Shown one piece after another: positions 1 to 53,546 of a stretch of 53,546 bases of DNA. The stretch covers positions 1-53,546 of the forward strand of contig CAILMF010000053.1 in NCBI GenBank assembly GCA_903835235.1. The letters are read 5' to 3'. A model generated the notes under the pieces. The model saw nothing but the letters and a program-made list of their open reading frames with translations, was not told the origin of the DNA and made no database searches. Position numbers and translations under genes: made by a program. Numbering within the stretch: position 1 is the first letter of the stretch; each line of letters starts with the position of its first letter. The stretch comes from an uncultured Rhodospirillales bacterium (GTDB taxonomy: Bacteria; Pseudomonadota; Alphaproteobacteria; Acetobacterales; Acetobacteraceae).

Positions 1-1908
1 CCCGCCGCGTCCCCCAGGGCACCGTCGTGCTTCGGCCCCACCCGGCCCTGCCCCGGCCCGCCCCCCAGCGTGCCCCCGCCGCGCCCGTCGCCAACGGGCA
101 GTCGGGGCCGGCGCCGGGGCCGGCGCCGGGGCAGCCGCCGCCGGCGCCGTCAGGTTGGCATTGGTCCGCGGCTCAATCCCGCGCGCCCGCAGCTGGGCGA
201 TCAGCGGGTCGCCGCCGCCCGTCGCATCCTTGCAGCGGGTGCGGATGGCTTCCTCCAGCACCGGGCCGGGCGAGACCTTCACCTCGGTGATGCCGCCGGG
301 CTGGCCATTCACCAGCGCGGTGCGCAGCGAAAGCTCCATCAGCGGCGCCGTCGGCTCCCGCGGCAGGAACAGCAGCGTACGGGTCAGCCGGTCCAGCGCC
401 ACCTTGCCCGGGCTGTCCAGGCCGGGGACGCTCCAGCACGCCACATAGGCGGCCTTGCCGGCCAGCCAATCGGCCACCAGGCTTTCCCGCTGCACCGCCT
501 GGTCGCTGGTCAGGAAGGTGCCGGGCTGGCCCAGGCCGCCGGGGCCGTCCAGCACCGCCACCTGCGGCGCCAGCCGCGCCGTCAACGCCGCCGACTGGCC
601 GCCGCGGCCCAGCAGGATGCGGCTGAGATTCGGCATGTCGTCGCCGTCGCCGAAGATGTTGGCGCCCTGGAAATTGGCGCCGGCGCCCAGCAGCCGGTCC
701 ACCGGGTATTCCATGGTGCGCCAGCGCGCCACGGCTTCGGTGACGCATTTGGTGTCGCGCAGGCCGGGCGGCAGGTAGTTGGTGAACTCCAGCGCTTCCC
801 AGCGCAGCCGGAAGGCATCGGCCTCGGACAGGCCCATCTCCGCCATGCTGAAGGCATGGGCGTCCTGGCAGGCATCCTGGAAGCTGCCGGCCTCCGGCGG
901 GTTGCGGCGGGCCTGGCGGATCAGCTGGCGATAGGCCGGGAAGACGTCGCTCTCCCACACCGTCTTCAGCGGGTAGGTCACCGGCGAGGTGGCGCCGGCC
1001 GGGCTGGGCACCACCACCGGCATGCCCGAAAGGCCCGCGGGGGCGTGGCGGTTCTCGGCGCCCGGCGGCGGCAGGGTGCGGCTGGGCTGGGCATCCGCCA
1101 GGCTGCGCGCCATGGTCAGGTCTATCCGCAGCTCCGCCAGGTCGGTGCCGTCCGAGCCCTTGATGCGATAGACGTCGCGGCGGAGGAAGCGGTTCGGTGC
1201 GCTGGCGGTGCGGCCGGGGCCGAGCGTGGCGGCGCGGGAGACGGTGGGCGCCGAGGAATAGGTCTGCGACAGCGCGTCATCCACGATCTTCATCGCGGTG
1301 TTGACGACGCTGGAGCCGAGCGCGCCCAGGATGGCGGAGCCGCCGCCGGTGATGGGCGTGGTCACCGCGCTGACGAAGCCGACCGCCTGGCTCAACCGGT
1401 CCGCCAGGTGGAAGGTCTGCTCCGTGCTGGCGCGGGCGGTCACGTCGTAGGAAATGGTCTCGCCGCCGCGCAGCCGCACCCAGGAGGTCGCGACGTTGCT
1501 CTGCAATTGGGAAAGCGAGCTGATCGGCTTGGTCGCGGAGCCTTCCTCATTATGGACCAGGCTCAGCAGCACCAGCTCATGCGCCGGCAGGCCGCGGAAC
1601 TGCGGCTTCACGGTCAGCGTGTAGCTGCGGTTGGTGGTGCTGAGGAAGCGGCCGAAGGTGGCGGCCAGGTCGCCCTCGGTCATCGGCACTTCGCGGGCGA
1701 TGCCGGCGACAACCGGCACCAGGGTCAATTCCAGCCGGCCATAGATATCGATGTTGTCGCGGCCTTCGATGGCGGCGACAGCCTCCGGCAACGGTGCCTG
1801 CTCCAGCAGGCCGGGCTGGGCCTGGGGCCCGCCACCGCCGGCGGCGCAGCCGGCCAGCAGCAGGGCCGCACCGGCGAGAACAGCTTTCCCTGTCAATTGC
1901 CTGTGCAT
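1..1908 (-). CDS. Large outer-membrane-type lipoprotein of unknown function (3' end outside window)
   Basis: The reading frame is open from the ATG at 1908 to the left window edge (636 codons, no stop), so the C-terminus is missing. Residues 1-21 form a short signal peptide ending in the lipobox L18-A19-G20-C21, which predicts cleavage by signal peptidase II and lipidation of Cys21. The body contains a stretch with Ser/Thr-rich beta-like segments (residues 60-200), then a helical Gln/Arg-rich part. The last visible 60 residues are low-complexity Ala/Pro and then Gly/Arg, which is unusual for the end of a folded domain and may be a linker. A GGGGG-type ribosome site precedes the ATG. I do not recognise the family. 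It is transcribed in the same direction as the Lrp gene upstream, 127 bp away; that gap holds small dyads (for example GCAACG/CGTTGC at 1997-2013). Confidence 0.7.
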   Translation of the reverse strand, partial: MHRQLTGKAVLAGAALLLAGCAAGGGGPQAQPGLLEQAPLPEAVAAIEGRDNIDIYGRLELTLVPVVAGIAREVPMTEGDLAATFGRFLSTTNRSYTLTVKPQFRGLPAHELVLLSLVHNEEGSATKPISSLSQLQSNVATSWVRLRGGETISYDVTARASTEQTFHLADRLSQAVGFVSAVTTPITGGGSAILGALGSSVVNTAMKIVDDALSQTYSSAPTVSRAATLGPGRTASAPNRFLRRDVYRIKGSDGTDLAELRIDLTMARSLADAQPSRTLPPPGAENRHAPAGLSGMPVVVPSPAGATSPVTYPLKTVWESDVFPAYRQLIRQARRNPPEAGSFQDACQDAHAFSMAEMGLSEADAFRLRWEALEFTNYLPPGLRDTKCVTEAVARWRTMEYPVDRLLGAGANFQGANIFGDGDDMPNLSRILLGRGGQSAALTARLAPQVAVLDGPGGLGQPGTFLTSDQAVQRESLVADWLAGKAAYVACWSVPGLDSPGKVALDRLTRTLLFLPREPTAPLMELSLRTALVNGQPGGITEVKVSPGPVLEEAIRTRCKDATGGGDPLIAQLRARGIEPRTNANLTAPAAAAPAPAPAPAPTARWRRARRGHAGGRAGAGPGGAEARRCPGGRGG

Positions 1909-2035
1909 GCTTTCAACCCCCAGCTGCCTTGCTCGCGGAATGTTCACCGGCAAGGTGGGGCAAGGCAAGCGAAGCTTTGGGCGCGGTGGCGCAATGGCAA
2001 CGGGTGGCGTTGCATCCCGGCCACAGGTGGGGCGG

Positions 2036-2509
2036 TCAGACCGGGATGTCGCCCGGCGGCTTCAGCGCCTGCAACACGAAGGAGGAGCGGGTTTCCTTCA
2101 CCCCGGGCATGCGCAGCAGCGCCTTCAGCGCGAAGTCGGCATAGGCGTCGAAATCGGCGGCCAGGATGTGCAGCAGGTAGTCCATCTCGCCGCTCATGGC
2201 GTAGGCGGCCAGCACTTCCGGCCGGGCGGCCAGGGCCTTGTGGAAGCCCTCGACCACGTCCTCGGCATGGGAAGCCAGTGCCACCGAGACGAAGGCCTGC
2301 AACGGCAGGCCCAGCTGCACCGGGTCCAGCACCGCGGCGTAGCGGGCGATGACGCCGCTGTCCTCCAGCCGTTTCAGCCGGCGCTGACAGGGCGTGGCGG
2401 AGAGGCCGATCTCCTCGGCCAGGGCGACAACCGGCAACCGGCCATCGCGCTGGAGGGTGCGCAGCATGCGGCGGTCGATGGCATCCAATGCAACCTGGGG
2501 TTTTGTCAT
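2036..2509 (-). CDS. Lrp/AsnC-family transcriptional regulator
   Basis: A 157-residue protein with the two-part Lrp/AsnC layout: an N-terminal winged helix-turn-helix (LDAIDRRMLRTLQRDGRL ... LSATPCQRRLKRLEDSGVI, residues 8-55) and a C-terminal RAM/ligand-binding domain (residues 65-150). These proteins act as feast/famine dimers or octamers that sense amino acids. It is divergent from hppD, the second enzyme of tyrosine breakdown, with a 395-bp gap carrying an Lrp-like palindrome. The likely job, by inference, is control of hppD and of itself in response to an aromatic amino acid. The DNA just upstream of its start (2528-2580) is strikingly AT-rich for this genome and contains a TATGAT hexamer on the minus strand, a candidate -10 box. 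Confidence 0.93.
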   Translation of the reverse strand: MTKPQVALDAIDRRMLRTLQRDGRLPVVALAEEIGLSATPCQRRLKRLEDSGVIARYAAVLDPVQLGLPLQAFVSVALASHAEDVVEGFHKALAARPEVLAAYAMSGEMDYLLHILAADFDAYADFALKALLRMPGVKETRSSFVLQALKPPGDIPV

Positions 2510-2636
2510 GGCTCGGAAGACCGGAGGATTTTGTGTAAAATCATATCTAAAATACCAAAAATCAATACAAATTCATGGCCGAAGGGACGGTTTGGCCCCG
2601 CTGGCGTAGCGGGGCTGATCCGTCGATGCCGGTGAT

Positions 2637-2655
2637 TGTAGTGGAATTCACTACA
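2637..2655. promoter_or_regulatory. Probable Lrp-type operator between lrp and hppD
   Basis: A 19-bp inverted repeat with perfect 7-bp arms TGTAGTG and CACTACA around GAATT. The inner 15 bp start with TAG and end with CTA, matching the outer positions of the classic Lrp consensus (YAG...CTR). It lies in an AT-rich island 128 bp upstream of the regulator start and 250 bp upstream of hppD. The operator role is inferred from symmetry, position and the neighbouring regulator. The rest of the 2510-2904 gap shows no gene that I can support. Confidence 0.6.
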
Positions 2656-2904
2656 TTTACTCTCTCTAATAGGGAATGTCGGCGAATTTTGCATGCCAAA
2701 CCCAGGTTTTCGCTGATTTCGCCTAGGCCCCCTGGGGTAGCATGGCGAATAAGCGTCGTCCGGAGGCGGAAGTGGAGGGATTTGGCCCAAGCGCACCGCC
2801 GGCCCCGGCCGCATGGCTGCCGCACCGCTGCCACCCCGGGGCACCCTGCCCTGGACTGACGGCGCCAGCCTGCCGACCGATCACCCCAGCAAAGGACACC
2901 ACGC

Positions 2905-3999
2905 ATGGATATTCCGCCCGACCGCACCGCGCTGGCCGGCCAGGTCAGCCCGGCCAACCCCATGGGCACCGACGGCTTCGAGTTCGTCGAGTTCACCGGC
3001 CCGGACATTCCCGCGCTGGAGGCGCTGTTCACCCGGCTCGGCTTCAGCGCGGTGGCGCGGCATCGCAGCAAGGCCGTCACGCTGTGGCGGCAGGGGGAAG
3101 TAAACTTCATCCTGAACGCCGAGCCGGCCAGCTTCGCCCAGGCCTTTCAGCGGGTGCACGGGCCCTGCGCCTGCGCCATGGCCTTCCGCGTGGCCGATGC
3201 CGCCGCCGCGTATGACCGAGCGGTGGCACTGGGCGCGAAGCCCGTGACGGGCAAGGTCGGCCCGATGGAGCTGAACATCCCGGCCGTCGAGGGCATCGGC
3301 GGCAGCCTGCTCTACTTCGTCGACCGCTACGGCCCGGCCGGCAGCATCTATGACGTCGACTTCCGCTGGCTGGGCGAGCGCGAGGCGCAGCCCCGCGGCC
3401 AGGGCCTGACCATGATCGACCACCTGACCCACAACGTGCATCGCGGCCGGATGGACGTGTGGTGGCAGTTTTATGAGTCACTCTTCAACTTCCGGGAGAT
3501 CAGGTACTTCGACATCGAGGGCAAGCTGACCGGATTGAAGTCGCGGGCGCTGACCTCCCCCTGCGGGCTGATCCGCATCCCGATCAATGAAAGCAGCGAC
3601 GACAAGTCGCAGATCGAGGAATACCTGCGCGCCTATGGCGGCGAGGGCATCCAACACATTGCGCTCGGCACCCATGACATCCACGCCAGCGTGGAGGGCA
3701 TGCGCGGCGCCGGGGTGCGCTTCCTCGACACGCCCGACACCTATTATGAGCTGCTGCCCGGGCGCATGCCGGACCTGGCGCCGGCGGTGGTGGCGCGGCT
3801 GGCGGCCAACCGCGTGCTGATGGATGGCGCGCCGACGCCGGAAGGCGGCCGGCTGCTGCAAATCTTCACCGAGACGGTGATCGGGCCGATCTTCTTCGAG
3901 CTGATCCAGCGCCAGGGCGACCAGGGCTTCGGCGAGGGCAATTTCCGCGCGCTGTTCGAGAGCATCGAGCTGGACCAGGTGCGGCGCGGGGTGCTGTAG
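2905..3999 (+). CDS. hppD: 4-hydroxyphenylpyruvate dioxygenase
   Basis: The 364-residue product has the usual bacterial HPPD length. The enzyme converts 4-hydroxyphenylpyruvate, CO2-releasing and O2-dependent, to homogentisate in tyrosine catabolism, in the cytosol. Two vicinal-oxygen-chelate domains are visible; the C-terminal one carries the iron triad H173 (in IDHLTHNV), H251 (in GIQHIALGT) and E332 (in IFFELIQR). The C-terminal GFGEGNF loop that closes the active site is also present. The ATG at 2905 follows a good AAAGGA ribosome site. No homogentisate dioxygenase or other pathway gene is nearby, so here the gene is a single unit with the divergent Lrp regulator. Confidence 0.97.
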   Translation: MDIPPDRTALAGQVSPANPMGTDGFEFVEFTGPDIPALEALFTRLGFSAVARHRSKAVTLWRQGEVNFILNAEPASFAQAFQRVHGPCACAMAFRVADAAAAYDRAVALGAKPVTGKVGPMELNIPAVEGIGGSLLYFVDRYGPAGSIYDVDFRWLGEREAQPRGQGLTMIDHLTHNVHRGRMDVWWQFYESLFNFREIRYFDIEGKLTGLKSRALTSPCGLIRIPINESSDDKSQIEEYLRAYGGEGIQHIALGTHDIHASVEGMRGAGVRFLDTPDTYYELLPGRMPDLAPAVVARLAANRVLMDGAPTPEGGRLLQIFTETVIGPIFFELIQRQGDQGFGEGNFRALFESIELDQVRRGVL

Positions 4000-4038
4000 C
4001 GCGCGGCGGGATCGTCATTCGGCGATGCCGGGGACGGC

Positions 4039-4425
4039 TCAGCGCCGGCTGCCGAACTCATCCAGCAGGGCCTGCTGCTTGCGGCGCAGTTTCAGCGCGA
4101 CCAGGGCGGCCTGTTGCTCGCGCAGCAACTCCACCTGGCGTTCGGCGGTGCGCTGCAAGGCCAGCGCGTCGCGCGCCATCTGCGCCAGGCCGGCACTGTG
4201 CTGCGCGGCGCGGGCGGCGCGTTCGCGCGCGGCCAGGCCCAGCGGCAGCCAGGCGGCGTAGTCGGCGGGGTGGGCAGCTGCCGCCTCCTGGCCCGGGGCG
4301 GCGCAGGCGGCGTCGTGCCGGGCCTCGGCGGCGGCCAGGGCGGCGTTGCGCTCGGCCAGTTGCTTGCGCGCCTGGGCCACTTCCAGCCGGCGCAGCCGGG
4401 CCAGGGTGGCCAAGGGATCAGCCAT
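4039..4425 (-). CDS. fliJ: FliJ-like flagellar export chaperone
   Basis: A 128-residue, almost wholly helical, Ala/Arg/Gln-rich coiled-coil protein starting 5 bp after the fliI stop. FliJ is poorly conserved in sequence; it is identified by size, coiled-coil nature and position directly behind fliI, the export ATPase it normally docks on. It would act at the cytoplasmic face of the flagellar export apparatus, recycling chaperones and coupling ATPase to the export gate. The pair forms a two-gene operon; no other flagellar structural genes are in the window. Similarity alone is weak, so the name rests partly on context. Confidence 0.75.
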   Translation of the reverse strand: MADPLATLARLRRLEVAQARKQLAERNAALAAAEARHDAACAAPGQEAAAAHPADYAAWLPLGLAARERAARAAQHSAGLAQMARDALALQRTAERQVELLREQQAALVALKLRRKQQALLDEFGSRR

Positions 4426-4430
4426 CGGGG

Positions 4431-5804
4431 TCAGCCATCTTCCATCGCCTCGGCCAGGGCGGCGAAGGCGCTGTCCACCGTGCCGCGTTCATCCTTGCGC
4501 TGGGCCAGGAAGGCCTCGATCCCAGGCGCCAGGCGCAATGCCTCGTCCACCGCGGCGTCCGTGCCGGCGCGATAGGCGCCCAGCCGCACCAGGTCGGCCA
4601 TCTCGGCCTGCAACGCCAGGATCGCGCGGGCGCGGCGCATCAACGCGGCTTCCTCGGGCTGGAGGCAACCCGGCACGGTGCGGGAGAGGCTGCGCAGCAC
4701 GTCGATGGCCGGATAGCGGCCGCGTTCGCCGATATGGCGGTCCAGCACGACATGGCCATCCAATATGCCGCGCACGGCGTCGGCGACGGGTTCGTCATGG
4801 TCGTCACCTTCCACCAATACGGTGAACAGGCCGGTAATGGCGCCGGGATTGCCTTCCTCCCGCGGTCCCGCGCGTTCCAGCAGGCGGGGCAGTTCGGCGA
4901 AGACGCTGGGGGTATAGCCGCGCGTCGCCGGCGGCTCCCCGGCGGCCAGGCCGATTTCGCGCAGCGCCATGGCGAAGCGGGTGACGGTGTCCATCAGCAG
5001 CAGCACGTGCTTGCCCTGGCTGGCGAAATACTCGGCCACGGTCAGCGCGGCATAGGCGGCCTCCCGCCGCATCAGGGGGGTACTGTCCGAAGTGGCGCAG
5101 ACCACCACGCTGCGGGCCATGCCCTCGGCGCCCAGGTCGTCCTCGATGAACTCGCGCAGCTCCCGCCCGCGTTCGCCGACCAGGGCGAGGACGCAGACAT
5201 CGCATTCCGCGCCCTTCGCCAGCATGGAGAGCAGGGTGGACTTGCCGACGCCGGAGGCCGCGAACAGGCCAAGCCGCTGGCCGCGCCGGCAGGTGGCGAA
5301 GGCGTCCAGCGCGCGGACGCCAAGGTCCAGCCGCGGGCCGAGCCGGGCGCGGGTGCCGGCATTGGGTGGCGGGGCGCGCACCGGCAGCACCAGGCCGCCG
5401 GGCGGCAGCGGGCCGAGGCCGTCCATCGGCTGGCCCAGCGGGTCCACCACCCGGCCCAGCCAGCCGGGGCCGACCGCCAGGCCTTCCGTCGCCATCAGGG
5501 TGGCCATGGTGCCGGGGCCGACGCCCTCCAGCGGGCCGAAGGCCATCGCCTCCGCCAGGCCGGCGCTGAAGGATACAACCTCTGCGCGAATTGGGCCGCG
5601 TGCACTGGCGAGGGTGACGCGGCTGCCAACCTGCAACCAGGGCGCGAGTCCCTCAATTCGCAACAATAATCCCGAAACTTCCTTGACCTGTCCGCGCAGG
5701 GCCACAGGGCGCAGCGTTTCAAGGGTTGCCGCGGCGGCAGAAAGCCTTTGTGAACCAATGCGTTGCGGGCGGTCCATCGCATGGGCTGGCAACAATGCAC
5801 TCAT
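4431..5804 (-). CDS. fliI: Flagellum-specific export ATPase FliI
   Basis: I choose the ATG at 5804 (457 residues) because AGGAGT lies 6 bp upstream; an upstream ATG at 5864 has no comparable site. The protein has the F1-ATPase-like layout: N-terminal beta barrel, Walker [13 protein letters not shown], Walker [12 protein letters not shown] and the C-terminal helical part. FliI forms a hexamer at the base of the flagellar type III secretion channel. The first residues of the Walker A region (FAASGVGKS) and the RYPAIDVL segment are typical of FliI/SctN and distinguish it from AtpD. It is divergent from ctrA with a 107-bp gap, which suggests shared cell-cycle control. Confidence 0.95.
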
Positions 5805-5809
5805 TCCGC

Positions 5810-5836
5810 GACTCCTGGGCAATTTTGATACGAATC
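5810..5836. promoter_or_regulatory. Two GANTC (CcrM) sites in the fliI-ctrA gap
   Basis: GACTC at 5810-5814 and GAATC at 5832-5836 lie 17 bp apart in the 107-bp space between fliI and ctrA. In DNA of this composition a GANTC is expected about once per 400 bp. The first site overlaps the fliI ribosome site (complement of 5811-5816). In Caulobacter a GANTC site in the ctrA P1 promoter makes transcription depend on hemimethylation after fork passage. Closer to ctrA there is also a short dyad GGTAT-CTAT-ATACC at 5873-5886. I could not place a convincing -35/-10 pair. Confidence 0.5.
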
Positions 5837-5911
5837 CAAGGTGAATTTCCTCTTCCCAGCACACGTAAAAGTGGTATCTATATACCCGCTTGGCGTGTAG
5901 GAGACACCCAG

Positions 5912-6649
5912 ATGCGTGTACTACTGGTTGAAGACGATCTCACCGCTTCCCGTGGCATTGTCGCGATGCTGAAGGCATCCGCCATGGTCGTGGACGCGGT
6001 GGACAGTGGGGAGGAGGCACTCGAACTCGCCCGGCTGTACGATTACGACATCGTGATCCTGGACCTCATGCTTCCGGACATGGAAGGCTATGAGGTGGTG
6101 CGCCGGCTGCGGGCGGCCCGGGTGGAAACCCCCGTGCTGATCCTCTCCGGCCTGACCCGGCCGCAGGCGAAGGTGAAAGGCTTCGGCATGGGCGCCGACG
6201 ACTTCATCACCAAACCCTTCGACAGCCAGGAGTTGCTGGCCCGAATCCACGCCGTGGTGCGGCGTGCGAAGGGCTTTTCCCAGCCCACCCTGTCGGTTGG
6301 CCCGCTGCTGCTGAACCTCGGCTCGCGTGAGGTTTCGGTGGAAGGGCGCCCGGTGCACCTGACCGGGAAGGAATACGGCATTCTTGAGCTGCTCACGCTG
6401 CGCAAGGGCGTGGTGCTGACCAAGGAAGCCTTCCTGAACCACCTGTATGGCGGGATGGATGAACCCGAGGTGAAGATCATCGACGTCTTCATCTGCAAGC
6501 TGCGCAAGAAGCTGGCCACAGCCGGCGCAGACAACCTGATCGGCACCGTTTGGGGGCGTGGCTATGTCATGCGCGACCCGAGCGGCGTTCCCGGCCGCAT
6601 GCCTCTCGTTGCCATGGGCAGCGAGTTGGCCGACGCCGAGGCTGCCTGA
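5912..6649 (+). CDS. ctrA: Cell-cycle response regulator CtrA
   Basis: The 245-residue protein begins MRVLLVEDD at the ATG at 5912, preceded 8 bp upstream by TAGGAG; the longer frame back to 5726 runs into the divergent fliI gene and is rejected. It is an OmpR-type regulator: receiver domain with acidic pocket E7-D8-D9, phospho-acceptor D51 ([15 protein letters not shown]) and K in ITKPFD, then a winged-helix DNA-binding domain with the near-invariant CtrA block HLTGKEY...LRKG...[27 protein letters not shown]. CtrA is phosphorylated through CckA and ChpT and controls division, motility and, in many relatives, ccrM. No C-terminal AA degradation tag context is lost: the protein ends AEAA, resembling the Ala-Ala end recognised by ClpXP in Caulobacter. 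Confidence 0.96.
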
Positions 6650-6711
6650 CACCACCTGTCTCCCCCTGAAAAGATCGCGGCAGCCCCAGGCCGCGGTTGT
6701 CTCCACGCCCC

Positions 6712-6754
6712 CAAACAAAGGCCGCCCCGGGCAACCGGTGCGGCCTTTGGTTTG
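6712..6754 (+). terminator. Rho-independent terminator of ctrA
   Basis: About 60 bp after the ctrA stop, CAAACAAAGGCCGC (6712-6725) pairs with GCGGCCTTTGGTTTG (6740-6754), leaving one bulged G, around a 14-nt loop; TCT follows the T-containing 3' arm. The GC core flanked by A and T runs is the usual bidirectional terminator shape. A smaller CGCGGC/GCCGCG hairpin lies just before it (about 6677-6696). Confidence 0.7.
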
Positions 6755-6907
6755 TCTGGCGCCGCCTTGGCGCCGCGACGCCACGGCTGCAACGCGGCCA
6801 CGCGCAGCATCGCCGTGGGCCACATCAGCGCGCGGCGATCCTGACTCCATCGGCTTGTTCAGCGCGGCGCCGGCCGCAGCAGCCACGCACCCTCAATCGG
6901 TGGGGGT

Positions 6908-6984
6908 GGATTTCCTGCCTTGGTTTCAACAGGTTGCAGGGCAGGAAATCCGTTCCGATCCTTCCATCAGAACGGATATTGCCC
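6908..6984. terminator. Overlapping alternative hairpins between convergent ctrA and cheR
   Basis: A perfect 12-bp inverted repeat, GGATTTCCTGCC (6908-6919) and GGCAGGAAATCC (6940-6951), has a 20-nt loop. Its right arm can instead pair with a third segment, GAACGGATATTGCCC (6970-6984), through GGGCAGGAAATCCGTTC (about 6939-6955). The two pairings exclude one another. The third segment touches the cheR stop codon. Simple use as a cheR terminator is most likely; the switch-like geometry is inference. The remainder of the 6650-6983 gap holds only the ctrA terminator. Confidence 0.5.
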
Positions 6985-7811
6985 TACCCCGCCGCAGCCA
7001 CCGCGCGCGGCAGCTCATACGCGCCGCGTTCGCCGGGCACCGGCACCAGGCGGTCGGTCAGGCCCAGCACCGTCTCGGCGCCGCCCAGGTACAGCACGCC
7101 ATCCGGCGCCAGCTGCGCCGAAAGCGCGCCCAGCACCCGGGTCTTGGTCGGCGGGTCGAAGTAGATCAGCACGTTGCGGCAGAAGATCACGTCGAAGCGG
7201 CCCATGCTCCGCAGGTCGCCCAGCAGGTTGCAGCGGTCGAACCGCGTCATCGCCTTGAGTTCGGCGGAGACGCGCCAGCGGCCCTGTTCCTGGCTGAAAT
7301 GGCGCACCAGCTGGCGCACCGGCAGGCCGCGCTGCACCTCGAACTGGGAGAAGACGCCGTCGCGGGCGCGGGCCAATACCTCCCCGGCAATGTCGGTGCC
7401 GATGATCTCGACGCGGCGGCCCTGCATCTCCGCGCCCAGCTCGGCCACGATCATCGCCACCGAATAGGCTTCCTGCCCGGTGGAGCACGCCGCCGACCAG
7501 ACCCGGATGGTGCTGCCCGGCGGCCGCGCCGCCACCAGCTTGGGCAGCGCCCGCTTCAGGTGGTCGAACGGCTTGCCGTCGCGGAAGAAGCTGCTTTCGT
7601 TGGTGGTCAGCGCCTCGGTCACCGCCTCCGCCAGCGGGCCGGAACGCGGGTCGCGCAGGCGCAGCGCCAGCGCGTCCAGGTCGGCCAGCGCCTCGCGCTT
7701 CAGCAGCGTGGTCAGGCGCGACTCCAGCATGTAGCGCTTGTCCGGCGTCAGCAGCAGGCCGGAGCGGCCCTTCACCAGGCCGGCGATGAAATCGAAGCTT
7801 TCGGGAGTCAT
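6984..7811 (-). CDS. cheR: Chemotaxis protein methyltransferase CheR
   Basis: A 275-residue SAM-dependent methyltransferase that methylates glutamates on chemoreceptors. The N-terminal four-helix domain (residues 1-70) is followed by the Rossmann methyltransferase domain with TTNESSFFRD, the SAM loop VWSAACSTGQEAYSVAM and the CheR signature FDVIFCRNVLIYFD. It is the last gene of the chpT-cheA-cheW-cheY-cheB-cheR operon. Its ATG at 7811 overlaps the cheB stop in an ATGA junction, so translation is probably coupled. No pentapeptide-tether or TPR extension is visible. Confidence 0.96.
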   Translation of the reverse strand: MTPESFDFIAGLVKGRSGLLLTPDKRYMLESRLTTLLKREALADLDALALRLRDPRSGPLAEAVTEALTTNESSFFRDGKPFDHLKRALPKLVAARPPGSTIRVWSAACSTGQEAYSVAMIVAELGAEMQGRRVEIIGTDIAGEVLARARDGVFSQFEVQRGLPVRQLVRHFSQEQGRWRVSAELKAMTRFDRCNLLGDLRSMGRFDVIFCRNVLIYFDPPTKTRVLGALSAQLAPDGVLYLGGAETVLGLTDRLVPVPGERGAYELPRAVAAAG

Positions 7812-8956
7812 GCCGCCCTGCCCTTTTCAAGTCCCAATGCCTGGCGGATCTGCCCGGCCAGCGCGTCCGGCGGGCCCTGCCATTTCACCAGGCCCGCCTT
7901 GGCCACCGCGCCGGGCATGCCCCAGACCACGCTGCTCGCTTCATCCTGCGCCATCACCGTGCCGCCCGCCGCCGTCAGCGCGCGGCAGCCCTGCAGGCCG
8001 TCCTGCCCCATGCCGGTCAGCATCACCGCCAGCGCGCGGCCATCCGTCGCGGCGCTGAGGCTGCGCAGCATGGGGTCCACCGCGGGGCGGCAGAAATTCT
8101 CCGGCGCGGCGGTGGAAAGCACCGCCTTCAGCCCGCCGGCCTGGGCTTCCACCAGCAGATGGTTGTCGCCGGGCGCCACGTAGATGCGGCCGGGCAGCAG
8201 TGCCTCGCCGTCGCGGGCTTCCGACGCCGGTGGGCCGCCCAGCCGGTTCAAATGGTCCGCCAGCATGGTGGTGAAGCCTGCGGGCATGTGCTGGACGATG
8301 ATGATGGGCACCGCCACGTTGCGCGGCAGGTTGCGCACCAGCAGCGCCAGCGCCTGCGGGCCACCGGTGGAACTGCCGATGCCGATGGCGCGCGGCGGCC
8401 GCGCCAGGTGCAGCGCGGTGTCGCGGGGTGGCGGGGCGGCGGCCGGGGCGGCGCTGCCCAGGCGACGCATCCGCGCCCAGCCGCGCAGCTTGGCCAGCAA
8501 TTCGGTGCGGAAGGCCGGGTCGGCGATGCCGCCGCCGGCCGCGGTGGGCTTGGGCACGTAGTCCACCGCGCCGGCGCGCAGCGCGGCCATGGCGGCGGCG
8601 GCGCCGCGCTGGGTCAGCGCCGAGGCCACGATGACGGTGGGCGCCGGGCGCAGCCGCAGCAGGTGCGGCAGCGCGGTCATGCCATCCATCACCGGCATTT
8701 CCAGGTCCAGCAGCACCAGCTGCGGGCGCTGTTCCGGCGGCAGGGCCTGCAATGCGGCAATGGCCTGGGCGCCATCCCGCGCCGCGGCCACCACCTTGAA
8801 GTCCGGCTCGGCATCCAGCAGCCGCGTCATGATGCCGCGCACGGTGGCGCTGTCGTCGCACAGCATCACCCGGATGACGTTGCCTAAAGCAGCGGGGCCT
8901 GAAGCAGCGGGGCCCGAAGCAGCGGGCCCTGGCGCGGCGGCGGGCGCCAGGCTCAC
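7808..8956 (-). CDS. cheB: Chemotaxis response regulator / protein-glutamate methylesterase CheB
   Basis: A 382-residue CheB that removes methyl groups from chemoreceptors. The receiver domain (about residues 27-140; acidic pair in MLCDDSATVRG, phospho-Asp in VLLDLEMPVMDG) is joined to a methylesterase domain with the catalytic Ser in GIGSSTGGPQA, His in VQHMPAGF and Asp in TGMGQDGLQG. The start is the GTG at 8956, which overlaps the cheY stop as GTGA; no in-frame ATG lies before the receiver core, since the nearest one (8866) falls inside the first strand. As a result the protein has an unusual Ala/Gly/Pro N-terminal leader built from three 15-bp repeats. Confidence 0.95.
   Translation of the reverse strand: MSLAPAAAPGPAASGPAASGPAALGNVIRVMLCDDSATVRGIMTRLLDAEPDFKVVAAARDGAQAIAALQALPPEQRPQLVLLDLEMPVMDGMTALPHLLRLRPAPTVIVASALTQRGAAAAMAALRAGAVDYVPKPTAAGGGIADPAFRTELLAKLRGWARMRRLGSAAPAAAPPPRDTALHLARPPRAIGIGSSTGGPQALALLVRNLPRNVAVPIIIVQHMPAGFTTMLADHLNRLGGPPASEARDGEALLPGRIYVAPGDNHLLVEAQAGGLKAVLSTAAPENFCRPAVDPMLRSLSAATDGRALAVMLTGMGQDGLQGCRALTAAGGTVMAQDEASSVVWGMPGAVAKAGLVKWQGPPDALAGQIRQALGLEKGRAA
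8887..8931. repeat. 15-bp tandem repeat, three copies, in the 5' end of cheB
   Basis: Three consecutive 15-bp units (8887-8901, 8902-8916, 8917-8931), each reading AAGCAGCGGGSCCYG on the plus strand with one or two differences, encode three GPAAS-like pentapeptides at the N-terminus of CheB. The repeat keeps the frame, so the array can change copy number without breaking the gene. Confidence 0.9.
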
Positions 8957-9348
8957 GCGGTGGCTTCCGGCAGCAGCCCCACCTGGGTGAACTTGTCGAC
9001 CAGGATTTCCTCGTCGAACGGCTTCATCACGTATTCCTGGGCGCCGGCTTCCAGCGCGGCCAGGATGCGCGACAGCTCCGATTCCGTGGTGCAGAGCACG
9101 ACCACCGGATGGTCCGGGCCGAATTCGGCGCGCGCGGCCTTCAGGAACTCCATGCCGTCCATGACCGGCATGTTCCAGTCCAGCAGCACGGCGCGCGGCA
9201 TCTCGGCGCGGCAGGCCACCAGCGCCTCGGCGCCATCGGCGGCTTCCTTCACGGTGAAGCCGTTCTTTTCCAGCATGCGGCGCGCGGCCTTGCGCACCAC
9301 GCGGCTGTCATCCACCACCAGGCAGGTACCTTGATCGACCATCGCCAT
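8953..9348 (-). CDS. cheY: CheY-family single-domain response regulator
   Basis: A 131-residue receiver-only protein. The ATG at 9348 is chosen because it forms an ATGA overlap with the cheW stop; a longer frame to 9435 lies inside cheW. Acidic residues D13-D14 (LVVDDSR), phospho-acceptor D57 (LLDWNMPVMDG), the conserved Thr/Ser (LCTTES) and K in MKPFDEE are all present. It should be phosphorylated by CheA and signal to the flagellar motor or another output. It lies between cheW and cheB in the operon. Confidence 0.93.
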   Translation of the reverse strand: MAMVDQGTCLVVDDSRVVRKAARRMLEKNGFTVKEAADGAEALVACRAEMPRAVLLDWNMPVMDGMEFLKAARAEFGPDHPVVVLCTTESELSRILAALEAGAQEYVMKPFDEEILVDKFTQVGLLPEATA

Positions 9349-9842
9349 CACCCGATCGCCAGGATGCGTTCGACATCCAGCAGGATCACCAGGCGTTCGC
9401 CCAGCCGATGCACGCCGGTGGAAACCTCCCGCCACAGCGGGTCAAGCGTGGGCGGGTTGGCGGCGCGCTGGTCCAGCGGCAGCGGCAGCACGTCGCCGAC
9501 CGCATCGGCCAGCAGGCTGTAGAGCTCGCCGTCGCGCTCCACCACCACGCTCATCGCCTTCGCCTCCGCGCCGCGCGGCGGCAGGCCCAGGCGGCGGCGC
9601 AGGTCTATGGCGGTGACGATGCGCCCGCGCAGGTTCAGGCTGCCGGCCACTTCCGGCGGCGCCAGCGGAATGCGGGTGATGGCCTGGTAGCCCAGCACAT
9701 CCCGCACCGCCAGCACCGGCACGCCGCAGAGCTGGTCCGCCACGGTCAGGGTCAGGTAGGTCTCGGCGGCTTCATCGGCCAGCGGCGGCGGGGCGGCGGT
9801 GCGGGCCGCGCGCCCGGCGGTTTCTGGTGTGGCTTGCTGCAT
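9348..9842 (-). CDS. cheW: Chemotaxis coupling protein CheW
   Basis: A 164-residue protein with one CheW domain (residues 27-160): the strands YLTLTVADQLCGVPVLAVRDVL, the arginine/glycine loop AGSLNLRGRIVTAIDLRRRLGL and the C-terminal RLVILLDVERIL are typical. It links receptors to CheA at the membrane arrays. A GAGGAA ribosome site lies 6 bp before the ATG. The first 26 residues are a flexible Ala/Pro segment. It follows cheA by 16 bp. Confidence 0.94.
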   Translation of the reverse strand: MQQATPETAGRAARTAAPPPLADEAAETYLTLTVADQLCGVPVLAVRDVLGYQAITRIPLAPPEVAGSLNLRGRIVTAIDLRRRLGLPPRGAEAKAMSVVVERDGELYSLLADAVGDVLPLPLDQRAANPPTLDPLWREVSTGVHRLGERLVILLDVERILAIG

Positions 9843-9858
9843 GCTGCGTTCCTCGCCC

Positions 9859-12438
9859 TCAGGCCGCGACGGTCATGGCCAGGCACTGCTGCAGGCTGGC
9901 CAGCAGCGCCTCGCGGTCGAACTTCCCAACATAGTCGGTGAAGCCGGCGACACGGCCGGCCTCCACGTCGCGCGGCGTGCTGCGCCCGGTCAGCGCGATC
10001 AGCGGCAACTCGGCCCAGGCGCCGCCTTCCCGCAGCGCACGGGCCAGTGCCAGGCCGTCGATCTCCGGCATCTCGATGTCCGACACGATGATGTCGAACT
10101 TCGCGCCGGCGTCGCGCAGCCGCAGCGCTTCCTTGGCATGGGCCACGGCGGTCACGGCGTAGCCGGCGGCGGTCAGCGCCGGCACCACCAGGTTGCGGAA
10201 GAAGGCGCTGTCCTCCACCACCAGCACGCGCTGCGGCAGGGCGTTGCGCTTGCTCGCGCTGCCGCCGAACCAGTCCTCGCCGGCCTCACGCAGCCACCAG
10301 CTGGTGTCGATCACCTCGGTCACGCGCTGGTTGATGACCATGCTGCCGAGGAAGCCCGGGCGGGTGCCGGCGGGGTCGATGGCCAGGTGCTCCTCGACCA
10401 CGTCCAGGATTTCGTCCACCACCACGCCCATGGCGCGGTCGCCGTCCGAGAAGACCAGCACCGGCTGGCGCTCCTTGGCCATCTCCACGCACCACATCGG
10501 GTCCAGCGGCACCAGCGGCATCAGCCGGCCGCGATACTGCACCAGCGGCTTGCCGCCGGCGCTCTCGATCCGCTCGCGCTCGACATCCTCCAGCCGAGAG
10601 ACCAGGCCGAGCGGCACCGCCTTGGGCGTGCCATCCCCGGCGCGGAACAGCAGCAGGCTGGTCTTCTCCGGCCCGCCCAGGCCGTGGCGCGCCTCGGTCT
10701 CGTTGGCGGTCGCCGTCTCTCCGCCAACGCCGCTGGCGCGGGCGATGCCGTTGGGGTCCAGGATCATGATGACGCTGCCATCGCCGAGGATGGTGTTGCC
10801 GCTGAACATCGTCACGTGCCGCAGGATCGGCGCGACCGGCTTCACCACGATCTCCTCGGTGTCGAAGACGCGGTCCACGATGATGCCGAAGACATGCGCG
10901 CCGACCTGGGTGACCACGACGAAGCCGGTATCCTCGCGCGCCTCGGTATCCAGTTGCAGCAGGCGGCTCAGCGAGACCAGCGGCAGCAGCCGGTCGCGCA
11001 GCCGCATCACCGGCGCGTCCTTGATGCGTTCCAGCTGCGGCCCGCCCTCGCCACCGGCGCGGACCAGTTCCACCACGCCGATCTGCGGCACGGCGAAGCG
11101 CTCGCCGCCGCTCTCCACGATCAGCGCCGAGACGATGGCCAGCGTGAGGGGGATTTTGATGACGAAGGTGGTGCCGCGGCCCTCGGCGCTGCGCACCTCG
11201 ATGGTGCCGCCGATCTTCTCGATGTTGGTCTTCACCACATCCATGCCGACGCCGCGGCCGGAGACGGCGGTGACGGCGGCAGCGGTGGAGAAGCCGGCGC
11301 GGAAGATGAAGCGGAGGATGTCGCGCTCGGCCATGCCGGCCAGCTCGGCCTCGGTCGCCATGCCCTGGGCCAGCGCCTTGGCGCGGATTTTCGCGACCGG
11401 CAGGCCCTTTCCGTCATCGGCGACCTCGATGATGATGTGGCCGCCTTCGTGGTAGGCGTTCAGCATCACCTTGCCGGTTTCCGGCTTGCCGGCGGCGCGG
11501 CGGTCGGCCGGGGTTTCCAGCCCATGGTCGCCGCTGTTGCGGACCATGTGGGTCAGCGGGTCCTTGATGAGCTCCAGCACCTGGCGGTCGAGTTCCGTCT
11601 CGGCGCCCTTCATCTGCAACTCGATCTTCTTGCCCAGTTCGTGGCTGAGGTCGCGCACCAGGCGCGGCAGCTTGGCCCAGGCATTGCCGATGGGCTGCAT
11701 GCGGGTCTTCATGACCCCTTCCTGCAGGTCCGTCGTGATGTGGGACAGCCGCTGCAACGGCACGGCGAAGGCCTGGTTGTCCTCGCTGCGGGCGAGTTGC
11801 AGCAGCTGGTTGCGGGTCAGCACCAGCTCGCTGACCAGCATCATCAGCCCTTCCAGCACATCCACCGAAACGCGGATGGTCTGCGGCGCATTGGTCGGGC
11901 CGCTGCCCTCGGGGGCGGTCATCTCGGCCGGGCTGAAGGCCGGCGGCTCGCCGGGCGCCGGTTCCGGCGCCTCGGCGATGGCTAAGGGCGCCACGGCGAC
12001 GGGTTCGGGCGCGGGGGTGGCGGCGGCCTTTGCCGCGCTGGGCTTGGGCGGCGCGGCGTCGCGGCCCTCGGCGGCGGCGTTCAGCGCGTTGATCAGCGGC
12101 ATGTCGTCGCCACCGGGCTCGGCGCCCTTCTGCTCCAGGCTGGTGACGATGGCGCGGATGCGGTCGGTCGCGGCCAGGATCAGCGTGACGCCGGAGGCCG
12201 AGACCTTCAGCGCGCCGTCGCGGTAGCGGCCCAGCACGTTCTCGGCGGCATGCGCCACGGCTTCCAGCTGGCCCAGGCCAAGGAAGCCGCAGGTGCCCTT
12301 CACCGTGTGGACGATGCGGAACACCTCAGAGAGGGTGGCCTGGTCGTCCGGGTTGCGTTCCAGCCGGACCAGGGCGGAATCCAGGGCGACCAGCCCCTCG
12401 GAGGTCTCGGTAAGGAAGTCGGCCAGAAGGTCGTCCAT
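9859..12438 (-). CDS. cheA: Hybrid chemotaxis histidine kinase CheA with second CheW-like domain and receiver
   Basis: An 859-residue CheA. In order: HPt domain (residues 1-110, phospho-acceptor H44 in RIVHTVKGTCGFLG), an Ala/Pro linker (120-185) with no obvious CheY-binding P2 domain, dimerisation helices (190-260), HATPase with N box in HMVRNSGDHGLE and G boxes ADDGKGL and GRGVGMDVV, a CheW-like regulatory domain (about 440-570), a second CheW-like domain (about 600-735) and a C-terminal receiver with phospho-acceptor D787 (IVSDIEMPEIDG). The kinase phosphorylates CheY, CheB and probably its own receiver as a phosphate sink. This CheA-CheW-REC build is common in alphaproteobacteria. It is the second gene of the operon, 73 bp behind chpT. 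Confidence 0.95.
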   Translation of the reverse strand: MDDLLADFLTETSEGLVALDSALVRLERNPDDQATLSEVFRIVHTVKGTCGFLGLGQLEAVAHAAENVLGRYRDGALKVSASGVTLILAATDRIRAIVTSLEQKGAEPGGDDMPLINALNAAAEGRDAAPPKPSAAKAAATPAPEPVAVAPLAIAEAPEPAPGEPPAFSPAEMTAPEGSGPTNAPQTIRVSVDVLEGLMMLVSELVLTRNQLLQLARSEDNQAFAVPLQRLSHITTDLQEGVMKTRMQPIGNAWAKLPRLVRDLSHELGKKIELQMKGAETELDRQVLELIKDPLTHMVRNSGDHGLETPADRRAAGKPETGKVMLNAYHEGGHIIIEVADDGKGLPVAKIRAKALAQGMATEAELAGMAERDILRFIFRAGFSTAAAVTAVSGRGVGMDVVKTNIEKIGGTIEVRSAEGRGTTFVIKIPLTLAIVSALIVESGGERFAVPQIGVVELVRAGGEGGPQLERIKDAPVMRLRDRLLPLVSLSRLLQLDTEAREDTGFVVVTQVGAHVFGIIVDRVFDTEEIVVKPVAPILRHVTMFSGNTILGDGSVIMILDPNGIARASGVGGETATANETEARHGLGGPEKTSLLLFRAGDGTPKAVPLGLVSRLEDVERERIESAGGKPLVQYRGRLMPLVPLDPMWCVEMAKERQPVLVFSDGDRAMGVVVDEILDVVEEHLAIDPAGTRPGFLGSMVINQRVTEVIDTSWWLREAGEDWFGGSASKRNALPQRVLVVEDSAFFRNLVVPALTAAGYAVTAVAHAKEALRLRDAGAKFDIIVSDIEMPEIDGLALARALREGGAWAELPLIALTGRSTPRDVEAGRVAGFTDYVGKFDREALLASLQQCLAMTVAA

Positions 12439-12511
12439 CGCGCTCTCTCGGCTAGGCAGACCGGCAGAGTGGCGCGCGGCGGGCGAAGAAAGCGTAAAGC
12501 GTTCAGCGGAT

Positions 12512-13144
12512 TCAGCGGCGGGTCAGCATCAGCGCCGGCAGCCCGGGGCCCATGCCCGGCATCAACGAGGCATCGAAGCCCAGCGCCGCCGCCTGGGCCA
12601 GCAGCAGCGGCCCGACGATGTGGCGCGGGCCAGCGGCCAGCGGGTCCGGGCTGCGGCCGGACAGCAGGGCCAGGGTTTCGGCCGGCCAGGTGGCGTTGCG
12701 GCCCTCCGGCAGGCAGATCAGGTCGCGCGGGCTGCCGGAGCAGGTGACCACGCCGCCGCGCGGCAGCGCCTCGGCCGCCAGCAGCGCGGCATTCAGCACC
12801 AGCGGCACCAGCGCGGCGTCGACCGCGGTCTCGAACAGCGGGCCGGCCAGGTCGAAGCGCACCCGCTGCGCCGCCGTCGACCCGCCGAGCAGCGCCAGCA
12901 GGCCATCGCGGTCGGCCGGCTCGCCGCCGCCGCCCCAGGCCGCGCGTTGCAGCGCCAGCCGGGTGCGCAGGTCGGTCGCGGCCTGCCGCGCCACCGCCAG
13001 CATCTCGGCATCGTCGCCGCCGGCCAGCATCTCCAGCATGCCCGCCAGGGTGCCGAGCGGGCTGCCCAGGTCATGCGCGATGCGGGCCGCCAGCACCTGG
13101 GCCAGGCGCAGCGACGGGGCTTGCGGTAGGGTGGGCTCGGACAT
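12512..13144 (-). CDS. chpT: ChpT-like histidine phosphotransferase
   Basis: A 210-residue protein with the ChpT layout: an N-terminal dimerising helical hairpin holding the phospho-acceptor H24 in RIAHDLGSPLGTLAGMLEML (the HDxxxP pattern), then a degenerate HATPase-like domain without ATP-binding G boxes. In Caulobacter ChpT passes phosphate from CckA to CtrA and CpdR. It is first in the chemotaxis operon on the minus strand and the operon converges on ctrA. The 115-bp gap to the divergent DUF3553 gene contains a small duplication (GCAGGCTGGGCG twice near 13157 and 13170) but no full CtrA box. cckA itself is not in the window. Confidence 0.88.
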   Translation of the reverse strand: MSEPTLPQAPSLRLAQVLAARIAHDLGSPLGTLAGMLEMLAGGDDAEMLAVARQAATDLRTRLALQRAAWGGGGEPADRDGLLALLGGSTAAQRVRFDLAGPLFETAVDAALVPLVLNAALLAAEALPRGGVVTCSGSPRDLICLPEGRNATWPAETLALLSGRSPDPLAAGPRHIVGPLLLAQAAALGFDASLMPGMGPGLPALMLTRR

Positions 13145-13259
13145 GGATATCCCCCGGCAGGCTGGGCGTTGCAGGCTGGGCGCGATGGCCGCGGGCAGGC
13201 TTGCCGCGGTTGGGTGCCGTCGCCAATACGTACTGATCCCATGCGGACCTTAACGTGAC

Positions 13260-13427
13260 ATGAACCAATTGCAGCCCGGCCAACGCGTGCGCCACCCCGG
13301 CCAGCCGGATTGGGGGCTGGGCCAGGTGCAGTCGGTCATCGGCGACCGGGTGACGGTGAACTTCGAACATGCCGGCAAGCTGCTGATCAATGGGGCGGTG
13401 GTGACGCTGGAGGTGGTGGAGGACTGA
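13260..13427 (+). CDS. DUF3553 small protein
   Basis: A 55-residue protein beginning [13 protein letters not shown]. The core [23 protein letters not shown] is characteristic of the DUF3553 family, small SH3-like beta proteins common in alphaproteobacteria. Similar folds are found as CarD/RapA-like or UvrD C-terminal Tudor-type interaction modules, so a role in nucleic-acid or RNA polymerase contact is possible, but no function is established. The ATG sits 6 bp after a TTAAC motif. It precedes moaA by 85 bp and is divergent from chpT. Confidence 0.85.
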
Positions 13428-13512
13428 CGCCGCCGGCCCTTCCCCCCTTGCGCGCCGGGGGGATGGGGGACCAAATGGCCGCCTTAACCCATTGCCAAGG
13501 AAGCGCCCGGGC

Positions 13513-14502
13513 ATGCTCGACCCCTTTGGTCGAACCGTCAGTTACCTCCGCGTATCGGTCACCGACCGCTGCGACCTGCGCTGCGTCTACTGCATGGCGG
13601 AGGACATGACCTTCCTGCCCAAGGCGGAAGTGCTGAGCCTGGAGGAGTTGGACCGGCTCTGCGGCACGTTCATCAGTCTGGGCGTGGAGAAGATCCGCCT
13701 GACCGGGGGCGAGCCGCTGGTGCGGCGCGACGTGATGCGCCTGGTGCGCAGCCTGGGCGAGCGGCTGGGGCCGGGCGGGCTGCGCGAGCTGACGCTGACC
13801 ACCAACGGCACCCAGCTGGCCAAGCATGCGGAGGGGCTGTTCGCCGCCGGCGTGCGGCGGATCAATGTCTCCATCGACACGCTGGACCCCGCGAAGTTCC
13901 AGGCGATCACCCGCTGGGGCAAGCTGGAGCAGGTGCTGGACGGCGTCTTCGCCGCCAAGGCGGCGGGGCTGGCGGTGAAGATCAACGCCGTGGCGCTGAA
14001 GGACGTGAACGAGCACGAATACGACACCATGCTGGCCTGGTGCGGCGAGCATGGCTTCGACCTGACACTCATAGAAACGATGCCGATGGGCGAGATCGGC
14101 GAGGACCGCACCGACCAGTACCTGCCGCTCTCCCTGGTGCGGCAGCGGCTGGCGCGGAACTGGACCCTGACCGACACCGACTACGCCACCGGCGGGCCGG
14201 CGCGCTACATGCGGGTGGAGCAGACCGGCCAGCGCCTGGGCTTCATCACGCCCATGACGCACAACTTCTGTGAATCCTGCAACCGTGTACGGCTGACCTG
14301 CACCGGCACGCTGTACATGTGCCTGGGCCAGGACGACGCGGCCGATCTGCGCCGCCCGCTGCGCGACCCCTCGGTGGACGAGGACGGGCTGCGGCGCGCC
14401 GTGCTGGAAGCGATCGGCCGCAAGCCGAAGGGCCACGACTTCATCATCGACCGGGCAAGCCGGCCGGCGGTGGCGCGGCACATGAGCGTGACGGGGGGCT
14501 GA
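13513..14502 (+). CDS. moaA: GTP 3',8-cyclase MoaA
   Basis: A 329-residue radical-SAM enzyme that makes (8S)-3',8-cyclo-GTP in the first step of molybdenum cofactor synthesis. The first 4Fe-4S site is C20-x3-C24-x2-C27 ([11 protein letters not shown]); the second, substrate-binding cluster is formed by the [13 protein letters not shown]...MCL segment (C-x2-C-x13-C). The essential C-terminal Gly-Gly is present. I start at the ATG at 13513, which begins MLDPFGR as in homologues and follows AAGGA; an upstream in-frame TTG adds nothing. No other moa gene is adjacent. Confidence 0.97.
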
Positions 14503-14526
14503 CCCCCAGCGCGATTGGGGGTTGCC

Positions 14527-14886
14527 ATGGAACAGGTGCAGGAGCTGGCCGCACGGCTGGTAATTCCGGGACTGCCGGCCTGGAGCGGGCTGGCGGTGCT
14601 GCTGGTGCTGGCGCTGTTCGCGCTGGCCTGGCTGTGCATGCCCTTCGCGGTGTTCGGCCTGAAGAGCCGGATGGAGATGCTGGAGGCGCAGCTGGAGGAT
14701 ATCCAGGGGGAAATCCGCGCCCTGGCGATGCGCCTGGCGGAGCGGCCAGGGCCGGCGCCAGGGGTTGCCGGCGACTACCTGGAGATCAAGCCGCCGCGGC
14801 GCGAGTTGCCGCCGGAGGTGGTGGCGACGCCAGCGCCCGGCCGGCCGGAGCCGCGGCTGGATTGGCCAGCGGCGGCGCGGCGGTAA
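14527..14886 (+). CDS. Small membrane-anchored coiled-coil protein, unknown
   Basis: A 119-residue protein starting at the ATG at 14527, 24 bp after moaA. A hydrophobic segment (about residues 18-45, rich in Leu/Val/Ala) predicts one transmembrane helix near the N-terminus; residues 48-78 (KSRMEMLEAQLEDIQGEIRAL) look like a coiled coil on the cytoplasmic side, and the tail is Pro/Arg-rich. It resembles unclassified bitopic proteins rather than any family I can name. Its last 11 codons and stop are the first unit of a 66-bp tandem repeat that continues downstream. Confidence 0.65.
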   Translation: MEQVQELAARLVIPGLPAWSGLAVLLVLALFALAWLCMPFAVFGLKSRMEMLEAQLEDIQGEIRALAMRLAERPGPAPGVAGDYLEIKPPRRELPPEVVATPAPGRPEPRLDWPAAARR

Positions 14887-15007
14887 CCCCACGCGGCGAC
14901 CGCTTGCGCAGCCTCGCCGCGGCTGGATTGGCCGACGGCGGCGCGGCGGTAACCCCACGCGGCGACCGCTTGCACAACCTGGCCGCGGCTGGACTGGCCG
15001 ACGGCGG
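14851..15007. repeat. 66-bp tandem repeat spanning a gene end (2.4 copies)
   Basis: Units start at 14851, 14917 and 14983, exactly 66 bp apart. Units 1 and 2 differ at about 5 of 66 positions; unit 3 is identical to the unit core for about 25 bp before diverging. The unit contains the last codons and TAA stop of the small membrane protein (stop at 14884-14886, copied at 14950-14952). Most of the 139-bp gap to the convergent AsnB-like gene is made of this repeat. Each unit contains GCGGT/ACCGC complementary segments, so it could fold and terminate transcription. Confidence 0.85.
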
Positions 15008-15025
15008 TAGCGGCCCACCACCCTC

Positions 15026-16783
15026 CTACCGCTCTCCCAACACCTCGAACACATCCCCTTCCCCGCGCCGGCCCTCGATGTGCCGGCGGTGCCACAGCGC
15101 GTAGAACAACAGGTGCCAGGCGGCGAAGCCGGCGCGCTTTTCATCGGCGCGGCGGAACAGCGGCAGCACCCGGTCCGGCTTGGCAAGCGCGGCCACGCCG
15201 GGCTGCGCCGCCACCAGCGGGGCCAGGCGGTCCGCCACCTGGGCGATCCAGGCGCCGACCGGCACGCTGACACCGGGGCGCGGGCGGAACGGCTCGGCGG
15301 CGGGGAAATTGTCGGCCAGCCAGTGCCGCAACAGCCACTTGCCGCTGTGGCGTTGCACCTTCAGCGCGTCCGGCAGGCGGAAGGCGGCGGCGGCGACGCC
15401 GCTGTCCAGCAGCGGGGTGCGGCCTTCCAGCCCATGCGCCATCAGGCAGCGGTCCAGCCGGACCAGCACGTCGTTGGGCAGCCAGTCCGCCATGTCCAGC
15501 GCCTGGGCGGCCTGCAGGCGGCTGCGACCATGCCCGGCCTCGGCCGCCTCGGCCGCCGCCACGCCGTCGCGCCAGCCGGTGGGCGGCGCGCGCAGCAGAT
15601 CCAGCCGGTCGAAGGCGCCGCGGGCCCGCAGCGTCTTGCCGCCCAGCCACCAGGGGCGCCTGGCGGCACGATAGCGGCCATGGCCGGCGAACAACTCGTC
15701 GCCGCCCTCCCCCGAAAGCACCACCTTCACCTGCTCGCGGGCATGGCGGGCCAGGAACCAGGCGGGGATGATGCCGTAATCGGCCGCCGGGTCGTCCATG
15801 CAGCCGACAATCTCGGGCAGGTGGCGCCACAGCTCGGCCGCGGTCACCGTGATGCAGTCGTGCCGGGCGCCGGCCGCCTTGGCCAGCCGGGCTGCATGGG
15901 CCTGGGCCTCGGGCGCCTCGGCGCTGTCGAAGATGGCGGTGAAGGCCAGCACCGGAGCTTCGCTGTGCCGCGCCATCAGGGCCAGCACGGTGGCGCTGTC
16001 GATGCTGCCGGACAGGAAGGCGCCGCAAGGTGCCGCCATCCGCAGGTGCAGCGCGGCGCTTTCCGCCAGCGCCTGGTCCAGCCGCTCCAGCGCCTCGGCC
16101 TCGCCCACCGGCTCCGGCCCGCCTTCCGGCAGCGCGTCGCGCCGGCGGCGTTCGGTGATGGCGCCGTCCGAAAGCACCACCGTCTCCCCCGGCAGCACCC
16201 GGCTGATGCCCTGGAAGATGGTCTCGGCGCCGGTGGTGAATTGCAGTTGCAGCAGCTCGTGCAGCGCTTCCGGCCGCAGCCGCGGCGGCAGCAGCCCGGC
16301 GGCCAGCAGCGCCTGGGGTTCGCTGGCGAAGGCGACGCCGCCGGCAACCTCGGCCAGGTAGAGCGGCTTGATGCCGAAGGGGTCGCGCGCCAGCACCACG
16401 CGGCGGATCGCGCGGTCGTGGATGGCAATGGCGTACATGCCGCGGAGGTGCTCGGCGAAGCCCAGCCCTTCGCGCCGATAGAGGTGCAGCGCCGGTTCGC
16501 TGTCGCTGGCGGTGGCGCAGGGCAGCTGGTGTTGCGCCTGCAGCGCCTGATGGTTGTAAACCACGCCATCCGCCACCAGCGCGGCAGCGCCGGCGAAGAT
16601 CGGCTGGCCGCCGCCGGTCGGGTCCATGCTGGCCAGGCGCCGATGCACCAGCGCGACGCTGCCCTGGACATGCTGGCCCTGGCCGTCCGGCCCGCGATGC
16701 GCCAGCGCCGCCGCCAGCGCCTGCACCGTGGCGGCGGCGGGGCTGCTGCCCTGGCGCAGCGCCAGGCCGGCGATGCCGCTCAT
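15026..16783 (-). CDS. AsnB-like amidotransferase homologue lacking the catalytic cysteine
   Basis: A 585-residue protein with the full asparagine synthetase layout: N-terminal Ntn glutaminase-like domain (1-200) and C-terminal ATP-pyrophosphatase domain (230-560; LSGEGGDELFAGHGRY, RCLMAHGLEGRTPLLD). Canonical AsnB starts MCGI with Cys2 as nucleophile; here codon 2 is AGC (Ser). The NGE segment that lines the glutamine site reads ADG at 71-73. The PP-loop SGGxDS reads SGSIDS (258-263). It is therefore probably not a normal glutamine-dependent enzyme; it may use ammonia or catalyse another adenylation, as in beta-lactam-synthetase-type relatives. It is the last gene of the glycosyltransferase operon, so a sugar-modifying role is plausible. 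Confidence 0.88.
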   Translation of the reverse strand: MSGIAGLALRQGSSPAAATVQALAAALAHRGPDGQGQHVQGSVALVHRRLASMDPTGGGQPIFAGAAALVADGVVYNHQALQAQHQLPCATASDSEPALHLYRREGLGFAEHLRGMYAIAIHDRAIRRVVLARDPFGIKPLYLAEVAGGVAFASEPQALLAAGLLPPRLRPEALHELLQLQFTTGAETIFQGISRVLPGETVVLSDGAITERRRRDALPEGGPEPVGEAEALERLDQALAESAALHLRMAAPCGAFLSGSIDSATVLALMARHSEAPVLAFTAIFDSAEAPEAQAHAARLAKAAGARHDCITVTAAELWRHLPEIVGCMDDPAADYGIIPAWFLARHAREQVKVVLSGEGGDELFAGHGRYRAARRPWWLGGKTLRARGAFDRLDLLRAPPTGWRDGVAAAEAAEAGHGRSRLQAAQALDMADWLPNDVLVRLDRCLMAHGLEGRTPLLDSGVAAAAFRLPDALKVQRHSGKWLLRHWLADNFPAAEPFRPRPGVSVPVGAWIAQVADRLAPLVAAQPGVAALAKPDRVLPLFRRADEKRAGFAAWHLLFYALWHRRHIEGRRGEGDVFEVLGER

Positions 16784-17889
16784 CCGCCGGCGACCTGGAG
16801 CAGCAGGTCCTCCAGCGCGGCGGATTGGCGGCGGGCGTTCAGGCGCTGGGTGGCGAAGTCGCGGGCGGCCAGGCCGAGCGCGTGGCGGCGGGCGGGGTCG
16901 GCGTTCAGCGCCAGCATCGCCTCGGCCAGGGCGGCGCCATCGCCTTCCGGCACCACCAGGCCAGAGGTGCCGGGGACGAAGCCCTCGGTGACGGCGGGGT
17001 GGCTGCTGCCGATGACCGGGCAGCCCAGCGCCATGGCTTCCGGGATCACGCTGGGCAGGCCCTCGGTGTCGCCATCCCGCGCGGTGACGCTGGGCACCAG
17101 CAGGGACCAGGCGCCGGCCATGCGGGCGCGGACCTCGGCCGGGGGCAGCCAGCCGGTCAGCTCGACGCCACCGACTTCCGTGGCCAGGGCTTCCAGCAGC
17201 GGCCGCAGCGGGCCATCGCCGACGCAGACCAGCCGCGTATGGTCGCCGGCGGCGCGCAACCGGCGCAACGCCTCAGCCAGCACGGGCAGGCCCTTCTTTT
17301 CCACGAAGCGGCCGACGAACAGGTGGTAATCAGGCGCGCTGGGTGGCGGCGGCATGCTCTCGGCCAGTTCGCTGCCGATGGGCAGCACGGTCAGCCTGGC
17401 CTCCGGCACGCCCCGGGCGGCGGCGATGGCGGCGATGTGGCCGGAGACGCAGACGAAGCGCGCGGTGCCCGCGACCAGCTGCGGAAAGCGCATGGCCAGC
17501 AGGTTCAGCGCCCGGTGGCCGGTGCGCTTGCTGATGTCGCCGCCATGCAGCGTGACCACCAGCGGCACGCCCAGCCGCCGGGCCAGCGGCAGCGCCAGCA
17601 CCCCGCCCCGGGCGAATTGCGCGTGCAGCACCCGCACCACAGGCGGGCGCCATTCCGGCGGCAGCGGCGGTACCAGGCCCAGCGCCTTGAACGCCACGCG
17701 CCGCAGCGGGCCGAGCGGGCCGGCGCCGCCCAGCTGGAAGACCTCGCCCGGCAGCTGCGCGGCGGCGGCGGTCAGCTTGCGGCCGACCCAGACCGGCTGC
17801 ATGCGGCTGAAGCCCAGATATTGCCGGCGCAGGAAGCCGATTTCGGATTCCGGCACCATGTGGTCGCGGTAGATCGGCAGCAGCATCAT
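16780..17889 (-). CDS. GT4-type glycosyltransferase
   Basis: A 369-residue GT-B fold enzyme of the family 4 (RfaB/GT1-like) type. The N-terminal half has VVTLHGGDISKR and the acceptor-side VCVSGHIAAI; the C-terminal nucleotide-sugar domain has FVGRFVEKKGLPVLAEAL and the EGLPSVIPEAMALGCPVIGS block with the paired glutamates of this family. It would add a sugar to a cell-surface polysaccharide precursor in the cytosol. ATG at 17889 overlaps the upstream gene's stop, and its own stop overlaps the start of the AsnB-like gene. The sugar and acceptor cannot be told from sequence. Confidence 0.9.
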   Translation of the reverse strand: MMLLPIYRDHMVPESEIGFLRRQYLGFSRMQPVWVGRKLTAAAAQLPGEVFQLGGAGPLGPLRRVAFKALGLVPPLPPEWRPPVVRVLHAQFARGGVLALPLARRLGVPLVVTLHGGDISKRTGHRALNLLAMRFPQLVAGTARFVCVSGHIAAIAAARGVPEARLTVLPIGSELAESMPPPPSAPDYHLFVGRFVEKKGLPVLAEALRRLRAAGDHTRLVCVGDGPLRPLLEALATEVGGVELTGWLPPAEVRARMAGAWSLLVPSVTARDGDTEGLPSVIPEAMALGCPVIGSSHPAVTEGFVPGTSGLVVPEGDGAALAEAMLALNADPARRHALGLAARDFATQRLNARRQSAALEDLLLQVAGG

Positions 17890-18857
17890 GCGGCCAACGC
17901 CTCGAAGCCGGCGGCGACGGCATCCCAGCCCGGGCCGGGGCCGCGCGCCAGGGCGGCGCGGTGCTGGGCGGTCCAGGCGGCGTCGTCCCGCAGCAGGCGG
18001 ATGGCGGCTGCGGCGAAAGCTGCGTCGTCCTGGGCGACCAACCCATCAGGCAGGCGTTCCGCCACGGCGCCCAGCGGGGTGACGACGCAGGGCAGGCCGC
18101 AGGCCTGGGCCTCCGCCAGCGCCAGGCAGAAGGTCTCGCCGGGGTCGCCGCGGTAGAGCATGCAGCGGGCAGCCAGCAGCCTCTCGCGCAGCGCGGCGCG
18201 GGGCAGCGGGGCCAGCAGGCGCACGCCGGGGGTGGCGCGGGCCTGCTCCAGCACGGGCGCGATGCGGACGGCCAGGCGGGCATCGCCGCCATAGGTGGCG
18301 GCGCCGGCGTAGAGATGCAGTTCGGCGCCCGGCACCGCCGGGGCGATGCGCGTGGCCCAGAGCCGCAGCAGCCAGTCCAGGCCGCGCTGCGGGTTGGAGG
18401 TGAAGACCGCGACCGGCGGCGGCGCGGCGCGCTCCGGCGCCGGCGTGTCGAAGGGCGGCGCCACCGCCAGGGGAATCTGCACGCGCCGGAAACCGAGCCC
18501 CTTGGCCAGCCACCAGGGCAGCGTGGCGGCGTGGCTGGGGCCCAGCGTGACCAGGATCGGCCGCGCCCGCAGCAGCGGCCAGGCGTGGCGCGGCTTGCGC
18601 AGGTACTGCGCCGGGTTGTGCAGCCACAGCACGCGGCGCCCCTGGCGCGGCAGGCCGGCGAACAGGCGCGGCACGCGGTTGGCGATGATGAGGTCGGCCG
18701 GGGCCACCTCCCCGCCCCTGGTCTGGCGCACGTTGTGGCCGCGCGTCTCGAAGGCCTGGGCCAGCAGGGCGAAGGCGGTCTCCACCCCGCCCAGCGGGCG
18801 CTCCGCCAGCGTCGCCGCCACATGCGGCGCGTGGTCGTCGGCCATGACGATGTTCAC
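17886..18857 (-). CDS. Glycosyltransferase (GT4-like, GT-B fold)
   Basis: A 323-residue protein starting at the GTG at 18857 within a GTGA overlap; the reading frame continues far upstream but only as the shadow of the GT2 gene. The N-terminal part holds ERPLGGVETAFALLAQAFETRGH, a typical donor-independent N-terminal motif of GT-B enzymes that track glycans; the C-terminal half has FTSNPQRGLDWLLRLW, LYRGDPGETFCLALAEAQACGLPCVVTPLGA, the family 4 signature. It is likely to build a surface polysaccharide or LPS core with its neighbours. Specificity is unknown. Confidence 0.85.
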   Translation of the reverse strand: MNIVMADDHAPHVAATLAERPLGGVETAFALLAQAFETRGHNVRQTRGGEVAPADLIIANRVPRLFAGLPRQGRRVLWLHNPAQYLRKPRHAWPLLRARPILVTLGPSHAATLPWWLAKGLGFRRVQIPLAVAPPFDTPAPERAAPPPVAVFTSNPQRGLDWLLRLWATRIAPAVPGAELHLYAGAATYGGDARLAVRIAPVLEQARATPGVRLLAPLPRAALRERLLAARCMLYRGDPGETFCLALAEAQACGLPCVVTPLGAVAERLPDGLVAQDDAAFAAAAIRLLRDDAAWTAQHRAALARGPGPGWDAVAAGFEALAA

Positions 18858-19699
18858 GCCGGGTGCTGCCCGGAGGGCGGCACCTCGGCCGCGGGATGGC
18901 GCCCAGGGGATTGCGCCTCGGGCGGCACCTCGGCCGGCGGCCGGTACTTCCCGGGCTCCAGCCGCGCCTTCAGATGCGCCAGCAGCGGGAAGGCGCCGGC
19001 ACACAGCGCGATCAGCAGGCCGAGCGACCCCTCGCGCCAGCCACCACGGCCGACATAGCTCTTCACCGCACGAGAGACGGCGCGGCGCAGCGCATTGGCC
19101 AGGTTGCCCGGCCCCTTGCCGGCCAGCAGGTCGCTCGCCTTGGCATTGGAGTAGCTGTCCACCCGGCGCCACATGTCGGAGATATCGGCGTCCAGCGCGT
19201 GGTGGATGCCGGCTTCGGTGATCCGCTCGCCTTCCGTGCCGGTGTAGTCCACGCCGGGGTGGACCCGCTGGGCGCGCCAGTGCTTCACGCCGCGGCGGAA
19301 CAGGATCGGCTTCAGCGTGGTGCCGATGCCGCCTTCCCAGCCATGCAGCACCAGGCGCGGGCCGACGAAGTTGTCGATGCGGACGCGGTGGAAGCCGTGC
19401 GGCGAGGTGGCGATGACGCGGCGGATGGCGGCCCAGAGTTCCGGCGGCACGGTTTCGTCGGCATCCACCTCCAGCACCCAGTCGGTGTCGCAGGCGGCGA
19501 TGCCGGCGTTGCGGCGGGCGCCCTCCACCGGCCATTCGCCTTCCAGCACGCGGGCGCCGGCGGCGCGGGCGATCTCGGCGCTGGCATCGGTGGAGCGGTC
19601 CAGCACCACCACCAGGGCATCGGCCGGGGCCAGGGCGGCGAGGCAGCCGGGCAGGCGCGCGGCCTCGTTGCGGGCCACCACCAGGGCGGTGATGCTCAT
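18854..19699 (-). CDS. GT2 glycosyltransferase, WaaE/KdtX-like
   Basis: A 281-residue GT-A enzyme. It starts SITALVVARNEAARLPGCLAAL and has the nucleotide-binding WVLEVDADETVPPEL (DxD motif) and the QRVHPGVDYTG region seen in the LPS-core glucosyltransferase group (WaaE/KdtX/LgtF). A hydrophobic stretch near residues 222-245 may contact the membrane. The C-terminal 30 residues are Pro-rich and contain a short duplication (AEVPP repeated, ending HPA twice). It overlaps both neighbours by 4 bp. Confidence 0.9.
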   Translation of the reverse strand: MSITALVVARNEAARLPGCLAALAPADALVVVLDRSTDASAEIARAAGARVLEGEWPVEGARRNAGIAACDTDWVLEVDADETVPPELWAAIRRVIATSPHGFHRVRIDNFVGPRLVLHGWEGGIGTTLKPILFRRGVKHWRAQRVHPGVDYTGTEGERITEAGIHHALDADISDMWRRVDSYSNAKASDLLAGKGPGNLANALRRAVSRAVKSYVGRGGWREGSLGLLIALCAGAFPLLAHLKARLEPGKYRPPAEVPPEAQSPGRHPAAEVPPSGQHPA

Positions 19700-20655
19700 G
19701 CCGGCGCCTTCGCCCGCAGCAGGGCTTCGGCGCCGGCCAGCGCGGCGGCCACGGTCAGGCCGGGCATGGAATGCAGCGCCGGGGCGTCCGGCGCCTGCAC
19801 ATAGGCGGCGCGGCGGCCGGCCGGGGCGTATTCGCCGACGCGGGAGGGGCCGAACAGCCCGAGCGTCGGCGCGCCCGTCGCGGCGGCAAGGTGCATCAGC
19901 CCGCTGTCATTGCCGACGAAGATCGCCGCGCGCGCCATGACGGCGGCGACCTGCGGCAGGGCGAGGTTGCCGACGGCATCCACCGCGCGGTCGCCCAGCG
20001 CAGCCAGCACCGGGGCGGCCATGGCAGCCTCCTGCGCGCCGGGGCCGCCCAGCACCACGGCGCGGGCGCCTTCCAGCGCGCCTCCGGGGGCGGTCAGCGC
20101 CCAGTAGAGGCCGATGAAGCCTTCCGCCGGCCAGGTCTTCTTGTCCCAATTGCTGGTGGGGCCGAGCGCAATCCAGGGGCCGTCGCCCGGCATCAGCCGG
20201 GCGGCCACCGCCGCATCCTCCGCGTTGAACCAGGCCACCGGCAGCGGCGGCGGCTGCACGCCCAGCAGCGCCGCCAGGTGCTGCACGCGCGGCACCGGCT
20301 TGGGCGCGGTCTCGGCGGTCTCGCCTTCCTTCACCTCGGCCCGGCCGCCGCGCAGCACCAGCCGGCGGCCGGCGCGCAGCACATAGGCGGTGGCGGAGCC
20401 GCGCAAATCCACCACCAGGTCCCAGCGGCGCGGCACCACCAGGCGCAGCAAATCCCACCAGTGCAGGCTGTATTTGCGCTTGGCCAGCACGATCAGGCGT
20501 TCCAGCTGCGGCATGCGGGCAAACACGCCCTCCGCCACCGGGCCGCAGACGACCGTGACGCGCGCCGCCGGGTGCTGCCGCAGCAGGTGGGCGAGGATGC
20601 CGGTGGAGATCACCGCATCCCCCACCCGGGTGGAGGTGATGAACAGGATACGCAC
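19696..20655 (-). CDS. GT9 glycosyltransferase (LPS heptosyltransferase family)
   Basis: A 319-residue protein with the ADP-heptose:LPS heptosyltransferase (GT9, WaaC/WaaF-like) fold: RILFITSTRVGDAVISTGILAHLL at the N-terminus and the C-terminal FVGNDSGLMHLAAATGAPTLGLFGPSR. The start is the GTG at 20655; a longer open frame upstream crosses the divergent ygfZ. These enzymes transfer heptose or a related sugar to the LPS inner core at the inner membrane. It is the first gene of a five-gene operon whose every junction is a 4-bp overlap. The promoter must lie in or near the 60-bp gap to ygfZ. Confidence 0.9.
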   Translation of the reverse strand: MRILFITSTRVGDAVISTGILAHLLRQHPAARVTVVCGPVAEGVFARMPQLERLIVLAKRKYSLHWWDLLRLVVPRRWDLVVDLRGSATAYVLRAGRRLVLRGGRAEVKEGETAETAPKPVPRVQHLAALLGVQPPPLPVAWFNAEDAAVAARLMPGDGPWIALGPTSNWDKKTWPAEGFIGLYWALTAPGGALEGARAVVLGGPGAQEAAMAAPVLAALGDRAVDAVGNLALPQVAAVMARAAIFVGNDSGLMHLAAATGAPTLGLFGPSRVGEYAPAGRRAAYVQAPDAPALHSMPGLTVAAALAGAEALLRAKAPA

Positions 20656-20715
20656 GGCGCCGGGTTTATCCGAACATCGCTTGCACCGCGAGGCTTTCGG
20701 GACCACTTCCCGCCA

Positions 20716-21537
20716 ATGCCGATTGCGATGCTGCCAGACCGGGGCGTGGTGGAGCTGACGGGCGATGACGCCCCAGGGGACGCCCAAGCCTTCCTGCAGG
20801 GCCTGGTTTCCAACGACGTGACCGCGGCCGCGCCGGGCCATGCGGTCTGGGCCGCGCTGCTGACGCCGCAGGGCAAGTGGCAAGCGGACTTTTTTGTCTG
20901 TGCCGAGGCCGGGCGGCTGCTGCTGGACTGCGAGGCTGCGCAGGCGCCGGAGCTGGTGCGCCGGCTGACCCGCTTCCGCCTGCGCGCCAAGGTGGCGCTG
21001 CGCGATGCCAGTGCCGACTTCGCGGTGCTGGCCGGCTGGGACGTGGCCGCGCCGGCCGGCGCCGCGCCGGACCCGCGTTTGGCCGCGGCCGGCTGGCGCT
21101 GGCTGGCCCGGGCGGGCACCACGGGCGATGCCTCGGCCGAGGCGTACGACCTGCATCGGCTGGGCCTGGGCCTGCCGGATGGCAGCCGCGACATGGAGGC
21201 CGAGCAGAGCATCCTGCTGGAAGCCGGCTTCGACGAGCTGCACGGCGTGAGCTGGACCAAGGGCTGCTACATGGGCCAGGAGCTGACCGCGCGCACCCGG
21301 TATCGGGGCCTGGTGAAGCGCCGCCTGGTGCCGGTGGCGGTGGCCGGCCCGCTGCCGCCGCGCGGCACGCCGGTGCTGCTGAACGGCGCCGAGGTGGGCG
21401 AGATGCGCTCCGGCCGCGGGGCGCTCGGCATGGCGCTGCTGCGGCTGGGGGCGCTGCGGGCGCCGGCGCTGGATTGCGGGCAAGCGACGCTGGTGCCGCG
21501 CCCTGCCCCCTGGATGACCTTGCCCGATGCCGAATGA
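20716..21537 (+). CDS. ygfZ: YgfZ/GcvT-like folate-binding protein
   Basis: A 273-residue protein with the YgfZ fold (GcvT-like) and its signature KGCYMGQE at residues 182-189, holding the conserved cysteine. YgfZ (eukaryotic Iba57/CAF17) binds tetrahydrofolate and helps maintain a subset of Fe-S enzymes, such as radical-SAM proteins. The window has at least two Fe-S enzymes, MoaA and MutY. The start at 20716 lacks a strong ribosome site; an ATG four codons further in is possible. It overlaps the next gene by 11 bp. Confidence 0.93.
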   Translation: MPIAMLPDRGVVELTGDDAPGDAQAFLQGLVSNDVTAAAPGHAVWAALLTPQGKWQADFFVCAEAGRLLLDCEAAQAPELVRRLTRFRLRAKVALRDASADFAVLAGWDVAAPAGAAPDPRLAAAGWRWLARAGTTGDASAEAYDLHRLGLGLPDGSRDMEAEQSILLEAGFDELHGVSWTKGCYMGQELTARTRYRGLVKRRLVPVAVAGPLPPRGTPVLLNGAEVGEMRSGRGALGMALLRLGALRAPALDCGQATLVPRPAPWMTLPDAE

Positions 21538-21976
21538 CGATACCCCCGGCCTGCCGCTGCCCCCGCCCACCATCCTGCTCGCCGGGCTGGTGGCCGGCTT
21601 CTCGCTGGGCTGGCTGCTGCCCTGGCCGGTCGGCTTCGCCTCCTGGACGCTGGGTCTGGCGGCGGGGCTGGCCGGGCTGGGGCTGATCGGCGCCGCCTTC
21701 GCCCAACTGCACTGGGACCTGCTGCCCACCCGGCCCACCCAGGCACTGCGCACGGCCGGCGTGCTGGGCTTCACCCGCAACCCGATCTACCTCGGCTTCG
21801 TGCTGTTGGCCGCCGCCGCCGCGCTGGCAACCGGCAATGCCTGGCTGTGGCTGGCCACCCCGCTGGTGGCGCTGGCGCTGGACCGGGTCATCATCGCCCG
21901 CGAGGAACGCTACCTGGCGGCGCGCTTCCCGGTGGAATACCCGGCCTATCGCAGCCGGGTGCGGCGCTGGCTGTAG
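21527..21976 (+). CDS. Isoprenylcysteine carboxyl methyltransferase (ICMT)-like membrane protein
   Basis: A 149-residue protein with about four hydrophobic segments and the C-terminal block LGFTRNPIYLGFVL ... REERYLAARFPVEYPAYRSRVRRWL, which is the ICMT/PEMT family signature (SAM-binding RNPxY and the EExxL...Y...Y pattern). Bacterial members modify unknown isoprenoid or lipid substrates in the inner membrane. Its start codon lies inside the ygfZ 3' end, suggesting co-translation. Confidence 0.85.
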   Translation: MPNDDTPGLPLPPPTILLAGLVAGFSLGWLLPWPVGFASWTLGLAAGLAGLGLIGAAFAQLHWDLLPTRPTQALRTAGVLGFTRNPIYLGFVLLAAAAALATGNAWLWLATPLVALALDRVIIAREERYLAARFPVEYPAYRSRVRRWL

Positions 21977-22021
21977 CGGCGTTGCACGAAGCCTTAACCC
22001 GCTTCCGTAACACTCGACGGC

Positions 22022-22795
22022 ATGGAGAGCGACCGCATTACCCGGGCGGCTACCGCCACCGCGCCGGACAAGGGGCCGCGGCCCGCCAAGGCCAATGCCT
22101 TCAAGCAGGCGCTGGCGCGGGCCATGGAAGGCGCCGGGCCGGATGCGCCGCCGGCGCGGCCCCAGCGCACCGCCACCGCGCGTGCCCAGGGCCAGGCGGC
22201 CAGCACCGCCTCCGCCGCGCTGATGCTGCAAGCCGGGCGCGGCACCCCGGCGCGCCGGGCAGACCCCTTCCGTGACCGGATCGCCGCCGCCGAGGGCAGC
22301 CGCGAGCTGTATGGCGTGCGCAACCCGGTCTCCGGCGCGCTGGGGCGCTACCAGTTCGTGCCGCAGGCGCTGCAGGATTTGGGCTGGAAGGATTCCGGCG
22401 GCAACTGGACCGCGCTGGCGGCGACGCATGGCGTGACGACGGATGAGCAGTTCCTGGCCAACCCGGCGGCGCAGGAAGCGGCGATGACAACCTACCTGGC
22501 CCGCACCGAACAGCAGCTTTCCCGCAACGGCGCCCTGGCCCAGGCCGGCGGCAGCGTGCAGGGGCTGGATGGCGGCGCGGTGCCGCTGACCGAGGCCGGG
22601 CTGATGGCGGCGGCGCATCGGCGCGGCGCCGGCAGCGTGGCGCGCTACCTGGCGCATCGGGCAAATACGCCGGACGCCGCGCTGAGCCCGCAGCAGCGCC
22701 AGGCCTTTGCCAGTGTGGAACGCCGGCTGCGCGACTTTTCCGAGATGCCCTATGCGATGGCGAGCCGGCGGGGCGGTGGCACGCCGCAGGCGTGA
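22022..22795 (+). CDS. Lysozyme-like (transglycosylase-type) protein
   Basis: A 257-residue protein. The first 75 residues are disordered, basic and Ala-rich with no signal peptide. The middle (residues 82-175) has a lysozyme-like pattern: a candidate catalytic glutamate in RIAAAEGSRELYGVRNP followed by SGALGRYQFVPQALQDLGW and NPAAQEAAMTTYL, similar to soluble lytic transglycosylase or phage-type endolysin domains. The absence of a signal sequence suggests export through another route, such as the flagellar system (compare FlgJ-type rod muramidases), or a cytosolic scaffold role. It lies 45 bp after the ICMT-like gene, with a TTAACCC motif in between (about 21994). Confidence 0.65.
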   Translation: MESDRITRAATATAPDKGPRPAKANAFKQALARAMEGAGPDAPPARPQRTATARAQGQAASTASAALMLQAGRGTPARRADPFRDRIAAAEGSRELYGVRNPVSGALGRYQFVPQALQDLGWKDSGGNWTALAATHGVTTDEQFLANPAAQEAAMTTYLARTEQQLSRNGALAQAGGSVQGLDGGAVPLTEAGLMAAAHRRGAGSVARYLAHRANTPDAALSPQQRQAFASVERRLRDFSEMPYAMASRRGGGTPQA

Positions 22796-22807
22796 GGGCG
22801 CGGGGCG

Positions 22808-23272
22808 CTACCCCTTCCGCATGAACAGCACCGGCATGGCGGCGCCGCCGAGCATCTCCATCTCGCCCGGCCGGTCCGCGACATAGCCCAACTTTTCGTA
22901 AAGCGGCACCGCGTCCAGATAGGCGCGCAGCATGAAGCGGGTGCAGCCGGCGGCGCGAGCGCGGTCCTCGGCCGCCAGCACCAGGCGGGTGCCCAGGCCC
23001 TGGCGCGCCGCGTCCGGATGGACGAACACTTTGCGAATTCGCCCCTGGCCCGGCTCGGCGGGAATCCAGCCCGCGCTGCCCAGCAGGCGGCCGTCACGCT
23101 CGGCCACCCAGACATCGCTGCGCAGCACATCCGCGGCGTAGTCGGCGGTGCGGACGAACGCCGCATGCGCTTCCTTTTGCGCGGCCGTATAGGCGGCGCC
23201 CAGCGCGCGGAAGGCGGCGTCGTGCAACGCCGCCACCGCGGGCAGGTCCGCCGGCGTGATCGGCCGCAGCAT
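22808..23272 (-). CDS. GNAT-family N-acetyltransferase
   Basis: A 154-residue GNAT protein. The acetyl-CoA-binding motif A is seen in RIRKVFVHPDAARQGLGTRLVLAAEDRARAAG and the C-terminal strand in PLYEKLGYVADRPGEME. The ATG at 23272 overlaps the ppdK stop as ATGA, so it is the second gene of that transcript; an in-frame TTG one codon earlier is less likely. Substrate unknown. Confidence 0.88.
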   Translation of the reverse strand: MLRPITPADLPAVAALHDAAFRALGAAYTAAQKEAHAAFVRTADYAADVLRSDVWVAERDGRLLGSAGWIPAEPGQGRIRKVFVHPDAARQGLGTRLVLAAEDRARAAGCTRFMLRAYLDAVPLYEKLGYVADRPGEMEMLGGAAMPVLFMRKG

Positions 23273-25944
23273 CAAGCGGTGCGGTCGCTCTTCTCGCCCG
23301 CCAGCGCCGCCTGCGCCGCCGCCAGCCGGGCCACCGGCACGCGGTAGGGCGAGCAGCTCACGTAATCCAGCCCGACGCTTTCGCAGAAGGCGATGCTGGC
23401 GGGGTCGCCGCCGTGCTCGCCGCAGATGCCCAGCTTCAGGTTGGCCTTCACCGCGCGGCCCTTCTCGGCGGCAATCTCCACCAACGCGCCAACACCCTCG
23501 ACATCGATGCTGACGAAGGGGTCGCGCGGCATGATGCCCTTCTCGACATACAGCGGCAGGAACTTGCCGGCGTCGTCGCGCGACAGGCCGAAGGTGGTCT
23601 GCGTCAGGTCGTTGGTGCCGAAGCTGAAGAAGTCGGCCACCTCGGCGATCTTGTCCGCGGTCAGGCAGGCGCGCGGCAGCTCGATCATGGTGCCGACATA
23701 GTATTCCACATGGCTGCCGGTCTCGGCGAAGACCTGCTGCGCCACGGCGTCCACCTGGGCGCGGGTGATCTCCAGCTCGCGCCGGCTCGCCACGAGGGGA
23801 ATCATGATCTCCGGCACCGGCGCGTTGCCCGCGGTCTTCGCCACCTCGACCGCGGCCTCGAAGATCGCGCGGGCCTGCATCTCGTAGATCTCGGGGTAGG
23901 AAATGCCCAGGCGGCAGCCGCGATGGCCGAGCATCGGGTTGGCTTCCGCCAGTTCCGCGCCGCGGCGCTGCATGGTCGCGAGGTCGCTGCCCAGCGCATC
24001 CGCCACTTCCTGCATCTCGGCATCCGCGTGCGGCAGGAATTCATGCAGCGGCGGGTCCAGCAGGCGGATCGTCACCGGCAGCCCCGCCATGATGGTGAAC
24101 AGCTCCGAAAAATCCTTGCGCTGGAACGGCAGCAGCCGCGCCAGGGCGTCGCGCCGGCCGCCTTCGGTCTCGCTCATGATCATCTGGCGCACGGCCAGGA
24201 TGCGCGCGGGGTCGAAGAACATGTGCTCGGTACGGCAGAGGCCGATGCCCTCGGCGCCGAATTTGCGGGCGGTGTCGGCGTCCAGCGGCGTCTCCGCATT
24301 GGCGCGCACCTTCAGCCGGCGGACGCCGTCGGCCCATTCCATCAAGGTCGCGAAATCGCCGCTGAGCTTGGGCTCGATCATCGCCACGCTGCCGATGAAC
24401 ACCTCGCCCGTCGCGCCGTCCAGCGTCAGCGTATCGCCGGCCTGCACCACCTGGCCGCCGGCCGAAAGCTGCTGGCTGGCGTAGTCGATGGTGATGCCGC
24501 CGGCGCCGGCCACGCAGGGCCGGCCCATGCCGCGCGCCACCACCGCGGCGTGGCTGGTCATGCCGCCGCGCGCGGTCAGGATGCCGCGGGCCGCGTGCAT
24601 GCCGTGGATGTCCTCGGGCGACGTCTCGATGCGGACCAGGATCACCGCCTCGCCCTTGGCCGCGCGGGCCTCGGCCTCATCGGCGTTGAACACCACCGTG
24701 CCGCAGGCGGCGCCGGGGCTGGCCGGCAGGCCCTTGCTGAGCAGCTTGCGCGGCGCCTTGGGGTCCAGCATGGGGTGCAGCAGCTGGTCCAGCGCCTTGG
24801 GGTCCACGCGCTTGATCGCCTCGGTCCGGTCGATCAGCCCTTCCTGCGCCATGTCCACCGCCACCTTCAGGCTGGCGGCGGCGGTGCGCTTGCCGTTGCG
24901 GGTTTGCAGCATGTACAGCTTGTTCTGCTGCACCGTGAACTCGATGTCCTGCATGTCGCGGTAGTGCCGCTCCAGCGTCTCCCGCACCTTCACCAGTTCG
25001 GCATAGGCGGCGGGCATCGCCACTTCCATGCTCTTCTCGTGCGGCTTGGCCTTCAGCTGCGCCATGGGCTGCGGCGTGCGGATGCCCGCCACCACGTCCT
25101 CGCCCTGCGCGTTGATCAGGTATTCGCCGTAGAAGATGTTCTCGCCGGTGGAGGGGTCCCGCGTGAAGCAGACGCCGGTCGCGCAATCCTGCCCCATATT
25201 GCCGAACACCATGGCCTGCACGTTGACCGCGGTGCCCCAGTTGGCGGGGATTTCATGCAGGCGCCGATAGGTATTGGCGCGCGGGTTCATCCAGCTGCCG
25301 AACACCGCGCCGACGGCACCCCAGAGCTGCTCGTTCGGGTCCATCGGGAAGGGCTTGCCGGTGACCTCGGCGACCATCTCCTTGTAGCCGGCGACCACGC
25401 CGCGCCAGTCATCGGCGGTCAGGTCGGTATCCTCGATGACGTCGCGGTCCAGCTTCGCGGTCTCGATGATCTCCTCGAAGCGGTGATGGTCCACACCCAG
25501 CACCACCGAGCCATACATCTGGATGAAGCGGCGATAGCTGTCCCAGGCGAAGCGCGCATCGCCGGAGCCGGCGGCCAGGCCTTCCACCGTCACGTCGTTG
25601 AGGCCCAGGTTCAGCACCGTGTCCATCATGCCCGGCATGGAGACGCGGGCGCCGGAGCGGACGCTGACCAGCAGCGGCTTCACCGGGTCGCCGAAGCGGG
25701 TGCCGACCGCGGCCTCGATCCGCGCCAGGGCGCCGGAGACCTGGGCGCCGAGTTCGACCGGATATTTCCGGCCATTGTCGTAGTAGTGGGTGCAGACTTC
25801 GGTGGTGATGGTGAAGCCGGGCGGCACGGGCAGGCCGATGCTGGCCATCTCGGCCAGGTTGGCACCCTTGCCACCCAGCAGGTTGCGCATCTCGGCCGAG
25901 CCTTCGTTGTGGCCGGCGCCGAAGCTGTAAACCCACTGGGTCAT
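23272..25944 (-). CDS. ppdK: Pyruvate, phosphate dikinase
   Basis: An 890-residue protein of normal PPDK length. The enzyme interconverts pyruvate + ATP + phosphate with phosphoenolpyruvate + AMP + pyrophosphate. Visible parts: N-terminal ATP-grasp domain (LLGGKGANLAEM, residues 20-340), central phosphohistidine domain with the catalytic His in RGGMTSHAAVVARGMGRPCV, and the C-terminal PEP/pyruvate TIM barrel ending with the catalytic-Cys region GICGEHGGDPAS. It gives gluconeogenic PEP in bacteria that lack or supplement PEP synthase. A short hairpin and roughly 110 bp separate it from glyS upstream. Confidence 0.97.
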   Translation of the reverse strand: MTQWVYSFGAGHNEGSAEMRNLLGGKGANLAEMASIGLPVPPGFTITTEVCTHYYDNGRKYPVELGAQVSGALARIEAAVGTRFGDPVKPLLVSVRSGARVSMPGMMDTVLNLGLNDVTVEGLAAGSGDARFAWDSYRRFIQMYGSVVLGVDHHRFEEIIETAKLDRDVIEDTDLTADDWRGVVAGYKEMVAEVTGKPFPMDPNEQLWGAVGAVFGSWMNPRANTYRRLHEIPANWGTAVNVQAMVFGNMGQDCATGVCFTRDPSTGENIFYGEYLINAQGEDVVAGIRTPQPMAQLKAKPHEKSMEVAMPAAYAELVKVRETLERHYRDMQDIEFTVQQNKLYMLQTRNGKRTAAASLKVAVDMAQEGLIDRTEAIKRVDPKALDQLLHPMLDPKAPRKLLSKGLPASPGAACGTVVFNADEAEARAAKGEAVILVRIETSPEDIHGMHAARGILTARGGMTSHAAVVARGMGRPCVAGAGGITIDYASQQLSAGGQVVQAGDTLTLDGATGEVFIGSVAMIEPKLSGDFATLMEWADGVRRLKVRANAETPLDADTARKFGAEGIGLCRTEHMFFDPARILAVRQMIMSETEGGRRDALARLLPFQRKDFSELFTIMAGLPVTIRLLDPPLHEFLPHADAEMQEVADALGSDLATMQRRGAELAEANPMLGHRGCRLGISYPEIYEMQARAIFEAAVEVAKTAGNAPVPEIMIPLVASRRELEITRAQVDAVAQQVFAETGSHVEYYVGTMIELPRACLTADKIAEVADFFSFGTNDLTQTTFGLSRDDAGKFLPLYVEKGIMPRDPFVSIDVEGVGALVEIAAEKGRAVKANLKLGICGEHGGDPASIAFCESVGLDYVSCSPYRVPVARLAAAQAALAGEKSDRTA

Positions 25945-26018
25945 TGGCGGTCATCCTCTTGCAGTTTGCGTCGCCGGCTGCGGCTGGGCCTGGCAGTTAG
26001 GCCCAACGCACGGCGTTT

Positions 26019-26038
26019 CCTTTGCGCTAAGGCAAAGG
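26019..26038 (-). terminator. Hairpin downstream of glyS
   Basis: CCTTTGC (26019-26025) pairs with GCAAAGG (26032-26038) around a 6-nt loop, 20 bp past the glyS stop. A second small dyad, GGGCCT/AGGCCC, lies at 25986-26004. No U-tract follows on the minus strand, so it would be a weak or factor-assisted terminator, or part of the ppdK leader. Confidence 0.35.
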
Positions 26039-26058
26039 CAGTGCCAACAGCGTGTAAA

Positions 26059-28170
26059 TCAACCTTCGAGTTTTGACAGATCCGCGACCGACTCCATCGC
26101 GGCCCTGAGCCGGGCGAGCAGGGCCAGACGATTGCGGCGGAACTGCGGTTCGTTGACCAGGACCTTGTCGAAGAAGGCGTCCAGCGGGGCGCGCAGCGTG
26201 GCCAGGGCGGCCATGGCTTCGGCGAAGTTTTCCGCGGCGAGCAGGCGCGCGGCTTCCGGCACGGCGCGGTCCAGCGCGGTGGCCAGGGCCTGTTCCTCCG
26301 GCAGGGTCAGCTCGGCCGGGTTGAGTTCGGCACCGGTGTAGCTGGCGGCGTCCTTCTTTTCCTCGATCCGGAGGATGTTGGCGGCGCGGCGATAGGCGGC
26401 GAGCAGGTTGGCGCCGTCTTCCGATTCCACCAGGGCGCGGAGGGCGTCGGCGCGGGCGAGGAGACGGGTGAGGTCGTCATCCGGCGAGGTGCCGAGGACG
26501 GCGGCGACCACGTCGTGCCGGGCGCCCTCGGCGCGGAGCTGGACGCGGAGGCGGTCGAAGAGGAAGTCGAGGAGATCACGAACAGTCGGACCAAAGAACT
26601 TCTCTACCACAAGCTCTTTCAGTTCGTCGTCACCAAGCATGTAGTCATGCGCAGCGTCGTGAGATAGCAACCCCTCACCGAACTCGGAATAAAACGGCTC
26701 GAAGAAGAGCGGCCGCAACCCCAAACGCAGCCCATTCTCCCGCACAATGCGGATCACGCCCAACGCCGCGCGCCGCAGCGCATACGGGTCGCCACTCCCG
26801 GTCGGCTTCTCGCCCACCGCGAAGAACCCCGCCAATTGGTCCAGCTTGTCTGCCAGCGCCACGCTGATCGCCACCGGGTCGCTCGGCACCGCGTCGCCGG
26901 CGCCCAGCGGACGGTAGTGCTCGGCCACGGCCTCGGCGACCGCCGGGGCTTCGCCCTGGCCCAGCGCATAGTAGCGGCCCATCACGCCCTGCAATTCCGG
27001 GAACTCGCCAACCATGCCGGTGGCCAGGTCCGCCTTGGCCAGGCCGGCGGCGCGCTCGGCCTGGGCGACATCGGCGCCCACCAGCGGCGCGATCACGCCG
27101 GCCAGCCGCACCAGCCGCCGCACCCGCTCCCCCTGCGTGCCCAGCTTGGCGTGGAACACCACCGTCTCCAGCTTGGGCAGGTAATCCTCAAGCTTCTGCT
27201 TGCGGTCCAAATCCCAGAAGAAGCGCGCATCGCTCAGCCGGGCGCGCAGCACGCGTTCATTGCCGGCCACCAGCGCCTTGCCGCCATCCGTCGCGGTGAT
27301 GTTCGCGACCAGCGCAAACCGCGGCGCCGCGCGCCCGTCCGGCGTGCGCAGCGCGAAGTACTTCTGGTTGATCCGCATGGTCGTGCGCATCACTTCCGGC
27401 GGCAGGTCCATGAAGGCGGCGTCGATGCTGCCCAGCAGCGGCACCGGCCATTCCACCAGGCCGGAGACCTCGGCCAGCAGCCCGTCATCGGGCACCACCT
27501 CAAGCCCCTCGGCGGCGGCCAGGGCGGCGATGCCGTCGCGGATCAGCGTAGCGCGTTCGGCGGCGTCCAGCACCACCTTGCGTTCGCGCAGGCCGGCGAC
27601 GTAGTCGGCAAAGCCGGTCACGCGGAAGGCGCCTGGGGCCAGCACGCGATGGCCCTCGGTCTCGTCGCCGCTGACCACGCCGTGTTCCACCGGGAAGCGC
27701 AGCACCTCGCCGCCGAGGATGCACACCACGCGCTGCAACGGGCGCACCCACAGGAAGGGCGAAGTGCCCCAGCGCATGGATTTCGGCCAGGGGAAACTGC
27801 GCAGCACGGCGGGCAGAGCGCGGGCCAGCAAGTCCGCGGCTTCCAGCACCTCGCCGGGCTTCTTCAGCACCCAGAACTGGCCTTCCTGCACCAGCGCCTC
27901 ACGCGCCGCGCCGTGCTTGCGCAGGAAGCCGTCCAGCGCCGCATCGGGGGCACCCACACGGGGGCCGCGTTCCTCCTTCGGCGCGCTCTCGGCGCGGGCG
28001 GCCATCTCCCCCACCACCGCCAGTCGGCGCGGGCCGCTGTAGCCGCGCGGCGCGGCCGGCATCAGCGCGCCGAGTTCCTTGTGCAGCGCCTTGCACAGGT
28101 CTTCAGCGGCACGCGCCTGCATGCGCGCCGGGATTTCCTCGGAGAAGAGTTCGATCAGAAGCTCGGGCAT
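26059..28170 (-). CDS. glyS: Glycine-tRNA ligase beta subunit
   Basis: A 703-residue bacterial-type GlyRS beta subunit ([17 protein letters not shown] start). The alpha2beta2 enzyme charges tRNA-Gly; beta carries tRNA recognition, an HD-like domain and the C-terminal DALR anticodon-binding domain (ending ESVADLSKLEG). The ATG at 28170 overlaps the glyQ stop as ATGA; the frame upstream of this is only a shadow. The stretch 26560-26790 has noticeably lower GC and rarer codons than its surroundings but keeps the frame. Confidence 0.96.
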   Translation of the reverse strand: MPELLIELFSEEIPARMQARAAEDLCKALHKELGALMPAAPRGYSGPRRLAVVGEMAARAESAPKEERGPRVGAPDAALDGFLRKHGAAREALVQEGQFWVLKKPGEVLEAADLLARALPAVLRSFPWPKSMRWGTSPFLWVRPLQRVVCILGGEVLRFPVEHGVVSGDETEGHRVLAPGAFRVTGFADYVAGLRERKVVLDAAERATLIRDGIAALAAAEGLEVVPDDGLLAEVSGLVEWPVPLLGSIDAAFMDLPPEVMRTTMRINQKYFALRTPDGRAAPRFALVANITATDGGKALVAGNERVLRARLSDARFFWDLDRKQKLEDYLPKLETVVFHAKLGTQGERVRRLVRLAGVIAPLVGADVAQAERAAGLAKADLATGMVGEFPELQGVMGRYYALGQGEAPAVAEAVAEHYRPLGAGDAVPSDPVAISVALADKLDQLAGFFAVGEKPTGSGDPYALRRAALGVIRIVRENGLRLGLRPLFFEPFYSEFGEGLLSHDAAHDYMLGDDELKELVVEKFFGPTVRDLLDFLFDRLRVQLRAEGARHDVVAAVLGTSPDDDLTRLLARADALRALVESEDGANLLAAYRRAANILRIEEKKDAASYTGAELNPAELTLPEEQALATALDRAVPEAARLLAAENFAEAMAALATLRAPLDAFFDKVLVNEPQFRRNRLALLARLRAAMESVADLSKLEG

Positions 28171-29042
28171 CAGGCGACGCTCCCCGCCAGCCAGGCCTCG
28201 CAACAGCCCTTGGCCAGGTTGCGCACGCGGCCGATGTAGCTCGCACGCTCGGTCACGCTGATGGCGCCGCGGGCGTCCAGCAGGTTGAAGCGGTGGCTGG
28301 CCTTGATGCACTGGTCATATGCCGGCAGCGCCAGGCCGTGCTTCAGCAGCGCCTCGCATTCTTCTTCCGCGTCGCGGAAGTGGCGGAACAGCTTTTCGGT
28401 GTCGGCGTGTTCGAAGTTGTGGGCGCTGTACTCGACCTCGGCGCGCTTGAAGACCTCGCCGTAGCTCACGCCCTGGCCGTTGAAGTCCAGGTCGTACACG
28501 TTCTCCACGCCCTGCACGTACATCGCCAGGCGTTCCAGCCCGTAGGTCAGCTCGCAGCTCGGTACCTCGCAGGGGATGCCGCCGACCTGCTGGAAGTAGG
28601 TGAACTGCGTCACCTCCATGCCGTCGCACCAGACTTCCCAGCCCAGGCCCCAGGCGCCCAGCGTCGGGCTTTCCCAGTCGTCTTCCACGAAGCGCACGTC
28701 GTGCAGCGCCGGGTCGATGCCGATGGCGCGGTAGCTGCCCAGCAGCAGCGCCTGCGGGTCCGGCGGGCTCGGCTTCATGATGACCTGGTACTGGTAGTAG
28801 TGCTGCAGCCGGTTGGGGTTCTCGCCGTAGCGGCCATCCGCCGGGCGGCGGCTGGGCTGGACGTAGGCGGCCTTCCAGGGCTTCGGCCCCAGGGCGCGCA
28901 GCGTGGTGGCGGGGTGGAAGGTGCCGGCGCCCACTTCCATGTCGTAGGGCTGCAGGATCAGGCAGCCCTGCGCCGCCCAATAGGCGTGCAGGCGCAGGAT
29001 GAGTTCCTGGAAGCTGGGCGGTTTTTGGCTGGCGTCTGGCAT
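28170..29042 (-). CDS. glyQ: Glycine-tRNA ligase alpha subunit
   Basis: A 290-residue GlyRS alpha subunit holding the class II catalytic core: [32 protein letters not shown], the [28 protein letters not shown] motif 2 region and [24 protein letters not shown]. It is paired with glyS in the usual order with a 4-bp overlap. 51 bp separate it from the downstream end of anmK's neighbour region. Confidence 0.97.
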
Positions 29043-29093
29043 TTCAGTGATTTCTAAGCTGCGTTGCGGCGCAACATACGGGCGGGGGTGCCT

Positions 29094-30224
29094 CTACAGC
29101 AAGCCGCCCACCAGCCGCCCGCCGGTCAAGGGCGCGGCAACCCCCGTGGTGCCCGGGAAGGTCAGCGGCAACCGCCGCGCCACGCGGGCGGCCAGCACGC
29201 CGAAGGCCTGGGCCTCCAGCGCGTCACCATGCCAGCCCACCACCTCAACCGGCCGCACCGGGCATTCCAGCGCGCCGGACAGCGCCTTCATCACGGCCGG
29301 GTTGCGCCGGCCGCCGCCGCCCACCAGCCACAGCCCCGCCGGTTCCGGAAAGTGCCGGGCGCCGGCGGCCACGCAGACCGCGCAGAAGGCGACCAGCGTG
29401 GCCGCGCCATCCTCCGGCGAAAGCTCGGCCAGGCCGGCGTCGCGCAGCGCGCGGTCGAAGTCCAGCCGGTCCAGCGACTTGGGCGGAGGCAGCGCCAGAT
29501 AGGGGTGGTGCATCAGGCGGGACAGCACGGCGCCATCCGGCTGGCCGGCCAGGGCCAGGCGGCCATCGGCGTCGAAGTCGCGGCCGGCGCGGCGGCGGGC
29601 CCAGTCATCCAGCGGGCCGTTGGCGGGGCCGGTGTCGAAGGCCAGCAGCGAGCCATCCGTGCCGATATAGGTCACGTTCGCCACGCCGCCCAGGTTCAGC
29701 ACCGCCAGCGGCTTGGGCAGCCCGGCGGCCAGCGCGGCATGCACCACCGGCACCAGCGGCGCGCCCTGCCCGCCCGCCGCCACATCGGCGCTGCGGAAGT
29801 CGTAGGCCACGGAAAGCCCGGTGCGGCGGGCCAGCAGCGCGGCGTCGCCGACCTGCCAGGTGCGCGGGGACTTGTTGCCCAGCGGCATGCCCGGCCGCAG
29901 CGGCTGATGCAGAATGGTCTGGCCGTGGAAGCCCAGCAGGTCCACCTCCTCGCCCAGCGTCCGGCGGACCTGGTCCCGCAGGCGCTGCACGGCCTCCACA
30001 TGCACCGCGGTCAGCCGGGCCACGCAGTCCAGCAGGAAGGGGTCGTATTCCCCGGTCACCGCGGCCACGTCCAGAAGCTGGCGCAGGTCGGCGCGCAGCC
30101 GGGGGTCGTAGGGCAGCGTCAGGCTGGGGCCGAGCCGGCCGATCCGCTCGCCATCCGTCTCCACCCAGGCGGCATCGACGCCATCCAGGCTGGTGCCGCT
30201 CATCAGGCCGATGGTTCTCAGCAT
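29094..30224 (-). CDS. anmK: Anhydro-N-acetylmuramic acid kinase
   Basis: A 376-residue AnmK, which phosphorylates and opens 1,6-anhydro-MurNAc from cell-wall turnover in the cytosol. It has the N-terminal [15 protein letters not shown] (residues 6-20), the [13 protein letters not shown] segment, [12 protein letters not shown] and the ASKHA-type [14 protein letters not shown] with the catalytic Asp. The ATG at 30224 is 27 bp from the divergent tyrS start, an arrangement known in many proteobacteria. The long frame beyond 30224 is a shadow of tyrS. Confidence 0.96.
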
Positions 30225-30251
30225 TGCCCACCCTGTGGTAGGGGACCGCCC

Positions 30252-31487
30252 ATGAGCAGCCCGAACAGCGACTTCATCCGTATCGCGCAGGAGCGCGGCT
30301 ACGTCCACCAGATCACCGACGTGGCGGCGCTGGACGCGCGCATGGCCGCGGCACCGGTCTCGGGCTATATCGGCTTCGACTGCACGGCGGACAGCCTGCA
30401 TGTCGGCAGCCTGATGCAGATCATGCTGCTGCGGCTGATGCAGCGCTGCGGCCAGCGCCCGGTGGTGCTGATGGGCGGCGGCACCACCAAGGTCGGCGAC
30501 CCCTCCTTCCGCGACGAGGCCCGGCCGCTGCTGGACGACGCCGCGATCGAGCGGAACAAGGCGGGCATCCGCCGCGTGTTCGACAAGTTCCTGACCTTTG
30601 GCGAAGGCCCGACCGACGCGATCATGCTGGACAATGCCGAATGGCTGGACCAGCTGCACTACGTGCCCTTCCTGCGCGATGTCGGCCGCCATTTCAGCGT
30701 CAACCGCATGCTGACCATGGACAGCGTGAAGACCAGGCTGGACCGCGAGCAGAACCTCAGCTTCCTCGAATTCAACTACATGCTGCTGCAGTCGTACGAC
30801 TTCGCCGCCATGCGCCGCGCCCATAACGTGACCCTGCAGATGGGCGGCAGCGACCAGTGGGGCAACATCATCATGGGCGTCGAACTCTGCCGCCGGATGG
30901 ATGGCGCCGAGGCCTTCGGCCTGACCACGCCGCTGCTGACCACCGCTTCCGGCGCCAAGATGGGCAAGACCGCCGCCGGTGCGGTGTGGCTGAACGCCGA
31001 GCGCCTGAGCCCCTATGACTACTGGCAGTTCTGGCGCAACACCGAGGACGCGGATGTCCAGCGCTTCCTGGCGCTGTTCACCGAGTTGCCGATGGACGAG
31101 GTGCGGCGCCTGGGCGCGCTGGATGGCGCCGGCATCAACGAGGCGAAGAAGGTGCTGGCGACCGAGGCCTGCGCCCTGCTGCATGGCCGCGACGCCGCCG
31201 AGCAGGCCGCCGAGACCGCGCGCCGGGCGTTTGAGGAAGGCGCCGCGGCGGAGGATTTGCCGAGCATCACCCACACCCTGCCCGCTTCCCTGGCGGATTT
31301 GCTGGTGGCGGCGAAGCTCTGCGCCAGCAAGGGCGAGGCGCGCCGCCTGGTGGCGCAGAACGGCGTGCGGCTGAACGACGCGGCGGTGGCGGATGCCAAT
31401 GCCAGCGTCACCGAGGCGGATTTGCGCGACGGCGCCGCCAAGCTGAGCCTGGGGCGGAAGCGGCACGTGCTGGTGCGGGTGGGGTAG
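30252..31487 (+). CDS. tyrS: Tyrosine-tRNA ligase
   Basis: A 411-residue class I tyrosyl-tRNA synthetase. The HIGH-like motif is HVGS at 50-53, the KMSKS-like motif is KMGKT at 236-240, and the C-terminal S4-like RNA-binding domain starts near residue 345 ([18 protein letters not shown]). The gene is divergent from anmK. Confidence 0.97.
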
Positions 31488-31493
31488 CGCGAT

Positions 31494-31523
31494 ACCCGTG
31501 CCGATGTGCTCGTCGGAACGGGT
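31494..31523 (+). terminator. tyrS terminator-like hairpin
   Basis: Seven bp after the tyrS stop, ACCCGTGCCGA (31494-31504) pairs with TCGGAACGGGT (31513-31523) with one mismatch around an 8-nt loop, followed by CCCC rather than a T-run. It sits between convergent tyrS and the methyltransferase gene. Confidence 0.45.
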
Positions 31524-31589
31524 CCCCTGCCCTGCAACATGCTGAACTGAGCCAGTACCAGCGGATGGCGCCATCGCGCCGCCGCCGGA

Positions 31590-32375
31590 TCAGCCCGCCA
31601 CTACCCCCCGGATCGCATTCGCCCGCGCGGTCCACGCCAGCCCGCCGCCCGGCAGCGCCGCCAGCCTGGCCCGCACGCCGGCCCGGAACCCCGCCAGCTT
31701 CTCGGCCGGGAACTTCGCCAGCGCCGCCTTCACGCTGCCGCTATTGGTGCCGCTTTCCCAATACGCCTCGAAGTCCGCGTAGTCCCGCCGCACCTCGAAG
31801 ACCCGGCTCTCCACCTCGCGCAGCCCGCCGCCTTCCCACAGCGCGCGCAGCGCCGGCATGCGGCTGGCCTCGGCGCTGGGCGGCAGGGCCGGCGTGTAGC
31901 CATGGGCGCGGAGTTCGGCCAGCAGCGGCTCGAACGGAAAGCCGCCTTCCAGGATGTCCCAGACATAGGCGGCCACCAGCCCGCCCGGTTTCACCACGCG
32001 CACCATCTCGGCCACGCCGCGCACCGGGTCCGGCACGAAGAAGATCACCAGCGCCATGGTCGCGGCATCGAAGCGCGCGGCCGCGAAGGGCAGCGCCTGG
32101 GCGTCGCCCACCTGGAACACCGCCCCCGCCGCACCGGGGCGGGTGGCGGCGTAGCTGATCTGCCCGTCCGAGGGGTCCACCCCCTGCACCTCCGTGGGCG
32201 CGCAGCGCTGCACCAGCAGCTCGGTGAAGGCGCCGTTGCCGCAGCCCACATCCACCCAGGCCAGGCCCGCCGCCGGCTTCAGCCAGTCCAGGAACATCCC
32301 ACCGCAGACGCGGCTCCAGCCGCCCATGCCGCGCTCATAGGCCGCGCCGTCGTCGAAGCTGATCTTGCCGCTCAT
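31590..32375 (-). CDS. Class I SAM-dependent methyltransferase
   Basis: A 261-residue methyltransferase of the UbiE/type 11 kind. SAM-binding motif I is WVDVGCGNGAFTELL, the acidic loop is VQGVDPSDGQI and motif III is the MVRVVKPGGLVAAYVWD segment. The ATG at 32375 follows GAGGAGAG; a longer frame to 32456 has none. It is a stand-alone gene, 49 bp behind the AsmA-like gene on the same strand. Substrate unknown. Confidence 0.87.
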   Translation of the reverse strand: MSGKISFDDGAAYERGMGGWSRVCGGMFLDWLKPAAGLAWVDVGCGNGAFTELLVQRCAPTEVQGVDPSDGQISYAATRPGAAGAVFQVGDAQALPFAAARFDAATMALVIFFVPDPVRGVAEMVRVVKPGGLVAAYVWDILEGGFPFEPLLAELRAHGYTPALPPSAEASRMPALRALWEGGGLREVESRVFEVRRDYADFEAYWESGTNSGSVKAALAKFPAEKLAGFRAGVRARLAALPGGGLAWTARANAIRGVVAG

Positions 32376-32424
32376 GTTGGCTCTCCTCGGTTGGGCGGCA
32401 TCCTGGCACCGCCGGCGGGCCGCG

Positions 32425-35400
32425 TCAGCGCCGCCCGCCCACCGGGCCTTCGACAATGCCGAACAGCCCGCGCAGAAAGCCCGGCGTCAGCGCCGCCAGC
32501 GGGTTCATCGTCACCTGCGCCTGGTCCACCGGCCCCTGCACCCGCCAGGTGGCGGCGAACAGCCCGCCGCCGGTCTCCGGGCTGAAGATGCGGCCCAGCA
32601 CCGGGATATTCCCCAGCAGCGCGTTGAACATGTAGGCCGGCACGATGGTGCCCTCCAGTTCCAGCACGCTGCGCTGGCCGGGGCGTTCGCGCAGCACCCG
32701 GCCCTTCACCGTCAGCCCCAGGCTGGAGGAGAAGGCGCGCGCATCGGTCAGCTCCAGCGCCTCCGGCGTCAGCCGGAACGGCACCACGGCGCGGGCGAAG
32801 TTCAGCCCCGGCCCGCCCAGCGCATCCACCAGGCCGTACAGCGTCATCGCCTGCAAAATCTTGCCCACCGAGGGCGCGTCCCGCACCACGAAGCCGTCCA
32901 TCTCCGCGGTGCCCACCAGGGCCGCGCCGGGGCGGAGTTCCTCATAGACGGCGTTGACCGTCAGCCTTCCGCCCTGCACCGGCTGCACCAGGTCCAGCGC
33001 GCGCAGCAGCGCGCCGCCATCGGCCGCCTGCAACCGCAGCACCCGCTGCTCGCCGCGGGGCTGCAAGGTGGCCTCGAAGCCCGCATTGGGGCCGGTGGCG
33101 CCGGTGATGCGGGCTTCGCGCAGCAACCCTTGGGCGTCGCTGCGGGCGCGCAGCGCCAGGTTGGCCAGGTCGCGATCCACGCCCATGGTCACCCGCTCGA
33201 ACCGCAGGTCCAGCGCCAGCGGCGGGTTGGCGCCCTCCGGTTCAGCCGCGGGTTCGGCGCGGTTCGGCGCCGCGGCGCCGCCGGCGACATGGCCGCTGGG
33301 GCCGAAGATCGGGCGCAGGTCCAGCAACGGCCCGCGCAGCACCACCGACCACGGCGCGCCCGGCTGCACCGGCGGGCGGATATCGCCCGAGAGGCGGGAG
33401 CCGCCGAAGATGCTGTCGACCAGCTCCACCCGTTCCAGCCGGGCCTCCCGCCCGAAGCCGATACGGCCACGCAGCGCCAGTTCCAGCGCCTCCACCTTGA
33501 AGCTGTCCACCGCCTGCAACTGGTTGCCGTTCAGCCGCAGCACCACCTCCGCGCTGCCCGGCGTGCCCGCCGGCTTGGCCCAGCCGATCGGCGCCACCGC
33601 CAGCACCGCCTGGCGCAGGTCGGCGGCGATGTTGACGCTGCCCTGGCCGCCGCGGCGGCGTTCATACCGCACGTCCAGGCCAAGCGGCCCGGTCAGCAGC
33701 CGGCCGGGGTCCAGCCCCCATTGCACCAGCTCGCTGGCATCGGTGCGGGCGGTGACGCTGGCGCGCTCGATCACCTGGGTGGCCGGGCCGGCACGGAAAT
33801 CCATGTCCAGCGCAAGTCGCACCGGGGTGCCTTCCAGCCGGGCCTCGCCGCTCAGCTTCAGGCTGTCGGTGTCCACCGCCAGGTCCAGCGTGCCGCGGTC
33901 CAGGTCCTTGTCCAGCACCACATCCTGCAACCGGCCATCGGTGATCCGGCCGGCGGCGCGCAGCCGCAGCTGCTCCATCGGCATGTCGTTCAGCAGCGGA
34001 ATCGCCACGCTCAGCCGGGCCTCGGCCTGGCCGCCGCGCACGTTCAGCTCCAGCGGGCGCTTCTCGAACAGCTTGAGGCGCGGGTGGCGCAACAGGGCCA
34101 CCACCTCGGTCAGCGGGCCGCCGAGTTGGCTGACCAGGTCCATGTAGCCCGGCTCCACATCCAGCCCGTGGAACCGCACCGTGGCGTCGCGCGCCACCAG
34201 GGCGCCGGGCCGGCCTTCCGCATTGGCCTGGCGGGCGCCCTGGGCGCGGACGATGATCTCGGCATTGTTGAACTCGATGGTGCCGCTGCCGCCGACCAGG
34301 GGCGGCACCGGCCGCAGCCAGTGCACCGTCACGTCCTGGGCCTCGGCGTTGCCGGTCAGGGCGGTCATCTCGAAGCCGTCCAGCCGGGCCGGCAGCCGGG
34401 CGGCCAGGGTCCAGCGGCCGTTGCGGGCCTGGCCGGCGGTGAGGTTCTCGGTCAGCCAGCGGCGCGGCTTGGGGGCGATGCCGGCCGGCCAGCGGCGCGG
34501 CAGGTCGGCCAGGTCCAACTGGTCCAGGGCGGCATGGCCCAGCACCTGCCAGCCGGTGGCGTCGCGCGTCGCCTCGGCATCGGCGGTGATGCTGGTGGGC
34601 TCGCCCAGGGTGGTGGCGGATGGCGCGCCGCCGCCGGGGCGCGGCAGGCCGGGCAGGCGGATGGCCAGGCGTTCCAGCCGCACCAGCGCCGGGGTCGCGA
34701 CCACCGCCAGCTCCACGCTCTCGATCGGCGTGGCGTCGCCGGGCTCCAGCTGCACCGCGGGCTGGTCCAGCGCCAGCCGGGCCTCGGCCTGGCGCCAGTC
34801 CAGCGCGTCCAGGCTCTCCGGCAGGGTCAGCGCCAGGGTCACCGCGGCTTCCCGCAGCCGGCCGCCGAGCAGCCGGGGCAGCACTTCCGCCCGGATATCC
34901 GGCGCCGCCCAGTCCGGCCAGGCGCGGCGCAGCTCCGCCAGCGGCAGCGGCGCCAGGCTGGCCTGCACCCGGGCCTGCCAGCGGCCCTCCGCCAGCGCGG
35001 CCTGGCCGGTGGCCAGCAGCTCCGCGCCGGGGCGGTTGCCCTCGCCGGGCAGGCGCAGCCGGGCCTCGCGCAACTCCACCCGCTGGCCGTCGCCGGCGGC
35101 GGTCACGTCCAGCGCGGCAAAGGCCAGGCGGCGCCCCTGGCCCAGGTCAATCCGGCCGGCGCCGGCGGTCAGCCGGGCGCGGATGCCCGGCGGCGCGCCG
35201 CCGGCGTCGATATCGATGAAGGCGCCCAGGCTGATCGGCGCATCCAGCACCGAAAGCGGCGCCAGCTGCGGGATCGCCTGGGCCAGCTCCCGCGGGGAGA
35301 GCGCCGGCAGGGTCAGGCCGGCGGTCACCCGCATCGGGCTGCCCACCGCCTGGCCGGAAACCCGCACCGGCAGGTTCAGCTCGCCCAGCCGCAGCGTGGC

Positions 35401-36120
35401 CGCGCCATCCAGCACCAGGCCGCCGCTGGCCTCGCGGCGGATATCCAGGTTGGGGTCCAGCAGCGCCCAGGTGCGGCCCAGCCCCTGGTCCACCACCGTC
35501 ACCTCGCCGCCCACCAGGCGGATGCGGCGCAGCGCCGAGACGCTGCTGCGCTCGCTGGCCGGCTGCATCAGCGCGGCGAGCATCTGCAACGCGCCTTCCG
35601 CGGGGTTGCCGCCTGGGCTGCCTTCGCCCGGTGCCGTCGGCCCGGCCGGGCCGGCGCCGAGGGTGCCGAGGTCCAGCCCAACCTGGCCATCGGCGCCGCG
35701 GAACACCAGCACCGAGGGCCGGCGCAGCTCCACCGTGGCCGGCACCACGCGGCCGAGCAGCAGCGGCGCCAGGGCCAGGGTGGCGGCGGCGTCCGGCAGT
35801 TCCGCCCGCACCGCACCGCCCGAATCGACCACGCGCACGCCGCGCAACCGGATATCCAGCGGCGTGCCGGAGCCGTTGCGCCAGCCTTCCCAGGCAATGG
35901 CGGCCTCGCGCACCGTCAGCCGGGTGCCGGCGCCGTCCTGGTTCACCGCGCGTTCAAGCTGCCGTGCCAACACCGGCACCGGCAGCGGCCCCTGGTCCAG
36001 CCGCCAGGCCAGCCAGGCACCGCCCAGCGCCAGCGCCACCGCCAGGGCCATGACCCCGCGCGCCAGCCACTGCGCCGCCACCCGCATCCAACCAAGTGCT
36101 TGACCCGGCAACCGCTTCAC
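32425..36120 (-). CDS. YhdP/AsmA-like DUF3971 envelope protein
   Basis: A protein of about 1231 residues with one N-terminal transmembrane helix (about residues 20-40, VMALAVALALGGAWLAWRL) and a long beta-rich periplasmic body ending in the AsmA-type C-terminal domain (GLVDALGGPGLNFARAVVPF ... VLELEGTIVPAYMFNALLGNIPVLGRIF). AsmA/YhdP/TamB proteins are thought to bridge inner and outer membranes for phospholipid transport. I prefer the GTG at 36120 because GAGGGAAGG lies directly upstream; the ATG at 36087 is the alternative and lacks a ribosome site. It is divergent from glnE with only 17 bp between start codons if the GTG is used. Confidence 0.85.
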   Translation of the reverse strand: MKRLPGQALGWMRVAAQWLARGVMALAVALALGGAWLAWRLDQGPLPVPVLARQLERAVNQDGAGTRLTVREAAIAWEGWRNGSGTPLDIRLRGVRVVDSGGAVRAELPDAAATLALAPLLLGRVVPATVELRRPSVLVFRGADGQVGLDLGTLGAGPAGPTAPGEGSPGGNPAEGALQMLAALMQPASERSSVSALRRIRLVGGEVTVVDQGLGRTWALLDPNLDIRREASGGLVLDGAATLRLGELNLPVRVSGQAVGSPMRVTAGLTLPALSPRELAQAIPQLAPLSVLDAPISLGAFIDIDAGGAPPGIRARLTAGAGRIDLGQGRRLAFAALDVTAAGDGQRVELREARLRLPGEGNRPGAELLATGQAALAEGRWQARVQASLAPLPLAELRRAWPDWAAPDIRAEVLPRLLGGRLREAAVTLALTLPESLDALDWRQAEARLALDQPAVQLEPGDATPIESVELAVVATPALVRLERLAIRLPGLPRPGGGAPSATTLGEPTSITADAEATRDATGWQVLGHAALDQLDLADLPRRWPAGIAPKPRRWLTENLTAGQARNGRWTLAARLPARLDGFEMTALTGNAEAQDVTVHWLRPVPPLVGGSGTIEFNNAEIIVRAQGARQANAEGRPGALVARDATVRFHGLDVEPGYMDLVSQLGGPLTEVVALLRHPRLKLFEKRPLELNVRGGQAEARLSVAIPLLNDMPMEQLRLRAAGRITDGRLQDVVLDKDLDRGTLDLAVDTDSLKLSGEARLEGTPVRLALDMDFRAGPATQVIERASVTARTDASELVQWGLDPGRLLTGPLGLDVRYERRRGGQGSVNIAADLRQAVLAVAPIGWAKPAGTPGSAEVVLRLNGNQLQAVDSFKVEALELALRGRIGFGREARLERVELVDSIFGGSRLSGDIRPPVQPGAPWSVVLRGPLLDLRPIFGPSGHVAGGAAAPNRAEPAAEPEGANPPLALDLRFERVTMGVDRDLANLALRARSDAQGLLREARITGATGPNAGFEATLQPRGEQRVLRLQAADGGALLRALDLVQPVQGGRLTVNAVYEELRPGAALVGTAEMDGFVVRDAPSVGKILQAMTLYGLVDALGGPGLNFARAVVPFRLTPEALELTDARAFSSSLGLTVKGRVLRERPGQRSVLELEGTIVPAYMFNALLGNIPVLGRIFSPETGGGLFAATWRVQGPVDQAQVTMNPLAALTPGFLRGLFGIVEGPVGGRR

Positions 36121-36137
36121 GCCTTCCCTCGTACACA

Positions 36138-39134
36138 ATGCACAGCACCACCCCGTTGCCGGACCGCCTGCAACCCGCCTTCGACCCCGCAGCGGCCGAG
36201 CGCCTGCGGCAACGCTTCGCCGAGCGCGATGGTGCCGCGCGCAGCTTCGGCGCCAGCGCCGCGGGCTTGGCGCTGCTGAACACGCTGGGCGGCCACAGCC
36301 CCTACCTGGCCGACCTGGCGCTGCGCGAGGCGCCGACCCTGGCCCGGCTGGTGGAACGCGGCCCGGACGAGGCCCAGGCCCTGGCCATGGCGCCGCTGCG
36401 CCATGCCGACCCGGCGGCGGCACGCGACCAGGTGGCCGCACTGCTGCGCCAGGTGAAGCGGCAATCGGCGCTGATCATCGCCGTGGCCGATATCGCGGGC
36501 ATCTGGGGGCTGGACCAGGTCACGGGGGCGCTTTCGGACCTGGCCGAGGCCAGCATCGACTTCGCCTGTACCCATCTGCTGCTGGCCGCGGCGGAGCGCG
36601 GTGAGCTGCGGCTGCCCAATGGGAGCAGGCGAGACCCGAAGCTGGCCGGCAAGGGCAGCGGGTTGATCGTGCTCGGCATGGGGAAGCTGGGGGGGCGGGA
36701 GCTGAACTACTCCTCGGATGTCGACCTCATGCTGCTCTATGACCCGGATGCCGCAGCCTATCATAGGGATGCCGCCGGCGCTGCCTATGTCCGCCTGGGT
36801 CGCGACCTGGTCAAGTTGATGGAGGAACGGACCGCCGACGGCTACGTCTTCCGCACCGATCTTCGCCTGCGGCCGGACCCGGCGGCCACCCCCCTGGCGG
36901 TGAACCTGGGGGCAGCGCTGCAATACTATGAGACACTGGGGCAGAACTGGGAACGCGCCGCCATGATCAAGGCCCGCCCGGTGGCCGGCGACCGCGCCCT
37001 GGGGGAGAGCTTCCTGCGGGAGGTCCGGCCCTTCGTCTGGCGTCGCCACCTGGACTTCGCGGCCATGGCGGATATCCACAGCATCAAGCGGCAGATCCAT
37101 GTCCACAAGGGCGCCAAGGGCGCCGGCGCCACCATCGCCCTGGCCGGGCACGACGTGAAGCTGGGCCGTGGCGGTATCCGCGAGATCGAGTTCACCGCCC
37201 AGGTATTGCAGTTGATCTGGGGTGGGCGGGACCCTGCCCTGCGGGACCCGACCACGCTGGGCGCGCTTTCCCTGCTGGCCGCCGCCGGCAAGATGGACCG
37301 CCGCGCCGCCGCCGACCTGGCCGACGCCTATGTGTTCCTGCGCCAGCTGGAACATCGCATCCAGATGGTGGACGACCGCCAGACCCACCGGCTGCCGGAA
37401 TCGGCGGAAGGCTTGCAGCGGATCGCCAGCTTCATGGGCTATGGCCTGGGCGCCGAGGGGCTGGCCGGCTTCACCAGCGCCTTCATGGGCCACCTGGCCC
37501 GGGTGGAACGGCACTACGCCCAGCAATTCGAGAGTGCGCCGGCGCTGAGCGGCCCGGCCGGCAAGGGCGGCGCCGATGGCAAGGGCAACCTGGTCTTCAC
37601 CGGGGTGGAGGACGACCCGGAGACGCTGGCGACCCTGGCCGGCATGGGCTTCGCCGAGCCGGGCTCGGTGGCGGCGATGGTGCGCGGCTGGCACCACGGC
37701 CGCCCGCGCGCCACCCGCAGCGCCCGGGCGCGGGAGCTGCTGACAGCCGTGATGCCGATGCTGCTGGCCGCCTTCGGCCGCCAGGCCGAGCCGGGCAAGG
37801 CGCTGGCGCGGTTCGACGTGATGCTGGGCCGGCTGCCGGCGGGGGTGCAGGTGCTGAGCCTGCTGCATCGCCACCCCGCCATGCTGGACCGGATCGCCGG
37901 CATCCTGGGCGCCGCGCCGGCGCTGGCCGACCACCTGGCGCAGAATGCCGCGGCGCTGGACGGGCTGCTGGCCGGCAGCTTCGCGCCCACCGGGGCGGAT
38001 GCCACGGGGGCGCAGATCGCCGCCCTGGTGAAGGAGGCGCGGCACCTGGAGGAAGCGCTGGAGGCGGCGCGGCGCCTGGCCTTCGAGCGGCGGTTCGAGA
38101 TCGACGCGGCTTCCCTGGAAGGCCGGTTGGACGTGGCCACCGCCGGCGCGCTGCGCAGCGACCTGGCCGATGCCGCGCTGGCCGCGCTGCTGCCGCGCAT
38201 CGGCGCCGACTTCGCCGAGCGCTACGGCCGCGTCGCCGGCGGGCAATTGGCGGTGGTGGCGCTGGGAAAACTGGGCGGGCGGGAGATGCTGCCGGGTTCC
38301 GACCTGGACCTGGTGCTGCTGTACGACCACGACCCCGAGGCCACCGAGAGCACCGGCGGCCCACGCAACCTGCCGGCCAGCCAGTATTTTATTCGTCTGG
38401 CGCAGCAATTCATCGGCGCCATCTCCTCGGCCGGGGCCGAGGGCCGGCTGTACGAGGTGGACATGCGGCTGCGGCCTTCTGGCAACAAGGGGCCGGTGGC
38501 GGTGCAGCTGGCGGGGTTCCAGGGCTATCATCAGGGCGAGTCCTGGACCTGGGAGCGCATGGCGCTGACCCGCGCCCGGGTGGTGGCGGGGCCGCCCGCC
38601 CTGCGCAAGCGCATTGCGGAGGTGCTGCGCGCCGCGTTGCTGCGCCCGGAAGCGCCCGGCAAGGTGCTGGCCGATGCCACCGCCATGCGCGCCCGGATGC
38701 TGAAGGACCTGCCGGCGGACGGCCCCTGGGACGTGAAGGCGATGCCCGGCGGCCTGGTGGAGGTGGAGTTCATCGCCCAGGCGCTGCAACTGGCGCATGC
38801 CCCGGCCAACCCCGGCGTGCTGGCCACCAATACCGCCGCCGCGCTGGAACGGCTGGGCGCCGCCGGGGTGCTGCCGCCCGAGGAAGCCGCGCTGCTGGTG
38901 CGGGCGGACCGGCTGTGGCTGGGCATCAGCGGCCTGGTCCGGCTGACCCAGGGCAAGCGCCGCGCCGAGACCCTGCCCGCCCCGGTGGCCGAGGCGCTGC
39001 TGCGCGGCGCCGCGCCGCTGCTGGGCGCGCCGGTGGCGGACCTGCCGGCGCTGCGGGCCCGGCTGGCCGAGGTGGCGGCCGAGGTGCGCGAGGTGTTCGA
39101 GCGCCGGGTCGGGGCGTTGCCGCCGCGGGGGTGA
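36138..39134 (+). CDS. glnE: Bifunctional glutamine synthetase adenylyltransferase/deadenylase
   Basis: A 998-residue GlnE that adds AMP to and removes it from glutamine synthetase in response to PII signals. Two nucleotidyltransferase domains are seen: the N-terminal (deadenylase) with GMGKLGGRELNYSSDVDLMLLYD near residues 179-202, and the C-terminal (adenylyltransferase) with ALGKLGGREMLPGSDLDLVLLYD near 708-731, each with the G-S...DxD metal site. The ATG at 36138 (MHSTTPLPDRLQP) is chosen; the earlier in-frame GTG lies within the AsmA-like gene. Its 3' end is echoed in degenerate repeats downstream. Confidence 0.96.
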   Translation: MHSTTPLPDRLQPAFDPAAAERLRQRFAERDGAARSFGASAAGLALLNTLGGHSPYLADLALREAPTLARLVERGPDEAQALAMAPLRHADPAAARDQVAALLRQVKRQSALIIAVADIAGIWGLDQVTGALSDLAEASIDFACTHLLLAAAERGELRLPNGSRRDPKLAGKGSGLIVLGMGKLGGRELNYSSDVDLMLLYDPDAAAYHRDAAGAAYVRLGRDLVKLMEERTADGYVFRTDLRLRPDPAATPLAVNLGAALQYYETLGQNWERAAMIKARPVAGDRALGESFLREVRPFVWRRHLDFAAMADIHSIKRQIHVHKGAKGAGATIALAGHDVKLGRGGIREIEFTAQVLQLIWGGRDPALRDPTTLGALSLLAAAGKMDRRAAADLADAYVFLRQLEHRIQMVDDRQTHRLPESAEGLQRIASFMGYGLGAEGLAGFTSAFMGHLARVERHYAQQFESAPALSGPAGKGGADGKGNLVFTGVEDDPETLATLAGMGFAEPGSVAAMVRGWHHGRPRATRSARARELLTAVMPMLLAAFGRQAEPGKALARFDVMLGRLPAGVQVLSLLHRHPAMLDRIAGILGAAPALADHLAQNAAALDGLLAGSFAPTGADATGAQIAALVKEARHLEEALEAARRLAFERRFEIDAASLEGRLDVATAGALRSDLADAALAALLPRIGADFAERYGRVAGGQLAVVALGKLGGREMLPGSDLDLVLLYDHDPEATESTGGPRNLPASQYFIRLAQQFIGAISSAGAEGRLYEVDMRLRPSGNKGPVAVQLAGFQGYHQGESWTWERMALTRARVVAGPPALRKRIAEVLRAALLRPEAPGKVLADATAMRARMLKDLPADGPWDVKAMPGGLVEVEFIAQALQLAHAPANPGVLATNTAAALERLGAAGVLPPEEAALLVRADRLWLGISGLVRLTQGKRRAETLPAPVAEALLRGAAPLLGAPVADLPALRARLAEVAAEVREVFERRVGALPPRG

Positions 39135-39292
39135 AGGGGCGGCCGTTTCGGCCGTTGCCGCCGCGGGGGTGGGCGGGCGCCGGCGGAGGCCACTGCCGCC
39201 ACGTGTTCGAGCGCCGCCTGGGGCCACTGCCGCCACGAGGATGAGCAGGCGCCGGCTGCGACCACTGCCGCCGCGGCGCGGCCGTTTCGGCC
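39093..39292. repeat. Degenerate duplications of the glnE 3' end with twin hairpins
   Basis: The 253-bp gap after glnE has no gene. GTGTTCGAGCGCCG of the glnE end (39093-39106) recurs at 39203-39216. The terminal GTTGCCGCCGCGGGGGTG (39116-39133) recurs exactly at 39154-39171, and three CACTGCCGCC variants follow at 39191, 39225 and 39263. Two identical 13-bp palindromes, GGCCG-TTT-CGGCC, lie at 39141-39153 and 39280-39292 and flank the array; they may act as terminators of glnE. Confidence 0.75.
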
Positions 39293-39387
39293 GAGGCCCG
39301 CGCACGACATCCGCTCCGGCTTCACAACCGGCTGAGGCAGCGGCGCCCGGCCAGACGTGGGCGCCGCACTACGATACTGCGTAGCCG

Positions 39388-40494
39388 ATGAGCCACCCTG
39401 AAGCCCCCGGCGCCCAACGCCTGGTGGAACTGGATGCGCTGCGTGGCCTGGCTGCGTTGTGCGTGCTGCTCTACCACGGCTGGTATTCCCAGCCGACGCA
39501 GCCCCTGGCGCTGTTCTGGCTGTTCCAGCACACGCCGCTGCATGTCATCACCTCCGGCCGCCAGCCGGTGGTGTTCTTCTTCGTGCTCAGCGGCTTCGTG
39601 CTGAGCCGTGCCATGCTGGCCGGCCGGCCGCCGGGCTGGGCCAATTACGCGCTTCAGCGCACGGTGCGGCTGGGGCTGCCGGTGGGCGCGGCGCTGGTCG
39701 CCTCCGTGGTGCTCTATGCCCTGGCCTGGCGCGCGCTGCCGCCGCCCTGGGCGGGCGGGATGTTCATGACCTCGGCAGTATGGACCGAGCCGCCCAGCGC
39801 CCTGGGGCTGCTGCGCCAGGCGCTGCTGCTGGGGCATGACGGCCAGGTCAGCCTGGACCCGGTGCTGTGGTCCCTCGTGCATGAATGGCGGGTTTCCCTG
39901 CTGCTGCCGGCGGTGCTGCTGTTCCGTGGCCGGCCGTGGCGGCTGCTGGCGGTGGGCCTGGGCGCCTGGGCACTGGCCACGGCGCTGGGCGCGCGGGACC
40001 AGGCCGTGGCCCTGGGGGCAGACCTGGCCGGGACCCTGCTGGCCACGCTGTACTTCCTGCTGCCCTTCTGCGCCGGCGGGGCGCTGGCGCTGGCCCGGCT
40101 GCCGGCGCTGCCGGGCTGGGCGCGGGTGGCGCTGGGCCTGGCGCTGGTGCCGCTGACCATGACCAACAACGACCTGGTGGGCGTGTTGGCCTCGGTGGTG
40201 CTGATCGTGCTGGCGCTGCGGCCGGGGCCGCTGCTGGCCTGGCTGCGCTGGCCGGCGGTGGCCTGGTTGGGCAAGGTCTCCTTCAGCCTGTACCTGATCC
40301 ACCTGCCGCTGCTGGCCGCGCTGGTGCAGGCGCTGGGCGGGGTGGTTTCGCAGAGCGTGGCGGTGGCGCTGGGCATGGTGCTTTCGTTGCCCGCGGCGGC
40401 GCTGCTGCACCGTGGGGTGGAACGGCCGGCGCATCGGCTGGCCAAGCGGATCGCCGCCTGGCGCCAGCCGCGGCCGGTTTTGGATGCCGCCTGA
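39388..40494 (+). CDS. Acyltransferase family 3 membrane protein
   Basis: A 368-residue integral membrane O-acyltransferase (OatA/NodX/acyltransferase_3 family). It starts with the family hallmark RLVELDALRGLAALCVLLYHGW, in which the conserved Arg and His are expected for catalysis, and ends with WLGKVSFSLYLIHLPLL. About ten hydrophobic helices are visible. These proteins O-acetylate or O-succinylate exported polysaccharides or lipids at the inner membrane. No other polysaccharide gene adjoins it; bcp follows after 65 bp. Confidence 0.9.
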   Translation: MSHPEAPGAQRLVELDALRGLAALCVLLYHGWYSQPTQPLALFWLFQHTPLHVITSGRQPVVFFFVLSGFVLSRAMLAGRPPGWANYALQRTVRLGLPVGAALVASVVLYALAWRALPPPWAGGMFMTSAVWTEPPSALGLLRQALLLGHDGQVSLDPVLWSLVHEWRVSLLLPAVLLFRGRPWRLLAVGLGAWALATALGARDQAVALGADLAGTLLATLYFLLPFCAGGALALARLPALPGWARVALGLALVPLTMTNNDLVGVLASVVLIVLALRPGPLLAWLRWPAVAWLGKVSFSLYLIHLPLLAALVQALGGVVSQSVAVALGMVLSLPAAALLHRGVERPAHRLAKRIAAWRQPRPVLDAA

Positions 40495-40559
40495 CCCCCT
40501 GGTTGACGCCGGCGCCGGGCTGCCAAGATGCTGCGGCAGCAACCAGGAGAGTTCGGGCG

Positions 40560-41027
40560 ATGACCGAGATTGCGGAGGGCGCCGCGGCGCCGGCCTTCAC
40601 CATGCCGGCCAGCGGCGGGCGCAGCGCCAGCAGCGCGGCGCTGCAGGGCAAGCCCTACCTGCTGTACTTCTACCCCAAGGCGGATACGCCCGGCTGCACC
40701 ACCCAGGCCTGCGGCATCCAGGAAGCGCTGCCGCAGTTGGGCAAGCTGAAGCTGGAAGTGATCGGCGTTTCGCCCGACCCGGTGGCGAAGATAGAAAAAT
40801 TCGCCGCCAAGTACGGCCTGACCTTTCCGCTGGCGGCCGACGAGGACCACGCGGTGGCCGAAGCCTACGGCGTGTGGGTGGAAAAGAGCATGTACGGCAA
40901 GAAGTACATGGGCATGGAGCGCAGCAGCTTCCTGGTCGGCGCCGACGGGAAGGTGGTGAAGGTGTGGCGCAAGGTGAAGCCGGCGGAACACGCAGCCCAG
41001 GTGATGGAAGCGGCGCAGGGATTGTGA
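40560..41027 (+). CDS. bcp: Thiol peroxidase, PrxQ/Bcp type
   Basis: A 155-residue atypical 2-Cys peroxiredoxin that reduces hydrogen peroxide and alkyl peroxides in the cytosol. The peroxidatic C46 and resolving C51 lie in ADTPGCTTQAC, the C-x4-C spacing of the PrxQ group. The start at 40560 follows AGGAGAG. The long frame upstream is the shadow of the acyltransferase. Confidence 0.95.
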   Translation: MTEIAEGAAAPAFTMPASGGRSASSAALQGKPYLLYFYPKADTPGCTTQACGIQEALPQLGKLKLEVIGVSPDPVAKIEKFAAKYGLTFPLAADEDHAVAEAYGVWVEKSMYGKKYMGMERSSFLVGADGKVVKVWRKVKPAEHAAQVMEAAQGL

Positions 41028-41134
41028 TCTCGGCTTTAAGGGCTGCTTAGCGAAAAAGAGTCAGCATCCCATTCCACGGCACACAGCACAGGGGGAGAGA
41101 CAGCCTCTCCCCGGCCGCGGAAGAGGGACCGACC

Positions 41135-41305
41135 ATGGAGACCAGCCGCGACTGGGCTGACGACCTGCCTGGGCAGGCGCACCTGGATGACGCCCCGGTA
41201 CCGATGCACCTGCTGCACGCCCAGCAGTCCCGGGCGCAGCGGGACCGCATGCTGCTGCTGCTGCTGGCCTTCTTCGCCGTGGCGGTGGCGGCGAGCATGC
41301 TGTGA
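41135..41305 (+). CDS. 56-residue tail-anchored small membrane protein
   Basis: An ATG at 41135 preceded by AAGAGGGA at a good distance opens a 56-residue protein. Its first 38 residues are polar and acidic then basic (ending QQSRAQRDR), and the last 18 (MLLLLLAFFAVAVAASML) are one hydrophobic helix ending at the C-terminus, so it would be tail-anchored with the N-terminus in the cytoplasm. I do not recognise a family. It sits between bcp and ccrM; the 107 bp before it holds no other gene. Codon use fits the genome, supporting that it is real. Confidence 0.6.
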   Translation: METSRDWADDLPGQAHLDDAPVPMHLLHAQQSRAQRDRMLLLLLAFFAVAVAASML

Positions 41306-41325
41306 GAGCCTGATCCGCGAAGGCG

Positions 41326-43649
<2,324 letters not shown>

Positions 43650-43666
43650 GGGGGCGGTCCTTAGGG

Positions 43667-44107
43667 TCAGCGGTTGGCGGCGGCGGGGGCCAGGCGGGCC
43701 AGCACCTGGCGCGCCAGGTCCAGCAGCGGGGCGCGGTGCACCAGCACCACGATCGCCGCCATCACCCAGGTAAAGCACGCTTCCTTGAACAATTGGGCAC
43801 CATCCTCGTAGGGGTCCACGCCCAAGGGCGTGAACAGGTGGAAGAAGATCGCCCCGGTCATGATGCCCAGGGCAAACAGCCCACCGAAGGGCCGGGTCCG
43901 CGGGATCAGCACCAGCACGGCCGCCACCATCTCCATGCTGGCGACGAACAGCCGGAACGGCTTCTCGGGAATGCCGGACCAGGCGGAGAGCTTGTCGAAC
44001 ACCAGGGTCGGCCCGGCCAGCTTGTACTGCTCGTACCAGAGGAACTCATAGCCGATCCACAAGGCGGCGGCCCAGGCCAACAGGGTCAGGATACGGGTTT
44101 GGGTCAT
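43667..44107 (-). CDS. DoxX-like four-helix membrane protein
   Basis: A 146-residue protein with four hydrophobic segments (about residues 5-23, 50-70, 77-97 and 110-130) and the pattern YEQYKL...F......G.PE...R.FVA..E of DoxX/DoxD-like proteins. The ATG at 44107 has AGGAGA 7 bp upstream. Members are often part of oxidative- or thiol-stress regulons. The 178-bp gap to the divergent sigma factor carries a three-unit 33-bp array pointing toward this gene. Confidence 0.75.
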   Translation of the reverse strand: MTQTRILTLLAWAAALWIGYEFLWYEQYKLAGPTLVFDKLSAWSGIPEKPFRLFVASMEMVAAVLVLIPRTRPFGGLFALGIMTGAIFFHLFTPLGVDPYEDGAQLFKEACFTWVMAAIVVLVHRAPLLDLARQVLARLAPAAANR

Positions 44108-44154
44108 GGCGCGGTCTCCTCGCGGGCTTCCCCGTAGCGTGTCCTGGCCGGGCC

Positions 44155-44253
44155 GGGCGTTACAGCCCGGCGATGATTTTCCCCCTTGGGCGTTACAGCC
44201 CGGCGACGATTTTGCCCCTTGGGCGTTACAGCCCGGCGACGATTTTCCCGCGC
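44155..44253 (-). promoter_or_regulatory. Three-unit 33-bp array, possible tandem ECF promoters
   Basis: Three near-identical 33-bp units begin at 44155, 44188 and 44221. Read on the minus strand toward the DoxX-like gene, each contains GGGCTGTAAC (complement of 44225-44234, 44192-44201 and 44159-44168). In the distal unit TGTAAC is followed after 16 bp by CGTC and in the middle unit by CATC, the AAC...CGT pattern usual for ECF promoters. The unit nearest the gene keeps TGTAAC but has a different downstream sequence. The same 10-mer occurs once more before the anti-sigma gene. The regulatory meaning is inferred. Confidence 0.6.
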
Positions 44254-44285
44254 GGCCTTGCCCGCCATCGCCGGCCGGGCGAAGC

Positions 44286-44948
44286 ATGCGGCGCAACCGG
44301 GGCGGAATCGGCGTGGCGCCGCAGGGCAGTTACCAGGCAGGGGCGGAGGAGGCGGCGACGCTGGCGCGGCTGCGCGCCGGCGACCAGGCGGCGTTCCGCA
44401 CCTTGGTGCGGGAGCGGCATGGCCGGCTGCTGCGCCTGGCCGGCGCCTTCTGCCGCAACCGCGCCAGTGCCGAGGAAGTGGTGCAGGAGACCTGGCTGGC
44501 GGTCATCACCGGGCTGCACGGCTTCAGCGGGGAAGCGCCGCTGGCGGCCTGGATCAACGGCATCCTGGTCAACAAGGCCAAGACCCGCGCGGTACGGGAT
44601 GGCCGCATGGTCAACTTCTCGGACCTGGCGCGGGATGAGGGCGAGGGCGACGCCTTCGAGCCCGAGCGCTTCCTGCCCGACGGCCATTGGGCCGAGCAGC
44701 ACCGGCCCTGGGACGCGCTGACCCCGGAACGCGAGGCCGGCGACCGGCAGTTGCTGGCCGGCGTGGGCGAGGCACTGGAAAAGCTGCCGCCGGCCCAACG
44801 CGCCGTGGTGCTGCTGCGCGACGTGGAAGGGCTGGAAAGCCCGGCCATCTGCAAGGCGCTGGGCATCTCGGAGGCGAATCTGCGGGTGCTTCTGCACCGC
44901 GCCCGAGTCAAGCTGCGGGATGCGGCCGACAGGATGGTGCGCGGGTGA
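44286..44948 (+). CDS. ECF-type RNA polymerase sigma factor
   Basis: A 220-residue sigma-70 ECF protein. Region 2 covers RLRAGDQAAFRTLVRERHGRLLRLAGAFCRNRASAEEVVQETWLAVI; region 4 covers LEKLPPAQRAVVLLRDVEGLESPAICKALGISEANLRVLLHRARVKL. The linker carries the FLPDGHWAEQHRPWD insert seen in ECF factors paired with small zinc-finger anti-sigma proteins. I start at the ATG at 44286; the open frame before it translates the 33-bp repeats. The cognate anti-sigma factor follows after 73 bp. Confidence 0.93.
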   Translation: MRRNRGGIGVAPQGSYQAGAEEAATLARLRAGDQAAFRTLVRERHGRLLRLAGAFCRNRASAEEVVQETWLAVITGLHGFSGEAPLAAWINGILVNKAKTRAVRDGRMVNFSDLARDEGEGDAFEPERFLPDGHWAEQHRPWDALTPEREAGDRQLLAGVGEALEKLPPAQRAVVLLRDVEGLESPAICKALGISEANLRVLLHRARVKLRDAADRMVRG

Positions 44949-44969
44949 TGCGCAAAAAATATGCTTACC

Positions 44970-44999
44970 GGGCTGTAACCCGGGGCGGCCACGGCATAC
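44970..44999 (+). promoter_or_regulatory. ECF-like promoter element before the anti-sigma gene
   Basis: GGGCTGTAAC at 44970-44979 is identical to the 10-mer in all three units of the DoxX-side array. TGTAAC is followed after 15-16 bp by CATAC (44995-44999). It lies between the sigma factor stop and the anti-sigma start, about 45 bp from the ATG, so the anti-sigma gene may have its own sigma-dependent promoter. Confidence 0.5.
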
Positions 45000-45021
45000 T
45001 CCTGTTCGAGGAGAATGCCGC

Positions 45022-45267
45022 ATGCTGACCTGCCATCAGGTTGCCGAGGGGGCGACCGAGTACATGGAAGGCGCCGCCCCGCCAATGCGCCGGCTGGGGG
45101 TTTGGGCGCATCTGCGGGTCTGCCGGAACTGCCGGGAATACCTGCGGCAATTGTCGCGCACCATCGGTCTGGCGCGGCGTGCCCTGGTGCCGCCGCCGGC
45201 GCCGGAGGTTGAGGACGGGTTGGCGGCGATCTTCGCGGCGCAAGGGCGCCCGGGCGCGGCGGAGTAG
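45022..45267 (+). CDS. Zinc-finger anti-sigma factor (ZAS type)
   Basis: An 81-residue soluble protein beginning MLTCHQVAEGATEYMEG with the zf-HC2 pattern H...C..C in HLRVCRNCREYLRQL. Such proteins hold their ECF sigma factor and release it on thiol oxidation or metal change. There is no transmembrane segment, so sensing is cytoplasmic. The ATG at 45022 follows CGAGGAGAA; an upstream frame has no ribosome site. Partner of the sigma factor just upstream. Confidence 0.88.
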   Translation: MLTCHQVAEGATEYMEGAAPPMRRLGVWAHLRVCRNCREYLRQLSRTIGLARRALVPPPAPEVEDGLAAIFAAQGRPGAAE

Positions 45268-45332
45268 CGCACGGCGCGGCAACCCACGGCGGGTGGCGCA
45301 GGCCAGGACGGCGCAGCCATGGCCGCGGCAGC

Positions 45333-45821
45333 TCAGGGTTCCAGCCGCTGCACCGCTTCGGCCAGGCGCTGCACCAGGCCGGCATCCAGGATCGCGTCGA
45401 TCTCGGCCTGGGCGGCTTCCCAGGCCGGCAGCGCCGCGGTCAGGCGGTGCGTGCCGGCCGCGGTCAGCCAGGCGGCGCGGCGGCGGCGGTCGCCGTCCAT
45501 CGCCGCCATCTCCACCCAGCCGGCCTTCGCCAGCGCGTCCAGCCCGCGCGAGAGGCTGGACTGGTCCAGCCCGGCACGTTCCGCCATGGCGCCCAGGCTT
45601 TCGTCGCTGGCGGCGGCAACCAGGCCGAGCAGGCCGAATTGCGCGGTGGTCAGCCCGGTCGGGGCCAGGCGGTGTTCCAGGAACTGGGTCAGCCGGCGCC
45701 CGGCCAGGCGGGTGTTCCAGGTGGCGCAGCGCGCCATGGCGCCGGCGGCCTGGCGTTGCAGGCCAGGGGCAGCTTGAACAGGGGCAGCTTGAACGGGGGC
45801 GGCTTGAAGCGGTTTGCGCAT
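45333..45821 (-). CDS. MarR-family transcriptional regulator
   Basis: A 162-residue MarR protein with the winged helix LTTAQFGLLGLVAAASDESLGAMAERAGLDQSSLSRGLDALAKAGWVEM and the wing DGDRRRRAAWLTAAG. The N-terminal 25 residues contain a QAAPV repeat encoded by three 15-bp units. It is divergent from the thioesterase gene with a strong palindrome between the starts. It probably represses itself and the thioesterase until a small aromatic or acyl ligand binds. Confidence 0.93.
   Translation of the reverse strand: MRKPLQAAPVQAAPVQAAPGLQRQAAGAMARCATWNTRLAGRRLTQFLEHRLAPTGLTTAQFGLLGLVAAASDESLGAMAERAGLDQSSLSRGLDALAKAGWVEMAAMDGDRRRRAAWLTAAGTHRLTAALPAWEAAQAEIDAILDAGLVQRLAEAVQRLEP
45765..45809. repeat. 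15-bp tandem repeat, three copies, in the 5' end of the marR gene
   Basis: Units at 45765-45779 and 45780-45794 are identical (AGGGGCAGCTTGAAC on the plus strand); the third at 45795-45809 differs at three positions. They encode QAAPV-like pentapeptides in the MarR N-terminus. The arrangement mirrors the 15-bp triplet in cheB. Confidence 0.9.
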
Positions 45822-45829
45822 GGTCCTAT

Positions 45830-45852
45830 GTATCTACAATCTTTGCAGATAC
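45830..45852. promoter_or_regulatory. MarR operator palindrome
   Basis: GTATCTACAA and TTGCAGATAC are 10-bp inverted half-sites (one mismatch) separated by TCT. The 23-bp site lies in the 45-bp gap between the MarR start (45821) and the thioesterase start (45867), in an AT-rich patch of a GC-rich genome. Size and symmetry fit MarR dimers. Confidence 0.75.
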
Positions 45853-45866
45853 AAGGAAACCACCGC

Positions 45867-46352
45867 ATGCTGCTGAAGCCCGACCAGCATTATGGCGTCG
45901 CCCGGCCGGAACAGGTTGCCGGGCTGACCGGGCGGCAGATGTTGCAGGCCATGCTGGACGGCGCGCTGCCGGCGCCGCCGATCTGCCGCACGCTGAACAT
46001 CATCCTGGCCGAGATCGGCGACGGCTTCGCCGCCTTCGAGGGCGATCCTTCGGAGGCCGTGCTGAACCCGCTGGGCACGGTGCATGGCGGCTGGGCGCTG
46101 ACCCTGGTGGACAGCGCCACCGGCTGCGCCGCGCAGACCACCCTGCCGGCGGGGGTGCTGTATACAACGGTGGAGACCAAGGCGAATTTCAGCCGGCCGA
46201 TCTTCCCGCATACCGGGCGGGTCCGCTGCGAGGCGCGGGTGATCAATGCCGGGCGGCAGATCATCAGCTGCGACGCCACGCTGAAGGGGCCGGACGGCAA
46301 GCTGCTGGGGCATGGCACCTCCACGCTGATGGTGCTGCCCGGGCGGGGCTGA
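45867..46352 (+). CDS. PaaI-type hotdog-fold thioesterase
   Basis: A 161-residue hotdog protein of the PaaI/DUF4442 type with the catalytic segment NPLGTVHGGWALTLVDSATGCA and the second-strand VYTTVETKANFSRPIF-like region. It would hydrolyse an aromatic or acyl-CoA thioester in the cytosol. It is divergent from marR and probably under its control. Confidence 0.92.
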   Translation: MLLKPDQHYGVARPEQVAGLTGRQMLQAMLDGALPAPPICRTLNIILAEIGDGFAAFEGDPSEAVLNPLGTVHGGWALTLVDSATGCAAQTTLPAGVLYTTVETKANFSRPIFPHTGRVRCEARVINAGRQIISCDATLKGPDGKLLGHGTSTLMVLPGRG

Positions 46353-46366
46353 ACCGCGCCAGAGTG

Positions 46367-46403
46367 TGATCGTCGCAGGCGGAAGCGCCGGAGACGTGAA
46401 TCA
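46367..46403. repeat. 37-bp interspersed palindromic element, copy 2
   Basis: The same architecture and spacing as copy 1: TGATC, six bases, GGCGGAAGCGCC, six bases, GTGAATCA. The outer stem extends as GTGTGAT (46364-46370) with ATCACAC (46400-46406). It lies between the convergent thioesterase and EamA genes, 14 bp after the thioesterase stop, where it may terminate transcription. It includes one GANTC site (46398-46402). Confidence 0.8.
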
Positions 46404-46438
46404 CACGACAAAACACGGCGCTGGAGGCTGAACAGCCT

Positions 46439-47362
46439 CTACGCCGCGCGCCGGCGGAACAGCCGGCCGTCGATGCAGGCCAGGCCCAGCGCGATCAGCC
46501 CCATGCCCGGCAGGTGGCGAGGCAGCAGCACCTCCCCCAGCACCAGCCAGCCCAGCAGAATCGCGCTGACGGGTATCAGGAAGGTAACCAGCAGCAGGTT
46601 GGTGGCGCCGGCCGCGGCCAGGATGCGGAAATACAGCAGGTAGCCGAACACGGTGGAGAACAGCGCCACCCCCGCCACCGCCGCCCAGGTGGCCAGGCCC
46701 GGCATCGGCAGGGTCCATGGCTGGTCCACCAGCAGCATCAGCGGCAGCAGCATCAGGCTGGAGGCGCAGACCTGGCCGGTGGCGGTGACCGGCGGCGCCA
46801 GCCCCAGCCGGCGGAAGCGGCGGCCGAAGACGCCGGCGAAGGCATAGGACAGCGCCGCGCCCAGGCAGGCCAGCTGGGCCAGCACGTCCTCGCCCAGGCC
46901 TTGCAGCGCCTGCGGCCCCAGCAGCACCGCGGCGCCGGCAAAGCCGATGCCGACGCCGAGGCCCTTCAGCGGGGTCAGCTTTTCGTCGCTGGTGCAGGCA
47001 TGCGCCACCAGCACGGTGAACAGCGGCGTGGTGGCGTTGAGGATGGCGGCCAGCCCGCCGGCGATGCGGTGCTGGCCCCAGACCAGCAGCACGAAGGGCA
47101 CCAGGTTGTTCAGCAGCCCCATGGCGAAGAAGGCGGCCCAGACCCGGCGGTCTCGCGGCAGCCGGAGGCCGAGCAGCGGCAGCAGCGCCAGCAGCATGGC
47201 GGCGGCCAGCGCCACGCGCAGCCAGACCAGGGTGAAGGAGGGAAGCTCCTTCACCGCCACGGCGACAAAGAAGAACGACCCGCCCCAGAGCAGCGACAGC
47301 AGCAGCAGCAGGCCCCAGAGCTTGGTCGTCATGGCGGGGGCGGCGGTGGGCGTGGGCGGCAT
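46439..47362 (-). CDS. EamA/DMT-family transporter
   Basis: A 307-residue protein with ten predicted transmembrane helices in two EamA repeats (LLLLLSLLWGGSFFFVAVAVKELPSF at the start of the first; the second begins near residue 150). Members export amino acids and related metabolites. Start: ATG at 47362 or the in-frame ATG at 47332; neither has a good ribosome site. Confidence 0.88.
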   Translation of the reverse strand: MPPTPTAAPAMTTKLWGLLLLLSLLWGGSFFFVAVAVKELPSFTLVWLRVALAAAMLLALLPLLGLRLPRDRRVWAAFFAMGLLNNLVPFVLLVWGQHRIAGGLAAILNATTPLFTVLVAHACTSDEKLTPLKGLGVGIGFAGAAVLLGPQALQGLGEDVLAQLACLGAALSYAFAGVFGRRFRRLGLAPPVTATGQVCASSLMLLPLMLLVDQPWTLPMPGLATWAAVAGVALFSTVFGYLLYFRILAAAGATNLLLVTFLIPVSAILLGWLVLGEVLLPRHLPGMGLIALGLACIDGRLFRRRAA

Positions 47363-47673
47363 GGGTGGTCCGTGGTCGGGCGGCGCAGCCTGTACCGCCC
47401 GCGGCGGCCCCGCCTGCCGCCGGTTGCGGTGCAATGCCCCTGCGGCGCGGCGGCGGCAAGATCGGGAAAGCCGGTTGCACTGGTCGCGGCGGGGCTGCGC
47501 CCTCTGTGGGGCGGCGGCGAGGCGTGGGAGCCGGTTGCGCGGTTCGCGGCGCACCAGGCGGGGCCTGGTTGGCTATGGGGCGGCGGTCGCGTCCCCTGCG
47601 GCTGGGTCGGCCCCGGCATGGCGGGCTTGCGGTTGGTCGTGCCCCCCTGCCGCCGACACCGGGAAGGACCCGC
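47363..47673. other. Gene-free gap with imperfect CCGGTTGC repeats
   Basis: This 311-bp stretch between mutY and the EamA gene has no supportable gene. CCGGTTGC occurs at 47420, 47471 and 47531, each heading an imperfect unit of 51-60 bp that ends in a GGGCGGCGG-like run; a related TGCGGTTGG is at 47628. It should contain the EamA promoter, which I cannot place. Confidence 0.5.
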
Positions 47674-48708
47674 CTACCCCGCCAGCGCCAGCACCCGCCG
47701 CATCGCCGTCGGCAGCGCCGCGGCCAGCCCCTCCTGCGGCCGGGCCTCGAAGCCCTCCGGCGCCACCAGGCGGGGCACCGTGGCCAGGTAAAGCGCCATC
47801 TCCAGCCGGAAATGGGTGAAGCCATGCTCGGCCAGCCCCGGCAGCCGGCGCCAGGCCAGGCCCGCCACCGGCGCATGCGCCAGCGCCTCCGCCTCGGCCC
47901 AGGGCGTGTCGCGCCACGGCGTGCCCGGCACTTCCAGCATGCCGCCCAGCAGCCCCTTCGGCGGCCGGCGCCGCACCAGCACCAGCCCGGCGGCGTCCCG
48001 CAGCAGAAAGTGGCTGCCGTGGCGCAGCGGGCGGTCCTGCTTCGCCGCCTTGGCCGGCAACTCCGCCGCGAAGCCGCCCGCCTGCGCCGCACAGCCGCCG
48101 CGCCAGGGGCACAGCGCGCAGGCTGGCGTCCGCGGCGTGCAGATGGTGGCGCCCAGGTCGAACAGCGCCTGCACGAAATCCCCCGGCCGGGCGCGGGCGG
48201 CGGCATCGGCCATGCTGTCCTGCGCCAGCGCCGCCAGCCGCGGCTTGGCGCCGGGCAGCGCCTCCCGCACCGCATGCACCCGGGCCATCACCCGCTCCAC
48301 ATTGCCGTCCAACGGCACCACCGGCAGGTCGAAGGCGATGGCCCCCACCGCCGCCGCCGTATACGGCCCCACGCCGGGGATCTCCCGCAGCCCCTCCACC
48401 GAGCGCGGAAACCCGCCCCGCGCCACCACGGCGCGCGCCCCGGCCAGCAGGTTGCGGGCGCGGGCGTAGTAGCCAAGCCCGGCCCATTCCTCCATCACCT
48501 CGGCATCCTCGGCCGCCGCCAGGGCTGCCACGGTGGGGAACTTCGCCAGAAACCGCGAAAACCGCGGCCCTACCGTCGCCACCGTGGTCTGCTGCAGCAT
48601 CACCTCGCTGAGCCAGACGTGGTAGGGGTCTCGGCCGCTGTCGCGCCAGGGCATTGCCCGGCGGTGGCGGTCGTACCAATTCAGCAGGGCATCGGGGTCA
48701 GGGCGCAT
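47674..48708 (-). CDS. mutY: Adenine DNA glycosylase MutY
   Basis: A 344-residue glycosylase that removes adenine mispaired with 8-oxoguanine. Visible: LSEVMLQQTTV with the catalytic Glu, the helix-hairpin-helix IPGVGPYTAAAV, the catalytic Asp in PLDGNVERV, a 4Fe-4S site C-x6-C-x2-C-x5-C (CTPRTPACALCPWRGGC) and a C-terminal NUDIX-like 8-oxoG recognition domain. The ATG at 48708 is used. Only 2 bp separate it from the divergent dciA start. Confidence 0.96.
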   Translation of the reverse strand: MRPDPDALLNWYDRHRRAMPWRDSGRDPYHVWLSEVMLQQTTVATVGPRFSRFLAKFPTVAALAAAEDAEVMEEWAGLGYYARARNLLAGARAVVARGGFPRSVEGLREIPGVGPYTAAAVGAIAFDLPVVPLDGNVERVMARVHAVREALPGAKPRLAALAQDSMADAAARARPGDFVQALFDLGATICTPRTPACALCPWRGGCAAQAGGFAAELPAKAAKQDRPLRHGSHFLLRDAAGLVLVRRRPPKGLLGGMLEVPGTPWRDTPWAEAEALAHAPVAGLAWRRLPGLAEHGFTHFRLEMALYLATVPRLVAPEGFEARPQEGLAAALPTAMRRVLALAG

Positions 48709-48710
48709 CA

Positions 48711-49181
48711 ATGGCCGAGGATAGCGGCGATCAGCGATTCTTCGGAGGGCCCCGTGCGCTGGGCGCCCTGCTGCCGAAGCTGACCAAGCCGGTCTTCCGC
48801 AAGAAGAGCCCGTCAGGCGCCCAGATCATGGCGGATTGGGCCGAGATCATCGGCCCGGCGCTCTCGGCCGTGACCGCCCCGCGCCGGCTTTCCGGCACCA
48901 CCCTGACCATTGCCTGCGCCGGCCCGGTGGCGATGGAGCTGACCCACCTGGCGCCGCAGATCATCAGCCGGATCAATGGCGCGCTGGGCCGCCAGGCGGT
49001 GGCGCAGCTGAAATTCGTCCAGGAAGCCCTGGCCGGCGCCCGCCCGCCCGCCCCGCGCCGGCTGGCCCCGGCCGCCCCCCTGCCCGCCCCAGTGCTGGCC
49101 GGCATCGCCGCCGTGCCGGGCGAGGAATTGCGCGCGGCCCTGGCAAAGCTGGGCCAGGGCGTCTATCGAAAACCCCGCTGA
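48711..49181 (+). CDS. DciA-like DUF721 protein
   Basis: A 156-residue DUF721 protein; the core WAEIIGPALSAVTAPRRLSGTTLTIACAGPVAMELTHLAPQIISRIN is typical. DUF721 proteins (DciA) load or recruit the replicative helicase DnaB in bacteria without DnaC. The C-terminal part is Ala/Pro-rich. mutY/DUF721/dsbA/smc is a recurring order in alphaproteobacteria. Confidence 0.87.
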   Translation: MAEDSGDQRFFGGPRALGALLPKLTKPVFRKKSPSGAQIMADWAEIIGPALSAVTAPRRLSGTTLTIACAGPVAMELTHLAPQIISRINGALGRQAVAQLKFVQEALAGARPPAPRRLAPAAPLPAPVLAGIAAVPGEELRAALAKLGQGVYRKPR

Positions 49182-49208
49182 CCACTGCCATCCTCTCAGG
49201 AGTCCCCG

Positions 49209-49859
49209 ATGGCCTTGTCCCTGCTGCCCCGCCGTAGCCTTCTCGCCCTGGCGCCCACGCTGCTTGCTGCGCCCGCGCTGGCCCAAGGGCCAGCCCCGGG
49301 GCCAGCACCCGCCGCCGACCCGCGGCTGGCGGACCGTGCCGCCGGCAAGGCGGAAGCCCCGGTGCGGGTGCTGGAGTTCTTCTCCCTCACCTGCTCGCAC
49401 TGCGCCGCCTTCCACAAGGACGTCTACCCGCAGGTGAAGTCCGCGCTGGTCACCACCGGCCAGGTTCGCCTGGTCTGGCGCGACTTCCCGTTGGACCGGC
49501 TGGCGCTGGTGGCCGCCGCCGTGGCGCGCAGCCTGCCGGTGGAACGCTATGAGGGCTTCATCGGCGCGCTGCTGGCCAACCAGGACCGCTGGGCCTTCAC
49601 CCGCGGCGACCCGAAGGAGGAACTGGCGAAGATGGCGGCGCTGGCCGGCATGAACCGCGCCACCTACGACCAGGTCATCGCCGACGAGGCCCTGCAGCGC
49701 GCCATCCTGGAAGGCCGCGCCCGCGCCGAGCAGGAATTCCAGGTGCAGTCCACGCCCAGCTTCAACTTCAGCAAGGGCAGCGGCGCCGGGCGCAACCAGT
49801 CCGGCAACATGCCGTTCGACACTTTCGCCGGCCTGGTGCAGGAGGCCGCGAAGGCTTGA
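49209..49859 (+). CDS. Periplasmic DsbA-family thioredoxin-fold oxidoreductase
   Basis: A 216-residue protein with a signal peptide (basic residues 8-9, hydrophobic 11-22, AxA site near APALA), active site C62-S-H-C65 in FFSLTCSHCAAFH and the cis-proline loop QSTPSFNF. The layout is thioredoxin with the helical insertion of the DsbA family (thioredoxin_4). It oxidises or reshuffles disulfides in exported proteins. Its stop overlaps the putative smc start. Confidence 0.92.
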   Translation: MALSLLPRRSLLALAPTLLAAPALAQGPAPGPAPAADPRLADRAAGKAEAPVRVLEFFSLTCSHCAAFHKDVYPQVKSALVTTGQVRLVWRDFPLDRLALVAAAVARSLPVERYEGFIGALLANQDRWAFTRGDPKEELAKMAALAGMNRATYDQVIADEALQRAILEGRARAEQEFQVQSTPSFNFSKGSGAGRNQSGNMPFDTFAGLVQEAAKA

Positions 49860-52800
49860 GCGACGCCGCGCCGCTGCCGCCTTCCGAGGAGACGGCACAG
49901 GCTGCCGAGACCCCGGCGGCGGCCGAGCGCGTGCGCGTCAAGGCCACCCTGGCCCGGCTGCGGATCGCCGGCTTCAAGAGCTTCGCCGAGGCCACCAACG
50001 TGGAGGTGCTGCCGGGGCTGACCGGCATCGTCGGCCCGAATGGCTGCGGCAAGTCCAACGTGGTGGAGGCGCTGCGCTGGGCCATGGGCGAGACCTCCGC
50101 CCGCTCGCTCCGCGGCGGCGAGATGGAGGACGTGATCTTCGCCGGCACCGCCAACCGGCCGGGCCGCAACATCTGCGAAGTCACGCTGACGCTGGAGGAT
50201 GCCACCGGCCTGGCGCCGCCACCCTTCAACGTGGCGGACGAGCTGGAGATCATCCGCCGGATCGAGCGCGGCTCCGGTTCCAGCTACCGGCTGAACGGCA
50301 AGGAACTGCGGGCGCGCGACATCCAGACGATGTTCGCCGATATCGGCTCCGGCGCCAGGGCTTCCGGCATGGTCAGCCAGGGCCGCGTGGCCACGCTGAT
50401 CCAGGCGCGGCCGGAAGACCGGCGCAGCGTGCTGGAGGAAGCCGCTGGTATCGCCGGCCTGCGGGCGCGCAAGCATGAGGCCGAACTGAAGCTGCGCCAG
50501 GCCGAGCAGAACCTGCTGCGCGCCGAGGACCTGGTGGGCCAGCTGGATGTGCAGCGCCAGGCGTTGCAGAAGCAGGCGCGCCAGGCCAACCGCTACCGCA
50601 ACCTCAGCGGCCTGGTGCGCCAGGCGGAGGCCGAATGGCTCTCCCTGTTGCGCGCCCGCGCCCAGGCGGCGCTGGCCCATGCCCGCGCCGGCCTGGCCAG
50701 CGCCGAGGCCGCCACCCGCGCCGCCGAGGCGCAGTCCGAGGCCGCCGCGCGGGCCAGCTTCGCCGCCGATACCTCGCTGCCCGGGCCGCGTGCCGCCGAG
50801 GCCGAGGCGCGCACGGCGCTGGAACGCCGGCGGGTGGAGAGCGAGGGGCTGGAGGCCGAGGAGAAGCGCGCCACCGAGGCGCTGGCCGCCGCCGAGGCGC
50901 GCCTCGCCCAGCTGGAGGCTGATCTGGGCCATGCCGAGCGCCAGGCCGCCGATGCCGAGGCCGCCGACCGCCGGCTGGCCACCGAGGACCGCCAGTTGGC
51001 GGCAGCGCTGGAAGCCCTGCCGGCGGATGTCGAGGCCGCGCAATCCCTGCTGATCGAGGCCGCCGACGCCGCCCGCCTGGCCGAGCAGGAAGCCAATATC
51101 GCCACCGAGGAAGCCGCCGTGCTGGCCGCCCGCGCCAACCAGGCGGCGCAGGAACTGGCCACCGCCGAGGCCCGCGCCAGGCGCGTCTCCGAGCAGCACG
51201 CGGCGCTGGCCGCCGAGCATGCCGGCGCGCTGGCCGCGCGCATCGACGAGGAACGCCTGGCCGAGGCCGGCGACGCCGTGGCCGTGGCGGAGAACTCGCT
51301 GGCCTGGGAACGCGCGGGGCTGGAGCGCGCCGAAGCCGCCCGCACCAAGGCGGCGGAGGCGCTGGCCGAGGCGCGGCGCGCCCTGGCGGAGGCGCAGGCC
51401 AGCCATGCCCGCGCCAGCCAGGCGCAGCAGGAGGCGGCGCAGCGCGTCCGGCGCATCACCGAACAGCACGCCCGGCTGGCGCAGGAAGTGGCCGCGGCCC
51501 GCGCCGCCCGCATTCCGCCGGAACGGCTGGCCGCCGCCGAGACGGCCGCCAGCGAGGCCGAAGCCGCCATCGCCACCGCCCGCACCGCGCTGGACGCCTC
51601 CGAGGCAACGCGCATCGCCGCGCAGACCACCCATGCCGAAGCCCGCCGCGCCCTGGGCGAGGCCGCCGCCAATCGCGACCGCGCGGTGGCGGAGCGCGAC
51701 ACCAATGCCCGCCGCGCCCGCCAGCTGGCCGAACAGCGCGCCAGCCTGGCCGCCGAGCGCGACCGCGCCGCCGCCGCGCAGGTGCCGCCCGAGCGGCTGG
51801 CGGCGGCGCAAACCGAAGCCGGCAGCGCCGAGACCGCGCTGAACGCCGCCCGCGACGCCGTGGCACAAGCAGAGATGGCCCGCGCCGCCGCCGCCACCGA
51901 CCATGCCGAGGCTCGCGCCGTGGCCGCCGAAGCCGAAGCCGCGCTGGGCCGCGCCAGCGCCGAGGTGCAGGCCCTGGCGGAAACGCTGAGCACCGCCGCG
52001 GCCGGCGCCCGCCCGATCGTGGAGGCGCTGAGCCTGCCGGCCGGGCTGGAAGCCGCGCTGGGCGCCGCGCTGGGGGAGGCGCTGGAAAGCCCCGAGGACC
52101 TGCACGCCGCCCGGTTCTGGCGCGCCCTGCCGGGGTATGAGGCGGCGCCCGCCCTGCCGGAGGGGGCCACGCCATTGGCCTCCCTGATGCCGGCGCCGCC
52201 GGCGCTGGCCCGCGCCTTCAGCCAGGTTGGGCTGATCGACGATGCCGCCGATGGCGGGGCGATGCAGGCGCGGCTGTGGCCGGGCCAGGCGCTGGTGTCT
52301 CGCGCCGGGGCGCTGTGGCGGTGGGACGGCCATACCGCCCGCGCCGATGCGCCGAACCCGGAAGCGGCGCGGTTGCAGCAGCGCAACCGGCTGCGCACCG
52401 CCGAGGCCCGCGCCGCCCACGCCCAGACGCTTGCCGCCAGCGCCCGCACCGCGCTGGATGGCGCCGCGGCGGCGGAATCCGGCGCCAACGCCGCCGAGGC
52501 GATTGCCCGGACGGCGCGGCGCGAGGCCGAGGAACGCCTGGCCACTGCCCGCACCGCCGCCAGCCAATTGGCAGCCCGTGCCGCCGAGGTGAGCGGCCGG
52601 CTGGCCGCGGTGGAGCCGCAATTGGCCCGGCTGGCGCAGGAGGCCGAGGCCGCCGCCGCCGCCGCCGTGGTGGCCGAGCAGGCGGTGGCCGCCCTGCCCT
52701 CCCTGGCCGAGTTGCAGGCCGCCCGCAATGCCGCCGCCCAGGCCGAGGCCGATGCCAGCCGGGCGGAAACCGCGGCCCGCCAGGCCCGCGCTGGCGCCGA

Positions 52801-53546
52801 GCAGCGCCTGGCCACCGCCCGCAGCGAGGCGGCGCGCCAGGCCAGCGCCAGCGCACAAGCAGAGAGCCGGCTGGGCGCGCTGGAACCGCAACTCGCCCGC
52901 CTGGCCGCCGAACAGGCCGAGGCCGACAGCGCCCTGGCCGAGGCCCAGGCCCGGCTGGAAGCGCTGCCGCCGCCGGCCCAGGCGCGCGACGCCGCCGCCC
53001 AGGCCGAGACCCTGGCCGCCGCCACCCAGCGCGCCGAGGCGCTGGCGCGCGAGGGCCGCGCCCGCGCCGATGCCGAGCTGACCAGGGCGCGCGAAGCCGC
53101 CGCCCAGCTCACCGCCGCCGCCGCGCTGGCAGAAAACCGCATCCAGGCCCAGGCGCCGCAGCTGGAACGCCTGGCCGGCGAGTTGGCCGAGGCCGAGGCG
53201 GCGCTGACCCTGGCGCGCGACGCCCGCGCCGAGACGCCGGACCTGGCCGATATCCGCAACGGGGTGGAGCGCGCCCGCGCCCGGCTTTCGGCGGTGCGGA
53301 CGCAGGAGGTGCAGGCGCGCGAGGCGCTCTCCACGCTGCAGGCCGAGCAGAACCGCATCACCACGCGGCGGGCAGCGCTGGCCGGGGAACGCGCGGATTG
53401 GGCCAGCCGCAGCGCCGAGGCCGGCGCCCGGCGGGACGAGATGCGCGCCCGCCGGGCCGAGGCCGCGAGCGCCCGGGACGGGCTGGCCGAGGCGCCGGAG
53501 GCCGCCGCGGCGCGGCTGCGCCAGGCCGGGGCGGTGCTGGCCGCGG
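49856..53546 (+). CDS. smc: Chromosome segregation ATPase Smc (3' end outside window)
   Basis: The frame is open from a TTG at 49856, which overlaps the dsbA stop and follows AGGAGG (49840-49845), to the right edge (1230 codons). A GTG at 49931 is the alternative start. The N-terminal head has LRIAGFKSFAE, Walker A GPNGCGKS (about residues 60-67) and VSQGRVATLIQARPEDRRSVLEEAAGI. Arm 1 runs to about residue 710, the reduced alphaproteobacterial hinge (with GQALVSRAGALWRWDG) lies near 51990-52370, and arm 2 continues to the edge; the C-terminal signature and Walker B are not reached. Each arm contains three 90-residue repeats, making it longer than the roughly 1150-residue Caulobacter protein. 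Smc condenses and segregates chromosomes. Confidence 0.93.
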   Translation, partial: MSDAAPLPPSEETAQAAETPAAAERVRVKATLARLRIAGFKSFAEATNVEVLPGLTGIVGPNGCGKSNVVEALRWAMGETSARSLRGGEMEDVIFAGTANRPGRNICEVTLTLEDATGLAPPPFNVADELEIIRRIERGSGSSYRLNGKELRARDIQTMFADIGSGARASGMVSQGRVATLIQARPEDRRSVLEEAAGIAGLRARKHEAELKLRQAEQNLLRAEDLVGQLDVQRQALQKQARQANRYRNLSGLVRQAEAEWLSLLRARAQAALAHARAGLASAEAATRAAEAQSEAAARASFAADTSLPGPRAAEAEARTALERRRVESEGLEAEEKRATEALAAAEARLAQLEADLGHAERQAADAEAADRRLATEDRQLAAALEALPADVEAAQSLLIEAADAARLAEQEANIATEEAAVLAARANQAAQELATAEARARRVSEQHAALAAEHAGALAARIDEERLAEAGDAVAVAENSLAWERAGLERAEAARTKAAEALAEARRALAEAQASHARASQAQQEAAQRVRRITEQHARLAQEVAAARAARIPPERLAAAETAASEAEAAIATARTALDASEATRIAAQTTHAEARRALGEAAANRDRAVAERDTNARRARQLAEQRASLAAERDRAAAAQVPPERLAAAQTEAGSAETALNAARDAVAQAEMARAAAATDHAEARAVAAEAEAALGRASAEVQALAETLSTAAAGARPIVEALSLPAGLEAALGAALGEALESPEDLHAARFWRALPGYEAAPALPEGATPLASLMPAPPALARAFSQVGLIDDAADGGAMQARLWPGQALVSRAGALWRWDGHTARADAPNPEAARLQQRNRLRTAEARAAHAQTLAASARTALDGAAAAESGANAAEAIARTARREAEERLATARTAASQLAARAAEVSGRLAAVEPQLARLAQEAEAAAAAAVVAEQAVAALPSLAELQAARNAAAQAEADASRAETAARQARAGAEQRLATARSEAARQASASAQAESRLGALEPQLARLAAEQAEADSALAEAQARLEALPPPAQARDAAAQAETLAAATQRAEALAREGRARADAELTRAREAAAQLTAAAALAENRIQAQAPQLERLAGELAEAEAALTLARDARAETPDLADIRNGVERARARLSAVRTQEVQAREALSTLQAEQNRITTRRAALAGERADWASRSAEAGARRDEMRARRAEAASARDGLAEAPEAAAARLRQAGAVLAA
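51191..51994 (+). repeat. Three 90-residue repeats in Smc arm 1
   Basis: Anchors recur at exactly 270-bp steps: EQHAALAAE at 51191, EQHARLAQE at 51461 and EQRASLAAE at 51731; also DEERLAEA at 51245, PERLAAAE at 51515 and PERLAAAQ at 51785. Units 2 and 3 also share HAEARR/HAEARA further along. The next upstream stretch does not match clearly. Repeats are diverged, so they are old rather than a recent slip. Confidence 0.85.
52616..53425 (+). repeat. Three 90-residue repeats in Smc arm 2
   Basis: Anchors again recur at exactly 270-bp steps: EPQLARLAQE at 52616, EPQLARLAAE at 52886 and APQLERLAGE at 53156 (position of the Pro codon); a second anchor, the Pro after ALP/ALP/ETP, is at 52697, 52967 and 53237. 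The number of copies equals that in arm 1, as needed for two arms that pair antiparallel. Confidence 0.85.

Follow-up and report, generated by a model that had tools for sequence, protein, structure and literature searches.

Matched 90-residue repeats in both coiled-coil arms of an Acetobacteraceae SMC protein suggest arm lengthening by paired module duplication

We analysed a window of 53,546 nucleotides, a contig of an uncultured Rhodospirillales bacterium, that ends inside an smc gene. The following features were annotated at this locus (unit borders were counted back from the hinge, and the phase of the cut is arbitrary):

49856..53546, forward strand: 5' part of smc (N-terminal head, arm 1, hinge and most of arm 2), truncated at the contig end
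49949..50500, forward strand: N-terminal ATPase head segment, used as search query
51197..51466, forward strand: arm 1 unit 3, third from the hinge, 90 residues (lag signal, gapless alignment)
51236..51247, forward strand: predicted helix break in arm 1 unit 3, transferred from the model of L040; repeated at 51506-51517 and 51776-51787
51467..51736, forward strand: arm 1 unit 2, 90 residues (lag signal, gapless alignment)
51737..52006, forward strand: arm 1 unit 1, adjoining the hinge, 90 residues (lag signal, gapless alignment)
52007..52402, forward strand: hinge domain, 132 residues, aligned with orthologues
52403..52672, forward strand: arm 2 unit 1, adjoining the hinge, 90 residues (lag signal, gapless alignment)
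52673..52942, forward strand: arm 2 unit 2, 90 residues (lag signal, gapless alignment)
52694..52702, forward strand: predicted helix break in arm 2, transferred from the model of L040; repeated at 52964-52975 and 53231-53242
52943..53212, forward strand: arm 2 unit 3, 90 residues (lag signal, gapless alignment)

The start of the gene is a guess, namely a TTG that overlaps the stop of the upstream gene. In a profile search, TIGR02168 matched the forward-strand frame from 49856 at the N-terminal head (E = 4.4e-124); the truncated gene in the window scores 415.5 bits and misses the whole-protein cut-off of 567.35 bits. The same head matches PF02463 above its cut-off (E = 1.5e-29), and the query segment contains what we take to be the Walker A motif. 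The remaining ~305 codons form the start of contig C25 of the same genome, where the C-terminal head matches TIGR02168 model positions 894-1181 (E = 1.2e-98). The letters of the ABC signature motif are present in this C25 frame and also in L040, an intact near relative. Furthermore, the genome encodes ScpA (E = 4.1e-9, positions 1-79 of 232) and ScpB (E = 4.5e-46), both over the cut-off. We identify the window gene as the chromosomal SMC of an SMC-ScpAB condensin: it shares with Bacillus subtilis Smc and with TIGR02168 the order head-arm-hinge-arm-head, the Walker A and signature motifs, and the presence of ScpA and ScpB in the genome. It differs from other bacterial SMCs in that each arm is ~180 residues longer than in relatives with one unit and carries three copies of a 90-residue unit, and in that Pfam SMC_hinge finds no match in this genome at E 0.001 (the control matched 10 of 14 genomes, Caulobacter not included). 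The non-coil segment that separates the two arms can nevertheless be aligned across SMC orthologues.

The three units of each arm are gapless. The lag of 90 residues is the top self-similarity lag, with z = 7.6 over the whole of arm 1, 12.4 over its repeated part and 10.3 over arm 2, compared to a 99% maximum of ~4.1 in residue shuffles that preserve heptad phase. The next-highest lag is 180 both for the repeated part of arm 1 (z = 5.2) and for arm 2 (z = 5.9), but not over the whole of arm 1 (z = 2.5). An earlier sequence-only reading had proposed triplicate 90-residue repeats in both arms, and this is borne out. The second set of anchors that it placed in each arm (51245/51515/51785 and 52697/52967/53237) corresponds to short motifs, with Pro in five of the six, that lie at the helix breaks of the L040 model. 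At the DNA level the repeat is weak: the many families reported by a repeat finder include one of 38 bases at 51173/51443/51713 (74-79% identity), while Tandem Repeats Finder did not find a 270-base array in the window. A plain DNA tandem array is ruled out by these two results.

To compare arms across orthologues, we used 200 loci (L040-L239), which gave 162 complete smc genes (151 distinct) and 37 incomplete ones, with L139 left out. Among the incomplete loci, 31 leave the locus end and six (L046, L064, L069, L115, L120 and L149) stop inside the gene or lack an in-frame signature motif. As family (Acetobacteraceae) we count all rows except 18 that were fetched from other families; among the named loci, four family rows (L060, L113, L114 and L119) are identified only to order or phylum. 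A tolerance of +/-14 residues was used to assign unit classes, and five +11/+11 proteins are therefore classed as 1/1. The 133 distinct family sequences fall into the arm 1/arm 2 classes 1/1 (34), 2/2 (36), 3/3 (52), 4/4 (1), 2/3 (1) and 'other' (9); these counts are not frequencies, because loci were picked partly by open-frame length, with the shortest and longest being sought. In both arms, lag 90 rises above the 95% shuffle maximum in 28 of 36 proteins of class 2/2, 26 of 52 of class 3/3 and the single 4/4 and 2/3 proteins, compared to 0/34 of class 1/1 and 0/9 'other'. Outside the family, the signal is found in 0/9 of class 1/1 and in 1/9 'other', namely L192, whose 18-residue repeat also yields lag 90. 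Relative to the 1/1 base, arms are lengthened by +90/+90 in 22 distinct sequences, by +91/+91 in six and by +271/+271 in one. The 3/3 class has +178 to +192 in arm 1 and +169 to +183 in arm 2, with L040 at +179/+179. What counts against a uniform picture is that arm 2 of the Acetobacter-type 3/3 proteins has only +169 to +178 and has often lost the lag-90 signal, so that duplication is deduced there from length.

The two arms change together. Phylogenetic contrasts of arm length, computed on a 136-row tree made with a quick method (15 of the 151 rows had no landmark match and were omitted), correlate with r = 0.951 (n = 120), and with r = 0.994 when L058 is left out. In the 136 rows with both landmarks, the arms are equal within 10 residues in 128 and within 15 in 133; two of the three rows that differ by more than 15 residues have non-coil inserts. 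A 58-row tree requires six state changes in arm 1, six in arm 2 and seven for the pair, and the 136-row tree, with 18 rows unclassed, requires seven, seven and eight; the trees by themselves do not separate gain from loss of units. One well-supported group of nine sequences in the 58-row tree holds 2/2, 3/3 and 4/4 proteins. A single ancient repeat behind all +2/+3 long forms (Roseomonas-type clade) was rejected (p-AU 3e-6 with 14 rows and 0.004 with 17 rows, for groups named once the tree had been seen). The proposal of the sequence-only reading that modules are duplicated in pairs is thus supported, since unit numbers in both arms move together across orthologues.

Unequal unit numbers occur in one of the 151 proteins, that of Caldovatus sediminis (L058), which has two units in arm 1 and three in arm 2. 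This may be an assembly collapse; the contig of C. aquaticus stops just short of the units. Not all growth is in 90-residue modules, as one clade uses 11-residue steps and one outside relative 18-residue steps. In that family clade the lengths of both arms are matched without being multiples of 90 (+22, +44, +55 and +66, with one pair at 44/54), which means that a 90-residue phase is not obligatory. Other lineages also lengthen both arms about equally, either in 11-residue steps (+11, +22, +44, +55, +66) or with 18-residue repeats (+108/+112, +144/+148). Measured against the common length class, the arms of L040 are longer by a multiple of ~91-100 residues; this does not hold for the 11- and 18-residue lineages. 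If a B. subtilis Smc arm of 344 residues grew by +44 or +55, its length would lie inside the gap of 373-407 residues where, according to Burmann 2017, B. subtilis Smc failed.

The 4/4 protein (L123) gives an indication of where units are added. Between its units 2 and 3, identity is 83% in arm 1 and 70% in arm 2 (67% and 66% at third codon positions), and in both arms the most alike pair is the second and third from the hinge. Compared with the 3/3 sisters L125 and L220, unit 1 resembles unit 1 and unit 4 resembles unit 3 in both arms. For units 2 and 3, the best match is unit 2 of the sisters, in arm 2 with both L125 and L220 and in arm 1 with L220; the arm 1 comparison with L125 is non-discriminating (57-61% identity). 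The added unit thus sits between units 1 and 3 of the sisters in both arms. The module itself appears to match the ~90 residues of each arm nearest the hinge, which are single-copy in ordinary SMCs. This is clear for arm 2 and less so for arm 1, where the comparisons across clades (L063, L040, L058) allowed shifts; unit 2 of arm 1 in L048, which has no clear match to any unit of L132 (28-32%), counts against it.

Predicted helix breaks are spaced by ~90 residues; the 3/3 model has three in each arm and the 2/2 model two, although both models are of low confidence (pTM only 0.27 and 0.32). The model of L040 (pTM 0.27) has long helices on either side of the hinge. The best Foldseek matches of its arms in the PDB are 9gm7, 7nyx, 6yvu and 9qe0 (E 4.9e-8 to 1.3e-4, TM-scores <=0.12). 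With the PDB entries of MukBEF, Wadjet JetABC and condensin, the predicted arms, at this low pTM, have the coiled-coil layout alone in common.

Taken together, these SMCs have very probably gained longer arms through tandem duplication of a 90-residue module, with matching copy numbers in arm 1 and arm 2. The arm segments of SMC proteins zip up in antiparallel orientation, and because of this an extra unit in one arm would have to be answered by one opposite. In tropomyosin and the myosin rod, the strands are side-by-side copies of one chain and matching is automatic, whereas an SMC needs duplication in two different segments of one chain. When B. subtilis Smc was resized, viability followed a period of 91 residues, and natural SMC arm lengths step by ~100 residues, with modes at 238, 341 and 515 and minor ones at 163 and ~423 (Burmann 2017, PMC5344682). 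The steps of 90 in the family fit this period and the modes 341, ~423 and 515. If one functional period of the arm amounts to roughly a superhelical turn, a whole added unit would for that reason leave the rotational phase between head and hinge intact. Each unit would add ~13 nm by our own arithmetic (0.148 nm per residue), and the outcome would be a longer rod or ring with its register unchanged. We infer that such a longer ring would work, and would work better.

It is possible, if clearly less probable, that paired growth is real and 90 is merely the size of the copied segment between two helix breaks, with the coupling coming from zipping only and superhelical phase playing no part. The near-equal lengthening by non-multiples of 90 in the 11- and 18-residue lineages agrees with this, as does the fact that the unit is bounded by predicted helix breaks; however, a half-module length occurs in none of the 53 long-armed rows of the 58-row tree, and the unit size equals the period of B. 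subtilis Smc. An unlikely alternative is that a partner protein, or the second SMC in the rod, docks at periodic sites formed by the units, much as the repeats of tropomyosin do for actin, and that the number of sites sets arm length. The exact period would suit such sites, as would the recurrence of Leu and Pro at equivalent places of successive units in L123, L063 and L048, whereas the units diverge strongly between lineages, and no partner whose own repeat matches is known to us. Tropomyosin and the myosin rod are long coiled coils of repeated units (PMC5344682), and Burmann 2017 raises a tropomyosin-like packing for SMC arms, yet prefers a mechanical role. We consider it highly improbable that the unit numbers are assembly artefacts with repeats collapsed or expanded: 31 of 80 fetched contigs do break off inside smc, and Caldovatus could be such a case, but the lengths are repeated across dozens of independent assemblies, in several cases on megabase contigs (L135, L137, L141), and the longest exact arm repeat in the six loci checked has 48 bases (L123). 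Lastly, a spurious repeat from low-complexity coiled coil, for which the Ala-rich arms and their GC content of 78-83% (six loci, five distinct genomes) would speak, is rejected by the excess of lag 90 over heptad-preserving shuffles and by the finding that none of the 43 one-unit proteins, 34 of the family and 9 from outside it, has the signal in both arms; gapless copies reach 83% identity over 90 residues.

The stepped arm lengths and the 91-residue period were already known from Burmann 2017; what this analysis adds is the probable duplication of matched modules in both arms. In the main text of that paper (PMC5344682) the words 'tandem' and 'duplication' are absent, and its sections on arm length give neither a mode of arm-length change nor matched repeats in both arms. 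The sequence-only reading knew of no Smc lengthened in this modular way, and in the open-licence literature that we searched we likewise found no such description, nor one of paired module duplication in SMC arms. Beyond the family, we lean towards a general rule by which SMC arms grow by paired repeats near whole helical turns (11, 18, 90), with about equal residues opposite; the family would then be a set of rings of one to four units, with Caldovatus maybe caught in mid-duplication.

Burmann 2017 offers a functional reason for discrete arm lengths, but in the open-licence papers that we searched we came across no account of how the two non-adjacent halves of an antiparallel coiled coil lengthen in step. 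Relatives of the acetic acid bacteria suggest how a two-stranded molecular lever lengthens and yet keeps its fit. The Acetobacteraceae provide a natural series of 1/1, 2/2, 3/3 and 4/4 proteins whose unit equals the functional period of B. subtilis Smc, and they suggest a design rule for resized SMC rods. Thus, ring size, step size and the bypass of obstacles become testable with natural orthologues rather than with engineered chimeras.

Besides the gene analysed here, the window carries two short tandem repeats.
49856 to 53546, + strand: smc gene, cut by the end of the contig
14850 to 15007: 66-base tandem repeat, 2.4 copies, 93% matches
44155 to 44249: 33-base tandem repeat, 2.9 copies, 95% matches

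The frame from 49856 was identified as smc by a profile search (SMC_prok_B, E = 4.4e-124), and PF02463 recognises the N-terminal head of the protein. The contig stops at 53546 inside the gene, and the remainder with the C-terminal head begins another contig of the same genome (C25). Comparison with an intact near relative (L040; head 98% identical, arms and hinge 91% identical) suggests a distance of about four residues between the two contig ends. A DsbA-like thioredoxin and DciA are matched by genes 5' of smc, and ScpA and ScpB, the usual partners of SMC, are encoded elsewhere in the genome. Assemblies of the family (Acetobacteraceae) seem to break preferentially in this gene: 31 of the 80 fetched contigs (L040-L119) end inside smc, in 25 cases at 222-469 residues past Walker A, and the window contig likewise ends in smc. 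Furthermore, four of the 73 family genomes searched (G033, G131, G091 and G139, each at least 98% complete) had no SMC head match at E 1e-30; loss of SMC, strong divergence or a contig end within the gene may explain this.

The sequence-only reading had proposed three matched 90-residue copies in each of the two SMC arms. We compared self-similarity by lag to shuffles that keep every residue in its own heptad phase. In both arms of the window SMC the best self-match by far is at lag 90: z is 7.6 over the whole of arm 1, rises to 12.4 when only its repeated part is taken, and reaches 10.3 in arm 2, against a 99% shuffle maximum near 4.1. Lag 180 ranks second in that repeated part (z of 5.2) and in arm 2 (5.9), and the 90-residue copies align without gaps. 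We thus conclude that the three-by-three copies are real and that their spacing is no effect of composition.

The orthologue set comprises 151 distinct complete SMC proteins. Arm 1 was measured from Walker A to the hinge and arm 2 from the hinge to the signature motif, with a base of 479/406 residues. In 136 complete proteins, Walker A and the signature motif lie 999 to 1559 residues apart; in other families of the class, open frames are mostly near 1150-1200 codons among the matches listed. Gains over the base in the family are mainly +0/+0, +90/+90, +178 to +192 in arm 1 with +169 to +183 in arm 2, and +271/+271. Counted in 90-residue units from the hinge (arm 1/arm 2), the 133 family sequences include 34 of class 1/1, 36 of 2/2, 52 of 3/3, one of 4/4, one of 2/3 and nine others; these counts are not frequencies because the genomes were chosen partly for extreme SMC length.

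Both arms exceed the 95% shuffle maximum at lag 90 in none of the one-unit proteins (0/34 in the family, 0/9 outside it), and in 28/36 two-unit and 26/52 three-unit family proteins, the single 4/4 protein (L123; z = 16.8 and 14.7) and the single 2/3 protein. Many three-unit proteins without the signal fall in an Acetobacter-type clade in which the copies have diverged. Among the remaining classes it was seen in 0/9 family and 1/9 outside proteins, the latter being, by its values, L192, which bears an 18-residue repeat.

The copy numbers of the two arms were also expected to change together, and this is borne out across the orthologues. Measured between coil landmarks at both arm ends, which 15 of the 151 proteins lack, arm gains are equal within 10 residues in 128/136 proteins and within 15 in 133/136. 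In phylogenetic contrasts on a heads-plus-hinge tree, the two arm lengths correlate at r = 0.951 (n = 120), and at 0.994 once L058 (Caldovatus sediminis) is left out. Only three proteins differ by more than 15 residues. In L163, a segment of some 50 residues rich in Gly, Pro and Thr separates arm 1 from the hinge, L197 has an acidic, Pro-rich insert close to the head, and L058 alone has an unequal unit number (two in arm 1, three in arm 2). This 2/3 count may be an assembly collapse, since the contig of its sister species C. aquaticus (L072) breaks just before the units; the alternative is a natural mismatch. Two further proteins (L191, L208) seemed unequal by a coarser measure, but their 28 extra residues lie in the C-terminal head (GPVN motif to signature motif), not in an arm.

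On the 136-row tree, we counted seven changes for arm 1, seven for arm 2 and eight for the pair (18 rows unclassed); the 58-row tree of the long-armed clade gives six, six and seven. The additional change of the pair is consistent with L058 being the sole mixed row. A single clade of all 3/3 and 4/4 rows is rejected (p-AU 3e-6 with 14 rows, 0.004 with 17 rows including L236, L040 and L058; groups named after the tree was seen), and thus paired changes occurred more than once, although gain and loss of units are not separable from the tree alone.

The ancestral single copy is likely the 90 residues adjoining the hinge, judging from unit identities. Unit 1 of a one-unit protein (L132) is the best match in arm 2 for both unit 1 (32%) and unit 2 (48%) of a two-unit protein (L048). 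For arm 1 this holds for unit 1 (44%), while unit 2 has no clear match (28-32%); in either arm, the counterparts of units 3 and 4 are units 2 and 3 of L132. The newest case, and the clearest, is L123, which groups with its 3/3 sisters (L125, L220) and six 2/2 proteins at 100/99 support on the 58-row tree. In each arm its units 2 and 3 resemble each other more than any other pair does (identity of 83% in arm 1 and 70% in arm 2). Compared with the sisters, unit 1 of L123 corresponds to their unit 1 and unit 4 to their unit 3, in both arms. Its units 2 and 3 best match unit 2 of both sisters in arm 2 and unit 2 of L220 in arm 1, where identities to L125 (57-61%) do not discriminate. Thus, the extra unit lies at the same place from the hinge in both arms. 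At third codon positions, units 2 and 3 are 67% and 66% identical, an equal divergence in the two arms that would be compatible with duplications of similar age; gene conversion between the copies is a possible alternative.

Modules of other sizes also occur. One family clade (L160, L171, L119, L158, L133, L106, L110, L153) has gains of 22/22, 44/44, 44/54, 55/55 and 66/66. Tandem repeats of 11 residues lie close to the hinge in each of the two arms and are clearest in L106, L110, L133 and L153; five more family proteins have 11/11 gains. In another family of the class, L192 and L193 (genomes G623 and G556) have tandem repeats of 18 residues in arm 1 as well as arm 2, and their gains are 144/148 and 108/112. 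The sizes 11, 18 and 90 are all near whole numbers of helical turns (3.6 residues per turn). These lineages support pairing as the rule and argue against an obligatory 90.

In a model of the L040 arms (mean pLDDT 77.5, pTM 0.27), predicted helix breaks recur at residues 237-240, 327-330 and 417-420 in arm 1 and at 723-725, 813-816 and 902-905 in arm 2, with further breaks outside the units (83-84 and 987-988). The L048 model (pLDDT 80.3, pTM 0.32) has an ill-defined stretch at 231-255 and a break at 328-330 in arm 1, breaks at 635-637 and 724-727 in arm 2, and additionally a non-helical stretch (672-697) and a break at 809-810. Each model places its repeated breaks in rough symmetry about a single point near the hinge. 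The overall geometry is unreliable at these pTM values, and which unit faces which across the arms is therefore deduced from this symmetry.

Both the unit size of 90 residues and the arm classes +90 and +180 agree with Burmann et al. 2017 (PMC5344682), which describes natural prokaryotic arm lengths peaking at 238, 341 and 515 (smaller modes at 163 and 423) and, for resized B. subtilis Smc, viability with a period of 91 residues. The words 'tandem' and 'duplication' are absent from its main text; passages of PMC8357415 and PMC5526789 treat engineered arm lengths and the head-proximal joint. No further account of repeats or duplications in SMC arms was found in the literature searched, largely open-licence papers. 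The paired-duplication reading is weakest at the 2/3 count of Caldovatus, the non-90 lineages and the presumed function. It remains the best reading: a 90-residue arm module has undergone tandem duplication to the same copy number in arm 1 and arm 2, and antiparallel zipping would force the arms to match. By analogy to B. subtilis, the superhelical period is likely the reason why this module size works.
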